Positions 1-30,322 of a stretch of 30,322 bases of DNA are shown piece by piece. This stretch comes from a virus: IMG/VR virus record IMGVR_UViG_3300018481_000057, positions 1 to 30,322 of that record; one strand, written 5' to 3'. The notes under the pieces are model-generated. The model ran no database searches. It was not told the DNA's origin and saw only the letters and a program-made list of their open reading frames with translations. Within the stretch, counting starts at the first letter, position 1. Each line of letters starts with the position of its first letter. Position numbers and translations under genes: made by a program.

Positions 1-1
1 C

Positions 2-784
2 ACTGACGGAAGGGTTGGCGACCCGCGTAAGCGGCATATCCATATCGACCTTGCAACTAGCGGAGATGGCGATGCACTCGGCATGGCGATGGGGCACGTC
101 GAGAGCATTGTTGATATCGATGACGAGAAGAAGCCGTATATCGTTATCGACTGTCTCATGCGTATCAAGGCAACGCCGGGTACTGAGATCATGCTCTCGG
201 ACGTTCGCAATGTTGTCTACTACCTTAGGAACGAACTGAGGTTCAAGGTCTTCTCCGTGTCAATGGATGGGTTCCAGTCAACTGACACGATGCAGCAACT
301 ACGCAAGCGCAAGTTCCGCTCCGACTACCTTTCGGTTGACAAGAACACGCTTCCGTATGAAGACCTGCGTGAAGCGATCTACGAGCGTCGCATCGAGTTT
401 CCGCCTTACGAAACGTACATTTCGGTAGGCAGTGGAGAGCTGGTGCAAATTGCAGTGAAGGAGTGCATGGAGCTTACCGACACTGGCAAGAAGATCGATC
501 ACCCGGCCAACGGCTCAAAGGACTTGGCCGATTGCCTAGCCGGTGTTACGAATACGCTCATGGGTGACAGGACATACCGCCGTGGGGTAACCTCATTCTC
601 GGTGTCGTCCTCAGATGAGAACGAACAACTAGCACCAACTGGAACGACTGGCCAATTGTTGAGAAACGTGATCCCCTTCCCTGGTGGCAGTGGCGGACTT
701 CAGGCTCCGCTTCCTCCTTTAACCACCGGCGGGTTCGGCGGACTTGCTATTCCCTCTCGGTTGCAGTCACGGCCTCGAAGGTGA
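2..784 (+). CDS. terL: Terminase large subunit, C-terminal nuclease part (5'-truncated by window edge)
   Basis: The reading frame is open from base 2, so the gene begins upstream of the window. The visible part reads as the RNase H-like nuclease domain of a phage large terminase, which cuts concatemeric DNA and, with the missing N-terminal ATPase domain, pumps it through the portal. A first acidic motif HIDLATSGDGD lies at about bases 35-67, a second candidate acidic residue is in FSVSMDG (about 251-271), and the third is in KDLADCLAG (about 520-546), matching the usual D...D/E...D layout. A Gly/Pro-rich tail follows. The stop lies three bases before the portal start, the classical terminase-portal order. 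The ATPase half is not visible, so the assignment rests on these motifs and on synteny. Confidence 0.85.
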   Translation, partial: TDGRVGDPRKRHIHIDLATSGDGDALGMAMGHVESIVDIDDEKKPYIVIDCLMRIKATPGTEIMLSDVRNVVYYLRNELRFKVFSVSMDGFQSTDTMQQLRKRKFRSDYLSVDKNTLPYEDLREAIYERRIEFPPYETYISVGSGELVQIAVKECMELTDTGKKIDHPANGSKDLADCLAGVTNTLMGDRTYRRGVTSFSVSSSDENEQLAPTGTTGQLLRNVIPFPGGSGGLQAPLPPLTTGGFGGLAIPSRLQSRPRR

Positions 785-787
785 GCG

Positions 788-2539
788 ATGGAACTGCTTG
801 GACCTAACGGCAAGCCTATTACCGACTACTTGGCCGAACGGGGGCAATTCACAAACAAGAAGGCGACTCCACCGAAGACCGGTGCAGCCTTCGGCGATTG
901 GGCGGGGCGGGATTTCGAGTACGCTCAACTCCCAGGTGGGGGAATCGTTCAGTTTGATTTGAGTAAGCTCACGATCAGTGACTACCGGAACATGCGCGAC
1001 CACTATCAGGTCAACGCTTCACTGGCTGTCCTGTCGTTCATGCAGCACCAATCAGACTGGCACATCGAGTGTGAAGACAAGAAGATCGCGGAGTTCTGCG
1101 AGGAGGAAATCACTCGCAACTGGACTCAGCTCAACCGAGCCATGGGGACTGCGAACTGGGCTGGGTACGCACCCAGCGTTTTGGACTGGGGGAACGATGT
1201 CAACAGTCGATCCATTGTACTGGACAAGGTCAAGGATCTCCCTCCGGAGGAGTGTGAGGTCAACTGGAAGCTGGAAGAGGGCTGGGCACCTCCGGGAAGA
1301 GTCAAGCCGAAGTTCAAGCACTACGACGGCATCAAGCACTACGCGACTCCGCAGTGGCCGATCCCGGTAGAGAACACCCTGTGGTATCCCATGCTGATGG
1401 AGCATGGAGACTACTACGGTCGAAAGCTTCTTCGCCCAGCGTTCCAGAGCTGGTACTTCAGCATCCTGATTCACCTGTTCGCCAACAGGTACTACGAGCG
1501 CTTCGGTGAGCCCACTCCGATTGGCCGCGCACCCTTCGACGAAGAGATCAACATTGGCGAAGACGGCAACGAGCAGTCTGTGCGGGGAAACCGCTTCATG
1601 GCACAGACGATCCAGCAACTTCGCAACCGTTCGGTGGTCGTTCTTCCCAACGAGAAGTCGCAGATCGGTAACGCCGGTCAGCTGTCCTACGACTACGAAC
1701 TCGAGTACCTAGAGTCGCAAATGCGTGGCGCAGACTTCGAGCGCTACATGACGCGGCTGGATGAAGAGATCTCGATCGGTCTATTCACTCCCATCCTCCT
1801 GCTTCGTACTGCAGACGTTGGCTCCTACAACCTCGGTCAGGGTCACGAGCGCATCTATCAGATGATGATTAACGCGCTTAATGCTGATCGCAAGTTCTAC
1901 ATTGACAACTACATCTTGCGAAAGATGGTCAACTACAACTTCAGCGAGAAGGCTCCTGACGCTCGTATCATCTACCGCAAGATGGGTAACACAGATGCTA
2001 CGATGCTGAAGGAACTCATCATCGCAGTCATCAACAGTGGCAAGGCAAAGGTGGACCTCGAAGAGCTTGGGCAGGCTGTTGGCCTGTCTCTTGAAGAGGT
2101 CAAGGAAACCTTGAAGCCACCTGCAGAGCCGGGTGCCGACCCCGAGGAAGACCCGAACGGCGACCCCGACGCAGACAACCCCCCTGCCGATCCAGCGAAG
2201 GACCGTGCTTCAATCACCACCCGAGAGCGGCACGAATCCACCGCCGTTGCTAAAGAAATCGGGCATCGCGTTCGTGGCCAGATGGAATCTGCATTCAGGC
2301 ATGGCTCCTTCGATAACCTCACTGTCAGCATGGGGTTCAAGCGCAAGATGGAGAAGGCACTCTTCACCGACGGACACCCCTCTCCGATTCGGACTGCTAA
2401 CGATGTCTACGTTGCAATGGACCTGTGGCTTGCTGACGTTCTCATGTCACTCAAGCCTTCCGACTTTGAGGGCGTCGAGGAGTTTATGACCGTGTTCAGT
2501 AATGTTCTTCAGAACACACTGGATGCCGCGAATGCCTAG
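788..2539 (+). CDS. Portal protein
   Basis: The 583-residue product has the length, composition and position (between terminase and prohead protease) of a portal protein. Portals form the dodecameric ring at the head vertex through which DNA is packaged and to which the neck binds. The N-terminal and middle regions are rich in Trp, Tyr and Asn with segments such as SLAVLSFMQHQSDWHIE, reminiscent of the Mu gp29-like (DUF935-type) portal group; that subgroup call is from memory of the family style. A long helical stem-like stretch is followed by an Asp/Pro/Glu-rich linker (about residues 445-475) and a further helical C-terminal domain (about 490-583). The start ATG lies just after the terminase stop. 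The last eight bases overlap the next gene (ATGCCTAG). Confidence 0.85.
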   Translation: MELLGPNGKPITDYLAERGQFTNKKATPPKTGAAFGDWAGRDFEYAQLPGGGIVQFDLSKLTISDYRNMRDHYQVNASLAVLSFMQHQSDWHIECEDKKIAEFCEEEITRNWTQLNRAMGTANWAGYAPSVLDWGNDVNSRSIVLDKVKDLPPEECEVNWKLEEGWAPPGRVKPKFKHYDGIKHYATPQWPIPVENTLWYPMLMEHGDYYGRKLLRPAFQSWYFSILIHLFANRYYERFGEPTPIGRAPFDEEINIGEDGNEQSVRGNRFMAQTIQQLRNRSVVVLPNEKSQIGNAGQLSYDYELEYLESQMRGADFERYMTRLDEEISIGLFTPILLLRTADVGSYNLGQGHERIYQMMINALNADRKFYIDNYILRKMVNYNFSEKAPDARIIYRKMGNTDATMLKELIIAVINSGKAKVDLEELGQAVGLSLEEVKETLKPPAEPGADPEEDPNGDPDADNPPADPAKDRASITTRERHESTAVAKEIGHRVRGQMESAFRHGSFDNLTVSMGFKRKMEKALFTDGHPSPIRTANDVYVAMDLWLADVLMSLKPSDFEGVEEFMTVFSNVLQNTLDAANA

Positions 2540-2804
2540 TAGTCGCCGCACTCATAATGATCTTCGATGCTTCTGTGCTCGTAAGCCACTGCTTGCAACG
2601 TATGGATTAACTCAAGCAGGTAAGCTATACGTCCATATAAAGGTCTACAAGCAAAATCGAATCTACGGTGAGGTCGTCGTTACCGAGGGTATCGTTGAGC
2701 TTCACTGTCGCGAGTGTCTTCGCTGGCAGAGGGTGGTTATGCACCAACCAGGGAAGGCAGCACTGGAGGAAAGTGTTTTAAATCCCTCCGTTGCTGAAGT
2801 GTAG
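2532..2804 (+). CDS. Small Com-like zinc-finger protein
   Basis: A 90-residue protein whose ATG at 2532 lies inside the last codons of the portal gene; no convincing ribosome-binding site is seen, so translational coupling is likely. It carries two cysteine pairs, LRCFCA (C13, C15) and LHCREC (C59, C62), separated by a basic, beta-rich stretch (GKLYVHIKVYKQ). This arrangement resembles the Com family, small zinc-binding translational activators best known from phage Mu, where Com opens the mom mRNA. The role here is unknown; an RNA-binding or packaging-associated function is inference. An in-frame upstream ATG at 2502 exists but would overlap the portal gene by 38 bases, so the later start is preferred. 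Confidence 0.7.
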   Translation: MPSSRRTHNDLRCFCARKPLLATYGLTQAGKLYVHIKVYKQNRIYGEVVVTEGIVELHCRECLRWQRVVMHQPGKAALEESVLNPSVAEV

Positions 2805-2856
2805 TCCCGTCCATGTTTGCGCCATTCGTGCGCCATCCTATAAGGTGCGTATCACT

Positions 2857-4302
2857 ATGAGCCGACCGCAGGCAACGACCGCCTTCATCCCGATCAGCAA
2901 CCGTGGAGTGCCGCCACGGTCTCACGCTGCGTCGTCGTTCATGTCTCCCGAGCTGGCAGCCGAGACGCACACTTGGTATGACATCAGCAGCAAGAAGAAG
3001 GCCGACAAGGTCGTCGCAGAGGTGATGATCTTCGGAGAGATCGGTTGGGAGATCACAGCGCGAGAGTTCGTCAAGGACTTGACGCTGCTGGACGCCGATC
3101 AGATCAACGTCCGAATCAACTCGGTGGGTGGGGACGTCTTCGACGGAGTCGCAATCTACAATGCGCTTCGTCAGAAGGACGCCAACGTCACAGTCTACGT
3201 CGAGGGCCTCGCCGCTTCAGCCGCGTCATTCATCGCGCAGGCTGGTGACGAGGTCATCATGCTGACTGGATCGCAGATGATGATTCACGACGCGAGTGCG
3301 ATGGCCTGGGGGAACGAAGAGATCATGCTGGAGACGGCCTCCATCCTTGGCCGGATCAGCAACAGCATCGCTGACATCTACGCGCAGCGAGCAGGTGGCA
3401 GTGCCGAAGACTGGCGCGCCATCATGAAGACCGAGATGTGGTACTCACCGGCAGAGGCAGTAGTTGCTGGCCTCGCCGACAGTGTCCTCGCGGACGAGAA
3501 CAAGGATGCACAAGCGGCAAAGGACACATGGACCCTTGAGGTCTTCAACTATGCCGGTCGAAAGAATGCGCCGAATCCCATCGAGGAGATGCGCAAGATC
3601 ATCAATCGAGCCAAGGAGGCTCCAGTGACGCCCAAGGATCAGAACGACGAGGGAACGGTGTCTACCCCTCCGGTGCCTCCGGAGACTCCAGCCCCGCCGT
3701 CGCCGCCCGCACCTGCCCCGCCTGCCGAAGAGGCAGAGGAGAACGCCGGTTCGACCGGTTCTGGCGAGGTCATTCCCGAGACCCCCGCCGAGGTCGGCAC
3801 GCAGCCGGTTCCCGCCCCAGCCGCACAGCCCGAGAACAGGGCCGGAGTGCAGCAGACTTTCATGGTCAACGGTGTGAGCACCGGCGACCCCAAGGCAGTC
3901 CAGAACCACATCACGGCACTGGAGACTGCTGCCAACGAAGCCCGCGCCGCAGCGCGTAAGGACTTCGTCACGAATCTTGCGACGACGCAGAAGATCGCCG
4001 CAACACAGATGACTGCGATGGAAGAGCTGGTCGCAGGTCTGGACGACAAGCAGTATGACCTGTGGGTTGCGTCGTGGGACGCCGCACCCAATGTCCCGCT
4101 GCTGGGGTCTCACGGAGATGTCAACGCTGGTGGTTCCGGGACCGGGACTGCAGCCGAGGCCATCGCCGACCGTGTTGGTCTTCTCGAAGAGATTGTCACG
4201 CACCACAAGCGCGGCGGCATGAAGGACGAGATCATCAAGGCAACGGACAGCTACAACGAGCTGATGAAGCTCAAGCCCGATTTCACCCTTGACAAGAAGT
4301 AA
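2857..4302 (+). CDS. Prohead protease (ClpP-like, S14/S49 type) with C-terminal scaffold-like region
   Basis: From ATG 2857 (AAGG about 11 bases upstream) the product has 481 residues. Residues about 50-215 form a ClpP-fold protease: INSVGGDVFDG is the oxyanion strand-loop, GLAASAAS carries the probable nucleophile Ser121, MMIHDAS carries His144, and MWYSPAEAVVAGLAD is the usual end of the domain. A Pro/Ala/Glu-rich linker (about 255-330) leads to a helical, charged region (about 350-481) of scaffold character. No separate scaffold gene lies before the decoration and capsid genes, so protease and scaffold are probably fused, as in the lambda C/Nu3 arrangement where scaffold is the C-terminal part. 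A TTG at 2791 would extend the protein by 22 residues but has no better ribosome-binding site. Confidence 0.88.
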   Translation: MSRPQATTAFIPISNRGVPPRSHAASSFMSPELAAETHTWYDISSKKKADKVVAEVMIFGEIGWEITAREFVKDLTLLDADQINVRINSVGGDVFDGVAIYNALRQKDANVTVYVEGLAASAASFIAQAGDEVIMLTGSQMMIHDASAMAWGNEEIMLETASILGRISNSIADIYAQRAGGSAEDWRAIMKTEMWYSPAEAVVAGLADSVLADENKDAQAAKDTWTLEVFNYAGRKNAPNPIEEMRKIINRAKEAPVTPKDQNDEGTVSTPPVPPETPAPPSPPAPAPPAEEAEENAGSTGSGEVIPETPAEVGTQPVPAPAAQPENRAGVQQTFMVNGVSTGDPKAVQNHITALETAANEARAAARKDFVTNLATTQKIAATQMTAMEELVAGLDDKQYDLWVASWDAAPNVPLLGSHGDVNAGGSGTGTAAEAIADRVGLLEEIVTHHKRGGMKDEIIKATDSYNELMKLKPDFTLDKK

Positions 4303-4314
4303 GGAGTCTCAGAG

Positions 4315-4767
4315 ATGAGCACTTTCATCAAGGGCGGTAGCACTAGCACCCCGTTCGGTCGCAACGAGTTCCTGCGCAGCACGCAGGACGTGAAGACCGA
4401 GTCGTACACGCTCGCCGCCTCGACCGTCCCAGCTCGCACCATCGATGGTGTCGCTGGCCTCAAGATTCTTCAGCCCGGCACCGTGCTGGCGAAGATCACG
4501 TCCACCGGCGAAGCCGGCAAGATCGGCCCCTTCTCCGCAGCCGCACTCGACGGTCGCCAGACCGCGGCGAACATCGTGGGTCTGTGCATGACCTTCCTTC
4601 CGTGGCAGCTCATGGAGCGCGACGTGGAGGTCAGCGCCGTCTACCAGTGCACTGCCGTTCAGGCATGGTGCTTCGAGCTCGACGCCGCCTCGCTGGCGAT
4701 CCCCCTGTCCAACACCACCGCTGATGCCATGCGTGGCGTCAAGGGTATGCACATCAACTTCAAGTGA
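4315..4767 (+). CDS. Head decoration protein (lambda gpD-like)
   Basis: The 150-residue protein precedes the capsid gene and contains the sequence pattern of the lambda gpD/HDPD family: LKILQPGTVLAKITSTGEAGKIGPF followed about ten residues later by DGRQTAANIVG (quoted in part, residues about 50-90). Proteins of this family trimerise on the capsid surface after expansion and stabilise the packaged head. The start ATG has a GGAG site about eight bases upstream, and the gene sits 12 bases after the protease-scaffold gene and 17 bases before the capsid gene. Codon usage is strongly biased to C- and G-ending codons, as in the capsid gene, in keeping with high expression. Confidence 0.88.
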   Translation: MSTFIKGGSTSTPFGRNEFLRSTQDVKTESYTLAASTVPARTIDGVAGLKILQPGTVLAKITSTGEAGKIGPFSAAALDGRQTAANIVGLCMTFLPWQLMERDVEVSAVYQCTAVQAWCFELDAASLAIPLSNTTADAMRGVKGMHINFK

Positions 4768-4784
4768 GAGAGGACTGAACCAAC

Positions 4785-5939
4785 ATGGCAACTCCCCTTG
4801 GTCTTGACCGACTGGTTCGCAAGGAGGTCTCTCTCGGTGCTATCCGCGAGATGCAGCCCCCACAGGACCACGCAGGTCTTTCCATCGCCCCCTGGCTCGA
4901 TGTCGAGAGTGACGATGTCATCTTCGAGTACATCAAGGGCGGTCTTCAGGACGGTCTCGCCCCCGCCCGTGCAGAGGACGCTGAGGCCGAACTGGCCCAG
5001 AAGGACGACCTCTACTACGGACAGGGCCGTGCGGCTCTGATCGACTGGGCCCTCAAGGACAAGTACACGGCTTCGGACGTGACTCGCTACCGTGAGGACC
5101 TCTTCATCCAGCAGCAGCTGGGTGCCATCCAGGCCGAGAACGGTCGCCCCCTCCTCTTCGCCGGTCGTACCGCGGCTGACTTCCAGGCTCGCGTGGCTCG
5201 CCACGACGCCCTGCGTCGTCGGAAGCTCGACAACCGAGTCGAACTCCTGATCATGGGAGCCATGGAGACCGGCCAGATCGCCTACAACGACGGCAAGATC
5301 AAGTTCACTGTCAACTACGGGCGACCGGGTGACCAGCAGAACGTGGTCCCCCCCGGCGGCCTGTGGAACCTCACGACCTGTGACCCGATCGGCGACCTCC
5401 TCGCCGCTCAGGATCTGTGCTTCACTCGCTACGGCGTTCGCCCGACGCGAGGCATCCTCTCGCGGAAGATCGTCAACAACTTCTGGAAGTCCACGAAGTT
5501 CCTCGCGGCGGTCGGTGTGCCTGTCGTCGGCGGCACGGTGAACGTTCCTCTCGACCCCAACTACCTCGGTCTCGCGGGCTACTCGCCCGAGGGTGCCCTG
5601 GCAGTCGTCGAGCGGGCAACGGGCGTCACGTTCTCGATCTACGACTCGGTGTACCGGACGCGCCCCATCGGTGGCACGACCTTCACGAACAACCGCTTCG
5701 TCTCGGACGACAAGGTGATCCTGTTCCCCGGCGAGGGCGACCTCGGCGAGATCGACGACACCCAGATCGGGTTCGCCAAGACGCTCACCAGCCCGCACCC
5801 CGAGGGCAACTGGAGCTCCGGCTTCTACGAGTGGGAAGACGAGACCCGAGACCCGTGGATGCACGTCCGCGGCACCGGCGTCAAGGCTTTCCCGGTCTTC
5901 CCGTACATGGAGTACTCGTTCGTCTACGACGTGCTCTGA
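4785..5939 (+). CDS. Major capsid protein (lambda gpE-type)
   Basis: A 384-residue HK97-fold capsid subunit of the lambda gpE/Phage_cap_E type by size, position after the decoration protein and sequence style: an N-terminal segment ending in PWLDVESDDVIFEYIKGG, a helical region with YREDLFIQQQLG, and a conserved-looking C-terminal domain with a GDLGEIDDTQIGFAKT-like stretch and a final MEYSFVYDVL. It would form the icosahedral shell. Codons end almost entirely in C or G. A strong stem-loop follows immediately (5947-5977), separating this highly expressed gene from the downstream connector genes. Confidence 0.92.
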   Translation: MATPLGLDRLVRKEVSLGAIREMQPPQDHAGLSIAPWLDVESDDVIFEYIKGGLQDGLAPARAEDAEAELAQKDDLYYGQGRAALIDWALKDKYTASDVTRYREDLFIQQQLGAIQAENGRPLLFAGRTAADFQARVARHDALRRRKLDNRVELLIMGAMETGQIAYNDGKIKFTVNYGRPGDQQNVVPPGGLWNLTTCDPIGDLLAAQDLCFTRYGVRPTRGILSRKIVNNFWKSTKFLAAVGVPVVGGTVNVPLDPNYLGLAGYSPEGALAVVERATGVTFSIYDSVYRTRPIGGTTFTNNRFVSDDKVILFPGEGDLGEIDDTQIGFAKTLTSPHPEGNWSSGFYEWEDETRDPWMHVRGTGVKAFPVFPYMEYSFVYDVL

Positions 5940-5946
5940 TCCTCAA

Positions 5947-5977
5947 GGGAGGGGCCTGGAACGAGCAGGCCCCTCCC
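5947..5977 (+). terminator. Perfect 12-bp stem-loop after the capsid gene (partial terminator or mRNA stabiliser)
   Basis: GGGAGGGGCCTG at 5947-5958 pairs perfectly with CAGGCCCCTCCC at 5966-5977 around a 7-base loop. It begins seven bases after the capsid stop codon. There is no T-run downstream, so it is not a textbook intrinsic terminator; attenuation of downstream genes or protection of the capsid mRNA 3' end are both possible. Confidence 0.65.
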
Positions 5978-6011
5978 GACCGGCCACAGACTCTAGAAGG
6001 AGAGTTTCACA

Positions 6012-6506
6012 ATGGCTACTGCAAACAAGCCTGCTGAGGGCGTCGAGCTCGATGTTCCGAGCGCCCACCAGGTGTACCTCGAGTCTCTCCTCGGCGAGGA
6101 GGGGCAGGAAGCTCCCGCTCCGGTCTACGGCGGGGAGAGTGTCAACCCGAACGAACTGCAGGCTGTCACAGACGACGGCTACATCGGGACGGACCCGGTG
6201 TACCAGAACTACGCCGACGACACCCACAAGCCCCTCGCGGCTGACGGTGGCGTCGATCAGCTCGCCGAGGAAGCATACGTCGAGGCTGTCGAGGGTGAGC
6301 CCTCGGAGGCCGGCGATGACCTCAAGAAGCACTACGGCGAGGTCGCCAACACTCGCGAGGAGGGCACGACGATCGGTGGAGAGCCGGTCCACTCGACGCT
6401 CACCCCGCTTCCGCCCGAGGACAACGAGCACGCTGGCGTGACTTCGGGTGCCACTGGCGCGGCGGCTCCGGCCAAGAAGACCGGCGACAAGGCCGGCCCG
6501 AAGTAG
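6012..6506 (+). CDS. Acidic hypothetical protein between capsid and connector genes
   Basis: A 164-residue protein with no family recognised. It is strongly acidic with few hydrophobic clusters, rich in Glu, Asp, Gly, Pro and Ala, with a short Lys-containing end (PAKKTGDKAGPK), and looks mostly disordered. It starts at ATG 6012 behind a GAAGGAGA site and lies between the capsid stem-loop and the head-tail connector gene. The location suggests a virion or head-completion accessory protein, but the sequence gives no direct evidence for any activity. Codon usage matches the capsid gene, so it is probably well expressed. Confidence 0.75.
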   Translation: MATANKPAEGVELDVPSAHQVYLESLLGEEGQEAPAPVYGGESVNPNELQAVTDDGYIGTDPVYQNYADDTHKPLAADGGVDQLAEEAYVEAVEGEPSEAGDDLKKHYGEVANTREEGTTIGGEPVHSTLTPLPPEDNEHAGVTSGATGAAAPAKKTGDKAGPK

Positions 6507-6536
6507 GTCCAGCAAGAACGCTAGCAGGAGGCAAGT

Positions 6537-7058
6537 ATGGTCGCGTACTCTGCGGTCGAAGATCTGCTGACCGGGAATGTCCCGACTCCGCAGTACCTTT
6601 CGCCGCAGAAGTATGTCGATGACGCTGCCGATGAGATCGATAGCAAGATTGGCTTCTTGTACACGACTCCCATCAACATCAGTACCGGCACAGACGTTCC
6701 GCGACCTGCTTGTCTCCTACTCAAGCGCATCAACAACTTCCTTGCCTCGGGGCGGCTGCTTCTAGCAGCCGCCGCCGGGCAGGAGGATTCTCAACTTCAC
6801 GCCTACGGGTGGAGCCTCGTTCAGGAAGCCACTGCTGCGCTGAATCAGATCGCCAGTGGTGAGATTCCAATTGACGGTGCAGAGAAGATCGACACAGGGG
6901 ACTTGGCTGTTGTTACTGCAGTCATCATCAACAACCTCGATGCTGAGTCAAACGTCGAGGCATTCTATGATCGTGTACTGAACCCTGCCTATCAGTATGG
7001 CTATGCAGAGTGGGAGCGTCGTGGCGCACCTTTGCATGGTCTCGGGGTGATTCGCTGA
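6537..7058 (+). CDS. Head-tail connector (neck adaptor) protein
   Basis: A 173-residue, mainly helical protein starting at ATG 6537 behind an AGGAGG site. Its opening (SAVEDLLTGNVPTP...KYVDDAADEIDSKIG) and the following long helices resemble the small adaptor proteins of the HK97 gp6/SPP1 gp15 class that bind beneath the portal and close the packaged head. Position is as expected: first in the block connector, morphogenesis protein, tail terminator. Its stop overlaps the next start by one base (TGATG). The family call is by synteny and general character rather than a diagnostic motif. Confidence 0.72.
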   Translation: MVAYSAVEDLLTGNVPTPQYLSPQKYVDDAADEIDSKIGFLYTTPINISTGTDVPRPACLLLKRINNFLASGRLLLAAAAGQEDSQLHAYGWSLVQEATAALNQIASGEIPIDGAEKIDTGDLAVVTAVIINNLDAESNVEAFYDRVLNPAYQYGYAEWERRGAPLHGLGVIR

Positions 7059-7573
7059 TGGCAAGGGATGCTATTGTAGACATCATCCTCAAGGGTGACG
7101 CTAGGCAAGTTCATCGAATGCTCGAACACTTGGGGACTTCACTTGCACCGCCTGCCGTAGGCACATGGCTGGGAATGACGGTGGACCCTTGGATACGTCA
7201 ACGAGCTCGTGAAAGATTCCGGAGGGAGGGCGACGATGTTACCGGCCCATGGGCGCCTCTCAAGATGGCAACTCAGCAAATTCGTTCGCAGCAAGGGTAT
7301 GGTTCTGCTCACCCCATCAATCGGCGAACCGGACGCCTCGAAGCGTACATCACAGGTGGACCAAACAGAATCACAATCCACTCCCTCGGAGCGACGCTCT
7401 ACCTCCCAGGAAACCCTCCCTTCGGAGAACTGAAGACGAAGGTCGAGACGGCTCAGTTTGGAAAGGTAAAGCCGAGTACTGTTGCTCGTCCTGTGATGGG
7501 AATGAACGAGCGAGATCTTCTTGCTGTGCTGACCGACCTGTCACTGTATCTTGCGGTTGGACAGTTCAGATGA
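7058..7573 (+). CDS. Virion morphogenesis / tail completion protein (gpG/gpS-like)
   Basis: From ATG 7058 the product has 171 residues. The central part, with RERFRREGDDVTGPWAPL and then NRRTGRLEAYI a little later (residues about 49-105), follows the pattern of the Mu-gpG/P2-gpS phage virion morphogenesis family (F...dG..W.pL...t...tGrL). Such proteins act at head completion or the head-tail joint. The start overlaps the preceding stop (TGATG) and the stop overlaps the next start (ATGA), so the three neck genes are translationally coupled. A longer in-frame start at 7010 exists but would overlap the connector gene by 49 bases without a better site. Confidence 0.72.
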   Translation: MARDAIVDIILKGDARQVHRMLEHLGTSLAPPAVGTWLGMTVDPWIRQRARERFRREGDDVTGPWAPLKMATQQIRSQQGYGSAHPINRRTGRLEAYITGGPNRITIHSLGATLYLPGNPPFGELKTKVETAQFGKVKPSTVARPVMGMNERDLLAVLTDLSLYLAVGQFR

Positions 7574-8061
7574 TAGTCGCCGACCAGACCCTCTTTCCTT
7601 ACAACGCCGTCAATCTTCTGGCTAGCAGGTTTCAGACGATCGATCCTGAACTGTTTGTCTGCAAGCGTCCGTTGCGTGAGTCAGATCCAATTCAAGCTAT
7701 TGCCGTCTTCGCCGAGCAGTGGGTTCCAGACACAGAGTCGCTAGAAATGCGTGGGGCTCTTGGGGCACAGGAACCGACACTCTCGACGTACTATATCTCC
7801 ATACAGTGCTTCATCAAGGACATGGACGAGGAGCGGGGAGCTGCGATACACGCGACCCTCTCCAAGCGCGTGCGTGCCATGCTGTACCGCGATGATGTCA
7901 TTCGTATAGGATTACACCTGCTGACCGCGACTGTGGAGGGCAGCACCGAAACCACCAAAGGTTACGGTATTCGTACCCAAAGGTACTTGAGTAATGAGCT
8001 GCAAGGTTCATGGCTCTACTTGTCACAAATCGAGTCCTGGCTGGAAACGGAGATCAACTGA
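7570..8061 (+). CDS. Tail terminator protein
   Basis: A 163-residue protein starting at ATG 7570, overlapping the previous stop by four bases (ATGA). Length, mixed alpha/beta character and position, immediately before the coiled-coil and major tail genes, fit a tail terminator (lambda gpU-like), which caps the growing tail tube and joins it to the head. Segments such as LSTYYISIQCFIKDMDEERGA and the C-terminal LQGSWLYLSQIESWLE are compatible with that fold, but no signature motif is visible, so the role is inferred mostly from gene order. Confidence 0.65.
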   Translation: MIVADQTLFPYNAVNLLASRFQTIDPELFVCKRPLRESDPIQAIAVFAEQWVPDTESLEMRGALGAQEPTLSTYYISIQCFIKDMDEERGAAIHATLSKRVRAMLYRDDVIRIGLHLLTATVEGSTETTKGYGIRTQRYLSNELQGSWLYLSQIESWLETEIN

Positions 8062-8062
8062 G

Positions 8063-8422
8063 ATGCCTACCACCGATGAAGAGCTCGCCAAGAAGGCTGA
8101 GCACGTCCAGAGGCTGCGGGAGCAGGTCGCGGCGGCACAGGCTCAGCGAGTTTCTCGCGAGGCCGAGGTCAGCAATGACATTGCAGCGGCACAGCTTGAC
8201 GCCGAGGAGGTGCGCCTCCAGGCGCAGCTCGACGCGGCCAAGCACGAGAGCAAGGTGGCGTCCGTGAAGAGCGGTGCCGCCATCGTTCTCGACACGATCA
8301 AGGGTGACAAGGCGAATGCAGAAGCGTTCGCCAAGGCCCAGGAGGCTGCCCTCGCGGCGTCCTCTGCCGAGAAGGTCAAGGACGAAGAGTCCGAGACCCC
8401 TGACGACACGAAGGAGGTCTGA
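8063..8422 (+). CDS. Small coiled-coil protein before the major tail gene
   Basis: A 119-residue protein starting at ATG 8063, one base after the tail terminator stop. It is almost entirely charged and alanine-rich with clear heptad-like spacing (QRLREQVAAAQAQRVSREAEV and following), predicting one or two long helices, and ends in an acidic tail (DEESETPDDTKEV). No enzymatic motif is present and I do not recognise the family. It sits between tail terminator and major tail protein, five bases before the latter, suggesting a structural or assembly role in the neck or tail. Confidence 0.7.
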   Translation: MPTTDEELAKKAEHVQRLREQVAAAQAQRVSREAEVSNDIAAAQLDAEEVRLQAQLDAAKHESKVASVKSGAAIVLDTIKGDKANAEAFAKAQEAALAASSAEKVKDEESETPDDTKEV

Positions 8423-8427
8423 CGGCT

Positions 8428-9438
8428 ATGGGTTACTCATCCCAGTCTGGTCAGGTTCTTTTCAAGACCCAGACGGCGCAGGGTGTCTATGACCCCGCCA
8501 CAGGTACTACTGGCGTCGCAATGAAGCTGAGGGGCGGCTCCCTCGCAGCGAACCGCGACCTCCTCATCCCAGACCCCGAGATCGGTGGCGGTCGAGATGT
8601 CGTCGATGCCTACCTCGGTGCAGTCAGCTGGAGTGGTGACTACGAGTTCTACGCCCGAATGGATGGGCTTGCGACCCTGCTGAAGGCTTGCCTCGGGTCG
8701 TCTACTCTCCTCACGACCACCGGCGTCACGACTCACACGATCACTCCTTCGGACGCCGCCCAGCTGCCCTTCCTCTCGATTGAGGAATCGATCAGCAACG
8801 GCCTGGAGACGTACAACTACACTGACGGTGTCGTCAACACGCTTCACCTCGAAGCGGAGGCCAACGGTTACCTCCAGGGGACTGCGGGTATCATCGCGGC
8901 CAAGCAGATCGCTGGTGCTGTTCGTACCGCGGCGCCGGTCTGGGACGAAACTCCCATGATCGTCGGCACCAACATCACCGTGACTTACAACGCGGTGACC
9001 CTGCCTGCCAAGTCGTTCAGCCTCGACATCAACAACAACTACGAGGACGATGACTTCCGGCTCGGGTCGTTCTTCGTCGGTGACCTCACTCCCAAGCGTC
9101 GTGAGATCACGGCCTCCTTCGGAATCCGTGAGTCGTCCAGCGCCCTGTGGCGTCAGGCGACCTACGGCCTTCCGGCTGCTACGGCTGTCGGTGGTCTGAC
9201 GACCAAGAACCAGCTGGTGATCACCTGCAAGACCTACGAGACGATTCCGGCGGGCACCCCCCTCACGGAGTACACGCTCACGATCACCATTCCGAAGTTC
9301 ATCCTCACGCCGTACTCGCTGGACGCCAGCGGTGACGACATCATCGAGTCGGACATCGAGGGTCAGGCGGTGCGCCCGCTGGCTGCAACGCCGATCACGA
9401 CCTGCACGATCAAGACGAACAAGACCACCATCGCGTGA
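8428..9438 (+). CDS. Major tail (tube) protein
   Basis: The 336-residue protein has the composition of a tail-tube subunit: beta-rich, with many Thr, Ser, Gly and Ala, repeated short strands and a balanced charge. Its N-terminal part (SGQVLFKTQTAQGVYDPATG) resembles actinophage major tail proteins, in which a basic tube domain is built from an opening beta-hairpin. Gene order supports this strongly: it follows the tail terminator and precedes the tail chaperone frameshift pair and the tape measure gene. Codons are strongly biased to C/G endings and a 16-bp stem-loop follows, both fitting high expression. Confidence 0.87.
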   Translation: MGYSSQSGQVLFKTQTAQGVYDPATGTTGVAMKLRGGSLAANRDLLIPDPEIGGGRDVVDAYLGAVSWSGDYEFYARMDGLATLLKACLGSSTLLTTTGVTTHTITPSDAAQLPFLSIEESISNGLETYNYTDGVVNTLHLEAEANGYLQGTAGIIAAKQIAGAVRTAAPVWDETPMIVGTNITVTYNAVTLPAKSFSLDINNNYEDDDFRLGSFFVGDLTPKRREITASFGIRESSSALWRQATYGLPAATAVGGLTTKNQLVITCKTYETIPAGTPLTEYTLTITIPKFILTPYSLDASGDDIIESDIEGQAVRPLAATPITTCTIKTNKTTIA

Positions 9439-9451
9439 TCTTCACCTAGCG

Positions 9452-9489
9452 GCGGTGCCCCACTGCACTCCCCTGCGGTGGGGCACCGC
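9452..9489 (+). terminator. 16-bp stem-loop terminator after the major tail gene
   Basis: The stem at 9452-9467 pairs with 9474-9489 over 16 base pairs, including one G-U pair, around the 6-base loop CTCCCC. A short CTTTG follows. It begins 14 bases after the major tail stop codon. The stem is long and GC-rich but the U-tract is only three bases, so partial termination that lowers expression of the tail chaperone and tape measure genes is the likely effect. Confidence 0.75.
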
Positions 9490-9544
9490 TTTGCAGTACC
9501 CATAAAGTAACAGCCACCTAGACTACAAAGGAGAGTCAGAGGCT

Positions 9545-10063
9545 ATGGAAAGCACCACTGTCACTGAACCACGAGACACCCCCACCGACTTCTCGGAGAT
9601 TCCGCAGCAAGTCCAGCACGACTACTTCGGCTTCACTCACACGGAGAAGTTCTACTTCCCCGACGGCATCACCTACTTCGAGATTCAGAAGATGAACGAA
9701 GGCCAGAAGTCGAAGTTCCAGAAGAGCACCCAGCGTGACCTGACCCTCGAGAAGGGTAGCGGCAACGCCAAGTTCAGCATGGACCCGGCGAGAGAGCGTC
9801 ACGAGCTCATCAAGTCTTCCGTCATCTCGTGGAACCTGACTCGCGGCGGTCAGCCCATCCCCTTCGACGCTCGCGGTCGAGCCATTCAGGACTTCCTCGA
9901 CCTTGGCGACCCGCAGATCGTGGAGGACATCGAGCTCTTCATTCGCAAGCTGAACCCCTGGCTCCTCAATGACCTCACCGTCGAGGAGATCGACAAGCAG
10001 ATCCAAGAGCTGCAGGAGCTGCGTGTGACCGTGGAGGAGAAGGAGCGGGGGGAATCCTCCTAG
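9545..10063 (+). CDS. Tail assembly chaperone, short form (gpG-like)
   Basis: A 172-residue protein between the major tail and tape measure genes, the fixed position of the tail assembly chaperone in long-tailed phages. It is rich in charged residues, with an N-terminal part that includes the aromatic motif YFGFTHTEKFYFPDG and a C-terminal helical region (IDKQIQELQELRVTVEEKERG). Such proteins coat the tape measure during tail assembly and are absent from the finished particle. Just before its stop codon lies a run of six G followed by AA (10047-10054), which allows a -1 shift into the downstream open frame to make the longer form. The ATG at 9545 follows a GGAG site. Confidence 0.85.
   Translation: MESTTVTEPRDTPTDFSEIPQQVQHDYFGFTHTEKFYFPDGITYFEIQKMNEGQKSKFQKSTQRDLTLEKGSGNAKFSMDPARERHELIKSSVISWNLTRGGQPIPFDARGRAIQDFLDLGDPQIVEDIELFIRKLNPWLLNDLTVEEIDKQIQELQELRVTVEEKERGESS
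10048..10054 (+). promoter_or_regulatory. Slippery heptamer GGGGGAA for -1 frameshifting in the tail chaperone
   Basis: In the zero frame the codons here are CGG GGG GAA. The heptamer G GGG GAA lets a P-site glycine tRNA re-pair perfectly after a one-base backward slip. The exact slip codon within the six-G run is not decided by the sequence. Confidence 0.7.
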
Positions 10064-10332
10064 CCCAGCAGGCTCGGGACTTTGTTCGAGGCAAGCCTGT
10101 CTCTGGAGCGGTGTCGATCATCCGAATGTTCTCGCTGTGTGAGCACATGAAGTGGGCGCACCTTCCAGCGGCAGGCGGCCTCTACGATCAGAACCCCGAA
10201 CTGTTGGAAGGCTTCCAGCTCATCTTTTCCGAACGCACCGAGTTCGAAGTAGAGGAGCGAAAGAAGCAGGATCGCGAGTCGGGTAGACAGAAGGCGACTC
10301 AACGATCTCGCGCATCCCGACCGCGGAGGTAG
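10051..10332 (+). CDS. Tail assembly chaperone, -1 frameshift extension (gpT-like part of gpG-T)
   Basis: The -1 frame is open from the slip site across the chaperone stop to 10332 and adds about 93 residues, giving a fusion of about 262 residues: bases 9545-10051 are read in the first frame, then 10051-10332 in the -1 frame. Downstream residues include AQQARDFVRGKPVSG and KWAHLPAAGGLYDQNPELLEG, ending in a basic tail (RASRPRR). There is no ATG or TTG and no ribosome-binding site near the junction; the only in-frame conventional start is an unsupported GTG at 10111. This is the classical lambda G/GT arrangement, which balances two chaperone forms at a fixed ratio. Confidence 0.83.
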   Translation, partial: GILLAQQARDFVRGKPVSGAVSIIRMFSLCEHMKWAHLPAAGGLYDQNPELLEGFQLIFSERTEFEVEERKKQDRESGRQKATQRSRASRPRR

Positions 10333-10334
10333 TC

Positions 10335-10370
10335 GAACCGGCGTGATGCTGGACCCGGTCACGCCGGTTC
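10335..10370 (+). terminator. Perfect 12-bp stem-loop after the chaperone frameshift product
   Basis: GAACCGGCGTGA at 10335-10346 pairs perfectly with TCACGCCGGTTC at 10359-10370 around a 12-base loop, starting two bases after the frameshift stop codon. There is no U-tract. It lies in the roughly 100-base gap before the tape measure gene, in which I see no other feature except the ribosome-binding site. Attenuation or mRNA protection are both possible. Confidence 0.6.
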
Positions 10371-10433
10371 TGCTATGCTCTGACGCCAGTAGGGTACTTG
10401 AGGCCCAATTAGGACTAGCAAGTCTGAAAAGGG

Positions 10434-13400
10434 GTGCCCGCCATTAACGCCTTTATGAACATTCGCGTTTCTGTGTATTCGGCACGGGCTCAGAAAGAGA
10501 TCGCCGTTCTTCAGGCGAAGGTCAAGAGCCTAGAAGCGCAACTCGCAAGGGCTAATGGGGCAGCGGCTGGTTTGGGTACTCGGGGCATCCCCGGTATCAC
10601 CAAGTGGGGCAACCAGCTACAGTGGGCTGGCCGGCAGCTTCAGTACAACTTCACGCTGCCAATTCTTCTAGCAGGAGCCGCGGCTACCAAGTTCGCTCTC
10701 GATAATGAGAAGGCGATGGTCCGCGTCGTCAAGGTCTATGGCGACGGCTCTGAAGCGATGAACCAGCTTTCAAAGACTGAGATTCCCGCTCTGGAAAAGG
10801 CGTTCGTTGCACTGTCCAACCGCTTCGCTATTGCACAGTCAGACGCTATCAACATTGCAGCAGACTGGGCTGCCGCTGGCGCCTCGGGGGTTGCGCTAGC
10901 CCGGTCGGTTAAGCTGACCATGGAGACGATGGTCCTCGGTGAGCTGGAGGCCAAGGAAGCCACCGAAGCCCTCATTGCAATTCAGGCACAGTATAACTTC
11001 AACACCAAGGAACTCATCGAGACGATCGATGTTCTGAACATGGTGGAGAACCAGACCGGTATTTCCATGGCTGGTTTGATTCAGGGCATGGCACGCTCCG
11101 CTGGTGTTGCGCGTGAGATGGGTGTCGATGTTCAGCACCTCGCCGCGATGATGGCTGCGCTTGTTCCCGCAACGGGTAGCGCAGCCGCCGCTGGTAACGG
11201 CCTCAAGACGATCCTGTCACGCCTCATGTCGCCTACGAATGAGGCGAACGAGGTTATGATGAAGATGGGGATTAACACCAAGGATCTCGCCTGGCAGAGT
11301 CTCAACGCTACCCAGCGTCTCGAGAAGATGGCGTCGGTCTACGTCACTCTGCATGACGCACAGAAGATCGTTGTTGCTAGCACTGCTGCTAGTCGCTGGC
11401 AGATTAACCGCTTCGGGCAGTTGATGACAGACATTAACAACCCGCTCGGTTACTATCACCGTTCGCTGCAGGCTACTGCTGACACGAGTAAGAACTTCGC
11501 ACAGAGGCAGAAGGAGCTCAATACCGTTCTGGAGTCGAGCCCTCAGCGGCTCAAGCAGATCTGGGTGATGCTGCAGAACACGATGGCGAACGTCATTCAG
11601 CCGGCTATCCCAATGATCCTCATTCTGGCAGACGCTCTTGCCAAGGCCTTCAAGTGGTTCAGTAACCTTGATCCCGTCATCCAGAAGCTTGGCCTTGCGT
11701 TCCTAGTTCTCCTTGCGGCCATCGGTCCTGTCGTTCGATACATGGGCTCGGTTGGAGTCCTGCTTGGTGTCCTGCAAGAGGCGTTCCGGTTTGCCGCTCG
11801 TCAGGTTCTTCACTTTGGCGAAGCGCTGCTGTCGCTCATCAAGGGACCGTTTAAGCTGTTCGGCAGGGCTGCGATGGGGCTCGGTGGCCTGTTCATGAAG
11901 CTTGGTAGCATTATTGCCAGCGCATGGGGAAGCATTGTAGGAGCAGTGTCCACAGCCGGCACTGCGATCGTCGCAGGTTTCGCAACCTTCATGGGCGGGC
12001 TGAGAGTTGTCGGACTATTCTTCCTCGACATCGCGGCGGTGATGAAGACCTCACTTACCCTGATGGCAACCAATGTCGTGGCGATCTGGGCGGGTACTTG
12101 GAGAGCAATTGCTGTCTTGTTCCTCAATGGGACTAAGTTGCTCATGGCGATTCAGATGATCTTCACTCAGAACTTCGTCAAGATGTTCGCCGTTCTTGGG
12201 ACGAACATCTTGGGGCTCTGGAGAGTCATCGTCCTTGGTCTGATACTGAACTGGGGCAGGTTCGTCGCAGCCATCCCAGCCATGCTGGCGGCAGTGCCTG
12301 CCGTACTTATGACGATCCTGGGCGGGATAGGAACCGCCATTGCAGCAGTCTTCACGAGTTGGGTAGGGCTGGCGGTCCTTGCCGTTACTGCACTGTTCGG
12401 TGTGATCTACTCCTTCCGCGAAGAGATTGCCGAAGCCTTCAAGTCGATTCCAAGGTACTTTGCGAGAAACGCTCAGAGCCTAAAGATCATCTGGCTCGGC
12501 ATTACAGACTTCTTCGGTGCCGCCATAACCTTCATTCAGAAGATGTTCTGGAAGCTGCCGCAAGGTATTCAGGACGCACTGCTTTCTGTTCTGCGAATTG
12601 TGCAAACAATCGTGATGAAGATTTACGAATGGCTTACATATCTTAACCCCTTTGCAAAGCACAGCCCCTCGCTGGTCGAGCAGGTCACGAAGGGTATGGC
12701 GGTTATCAAGGCCCAGTACGCTTCCGTGGGCAACGTGGGCGGAATCTTTAAGAAGGCCGCCCGTGACATCGAAGCATACAAGAGCGCCATTGGCACCATG
12801 GGAGCGGGTCCGTTCAGTAACGAACGAGAGGACGTTGCTACCTACTTCAAGAGCGCCCTCCCCCTCTTCGATGCACTGATCAGCGACCTCAAGGTTCTAA
12901 ACGGAATACTTGCACAGCAAGAAAAGGCTGTCAACGCACAGCAGGCTGTCGTGGATGCTTGGGAGGCTGCGCTAGACCAGGCGAACATGGCGCTTGATGA
13001 GGAGGAGAGGAAGCTCGATAGTCTAGAGGAGAAGCTCAACTCCCTCACCGACGCCTACACCGCTCATCAGAACGCGCTGGAGGCTTATGCGGACGCGCCG
13101 CTTCAAGGCATGGGCGCGATGGAAGATGCTATCTTTGCTAACCAGCAGGCGCAGAACCAGTTGCGTCTTGAGATGCTCAAGTGGGAGCAGGTCAACGGTA
13201 GCATCGAAGATGTCAAGAGTAACATGTCAGCCCTTGCCGGAAGCATGGAGGTGTTGCGTGGAGAGGCTGCAAGTCTCCGCGCCTCCGGTGCAGGTTCTGA
13301 CATTCTCGGTCCCATTCAGGATGAGATCGCCGCCATGCAGACTGCCTATGATGCTATGGGCACGTCCATGAACAACAGTCCTGTTTCTGAAATGCAGGCA

Positions 13401-16394
13401 GAGCTCGCCCGCCTCGGCAAGGAGGGGGAGATCCTTGATCTTGAAAAGTCCCTGAAGTTCGATGGGATGATTCGAGAGATCGACAAGCTGGCTAACGCCA
13501 CAACGGAACTCAGTTTCGAGCAGATCGTCGCAGGCATCAACGCCGAGAAGACGGCGATGGCAGCACTCGAGCCTCAGATCGCCTCCGCTACGGCAGCCGT
13601 CAACGCTCAGAAGGCGGCGGTCGATAGCGTCAAGGCTGCACGCGACAGTCTCCAGAGTGCATACGACGCAGAGAAGGCTAAGCTCGATGTGCTCAAGAAC
13701 AGCTACGAGCAGACGGCCAACGCTATTCGGGACGTTGAGTCTGCACTCAATGACATGGGTTCCGCCGCCACAACTGCGGGCAGTAGGGCCTCGGCCACAG
13801 CCGCCAGCGGTTACCAGAGTCCTGGCGCAGAGAACTTCGACAACGCAGCGGGTGGCAACTTCCCCGACGTGTCTGGCACCGGCGCGCAGATCGGTCGTGA
13901 GGGGGACTTCACTGATCAGAGTGACCTGATCGACCAGTTCACCAAGGACACCATTGCCGAGATGGAAAGAACTCTTGGCGGCATCGATATGTTCGGTGGC
14001 ATCAAGAAGAAGTGGGAAGAGTTCAAGAACTGGTGGACCATCAATGTCGAGCGCAACTTCATTCGCATCACCGAAGGTCTCAAGACGCTCTGGGAAGACT
14101 TTAGTAGTAGTTTTGGCGACAGCGGAATAGGCAGTACTGCTCAAGAGGTTTGGGGTAAGATAACCTCCGGTGCTCAGACGGCATGGGACGCGGTCAAGAG
14201 AATCTACGACCTCTTCGAGGATGACCTCAAGAAGGTCTGGAAGGAGATCGTCGAGGCGGGCAAGAAGATCTGGGAGGAGATCGGTCCCGAGTTGGAGAAG
14301 TTTAAGGAGCTTCTTCCGGGACTGACTATTCTATGGGACGCCCTGTGGAAGGGACTCAAGATCGCCGCAGGCATCGTCGGAGCCCTCCTCATTGGTGCAT
14401 TCAAGATTCTTAGTAGCATTCTTGCTCACACGCTTGGGCCAGCGATTGATATTATCATCGGCGTCTTCAAGGCTCTTGTAAAGATCGTGCGAGGCGTTAT
14501 CGAGCTTATCGTTGGCGTCTTTACCGGTGACCTTCAAATGGCGGTCAACGGTGTCAAGGATATCTTTGGTGGTCTCATTGGTGGCATTGTTGATGTCATC
14601 AAGGGCGGGTGGAACCTGATCTGGGGAGCCGTTGAGGGACTTGTAAATGGCGTAATTGATTGGGTTGTATGGCTTGCAGATGAGCTTGTCGGTCACTCGA
14701 TCATTCCAGACATGATTATGGATATCGTGGACTGGTTTGCAAACCTTCCACAGTGGGTGTTGGACGCGATTAAGAATCTCGCAGTCTACATCAAGGACGT
14801 TGTCGTTGAGGCGTGGGATAACTTCAAGAAGGCTTCCACCGATAAGTGGAATGACATTGCAACCTGGCTCAAGGCTAGAGGGCAGGCTGCCTACGACAAG
14901 CTCATTTCTGTCAAGGACAAGCTGCAGACCGCCGCAAAAGAATCATGGCAAGCCTTCAAGGACAAGTCGGTCTCGATGTGGGACACCTTCATCACCTACC
15001 TCAAGGCTCGACCCCAGCAGGCTTACGACAACTTTATTGCTGTCAAGGACAAGCTCATTGCCGTTGCTAAGGCTGCCTTCGAAGCGTTCCAGACCAAGGC
15101 TAAGGACATCGTTGACGGTAAGAACGGCTTGATGACTTGGATTGGTAACATTCCCGGTCGCATCGCAGGACTCCTCGGAGCGGTCGGTACGAAGGTCGCT
15201 GACTCCGTGAAGGCTTCATGGAACGCTGCAGCCAAGTGGATCAACGACAACGGCATCGGAGCAATCAACAAGGTTACCACTAAGTTCGGATTCACCCTTG
15301 GAGACCTTCCACGGTTCGCAGGCGGTGGCGTTATTCCCGGCAAGGTTTCGGCGCGAGACAACACGATCATTGCAGCCCGTACCGGTGAAGGTGTTATCGT
15401 GCCCGAGTTGGTTCGTAAGCTCGGTGGTGCTAGAGGTCTCGCTCAACTGAACAACGCCGCTCGCTCCGGTAACAGTGGAGCGCTAGCCAGCCTTGGTGTC
15501 GAGCGGTTCGCAGACGGTGGGATTATCGGCAAGGTCACTGGTTGGCTGACCAAGGGAGCCGGAAACGCTCTCGGTAACATCATCGGCGCGATGAAGCAGC
15601 CTGTTCGCGAGATCATGCCCGGCAAGCCCTTCATGGAGGATTGGGCTGTTGGAGCACTGCAGGGCTGGCAGGACAAGGCGAAGGCTTGGGGTGACAAGCA
15701 GGAGTCGATGGGCAATGGAGTCCTGCCGGGCACTGGCTACCAGTGGCAGACGAAGGTTCTCAAGGAGCGGTTCCCGTGGGCACAGATCACGAGTGACTTC
15801 CGCCCCGGCTCGATGACTGCCAGTGGCTACACCTCAATGCACGCCTTGGGTCGAGCGATCGACGTTACTCCGAGTACCGCCATCTTCGACTGGATTTATA
15901 ACACCTACGGCAAGAACACTAAGGAGCTGTTCTACGGTCCTAGGAATGGTAAGAACATTCGTCGCGGTAAGGACGTTACCATCGGCGGAGCACTGCTTGC
16001 AGATCACTACGATCACGTCCATTGGGGTTACGACAAGGGCGGAATCCTCCCTCCCGGAATGACGATGGCTCAAAACGGTACAGGAAGAAACGAGATAACC
16101 CTCACCGGAGCACAATGGGATACCTTCTCGTCGGTGGTCGCGCTCCTAGATAGCATGACCCTAAAGAGCGCCATGGGGGCTACCCCAGGGTCCGCAGCGG
16201 TGGCTCGCGTCGGTGCTACCCTAGCCACGGTGCAGGGTAGGCTCCGTGCAGCCGAGACTCGTGGCAACACATTGACCCAGGGTTCTGGCGGAACGACAGT
16301 TTACAACTTCTACGGAGACCTCGAGTTCCCGAATGTGAGGAATGGTTCCGACGCCGAGGACTTCCTCACGAACCTGAAGGGATTGGGAGGCTGA
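10434..16394 (+). CDS. Tape measure protein with embedded M15-type peptidase domain
   Basis: At about 1986 residues this is by far the longest gene and follows the tail chaperone pair, as a tape measure gene must; its length would set the tail length. Hydrophobic, possibly membrane-inserting stretches lie near residues 410-450 and 615-660. Long alanine-rich coiled coils span about 820-880 and 1030-1110. Two copies of a 44-residue unit (four 11-residue turns) start at W1472 and W1516. Near the C-terminus, about residues 1780-1870, is a peptidoglycan-peptidase-like domain with SDFRPGS, HALGRAID (H1803, D1810) and DHYDHVHW (H1861, H1863), the zinc-ligand layout of M15/D-Ala-D-Ala carboxypeptidases, probably used to open the wall at infection. 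The start is uncertain: GTG 10434 abuts the GAAAAGGGG site, ATG 10455 is too far, and an ATT at 10443 would be best spaced. Confidence 0.92.
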   Translation: MPAINAFMNIRVSVYSARAQKEIAVLQAKVKSLEAQLARANGAAAGLGTRGIPGITKWGNQLQWAGRQLQYNFTLPILLAGAAATKFALDNEKAMVRVVKVYGDGSEAMNQLSKTEIPALEKAFVALSNRFAIAQSDAINIAADWAAAGASGVALARSVKLTMETMVLGELEAKEATEALIAIQAQYNFNTKELIETIDVLNMVENQTGISMAGLIQGMARSAGVAREMGVDVQHLAAMMAALVPATGSAAAAGNGLKTILSRLMSPTNEANEVMMKMGINTKDLAWQSLNATQRLEKMASVYVTLHDAQKIVVASTAASRWQINRFGQLMTDINNPLGYYHRSLQATADTSKNFAQRQKELNTVLESSPQRLKQIWVMLQNTMANVIQPAIPMILILADALAKAFKWFSNLDPVIQKLGLAFLVLLAAIGPVVRYMGSVGVLLGVLQEAFRFAARQVLHFGEALLSLIKGPFKLFGRAAMGLGGLFMKLGSIIASAWGSIVGAVSTAGTAIVAGFATFMGGLRVVGLFFLDIAAVMKTSLTLMATNVVAIWAGTWRAIAVLFLNGTKLLMAIQMIFTQNFVKMFAVLGTNILGLWRVIVLGLILNWGRFVAAIPAMLAAVPAVLMTILGGIGTAIAAVFTSWVGLAVLAVTALFGVIYSFREEIAEAFKSIPRYFARNAQSLKIIWLGITDFFGAAITFIQKMFWKLPQGIQDALLSVLRIVQTIVMKIYEWLTYLNPFAKHSPSLVEQVTKGMAVIKAQYASVGNVGGIFKKAARDIEAYKSAIGTMGAGPFSNEREDVATYFKSALPLFDALISDLKVLNGILAQQEKAVNAQQAVVDAWEAALDQANMALDEEERKLDSLEEKLNSLTDAYTAHQNALEAYADAPLQGMGAMEDAIFANQQAQNQLRLEMLKWEQVNGSIEDVKSNMSALAGSMEVLRGEAASLRASGAGSDILGPIQDEIAAMQTAYDAMGTSMNNSPVSEMQAELARLGKEGEILDLEKSLKFDGMIREIDKLANATTELSFEQIVAGINAEKTAMAALEPQIASATAAVNAQKAAVDSVKAARDSLQSAYDAEKAKLDVLKNSYEQTANAIRDVESALNDMGSAATTAGSRASATAASGYQSPGAENFDNAAGGNFPDVSGTGAQIGREGDFTDQSDLIDQFTKDTIAEMERTLGGIDMFGGIKKKWEEFKNWWTINVERNFIRITEGLKTLWEDFSSSFGDSGIGSTAQEVWGKITSGAQTAWDAVKRIYDLFEDDLKKVWKEIVEAGKKIWEEIGPELEKFKELLPGLTILWDALWKGLKIAAGIVGALLIGAFKILSSILAHTLGPAIDIIIGVFKALVKIVRGVIELIVGVFTGDLQMAVNGVKDIFGGLIGGIVDVIKGGWNLIWGAVEGLVNGVIDWVVWLADELVGHSIIPDMIMDIVDWFANLPQWVLDAIKNLAVYIKDVVVEAWDNFKKASTDKWNDIATWLKARGQAAYDKLISVKDKLQTAAKESWQAFKDKSVSMWDTFITYLKARPQQAYDNFIAVKDKLIAVAKAAFEAFQTKAKDIVDGKNGLMTWIGNIPGRIAGLLGAVGTKVADSVKASWNAAAKWINDNGIGAINKVTTKFGFTLGDLPRFAGGGVIPGKVSARDNTIIAARTGEGVIVPELVRKLGGARGLAQLNNAARSGNSGALASLGVERFADGGIIGKVTGWLTKGAGNALGNIIGAMKQPVREIMPGKPFMEDWAVGALQGWQDKAKAWGDKQESMGNGVLPGTGYQWQTKVLKERFPWAQITSDFRPGSMTASGYTSMHALGRAIDVTPSTAIFDWIYNTYGKNTKELFYGPRNGKNIRRGKDVTIGGALLADHYDHVHWGYDKGGILPPGMTMAQNGTGRNEITLTGAQWDTFSSVVALLDSMTLKSAMGATPGSAAVARVGATLATVQGRLRAAETRGNTLTQGSGGTTVYNFYGDLEFPNVRNGSDAEDFLTNLKGLGG
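14847..15110 (+). repeat. Two 44-residue coding repeats in the tape measure gene
   Basis: The encoded protein repeats the pattern W-D/N-x-x-x-T-W/Y-L-K-A-R...Y-D...VKDKL with a period of 132 bases (44 residues), starting at 14847 and 14979. The period equals four 11-residue turns, typical of helical tape measure repeats. The DNA itself is diverged, so this is an old protein-level duplication. Confidence 0.6.
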
Positions 16395-16395
16395 G

Positions 16396-19353
16396 ATGGC
16401 TACTACTTATGGTACGATTGAGGGTAGGCTATCTGTAGGCATTGACGTTACGATGTCTCCGACCACTGTTACCAGCTCTACCGCCTCAGTCACGCTGACG
16501 TGGAAGGTCTATGCGAGGTCGGATTCCTACGGCTTCAACGACCCGCAGACGATGACGATGAGTAACGCACTCAGCGCCACCAAGAACTACACGATGGTAT
16601 CTGACAGTGGTGCAGATGTCATTTTGCTCGTCGGTACCTGGACTCAGACCGTCAATACCTCCTACACTGCTACAACCACAAAGACGTTGGTGGCTGCGGC
16701 GAGTGGCCTCTTCAACGGTGGCACGCCTTCACACTCGCGGGCGATCATCGTTCCCAAGCGTCCGCCATCAGTTCCATCTGTTCCCACTGCGGCTACGGTC
16801 TCCCTGACATCGGCCAGCACTTCCCTCGTTGACTGGAACAGGGCATCCAACGCCGATGCAGCTGCAACCATCTGGACGAACGTTATCGTCCAGAGGTCTA
16901 CGAACGGTGGCGCCTATTCTACTGTAGCGACACTTGCCGGCTCTGCTTCAAGCTGGGCTGATAGCGGCCTAGCAGTCAATACCACTTACGCCTATCGGGT
17001 GTACGCGAGCAACGCCAGTGGCAGCTCAGCAACTGTGGACGCGGGCGCAGTCCAGACCGCCCTTGTTGTACCGACTGTCATTACCCCTGCTGCTGCTGCG
17101 ACAGTCACTATCCCGAACCCCGTACTCGGCGGCACGATGGCTGCGATTGCCGGTGGCGTACTCCAGAAGATGGAGTGGGAACTTGCTACCAACAGTGGGT
17201 TTACTGCTGGCAACAAGTACGTCGTCGAAAGTGATGGAGACCTCAAGGCTTCCGGTGCGACTACTGAATCTCCGTCTATCACCGCCCTCGCCCTTACGAA
17301 CGGTACTTGGTATATCCGAGGTCGCGTCAGGACTGCAACGGGTGGCATCGGTCCCTACAGTGCTGGGCAGTCCTTTACCGTCAACGTCCCCGCACTGACG
17401 GCACCGACGACCGTAACCCCTGCAGCTGCGAGTACGGTTACGCTCACTCGTCCTCTCCTTGGTGCGACGATCGTTGCAGATGCAGCAGGTCGCCTCCAGA
17501 AGGCGGAATGGCAGCTCGCTACCAACTCGGGCTTCACTGCGAACGTCCTCAACGTCATTGAGCCTGACGCAGACCTCAGGGCATCTGGAGCAACCAGTGA
17601 GTACGTCACCGCTCCTCAGGGTGTCTCTTCTGTCCTTGCTACTACTTGGTATGTTCGAGCACGCAGTGTTGGTAACGATGGATCAGTCTCGGCATGGACT
17701 ACGGGACAGTCGTTCACGGTTACGACCGTTGCACCTCCGGCTCCTACGAACCCGACTCCTGCAACTGGTGGTCCGACGGTTGTTTCCAATACTCCGACAC
17801 TCGGCGTTACCATTGCAGCCGCCTCTGAGGGTCGGCTTTCCAAGGCTCAGTGGGACCTCGCCACCAATACAGGCTTCACAACAAACCTTCGAACCATAAC
17901 AGAGTCCGACGCTGATCTTACTACTGCAGGAGCTACAACAGAGCCGGTTCCTTTTGCCAGTAAGATCAGTCAAGGCACTTGGTACATGCGTGCTCGTCAG
18001 ATTGATGAGTACGGACAGGCTGGCGCTTACACAGCCACTCAGACACTGATCGTTTCCCACCCGCCTGCTGGTGTTCCTCAGTCGCCGATCAGCGACCTGA
18101 TGTACCAGTATACGAGTCCTCAGCCTTTCACCTGGCTCTTCACCGACTCGTCGCCGCTTGATGTTCAGACTGCCTACCAGATCATCGTTGAGAACAACTC
18201 CTCAGGTGCGGTAGTTCTAGATACTGGCAAGGTCGTTAGTGCGACCAAGAGCGGCAGTCACGTCATCCCGGTTGGGTCAAAGGACGTTAAGCTCCGCTGG
18301 AAGATCCGTCTGTGGGACACCGACGATGTGGTCGGGACATACTCTTCCTATGGGCTGTTTACCCTCAGCGACCCGCCTGTCGTCACCATCACTTCCCCGA
18401 CAGCCGGCGCTCAGCTCGCAACCGGGCAGCCTACCTTCACTTGGACGAATGACGGCTCGACCACACAGATCTCCAGACGGATCGTCGTTAAGCGTACTTC
18501 AGATGATGTCGTCGTCCATGACAGCGGCACGACCAGCACTGCGCTGCTTTCCTACGTTACTCCCGTTGTCATCCTTGAGAACACTGTTGCCTACTCAGTT
18601 TCCATCACGGTCACTGACCAGAACGGCATGTCGTCCACGACGACTCACAACTTCACTACCGTCTACCAGGCGCCTGAAGTTGTCCACTTCGTTCTTGACG
18701 AAAGCATGTACGACACTCGGGGGTATGTGAATGTTGACTGGAGCGAGACGGCTCCAGATGCATTCTTCGTTGACTGGAGACTGTACCGTCGTCCGGTCGA
18801 GTCAATTGATTGGGAGCTTCTTCAGATCATCACCGACCCTGCCGTGAGTTACTGGCGGGACTGGACTGCATCTGCAAACATCATCTACGAATACGGCGTG
18901 ACTCAGAGAGCGGGTAGGTTCGGTCTTGTTCTCGAAAGCCCGACGGCCAGCACCCAGAGCGTCGTTGTCGAAGGTGAGCACTACTGGCTGATGAATCCCT
19001 TTGACGAGTCTGACAACATTCGACTCTCGCACGTCACTGGAGATAGTTTCAGTGACGAGTATGAAGAGGACGCGATGGTTGTTATCGGTCGAGGCCGGAA
19101 GGTCAATTACGGTACTCGTATTGGCTACTCAGGATCACTGACTGTTCAGTTGCGTGATGACGACTTCGGAACAGCTCGATCAAAGCGTGCTCACCTTCAG
19201 CTGCTGAAGGATGCTAGGACTTCCTACTACATGAGAACCCCGTTCGGAGACAGGTTCGAGGTCTCGCTCGGGAACTTGTCCTTCACTCGCGTAGCCGGTG
19301 TTGGAACTGCCGAGTTCCTTGACGTAACCATTCCATACTCGGAGGTGTACTAA
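16396..19353 (+). CDS. Minor tail protein with fibronectin-III-like and tandem beta-sandwich repeats
   Basis: A 985-residue tail-tip protein starting one base after the tape measure stop. An N-terminal beta domain (about 1-115) is followed by a fibronectin type III domain (about 120-222, with WNRASN...VIVQRSTNGG and NTTYAYRVYASNASG). Three tandem modules of about 111-113 residues follow (226, 337 and 450 onward), each with the pattern P-T...TPA...G..LQKAEWQLATNSGFT...E.DADL..SGATTE...TWY.RAR. Two further beta-sandwich domains lie at about 560-660 and 665-765, and a C-terminal domain (about 770-985) resembles tail-hub attachment regions. The next gene overlaps by one base (TAATG). It probably forms part of the tail tip and contacts the host surface; the exact counterpart in the lambda set is not clear. 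Confidence 0.82.
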   Translation: MATTYGTIEGRLSVGIDVTMSPTTVTSSTASVTLTWKVYARSDSYGFNDPQTMTMSNALSATKNYTMVSDSGADVILLVGTWTQTVNTSYTATTTKTLVAAASGLFNGGTPSHSRAIIVPKRPPSVPSVPTAATVSLTSASTSLVDWNRASNADAAATIWTNVIVQRSTNGGAYSTVATLAGSASSWADSGLAVNTTYAYRVYASNASGSSATVDAGAVQTALVVPTVITPAAAATVTIPNPVLGGTMAAIAGGVLQKMEWELATNSGFTAGNKYVVESDGDLKASGATTESPSITALALTNGTWYIRGRVRTATGGIGPYSAGQSFTVNVPALTAPTTVTPAAASTVTLTRPLLGATIVADAAGRLQKAEWQLATNSGFTANVLNVIEPDADLRASGATSEYVTAPQGVSSVLATTWYVRARSVGNDGSVSAWTTGQSFTVTTVAPPAPTNPTPATGGPTVVSNTPTLGVTIAAASEGRLSKAQWDLATNTGFTTNLRTITESDADLTTAGATTEPVPFASKISQGTWYMRARQIDEYGQAGAYTATQTLIVSHPPAGVPQSPISDLMYQYTSPQPFTWLFTDSSPLDVQTAYQIIVENNSSGAVVLDTGKVVSATKSGSHVIPVGSKDVKLRWKIRLWDTDDVVGTYSSYGLFTLSDPPVVTITSPTAGAQLATGQPTFTWTNDGSTTQISRRIVVKRTSDDVVVHDSGTTSTALLSYVTPVVILENTVAYSVSITVTDQNGMSSTTTHNFTTVYQAPEVVHFVLDESMYDTRGYVNVDWSETAPDAFFVDWRLYRRPVESIDWELLQIITDPAVSYWRDWTASANIIYEYGVTQRAGRFGLVLESPTASTQSVVVEGEHYWLMNPFDESDNIRLSHVTGDSFSDEYEEDAMVVIGRGRKVNYGTRIGYSGSLTVQLRDDDFGTARSKRAHLQLLKDARTSYYMRTPFGDRFEVSLGNLSFTRVAGVGTAEFLDVTIPYSEVY
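17071..18060 (+). repeat. Three tandem ~110-residue coding modules in the first minor tail gene
   Basis: Modules begin at about 17071, 17404 and 17743. At protein level they share the order TPA..., G(G/A)T, (L)xKAxWxLATNxGFT, E(S/P)DxDL, GATxE, (T)WYxRAR and QxFxV-like ends. At DNA level they have diverged, so they are unlikely to recombine frequently. Confidence 0.75.
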
Positions 19354-21047
19354 TGGGAGCTCCCCCTGCCCTTGCAGAGGCGGCAATCATTGGAGCGACC
19401 TCTGACCTTGTTCGCCGCATAGAGATCTACGAAGCTGATGGTGTTACTCACTGGAAGAATGGTGACAATGACAACAGGCTCATCGACGGCTCTGTCAACA
19501 TTGACTATGGCCGGGACGAGCGTAGGTCTTTTGATCTCCTCTTGGATAACACTGACTTCGAACTAGAGCACGAGCCTGACGGTCTATGGTACGACAAGAT
19601 CTTCAAGATCTTTCACGGGGTGAGGTACGTTGACGACACGCCCAAGGTTACCTACAGTGTTCGGACGAATCTCTGTCTGAACCCTTCGTTCGAAGTCAAC
19701 ACGACAAGCTGGGGAAACAGTAGCGCAGGTAGAACTGCTTGTACCATCGCTCGTGATATCACCTTTTGGAGCAGGGGCATTGCTTCATTGAAGATCACTT
19801 GGCCGACTGCAGCCAGTAGCGCTTCGCAGTATGCCGCAGTGGGGCTCAAGGTTGGCAAGACATATACCCTGAGTTGCAATATGTATGTGCCGGCTGGGTC
19901 GCCAGATGTTTTTTGGGGAGAGCTTTTCTCGGGCAACGTCATTATGTCAACCAAGGCTGTATGGACTAGGACGGCCTACACCTTCATTGCAACTGGCACT
20001 ACTCACTACTTTGGTCCAGCGGTCTCGAATCCAACCACTGGTCAACTGTGCTGGATTGATGAGGTCATGCTCGAAGAGGCCGACAGGTACCTCGGTTACT
20101 TCGACGGTTCTAGTGAAGACTTTGCTAACCGCGATTACGCATGGGCGGGAACAGCTAGCAACTCTGCGAGCACTGAAACGATCACCGTCCTCACCCCCAA
20201 CTTCGTTGAGACTATCTGGGAAACACAGGTTGGGGAGTGTATGATCGACCAGATCAGTGAGGATCACTTCCCCTTCACGGTCAAGGTCTCGGGTCGTGAC
20301 TATACGAAGAAGTGCTTGCTCTCGAAGTTCACTACCGCTACCTCGCTCGCCAATGGAACGCCCATCGAGACCGCTATCCAAGCGCTGGCAGCCAACGCAG
20401 GTATCACCAAGTTCCTACTGCCATTGACTGGACATAACCTCGGGAAGGATTACTCCTACGAGCGTGGCGTCTCCCGTTGGGAGGCGATGAAGGATATCGC
20501 TACGGCCTTCGGGTATGAGATCTTCTTCGACGCACAGGGCTTCCTCGTGATGCGCGAGTATCACGATCCGACCACCTCTCCAACTGCCTACACGCTGGCT
20601 ACTGGACCGATCGTAGGTAACCTTGTCACCTACGGGAAGACAGTTAACGACAATAGAATCTACAACAAGATTGTCGTTACTGGAGAATCCTCGGACGCTG
20701 AGATCATTCCAGTGTCAGCGACAGCTTCAAACACGCTGCTCGAATCACCTACGAGCATTGCAAAGCTCGGTGAGCGTGTCTATCAGTATACCAGTGCATT
20801 CATCACTACTACAGTTCAGGCGCAGGACGTTGCAAACAAGTTTCTGCAGCTTCACGCGCTGGAGGAGTTCGACTTGAACTTCAGTTCTATCGCCCTGTCA
20901 TGGCTGGAGGTTGGAGAGATCATTGAGTTCCTCGATCCCCGGCCAAGCGAGGGTCAGCCGACGCGGTTCTTGTTGTCTGCGCTGAACCTCTCATTGGGGC
21001 TCGGTCCCATGAGTGGTAACGCAAAGAGAGTATCGGTGGTGAGCTGA
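19353..21047 (+). CDS. Minor tail (hub) protein with inserted carbohydrate-binding module
   Basis: A 564-residue protein. The hub-like parts are residues about 1-103 (RRIEIYEADGVTHW...NIDYGRDERRSFDLLLDN) and about 278-564 (VKVSGRDYTKKCLLSKF, RWEAMKDIATAFGYEIFFDAQG, WLEVGEIIEFLDP), which read like a siphophage tail hub of the gp27/late-control-D fold. Between them, about residues 104-277 (bases 19662-20183), lies a module beginning NLCLNPSFEVNTTSWGN with GLKVGKTYTLSCNMYVP and ending CWIDEVMLEE...YLGYFDG, the pattern of a CBM4/9-like carbohydrate-binding module common in actinophage tails. Start and stop both overlap the neighbouring genes by one base. The module probably binds host glycans. 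Confidence 0.82.
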   Translation: MGAPPALAEAAIIGATSDLVRRIEIYEADGVTHWKNGDNDNRLIDGSVNIDYGRDERRSFDLLLDNTDFELEHEPDGLWYDKIFKIFHGVRYVDDTPKVTYSVRTNLCLNPSFEVNTTSWGNSSAGRTACTIARDITFWSRGIASLKITWPTAASSASQYAAVGLKVGKTYTLSCNMYVPAGSPDVFWGELFSGNVIMSTKAVWTRTAYTFIATGTTHYFGPAVSNPTTGQLCWIDEVMLEEADRYLGYFDGSSEDFANRDYAWAGTASNSASTETITVLTPNFVETIWETQVGECMIDQISEDHFPFTVKVSGRDYTKKCLLSKFTTATSLANGTPIETAIQALAANAGITKFLLPLTGHNLGKDYSYERGVSRWEAMKDIATAFGYEIFFDAQGFLVMREYHDPTTSPTAYTLATGPIVGNLVTYGKTVNDNRIYNKIVVTGESSDAEIIPVSATASNTLLESPTSIAKLGERVYQYTSAFITTTVQAQDVANKFLQLHALEEFDLNFSSIALSWLEVGEIIEFLDPRPSEGQPTRFLLSALNLSLGLGPMSGNAKRVSVVS

Positions 21048-22288
21048 TGGGAATGGAAGACTATCGCTTTGCGCTGGAGTTCAAGGAGACCCTTGCAAGG
21101 CTGGTGAAGGAAGAGGTTGAGCGGACTCGGCCTCGCTACCGGATGGCTACCGTCGTCTCCTTTGACAGGGTTACGCGGAAGTGCGTCGTCAACTTTCCGG
21201 GGGATATCTCAAACGAAGTCGTCAACATGGGCTCGATCCAGCCAAACACTGCTGGTCAGGTTGTTCGCGTTGCCGGTCTGAGTGGAGACAGGTATATTGA
21301 TGACGTGCTTGGACCGGCGGCTCCTCCACAGTGGTATCCACCTCTAAACCTAATCGACCCTGGGGCGGAAGCAAGCTATACGATTCAGAACGCCAGTGCT
21401 GACTTATCGCTGTATTCTAACCAGTATCGAATCGCCTCATCTACCATCGGCTCGGGTGGTAGCGTAGCTGCTCAGTTTAGCACAACTCTGCCGCATTCTG
21501 GTTCTAAGCATTTGCGCTTCGGGGTGTCAGGCACTGGAGCGCCGGGCAACTCGATCACTGTATTGAGTCCGAACTTCGCCGTTGAGCCGGGAAAGACTTA
21601 TGCCTGTACGGTTTGGGTAGCCAAAGAGAACGCTACTGTGAGTAGGGTCTATGTGCGAGTGGCTGGAGGTAGCACCGACGCACTGGCGGAGTACCCCGCC
21701 ACCAACATTGGGCTGTCACTACCCAGTATCGGAACCTACGAGAACCGCGATCAAGCGGCGATTAATACCTACTATCCAGTCACTCTACTGGTGACCATCC
21801 CGGCAGGTATCTATCGAGCCTCGTTCCGGGTCTGGAATTACCTGCCTACCGCTGTCATGGCAAACTACTGTGACGACTTCAGCGTGGTCGAGGTTGACAA
21901 TGGCCCATTGTCTGATACCGGGAACCTCCTTCTCACTCACGTCGCCACCAACTTCGTTGAGTACGGGGTCGGATCGGGACCGAAGATCAGAAGAGTTGGC
22001 AAATCGGTCTACTTCGCTGGAGCTGTATCTGCGCTGACCGGTTCCGTTACCTCGGTCGATGGTGCGTCTGACCTGTCAACGAACAAGCTTTGTGACATTC
22101 CTGTAGGTTTTCGGCCTGGTTCGATATACCAAGGCCTCGATCCAGTGTGGGTAATGCAGGGTAGTCAAGAAGACAGATGGGTACTGCGTGTGCATGCTGA
22201 CGGTCACGTCATCTGCCAGCGGTACGGTCCCGGTACGCCCTCGACTTCTTCATGGCTGCCGTTCATGGCATCATGGGTCACAGATTAG
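21047..22288 (+). CDS. Minor tail protein: spike-like OB domain, carbohydrate-binding module and C-terminal receptor region
   Basis: A 413-residue protein whose ATG overlaps the previous stop (TGATG). Residues about 30-90 (MATVVSFDRVTRKCVVNFPG ... GQVVRVAGLSGDRYIDDVLG) look like the OB-fold domain found in tail-spike hub proteins of the gpV type. Residues about 98-285 form a second CBM4/9-like module (NLIDPGAEASYTIQN, VEPGKTYACTVWVAKENAT, YCDDFSVVEVDNG). The C-terminal part (about 290-413) starts GNLLLTHVATNFVEYG and ends in a Trp-rich stretch, the kind of region that carries receptor specificity. It is the last gene of the late virion block; a promoter for the lysis cassette starts ten bases after its stop. 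Confidence 0.75.
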   Translation: MGMEDYRFALEFKETLARLVKEEVERTRPRYRMATVVSFDRVTRKCVVNFPGDISNEVVNMGSIQPNTAGQVVRVAGLSGDRYIDDVLGPAAPPQWYPPLNLIDPGAEASYTIQNASADLSLYSNQYRIASSTIGSGGSVAAQFSTTLPHSGSKHLRFGVSGTGAPGNSITVLSPNFAVEPGKTYACTVWVAKENATVSRVYVRVAGGSTDALAEYPATNIGLSLPSIGTYENRDQAAINTYYPVTLLVTIPAGIYRASFRVWNYLPTAVMANYCDDFSVVEVDNGPLSDTGNLLLTHVATNFVEYGVGSGPKIRRVGKSVYFAGAVSALTGSVTSVDGASDLSTNKLCDIPVGFRPGSIYQGLDPVWVMQGSQEDRWVLRVHADGHVICQRYGPGTPSTSSWLPFMASWVTD

Positions 22289-22297
22289 CGCCCATGC

Positions 22298-22326
22298 TTG
22301 ACATACTCAATTCCAACCTGTAAGAT
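22298..22326 (+). promoter_or_regulatory. Sigma-70/sigma-A-like promoter driving the lysis cassette
   Basis: TTGACA at 22298-22303, a perfect -35 box, is followed after exactly 17 bases by TAAGAT at 22321-22326, matching four of six -10 positions. It lies in the 74-base gap between the last tail gene and the small acidic gene, pointing at the lysis genes, with the expected transcription start near 22333. Box quality, spacing and intergenic position together make it the clearest promoter in the window. Confidence 0.75.
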
Positions 22327-22349
22327 AACACAACCCTACACGGACACTT

Positions 22350-22354
22350 GGAGG
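22350..22354 (+). promoter_or_regulatory. Ribosome-binding site deciding the start of the acidic protein
   Basis: GGAGG lies 8 bases before ATG 22363. An in-frame TTG at 22348 would overlap this site, so ATG 22363 is the start. Confidence 0.75.
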
Positions 22355-22362
22355 TCCAGCGT

Positions 22363-22572
22363 ATGACCAAGTACGAGAACCCAGGCATTAACGATGCCGA
22401 AGAGAAGGGCGATCCTGACCAGCCGGACATCGGCGACGAGATCGATCTGGACGGGGACGGTATCCCTGACGAGCTTGAGGTCGAAGACCTCGATGACCTC
22501 GTTGCATCGGTTGACCCCGACAGCGACGAGACGCCCGAAGACGACGAGGTTGACGAGGAGGGTGAGAACTGA
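22363..22572 (+). CDS. Very acidic small protein with a thrombospondin-3-like calcium loop
   Basis: A 69-residue protein, first gene after the promoter. About 31 of 69 residues are Asp or Glu and only two are Lys. Residues 28-39 read DLDGDGIPDELE: Asp at loop positions 1, 3, 5 and 9, Gly at 6 and Glu at 12, the ligand spacing of a calcium-binding EF-hand or TSP3 loop, with the GIPD core typical of bacterial TSP3 repeats. There is no signal peptide and no membrane segment. Its stop overlaps the endolysin start (TGATG), so the two are translationally coupled. Function unknown; a calcium-dependent partner or inhibitor of the lysis proteins is speculation from position only. Confidence 0.75.
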   Translation: MTKYENPGINDAEEKGDPDQPDIGDEIDLDGDGIPDELEVEDLDDLVASVDPDSDETPEDDEVDEEGEN

Positions 22573-23156
22573 TGGCGGTCCTTACCAGAGCTCAGGCCAC
22601 GACGATTCTCCGCAACCTCGGCTGGCGAGTCCGCACCACGAGTGAGTACACTCTGTGCGTGAGGAACTTCCAGGCGGGCTGGAACCTCGGCACGGCACTG
22701 TCCGTCGATGGCAAGGCTGGCGCGAAGACCAGCGCCGCCCTGCTTCTCAGCGAGTCCCGGCGCAAGGCCGGCAAGCCCACCGCGTCAGCACACTTCTCCT
22801 TCTTGGAGGTTCGCTGTCGGTGTGGTGGCAAGTACAACAGCTGCCAGCGCATCTTCTTCAAGCGCAGCGCCTTCCAGATGCTGGAAGGCTACCGGACGAA
22901 GAGCGGCAAACCGCTCACTGTTGTTTCGGGGTGCCGGTGCCCCAGCCACAATGCAGCGGTCGGAGGCACGAGCACATCGCGCCACCCGAAGGGACTCGCC
23001 TGTGATGTCCCGGCACGCTACTCAGCGGCGACGGTCAAGAGCTGGCACGTCGCAACACAGATCGGCTACAGCCCCAGCCTGAAGAAGGTCTGCCACATCG
23101 ACATGGGGCCGGGCTACACTCGTCTCAACCCCCGCATCTTCCCCGACGGTAGGTGA
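22572..23156 (+). CDS. Endolysin: peptidoglycan-binding domain plus M15-type peptidase
   Basis: A 194-residue lysin. Residues about 1-62 form a PG_binding_1-like domain (LTRAQATTILRNLGW, VRNFQAGWNLGTALSVDGKAG, KTSAALL). Residues about 72-185 form an M15_3-like metallopeptidase domain: SAHFSFLEVRCRCG, GYRTKSGKPLTVVSGCRCPSHN, then SRHPKGLACDVP with the zinc ligands H138 and D145, and VCHIDMG with H175. Such enzymes cut D-Ala peptide bonds in the peptidoglycan stem or cross-bridge. Extra cysteines (C82, C84, C91, C121, C123) may bind a second metal or be structural. No signal peptide is present, so export should need a holin. The downstream membrane proteins fit that role. Confidence 0.9.
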   Translation: MAVLTRAQATTILRNLGWRVRTTSEYTLCVRNFQAGWNLGTALSVDGKAGAKTSAALLLSESRRKAGKPTASAHFSFLEVRCRCGGKYNSCQRIFFKRSAFQMLEGYRTKSGKPLTVVSGCRCPSHNAAVGGTSTSRHPKGLACDVPARYSAATVKSWHVATQIGYSPSLKKVCHIDMGPGYTRLNPRIFPDGR

Positions 23157-23170
23157 CAGGCGTGTTCCTC

Positions 23171-23175
23171 GAAGG
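23171..23175 (+). promoter_or_regulatory. Ribosome-binding site deciding the start of the first holin candidate
   Basis: GAAGG lies 7 bases before GTG 23183. The earlier in-frame GTG codons at 23153 and 23162 have no comparable site. Confidence 0.55.
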
Positions 23176-23182
23176 CGTCATT

Positions 23183-23581
23183 GTGACCGAGACTGTCGCA
23201 TCCGACACTCTGGACATTCGGACTGTCGCAACGTTGGCCGCAGTGCTCCTTCCCCTGCTCGTCAACCTCGTCACGAAGCAGACCGCCAGTGACGGCCTCA
23301 AGTCGATCATCAACCTCGTCGGGTCAGCACTCATCACAGTGCTGTCACTCTGGATCAATCCTGACGGCCAAGATGTTACGGGTTGGCTAGCACTCAACAC
23401 GTTCGTCTTTGCGATCCTGACTTCCGTTGTCGCCTACAAGGGCGTCTGGAAGCCGACCGGAGTTTCAGGTGCAATTGCCGCCAGTACTCCGAACCTTGGA
23501 ATTGGAAGCCCTCCGGTACTAGAGACCTCAGACAAGGGGCAAGAAGATATGGGACAAGTAGACAACGATCCTCGGGAGTAA
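23183..23581 (+). CDS. Membrane protein, holin candidate (three membrane segments)
   Basis: From GTG 23183 the product has 132 residues. Three hydrophobic segments are visible: VATLAAVLLPLLVNLV (about 15-30), IINLVGSALITVLSLWI (about 42-58) and LALNTFVFAILTSVVAYKGVW (about 68-88). They are followed by a polar tail of about 44 residues ending in acidic residues (QEDMGQVDNDPRE). Three membrane segments plus a charged C-terminal tail, directly downstream of the endolysin, fit a class I-type holin that would release the lysin. An upstream GTG at 23153, overlapping the endolysin stop, would add ten residues. Confidence 0.7.
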   Translation: MTETVASDTLDIRTVATLAAVLLPLLVNLVTKQTASDGLKSIINLVGSALITVLSLWINPDGQDVTGWLALNTFVFAILTSVVAYKGVWKPTGVSGAIAASTPNLGIGSPPVLETSDKGQEDMGQVDNDPRE

Positions 23582-23602
23582 ATCCCGTGAGGGGGTTACG
23601 CA

Positions 23603-23866
23603 ATGAGGCGGCTCTTGGAGCGCCCCACCGGAGAGATCCTGGTACTGATAATTGCCGGGACCATCTGCGGTGGGGTCTGTGTGGGTGGACTTGGAATCAT
23701 CATCTTCATGTTCCTTAACCCGAACGCTGAAACACTAGCCGCTACTCGACTGATTGCAGGTATCATGAATACCTTGATCGGTCTCCTAGCAGGTTTCCTC
23801 GCAGGGGCCACTCAGGCCGCTAACTCTCAACCTAAGAAGCCCGACGATGTTTCGAAGACTGAGTAG
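23603..23866 (+). CDS. Small membrane protein, second holin or antiholin candidate
   Basis: An 87-residue protein starting at ATG 23603 behind a GAGGGGG site seven bases upstream. A basic N-terminus (MRRLLERPTG) is followed by two hydrophobic segments, about 12-37 (ILVLIIAGTICGGVCVGGLG and on) and about 49-70 (LIAGIMNTLIGLLAGFLAGA), and a short hydrophilic tail. Two membrane segments in a lysis cassette fit a class II holin or antiholin, but there is no diagnostic motif. The end of the gene overlaps the next small gene by 20 bases in another frame. Confidence 0.65.
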   Translation: MRRLLERPTGEILVLIIAGTICGGVCVGGLGIIIFMFLNPNAETLAATRLIAGIMNTLIGLLAGFLAGATQAANSQPKKPDDVSKTE

Positions 23867-23957
23867 CAATCCAGTCCTTGGATTTGGAGTTGCCGTCTTG
23901 CTGGTAGGTATCTCGCTGTTGCTGTCGGTCTACCTAGCGTTTACCGATCTTCCATAG
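23847..23957 (+). CDS. 36-residue single-span membrane protein at the end of the lysis cassette
   Basis: ATG 23847 opens a 36-residue frame overlapping the end of the preceding gene by 20 bases. The protein starts MFRRLSSNP, has one hydrophobic span of about 22 residues (VLGFGVAVLLVGISLLLSVYLAF in part) and ends FTDLP. An AAGAAG purine stretch lies seven bases upstream. Its TAG stop (23955-23957) directly abuts the convergent nuclease stop codon at 23958, so it fills the otherwise empty space. The basic N-terminus and single span would place it with the N-terminus inside the cell. It may be a third lysis regulator; that is inference. Confidence 0.55.
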   Translation: MFRRLSSNPVLGFGVAVLLVGISLLLSVYLAFTDLP

Positions 23958-25130
23958 TCAGTTCCCGTCATCGATCGGGTTCTTGGACTCGACCTTCACA
24001 GACGGCTCCCCCTTGCGAATCCAGACCAGCCCCTTGAGCTGAACCTTCTGCTGGTCGGTCAACTCCGTGCCCTTGATGAGCTTGTCCACGTTGCCGACGG
24101 TGAATGACTTGCCACCGTACTTCTCGAACAACTGTGGCCCAATGACCTGCTCGACCCTCTCCGCGTCCACGTTACGCCGACCGGAGACTGTGATGCTCAT
24201 TCGGTTCATCGTGGACTCGTATTCGAAGGCATCCTCGGCCTTGGCCTGCGCGAGGATCATTGCATCGAGATCCTTCATCGTAGAGTTGATACCGGCTAGT
24301 TGCCATTCCAGAGCGGCCCGTAGGTCGATAGCGTCCTGCGGGCTGGCGAAAGCCATGAGCCCCCCGACTGCAATGTTCTTCTGCAGGGCGGTGCAGTTGA
24401 ACTTGCGGATACAGAAACGGCACTCCGCGTTCAAGGTCTCGGGAGTGTCCTCCTCCGAGGTGCCGATGATCCGCTCCGCGGTCTCCTGCATGAAGCGCCA
24501 CATGCCGATGTTCTCTTCTCGAGAGAACACAATCCCCTTTGGTCCGTCGTGTCTGAGCATGTCGAACTCGACCCAGATCTTCTTGGCCTCGGGATACTGA
24601 ATCTGTGCCGCTACCCCATAGGCACGCGCCTGAATCTTCTTCTTCAGGTCCAGCGGGTTGATGTCCCAGCGATTGCTCTTGTAGTCAACGACTCGGATGG
24701 TGTCAGCATCGATCCGGTCGAAGCGGTCCCAGATGTAGTTGAAGGGGATTGGACCAGCGCTGGTCGTGATATCGAACGAGGTCTTAACCTCACAGGTCAA
24801 GACCTCGAATGTGGTGAAGTCGGTGCGAGCGTGCCAGCGCTGAAGCATGTCAACGCCGTCTTTGTACTCCTCGGTCTCCACGTCTGAAGAACCAAAAGTC
24901 GAGGTGTAGGTCATCTTGAAGAACAGGAGGAGCGTGGCGATGGTGGCTGGGAACTCTCCAGCGAGGATGCACTTCGTGACATACAACTCCAAAGCTCCAT
25001 GGACTGATGTACCGAGAGATGCCGCTGTGTTGGCAGGCCCCCCAGCCTTCTCGAACATTTCTGCTTTCCAGCGTGCCATGCAGAGCTGAGCAACGTTCAT
25101 CGACGTTGCTGAAAGAGACTTTGGAATCAT
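23958..25130 (-). CDS. Cas4/RecB-like PD-(D/E)XK exonuclease with iron-sulfur cysteines
   Basis: A 390-residue nuclease. An N-terminal cysteine (C17 in AQLCMARW), a GTSVHGALE motif (H44), DRFDRID (about 135-141), the nuclease core VVDYKS (D149, K151) and the QARAYG motif (Q167) follow the order of the Cas4/AddB-type nuclease fold. CRFC with C246 (C237, C240, C246) completes a four-cysteine set expected to hold a 4Fe-4S cluster. The C-terminal part (about 260-390) is helical and not recognised. Such phage Cas4-like exonucleases probably process DNA ends in recombination or replication. There is no CRISPR array or other cas gene here. The start overlaps the upstream stop by four bases (ATGA), and this is the last gene of the leftward operon. 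Confidence 0.83.
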   Translation of the reverse strand: MIPKSLSATSMNVAQLCMARWKAEMFEKAGGPANTAASLGTSVHGALELYVTKCILAGEFPATIATLLLFFKMTYTSTFGSSDVETEEYKDGVDMLQRWHARTDFTTFEVLTCEVKTSFDITTSAGPIPFNYIWDRFDRIDADTIRVVDYKSNRWDINPLDLKKKIQARAYGVAAQIQYPEAKKIWVEFDMLRHDGPKGIVFSREENIGMWRFMQETAERIIGTSEEDTPETLNAECRFCIRKFNCTALQKNIAVGGLMAFASPQDAIDLRAALEWQLAGINSTMKDLDAMILAQAKAEDAFEYESTMNRMSITVSGRRNVDAERVEQVIGPQLFEKYGGKSFTVGNVDKLIKGTELTDQQKVQLKGLVWIRKGEPSVKVESKNPIDDGN

Positions 25131-25429
25131 ACTAGCCAGCTTCCTAATATCGGCATTGGTTGTTTCTCGGTTACTGTGAAGTCGTATTCGATCGGCCTAT
25201 CTCCAAACACCTGACCCTCCCAAGAGTGGACATATCCTTCAAATATGGTCAGACCTTCGCTAAGTACTGTGACGTGATCTCCGGCTACTGCGCAGTCTAG
25301 CGACTTGAAGGATATCTGCTTGCCGCCGACTCCTACTGTTCGAGTATAGGTATCGTCGAGAATATTGAGAGGTCTAGAGAGTTCTTCTCGTGGACCGGGG
25401 TAGGGAGTGCTGTCAATCCACCAGTTCAC
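25127..25429 (-). CDS. Hypothetical protein
   Basis: A 100-residue protein starting at GTG (25429-25427) behind an AGAGG site; the start overlaps the WhiB-like stop as GTGA. The sequence is beta-rich (TRTVGVGGKQISFKSLD, VTVLSEGLTIFEGYVHSWEG) without cysteines, catalytic motifs or membrane segments. I do not recognise the family. It is translationally coupled to both neighbours, the WhiB-like protein and the Cas4-like nuclease. Confidence 0.7.
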   Translation of the reverse strand: MNWWIDSTPYPGPREELSRPLNILDDTYTRTVGVGGKQISFKSLDCAVAGDHVTVLSEGLTIFEGYVHSWEGQVFGDRPIEYDFTVTEKQPMPILGSWLV

Positions 25430-25731
25430 TTCTCGCCTCTCTTGCTAAGTTCACCGCCCCATATACCATACTCTGAGTCGGTACGCCTCTTGTAGTCCTT
25501 GCATTCTCTGCGTACTGTGCATTGGATACAGACCAATTGAGCAGTGGCAGCCATGTCGGGTCGCCCCTTCTCGGGGAAAAAGATCTCGGGGTCTACTTCT
25601 CTACATCTGGCTCGCTCTTGCCACTCTTCGGAGCCGGGCTCTCGGATGAAGTTTGCGACCCACTCTCGCTTGGGCTGGGAGGTGTACTGGCCTTCTCCGC
25701 AGATGCAGTCGTCTCCTTTGTTCCCGACCAG
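25426..25731 (-). CDS. WhiB-like iron-sulfur protein; start non-canonical or reached by frameshift
   Basis: In this frame the protein has the full Wbl signature. Numbered from the CTG at 25731, four cysteines have the spacing C43-x24-C68-x2-C71-x5-C77, the segment EEWQERARCREVDPEIFFP surrounds the first, and YGIWGG follows at 88-93 before a basic end. Wbl proteins bind a 4Fe-4S cluster and regulate transcription with the primary sigma factor. Extra cysteines C9 and C11 lie near the N-terminus. No ATG, GTG or TTG occurs upstream of C43 in this frame; the first is ATG 25554, which would give only 42 residues and lose one cluster cysteine. The CTG has GAGGGA six bases upstream. Alternatively the frame is entered by a -1 shift at CCCAAAA (25803-25797) in the gene above, giving a fusion of about 199 residues. 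The stop overlaps the next start (GTGA). Confidence 0.72.
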   Translation of the reverse strand: MVGNKGDDCICGEGQYTSQPKREWVANFIREPGSEEWQERARCREVDPEIFFPEKGRPDMAATAQLVCIQCTVRRECKDYKRRTDSEYGIWGGELSKRGEK

Positions 25732-26024
25732 TCTACGTCCCTCGTCTTCAGGGTCTCGTAAATCTCGGCGAGCGCAGAGTTCACTGCAGACGAGTCTTTT
25801 GGGTCGTCTACCTCCGGTGCCACCTCCTCTTCCGCCTCGGGCCTTGCGCGGAAGTCGAACTCGTCGAAGTCACTGGACTTACCCCACATGATAACGGGGT
25901 GCAACTCACGCACTCCGTCGTCCTCCACGCCACCCGCGGCTGGGGCCAGACCTTCTTGTTCAGGCTGGGCACTCACGCTATTCTTCTTTCGTTGGTTGGG
26001 ACCGAAGCACCATGATAGACACAC
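25593..26024 (-). CDS. Acidic hypothetical protein overlapping the WhiB-like frame
   Basis: A frame of 143 residues from GTG 26024; other in-frame starts are GTG 25976 and ATG 25889, and none has a strong ribosome-binding site. Residues 46-100 (from MWGKSSDFDEFDF through an acidic stretch to SALAEIYETLKTRDVDW) look like ordinary coding sequence with a short helix. The last 40 residues are low-complexity Ser/Pro/Thr/Glu. Residues about 75-76 are encoded by the slippery CCCAAAA. No family is recognised. The gene is separated from the methyltransferase by the only non-overlapping gap of the operon (41 bases). Either this product is made alone, or it is the N-terminal part of a frameshift fusion with the WhiB domain. 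Confidence 0.6.
   Translation of the reverse strand: MCLSWCFGPNQRKKNSVSAQPEQEGLAPAAGGVEDDGVRELHPVIMWGKSSDFDEFDFRARPEAEEEVAPEVDDPKDSSAVNSALAEIYETLKTRDVDWSGTKETTASAEKASTPPSPSESGSQTSSESPAPKSGKSEPDVEK
25738..25743 (-). promoter_or_regulatory. Possible ribosome-binding site for a CTG start of the WhiB-like protein
   Basis: GAGGGA on the minus strand is followed after six bases by CTG (25731-25729) in the WhiB frame. The site is inside the upstream gene. Confidence 0.4.
25797..25803 (-). promoter_or_regulatory. In-register slippery heptamer CCCAAAA upstream of the WhiB-like frame
   Basis: On the minus strand, zero-frame codons of the upstream gene read GAC CCA AAA GAC, so the heptamer is C CCA AAA, a canonical X XXY YYZ site. 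A -1 slip moves translation into the frame that stays open to the WhiB stop at 25426. A small GCAG/CTGC hairpin lies about ten bases downstream; no strong pseudoknot is obvious. Confidence 0.5.
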
Positions 26025-26042
26025 ACCGGCCCATTATGATAG
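26012..26042 (-). promoter_or_regulatory. Possible operator-like direct repeats in the operon's only gap
   Basis: ATGATAG occurs on the plus strand at 26012-26018 and 26036-26042, 24 bases apart, in and next to the 41-base gap before the unknown/WhiB pair. No -35/-10 pair of good quality is seen. Confidence 0.25.
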
Positions 26043-26065
26043 GGCACGCTCGAAATGCGAAACTA

Positions 26066-26797
26066 TCACCCAAGTCCGAAGCCAGCGCCGTCACCCTCCT
26101 TGAACTTCTTCATGGCAAGATCGAAGTTAGTTTTGTCGAGTTCGATAGACACTGCACTACGGCGGCACCGTTCGGCTGCACGCACTAAAGAGCCGCTGCC
26201 ACCGAACGGATCGACCACGAACTGCCCCTCTGATGTTGACGCCTTGATAAACAACTCGAGAAGAGCGGGCGGCTTCTCGTGGGGATGGATGAGCTCACCG
26301 GGCCGTACCTGTGGAATCCTGACCACACTGTTGCGGCGGCTCCAATGGGACTGCTTGAGCTGCCTACCCCTCTGGAAGAAGAGTATGAACTCACTGCCCT
26401 GTCCCCAAGGGCACTCGGTGTCCCCCATGCCGGGGCCTTCTTTTTCCCAGACGATGATCGCGCTACGCCGGTAACCGAAGGTGCCGAGGTACTCCTTTGT
26501 CATCTGCATCCACTCGTCCAGCACCTGCTGGGAAGTGAAGACGTAGAGGTCGGAGTCCGGCTTCGTCTTCGGAATCAGCACGTCCATGACAGCCTTGAAC
26601 GTAGCAATGGCGATCTCAGGAGACTCGTCGTTGGCGATCTTCCGAGCATACTCCTTGCCGTGAGCGGTCACCGCTTGATTGCTCTGATTGTCAACACCGA
26701 AGGGAGGATCGGTGATGATACAGTCCACCCTACCCGGCTTAAAGCGCTGGCACAGTTCGACACTGTCGCCGAGCCAGATGTTGTGATGCAAGTTCAC
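26066..26797 (-). CDS. DNA methyltransferase, beta-class N6-adenine or N4-cytosine type
   Basis: A 243-residue S-adenosylmethionine-dependent DNA methylase. The catalytic motif DPPF is at residues 30-33 (DCIITDPPFGV), and the cofactor-binding motif DPFGGSG is at about 196-202, preceded by HPHEKP (171-176). Catalytic motif before the cofactor motif is the beta-class order. It could modify phage DNA against host restriction or mark replication and packaging sites. No restriction endonuclease is adjacent, so it looks like an orphan enzyme. The GTG start lies six to seven bases after a GGGAGG site and overlaps the preceding stop (TAGTG). Confidence 0.88.
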   Translation of the reverse strand: MNLHHNIWLGDSVELCQRFKPGRVDCIITDPPFGVDNQSNQAVTAHGKEYARKIANDESPEIAIATFKAVMDVLIPKTKPDSDLYVFTSQQVLDEWMQMTKEYLGTFGYRRSAIIVWEKEGPGMGDTECPWGQGSEFILFFQRGRQLKQSHWSRRNSVVRIPQVRPGELIHPHEKPPALLELFIKASTSEGQFVVDPFGGSGSLVRAAERCRRSAVSIELDKTNFDLAMKKFKEGDGAGFGLG

Positions 26798-27057
26798 TAC
26801 ATACCTCCCATAGTATTCGGTTGACAGGTGTGCGTCTGTATTTCAGCACAAACAGGGCAGAGCATTTCTACATCACCCATCTCGGCGTGAATGTCAGTCA
26901 CGACGCCGATGACTGTAATGTCAGCACGATTGATTTCATTAGCCTCGAGCCAGATCGTAACAGATGTGACGTTCTGAATCTCAGTGTTGTTCGCATCCAG
27001 AATCAGCGTCGTCGGCCCCATGCCGTCACTGATTATTCTGATTGGTCCTGACTTCAT
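26797..27057 (-). CDS. Small hypothetical protein with C-terminal cysteine cluster
   Basis: An 86-residue protein from ATG 27057, whose start overlaps the RusA-like stop (ATGA); a TTG four codons upstream is less likely. The N-terminal two thirds is beta-rich (TTLILDANNTEIQNVTSVTIW, ADITVIGVVTDIHAEMG). The end carries CPVC, an isolated Cys and a His (CPVCAEIQTHTCQPN), which could bind zinc. The family is not recognised. It lies between resolvase and methyltransferase and is coupled to both. Confidence 0.7.
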   Translation of the reverse strand: MKSGPIRIISDGMGPTTLILDANNTEIQNVTSVTIWLEANEINRADITVIGVVTDIHAEMGDVEMLCPVCAEIQTHTCQPNTMGGM

Positions 27058-27584
27058 CGGGGAGGCCAATCGTTGTTGAGGGAGAGTGGAGCAAAGAGCT
27101 CTACGTCGGTCTTCTGGACGATTTCAAGAACCTCCATAGGCAGGTCCATTCCCACGCCGAGAGGTATGGGTTCCACACTGAACAGCACCTTGCCAAAGAC
27201 CTCGGGGCCTTGCTCGACGATCACTGATCGTATGTCCCAGGTGTCTCGGTCGTTGTCGAAGAGGACGCCTTGCAGAGCATCTTCAAGTGCCTTCTGCATG
27301 TTGGTAGCGTCAGCCTCATGCTTCGTGTGTTTCCGTCCGCTGACTGTGACGTAAGACGCTTGATTACGCCAGAAGTAAAACCGAACAGCTTGCCTTCCGG
27401 TGAGCGGCTCCCGATATGCACCCTCCATCTCCTCTCGGATTGCTTCTTGGTATGCGGCAAGCTGTTGGTTCTGCCCCATGATCGGGAACATCTTACCGTT
27501 GCGCCTCCCCACGCTCAGTGGACCGACAGCCCACGGCTCAGGATTGATACCAAGGCAGAACCAAGTTCTACCTGCACCGTCCAC
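27054..27584 (-). CDS. rusA: RusA-like Holliday junction resolvase
   Basis: From GTG 27584, overlapping the previous stop (TAGTG) with GGAG just upstream, the protein has 176 residues. It matches the RusA pattern: an N-terminal PEPWAVGPLSVGRR, a strand RFYFWRN, then KHEADATNMQKALEDALQGVLFDND (residues about 88-112, quoted in part), where D92, D102 and D110 occupy the positions of the catalytic acidic residues, followed by a strand IRSVIVEQG. RusA-type enzymes are homodimers that cut four-way DNA junctions, useful for recombination and for debranching DNA before packaging. A longer frame running up to 27761 overlaps the membrane-protein gene and is rejected as the start. Confidence 0.85.
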   Translation of the reverse strand: MDGAGRTWFCLGINPEPWAVGPLSVGRRNGKMFPIMGQNQQLAAYQEAIREEMEGAYREPLTGRQAVRFYFWRNQASYVTVSGRKHTKHEADATNMQKALEDALQGVLFDNDRDTWDIRSVIVEQGPEVFGKVLFSVEPIPLGVGMDLPMEVLEIVQKTDVELFAPLSLNNDWPPR

Positions 27585-27790
27585 TACGCTCCGACGAGCC
27601 ACATTCCCACCCTCACTAGACAGAAGAATACCAGAGCAACCGCCATGGCAACGAATGCACACAGTGCGATGAAGGTGACAATGCCGAGACCCTTCTCTAC
27701 CCACTCGGGAACTTCGATCGTGGGCTTTGGTCCTCCGAAGTCGTCGGGTGGCGGCTTCCAAGAAGGGTCGTCCTGAATGGGTCCACTCAT
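27584..27790 (-). CDS. Small membrane protein (one span)
   Basis: A 68-residue protein with a Pro/Asp-rich N-terminus (SGPIQDDPSWKPPPDDFGG) and one hydrophobic segment of about 25 residues near the C-terminus (VTFIALCAFVAMAVALVFFCL), ending RVGMWLVGA. AAGGAG lies seven bases before the ATG. The frame could be extended upstream, but the site fixes this start. The function is unknown; a membrane-anchored protein is unusual inside a DNA-metabolism operon. Confidence 0.75.
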   Translation of the reverse strand: MSGPIQDDPSWKPPPDDFGGPKPTIEVPEWVEKGLGIVTFIALCAFVAMAVALVFFCLVRVGMWLVGA

Positions 27791-28179
27791 TATATTACTC
27801 CTTGTGCGTTCATACTGACGAGTGTGTAATCGTCGTAGTAGTAGACTGGCCACTTGAGAGTGAGCGCAATCTCCAATTCGGCGCGAGCGCCCTTGCTAGC
27901 AGGCCAGCCTCTAAGAAGGATGATACCCTGACACTTCGCAGCCATCACCGCGAAGTCATTGGCGAGGAACTCGAGACCCTCGCCGGTGGCGACCGTACCT
28001 TCGGGCAGCTTCAGCTCGTTCGGACTCACAATGGTCAGCCCAGCGTCACGAAGCTCTTGAGCAGCCTTGGTGAAGGCTGGGAAGTTGAACTCGTGATAGC
28101 CTTGCATCGGACCCGACAGGTAGAAGGTTCTGCGGGTGTCCATGCTGTTTGAGACAGACCACGGATCTGTAAGTCTCAT
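27790..28179 (-). CDS. DUF4406 / nucleoside 2-deoxyribosyltransferase-like protein
   Basis: A 129-residue protein with FYLSGPMQGYHEFNFPAF, then LRDAGLTIVSPNEL, CQGIILLRGWPASKGARAELEIAL and WPVYYYDD, the pattern of the DUF4406 and nucleoside deoxyribosyltransferase superfamily. Family members bind nucleotides or exchange bases on deoxyribose. Here it is probably part of phage nucleotide metabolism next to the MazG-like enzyme. The ATG at 28179 overlaps the MazG stop (TGATG) with AAGG seven bases upstream; a second ATG at 28143 would remove the first 12 residues but has no ribosome-binding site. Confidence 0.8.
   Translation of the reverse strand: MRLTDPWSVSNSMDTRRTFYLSGPMQGYHEFNFPAFTKAAQELRDAGLTIVSPNELKLPEGTVATGEGLEFLANDFAVMAAKCQGIILLRGWPASKGARAELEIALTLKWPVYYYDDYTLVSMNAQGVI
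27798..27803 (-). promoter_or_regulatory. Ribosome-binding site of the small membrane protein
   Basis: AAGGAG on the minus strand, seven bases before ATG 27790; it decides this start over the longer frame. Confidence 0.7.
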
Positions 28180-28721
28180 CAGTAAGCCTTACCGTGCTTG
28201 TAGGGACGGGTCTTGTTGAACTCCATCTTGAGATCGACGGCATCCCACAGGTCAGCCTGAAGTGAGATGGCGAGCCGATCTAGGTAAACCAGTGCGGCCA
28301 CCAGCCACATGACGTTCTGCTCTCCGCGAAGAACAAAGGCGGTAGCCCTCAGAAGGTTCTCGGCGAAGTTGTCTCCAACGGTGTACTTGTTTTGCTTTAC
28401 ACCAAGGCTCAGCTGGCTCTTCATTTCAGACTTAACGTGCGTCCTAATGAGGCCGTGACGAACCGTGTCCCACTCTGAGTACACAGTATCGAGGATGCGA
28501 ATTGCAGCATCGGCCAACTCGATAATGATACCCTCAGGCTTGCCGAGGTAGTTCCTGTAGAACAGGCTCTTGTTGTCGCGGTGCTCTTCAAGAGCTTCGG
28601 CCAGCTCGGAAACGATCAGCATGAGCATCTCGCCCATGTTGCGCTCCTCGTCCCAAAACCCACTCGCCTTCGCGGTGAGGTGAATCTCTTTCGCGAGGTC
28701 GTCGATGTGCACTTTGTTCAC
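28179..28721 (-). CDS. MazG-like nucleotide pyrophosphohydrolase
   Basis: A 180-residue protein with the metal-binding pattern ExxE...ExxD of the MazG/all-alpha NTP pyrophosphatase fold: SELAEALEEHR (E39, E42) and IIIELADAAIRILD (E68, D71). It ends KMEFNKTRPYKHGKAY, a tail often seen in phage MazG-like proteins. Enzymes of this fold hydrolyse nucleoside triphosphates to monophosphates and pyrophosphate, cleaning or balancing the pool during replication. The start is GTG 28721 behind GAGGAGG, overlapping the previous stop (GTGA). The segment between the two motifs and the helical end matches the family length. Confidence 0.85.
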   Translation of the reverse strand: MNKVHIDDLAKEIHLTAKASGFWDEERNMGEMLMLIVSELAEALEEHRDNKSLFYRNYLGKPEGIIIELADAAIRILDTVYSEWDTVRHGLIRTHVKSEMKSQLSLGVKQNKYTVGDNFAENLLRATAFVLRGEQNVMWLVAALVYLDRLAISLQADLWDAVDLKMEFNKTRPYKHGKAY

Positions 28722-29029
28722 TTTTCCTCCTCAAGTCCTAGTGGAAGCACGTCCTGCACGGGGGTTCCCCGCCCGCTGGGGGGTTTGTCCCCCCGTATGC
28801 CCATACGGGCCGCAGAAGGCCGTGGTGGGCCGCTACCGGGCCGCGCTGGGGCTGGTGTAGGCATCGCAACCGTAGCCGGGTCCGTGATGATGTGACTGGC
28901 TATGATTTCCAGTGCATTGAGCATCTGGTACAACTCGGGCCAGATCACCTCGACATGGGCGCGATACTCCTCCCCGCCTTCCTTCCAGACCTGAACTAGG
29001 TTGTCGATCGGACTCATTGAGTGAGGCAT
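28718..29029 (-). CDS. Hypothetical protein with Pro/Gly-rich C-terminal part
   Basis: A 103-residue protein. Residues about 1-55 are an ordinary helical region (NLVQVWKEGGEEYRAHVEVIW, LYQMLNALEIIASHII). The remainder is low-complexity, rich in Pro, Gly, Arg and Ala (PTPAPARPGSGPPRPSAARM), and is encoded by a GC-rich stretch containing several perfect inverted repeats (28760-28809). The start ATG overlaps the preceding stop (TAATG) and the stop overlaps the next start (GTGA). No family recognised. Confidence 0.65.
   Translation of the reverse strand: MPHSMSPIDNLVQVWKEGGEEYRAHVEVIWPELYQMLNALEIIASHIITDPATVAMPTPAPARPGSGPPRPSAARMGIRGDKPPSGRGTPVQDVLPLGLEEEK
28760..28809 (-). repeat. Cluster of overlapping GC-rich inverted repeats
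   Basis: GGGGTTCCCC at 28761-28770, GGGGGG-TTTGT-CCCCCC at 28778-28794, and CCCGTATG-CC-CATACGGG at 28792-28809 (an 8-bp perfect stem). The second and third share their C residues and so exclude each other, an attenuator-like geometry. They lie inside the coding region of the hypothetical gene. Confidence 0.6.
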
Positions 29030-29178
29030 TAGACTGCTACCACCTTTACTTTTCGGTGGAACTCGTGCATACAGCCACAGCTCACACAGGTCTTTCCGGC
29101 CGAATCCTCGTCGTCCTCAAGGAACTCGCAAGTCAAACACCAAGTTCCCGTAGCGAGGACTTCCTCTTCATCCATCAT
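29029..29178 (-). CDS. 49-residue zinc-ribbon protein
   Basis: A short frame starting ATGATG behind AAGGAGG. The first ATG overlaps the clamp stop (ATGA) with only three bases of spacing, so the second ATG (29175) may be the real start. The sequence holds two cysteine pairs, WCLTC (C14, C17) and CVSCGC (C31, C34, C36), with a His-containing segment MHEFHRK afterwards, a typical small zinc ribbon. Acidic N-terminal half, basic C-terminal half. Its TAA overlaps the next start (TAATG). Such ribbons often bind DNA, RNA or a polymerase subunit; no specific role can be read. Confidence 0.7.
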   Translation of the reverse strand: MMDEEEVLATGTWCLTCEFLEDDEDSAGKTCVSCGCMHEFHRKVKVVAV

Positions 29179-30311
29179 GCTCCTCCTTCTGCTTCGATGC
29201 CCTTGCGAGGCATAACCCAGGCTTCATAGCCTGATCCGCCGTCGATGTAAAGTGGGGACTTTGGGTTCTCCTTGTCGTAGCCGATGGTCAGTACGTCGTT
29301 GGGAACGTGCTCGATTGCGCCTATGATGTTCTGTGGACCGAACCGCGTCTCGATGCGAGGGTGGTCACAGTACCCCGGCACTTCCATCACGTCAGCGAGA
29401 ACACCCACCTCTTTGGTATCCATCATCACAGCAATCTCTTCCTTGCCGAGGAAGAGTCGAAGGATCGGGAAGCGCTCGTTGCCGGAGAAGGCATTGGCAC
29501 GCTGCATGATCTCTAGGATCGAGGCCTTGTGTACCTTGACCGTGTTGGGACGTTCGCGCAAGTCCTCGATGCGAGCGGTATTGGGGTACGGCACTGCGTA
29601 GACAGTGGACATGATCTGAACGGTCGGCTCGGGCATGATGAGAAGCAATCCGTCCTTGCTCAGCCCCATCTGAACTTCACCGGTCTGCTTGAGAATCTGC
29701 CCCAAGATTCCCGCTGGCACAGTGAACGGCTCTAGGAAGGATGATATCACCAGCGGTGCGGAGGCCAGCTTGTACTGGTCGGTTGACTTGACGTGCGTGC
29801 CGGTGAAGTGCACTCCCGACAGGGGAGGATCAGCTGTCTTGGAAGCGGCCCACTCAACCATTGCGATGCGCCCGCCCATGTCATCGCACTCGAACAGGTC
29901 GTCGGGGTTAAAGACATCCCAGACCGGGTAGTAGTCGGTGACCATCAGGTTAAACTTCGCCTTGGTCCTGCCCGACGTAAGCTGTACGAACTTGTTACGT
30001 CCGTTGCTGACCTCTTCGAGGGTCACAGTCCTCTCGCTGCCGATAGGTAGGCCGGCGAGGACCGTGGCAAAAAGCTTGGAGGGCACTCGCCATTCGACCG
30101 CTTCCTCGCCTTCGATACTCAGGGAGGTCACCCACTCCATGCTGTAGATGAGCAGGTCGGTAGCACGGACCACCACAAGGCTCCTGCTGGGATCGATGGT
30201 CAGAACAATCCCAGCGGCCTTATCAAAGGCAGTGCCCTTGGTGGGCGCGATGCGGTCAGCCTTCCTGATAGCATCAGCCAAGGTAGCGGTCTCGAAAACA
30301 ACTTTTGTCAT
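29175..30311 (-). CDS. DNA polymerase III beta-like sliding clamp
   Basis: A 378-residue protein with the three-domain length and style of bacterial beta clamps: an N-terminal MTKVVFETATLADAIRKADRIAP, a short strand pattern with VVRATDLLIYSMEW, and later VPAGILGQILKQTGEVQMGL and LRLFLGKEEIAVMMDTKEVG. A clamp encircles DNA and tethers the replicative polymerase. A phage-encoded clamp suggests the phage carries much of its own replisome or reloads the host polymerase. It is the first complete gene at this end of the leftward operon; its promoter would lie beyond the window. Confidence 0.8.
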   Translation of the reverse strand: MTKVVFETATLADAIRKADRIAPTKGTAFDKAAGIVLTIDPSRSLVVVRATDLLIYSMEWVTSLSIEGEEAVEWRVPSKLFATVLAGLPIGSERTVTLEEVSNGRNKFVQLTSGRTKAKFNLMVTDYYPVWDVFNPDDLFECDDMGGRIAMVEWAASKTADPPLSGVHFTGTHVKSTDQYKLASAPLVISSFLEPFTVPAGILGQILKQTGEVQMGLSKDGLLLIMPEPTVQIMSTVYAVPYPNTARIEDLRERPNTVKVHKASILEIMQRANAFSGNERFPILRLFLGKEEIAVMMDTKEVGVLADVMEVPGYCDHPRIETRFGPQNIIGAIEHVPNDVLTIGYDKENPKSPLYIDGGSGYEAWVMPRKGIEAEGGA

Positions 30312-30322
30312 TCATCCACCCA

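Follow-up and report, generated by a model that had tools for sequence, protein, structure and literature searches.

How does a phage translate a WhiB-like (Wbl) reading frame that has no normal start codon and lies −1 to the gene it overlaps? This question is raised by a locus on the minus strand of the window, the whole 30,322-nucleotide stretch of viral DNA analysed here (IMG/VR record IMGVR_UViG_3300018481_000057). The initial annotation had noted a complete Wbl cysteine spacing with a GIWGG motif in the frame ending at 25426, no start codon upstream of the first cluster cysteine, and a CCCAAAA in the overlapping gene (26024–25593), read as C CCA AAA, after which a −1 slip would leave the frame open for 123 codons through the WhiB domain. 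We confirmed these observations: the frame matches the Pfam WhiB family, its first ATG, GTG or TTG is at 25554, past the first Wbl cysteine, and both the heptamer (25803–25797) and the open frame from AGA 25797 to the stop are as described (Table 1). The upstream frame overlaps as stated, but its start was probably misplaced: GTG 25976, behind GAAAGAAG, is the likely start, and GTG 26024, which would give a longer ORF, is less likely. Joining the two frames at the heptamer predicts a 183-residue fusion, composed of 60 residues of the 0 frame and the 123 codons of the −1 frame. The 0-frame product has a conserved DF-R/T-P-like motif in its N-terminal part and a Ser/Pro-rich tail past the heptamer.

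Table 1 Features of the Wbl locus in the window (positions are those of the window)
Feature	Position	Strand	Basis or remark
Upstream 0-frame gene, likely short form of 127 aa from GTG 25976	25593–25976	−	Sequence
Shine–Dalgarno-like GAAAGAAG, 5' of GTG 25976	25983–25990	−	Sequence
Internal Shine–Dalgarno-like purine stretch GGAGGTGGCACCGGAGGT, candidate frameshift stimulator	25810–25827	−	Ends 6 nt before heptamer
Slippery heptamer C_CCA_AAA, in register with 0 frame	25797–25803	−	Same site in 23 loci
−1 frame after slip, AGA 25797 to stop, 123 codons	25426–25797	−	Open frame
Cysteine segment, −1 frame only	25690–25788	−	C 25788–25786, x3, C 25776–25774
Second Cys pair of the segment	25707–25705 (C), x, 25701–25699 (C)	−	Followed by G-E-G
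Wbl domain, four cluster cysteines and GIWGG	25453–25623	−	PF02467, E = 1.2e-17, residues 61–117
Overlap open in both 0 frame and −1 frame (dual coding)	25593–25797	−	Fewer substitutions than −1-only part
GTGA overlap, Wbl stop and start of next gene (25429–25127)	25426–25429	−	Sequence
Cas4/PD-(D/E)XK-type exonuclease, second gene downstream	23958–25130	−	First downstream in many relatives

Because a DNA-level search of the locus against phage records gave no match, we sought relatives by protein. A tblastn search of phage records matched 843 records, and in 95 of these at least 80% of the −1 product was covered, so that a homologue of this extent is present in at least 95 phage records. We compared 23 loci: the window, 20 isolates with the arrangement, which were selected by protein similarity and not by the slip site, and two unrelated metagenomic contigs, which came from a DNA scan for the heptamer pattern and were therefore left out of the unbiased count of 20. 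The isolates infect Gordonia, Rhodococcus and Tsukamurella. The Wbl frame is −1 to the upstream ORF in 20 of 20 isolates and in both contigs, and at all 23 loci no stop interrupts it between the heptamer and the end of the Wbl domain. A perfect in-register heptamer occupies the same position in 23/23 loci (two of them found by the pattern itself). It reads CCCAAAA in ReqiDocB7, RobinSparkles, Gmala1, GMA3, Jumbo, Camerico, Mbo2, Perlina, Reynauld and GordTnk2, as in the window, and CCCTTTA in MrWormie, Eggsie, TIN4, GTE7, Kvothe, Hotorobo, Katyusha, PokyPuppy, Niagara and BenoitCattle. Among the relatives compared, none has an ATG-started WhiB gene in a single continuous frame. When the −1 product was searched against genome contigs of 84,980 species, 16 pattern matches included no relative, and we found no cellular or in-frame homologue there; a profile scan of viral contigs otherwise returned mostly ordinary Wbl genes.

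Public annotations of the relatives compared nowhere join the two frames. Depositors gave the WhiB gene a late start, shortened it (33 aa in MrWormie) or omitted it (Eggsie, TIN4, GTE7, Camerico and PokyPuppy). In RobinSparkles (L032 303–674), a second, separately annotated WhiB gene (gene 55) lies about 2 kb upstream of the frameshifted one.

The −1 product after the heptamer follows the pattern P-x-R-(xx)-C-x3-C...C-x(n)-C-G-x-G, ahead of the Wbl domain, with n = 1 except in both metagenomic contigs, where the second cysteine pair is wider. R3, C6, C10, C33, C35, G36 and G38 are invariant in all aligned rows, and C6 is encoded 3–5 codons past the first codon of the heptamer, so that conserved residues of the −1 frame directly follow the proposed slip. 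In RobinSparkles, Gmala1 and GordTnk2, a −1-frame stop stands immediately 5' of the CCC, and no ATG, GTG, TTG or CTG occurs between this stop and C6; translation can therefore reach C6 only through entry into the −1 frame at the heptamer. An ORF without a usable start before its conserved part is a feature by which frameshifted genes are recognised.

The domain that follows is a Wbl domain, with four cluster cysteines, a G[IV]W-type motif and a Pfam score of 64.7 bits (cut-off 23.6), and this part also matches the solved WhiB, WhiB1, WhiB3, WhiB4 and WhiB7 chains. Pfam and PHROGs matched the Wbl part only and NCBIfam gave no match to the −1 product; the Cys4 segment had no recognised relative in these family searches or among solved chains. 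AlphaFold2 modelled the N-terminal 57 residues of the −1 product with pLDDT below 50, the Cys4 segment being of low confidence. Two metagenomic relatives, L132 569–1027 and L134 4393–4836 (reverse complement), keep the slip site and the first cysteine pair; their second pair is much wider apart, and CxCGEG reads RGCGLGEW or RNCGQGQW. They may form a bridge to more distant members.

Is the heptamer itself under selection? In the window, 15 ORFs with 7645 codons contained nine in-register X_XXY_YYZ sites, none of them CCCAAAA or CCCTTTA; AAA accounts for 18 of 350 Lys codons (5%) and CCA for 15.5% of Pro codons, and the occurrence of the heptamer in register exceeds chance. Across relatives, base 1 of the heptamer falls at the wobble position of the 0-frame codon before it (which encodes Asp, Asn, Ala, Ser, Arg or Thr, by lineage) and base 4 at that of the Pro codon. 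Under tandem slippage neither is read in the −1 product, and both are thus without coding constraint. Yet in 16 of 16 lineages (below 70% identity; largest pairwise value 69%) a C stands at base 1, and base 4 is an A where AAA follows and a T where TTA follows. With the two lineages supplied by the pattern scan set aside, the chance products over the other 14, calculated with each locus's own codon use, were roughly 10^-5 and 10^-10 for the two bases, values that assume independence, which shared ancestry reduces. Third positions of other conserved columns are free to vary in the same comparison. TTA makes up 1 of 360 Leu codons in the other genes of five CCCTTTA loci, whereas the A-site codon of the heptamer there is always TTA. 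That AAAA and TTTA replace one another while the slippery rule holds shows that slipperiness is preserved and not an amino acid. Site and frame are conserved beyond protein-coding constraint.

The overlap is read in both frames. Between Gmala1 and GordTnk2 we counted 1 substitution in the overlap and 13 in the −1-only part; between Eggsie (L028) and L140 the counts were 2 and 19. Both frames are constrained, and the overlap evolves at a slower rate than the rest of the −1 frame. Stops interrupt the third frame within the overlap in 22 of 23 loci, and the −1 frame has none.

Taken with the shared frame relation, position and in-register heptamer of the 23 loci, these patterns argue strongly for the fusion that had been proposed from the window alone: a conserved programmed −1 ribosomal frameshift very probably makes an ORF–Cys4–Wbl fusion, as a minority product beside the 127-aa short form. 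A family of phages of soil and wastewater actinobacteria appears, on this comparative evidence, to make a WhiB-type regulator only through a ribosomal slip inside another gene.

We weighed other explanations against this one. Both routes might operate, with the long fusion made by frameshifting everywhere and a short Wbl protein made in addition from an internal start in some lineages. In ReqiDocB7, Kvothe, GMA3, Jumbo and others, start codons do occur, lying 4–34 codons ahead of the first cysteine of the Wbl domain. However, the window, the MrWormie group, TIN4, GTE7, Camerico and Mbo2 have no such start, and the Met codons concerned fall at aligned positions where other lineages carry different residues, so we regard a dual route as unlikely, though worth keeping in mind.

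An internal start could also be the whole explanation, with a free-standing Wbl protein initiated at CTG 25731 or later and an incidental frame relation. A CTG start had been favoured in the initial annotation, and GAGGGA does precede the CTG by 6 nt in the window; in some relatives a start codon lies shortly before the Wbl domain and is annotated in databases. But CTG 25731 lies downstream of the invariant C6 and C10, its position is not conserved, and the window, the MrWormie group, TIN4, GTE7, Camerico, Mbo2 and one metagenomic contig lack any ATG, GTG or TTG ahead of the first cysteine of the Wbl domain. The apparent switch of codon choice nearer 25731 than 25797, which had been taken to point to the CTG, is present but loses that meaning because about 69 codons are read in both frames and the −1 frame is conserved from the first codons after the heptamer. 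As an internal start also leaves the conservation of the heptamer unexplained, we consider this account very improbable.

Slippage of RNA polymerase in place of the ribosome would likewise be expected to give a mixed-frame product. The homopolymers known to cause transcriptional slippage are longer than the runs at this site, which are only CCC plus AAAA or TTT, and conservation obeys the codon-register rule X_XXY_YYZ, which is relevant only to a ribosome; this origin has very little probability. That a single ordinary gene was broken by an indel introduced in sequencing or assembly, or that it decayed into a pseudogene, is scarcely credible: a single indel would yield the −1 relation, but the same arrangement with an in-register heptamer recurs in 22 other independently sequenced genomes or contigs, no continuous-frame relative was found and both frames are constrained.

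Returning to programmed frameshifting, we infer the slippage itself, together with its rate, helper element and purpose, from an anatomy, conservation and constraint that are seen directly. Ribosomes would begin at GTG 25976 and read the short upstream gene. At C_CCA_AAA a minority would pause, probably held by the SD-like GGAGGT just upstream, and the Pro- and Lys-tRNAs would re-pair one base back, on CCC AAA. Slipped ribosomes would then continue in the −1 frame through the four-cysteine segment and the Wbl domain to 25426. The two predicted products would share an N-terminus, the majority form having 127 aa with the Ser/Pro-rich tail and the minority form being the 183-aa fusion.

In the window, the GGAGGT/GGAGGTGGCACCGGAGGT stretch has a duplex energy of −13.8 against the anti-SD, in about the top 0.1% of window positions. 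In 18 of 19 loci the upstream SD-like pairing exceeds the background mean, in several only mildly, and some lineages (Reynauld) have a weak element or none. This upstream SD-like GGAGG element probably helps slippage, and we favour an SD-assisted mechanism. Downstream minimum-energy folds (pseudoknot-free folding) were not better than shuffled sequences in most lineages and gave no consistent hairpin signal.

What might such a slip achieve? Overproduction of the phage Wbl proteins TM4 gp49 or Hammy gp53 is toxic (PMC11075535); a set of phage-encoded Wbl proteins is surveyed in PMC8612146. From this toxicity, and thus from Wbl biology, we infer that frameshifting could hold a regulator with toxic potential to a small, constant proportion relative to its partner form, in line with the fixed low dose suggested for the window, and a further purpose may be to pass ribosomes on to a coupled downstream gene.

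A DNA methylase gene (26066–26797) precedes the frameshifted gene on the minus strand, and an exonuclease gene lies on its other side. Between Wbl and the exonuclease, the window has a 100-aa gene (25127–25429, −) with a GTGA start/stop overlap and no family match. Measured from the Wbl stop, the next gene starts at −16 to +22 nt in 16 of 16 lineages. As this start abuts the Wbl stop, slipped ribosomes would be those arriving at the next gene; translational coupling at the GTGA to −1-frame ribosomes is likely from this arrangement, and suggests that slippage also feeds the next gene. We tentatively put forward a joint reading, which we hold to be possible though less than even in likelihood: a dosage valve for two genes, in which the proportion of short form to Wbl fusion is fixed, the short form competes with the fusion for a common partner, and only slipped ribosomes reach the next gene (often a Cas4-type exonuclease). 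The Cys4 segment, possibly a new and previously undescribed one encoded by the −1 frame ahead of the Wbl domain, forms part of the same tentative reading.

Programmed −1 frameshifting is known; its conserved use for a Wbl fusion is, as far as we found in the open-licence literature searched, new. To our knowledge, conserved frameshifts of tailed phages are known mainly from tail-chaperone genes, whereas the product here is a transcription regulator. As in the lambda gpG/gpGT type (Xu et al. 2004, cited in PMC4524720 and PMC11751726), the locus is a phage gene pair with a predicted −1 slip at a short heptamer that would give a minority C-terminal extension from a second ORF without a start codon. 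Unlike that type, which lies between the major tail protein and tape-measure genes, the Wbl locus is not a tail gene: it sits among replication and recombination genes on the other strand, its neighbours being the methylase and exonuclease; what the slip would add is a Wbl regulator bearing a cysteine motif, and the window has its own tail-chaperone pair.

The tau/gamma system of Escherichia coli dnaX slips at an A_AAA_AAG-type site aided by an upstream SD-like sequence, with a downstream hairpin taking part; its products share an N-terminus and the frameshift product is the short one. The Wbl locus resembles it in the upstream SD-like sequence and in two predicted proteins with a common N-terminus, but here the frameshift product would be the long one and a hairpin was not found.

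Like TM4 gp49 and the set in PMC8612146, the Wbl protein here is phage-borne and has the PF02467 domain. Annotations of the Wbl genes of Giles, Sparky, Krueger, AvadaKedavra and CherryTomatoes, in contrast, show free-standing genes of normal length, each with a start of its own, whereas the one here has no start of its own and an N-terminal Cys4 extension. The word 'frameshift' is absent from that survey, and the open-licence literature on Gordonia phages and phage WhiB proteins reports frameshifting for tail chaperones only or leaves it unmentioned; WhiB does not occur in the first 300,000 characters of the Atkins 2016 review. PRFect, which also looks systematically for −1 sites, was applied to SEA-PHAGES genomes, from phages of this kind (PMC10885494), and its unjoined predictions were mostly in hypothetical and tail-chaperone genes; WhiB is unmentioned in the paper. 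Wider use of frameshifting was considered for four mycobacteriophage Wbl genes adjoining or overlapping others, and rejected: these have annotated starts of their own and ordinary length.

The locus provides a natural frameshift signal for actinobacterial genetics that is directly testable in isolated phages. It also bears on protein families. In relative L027, positions 2690–2791 correspond to phrog_11832, a 33-position Wbl tail, and positions 2193–2615 to phrog_6890, the upstream 0-frame product, named 'endonuclease' there and in RefSeq records; we found no nuclease domain in this product. The two families seem to be broken halves of one frameshifted gene, and the frameshift would account for both having been built from halves.

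Elsewhere in the window, an overlapping plus-strand pair (9545–10063 and 9973–10332) precedes the tape-measure gene (10434–16394). Relative to the first frame the second is shifted by −1, and a six-G run lies at 10047–10052. These are probable tail assembly chaperone genes, and likely represent a second, classical frameshift in the same phage.
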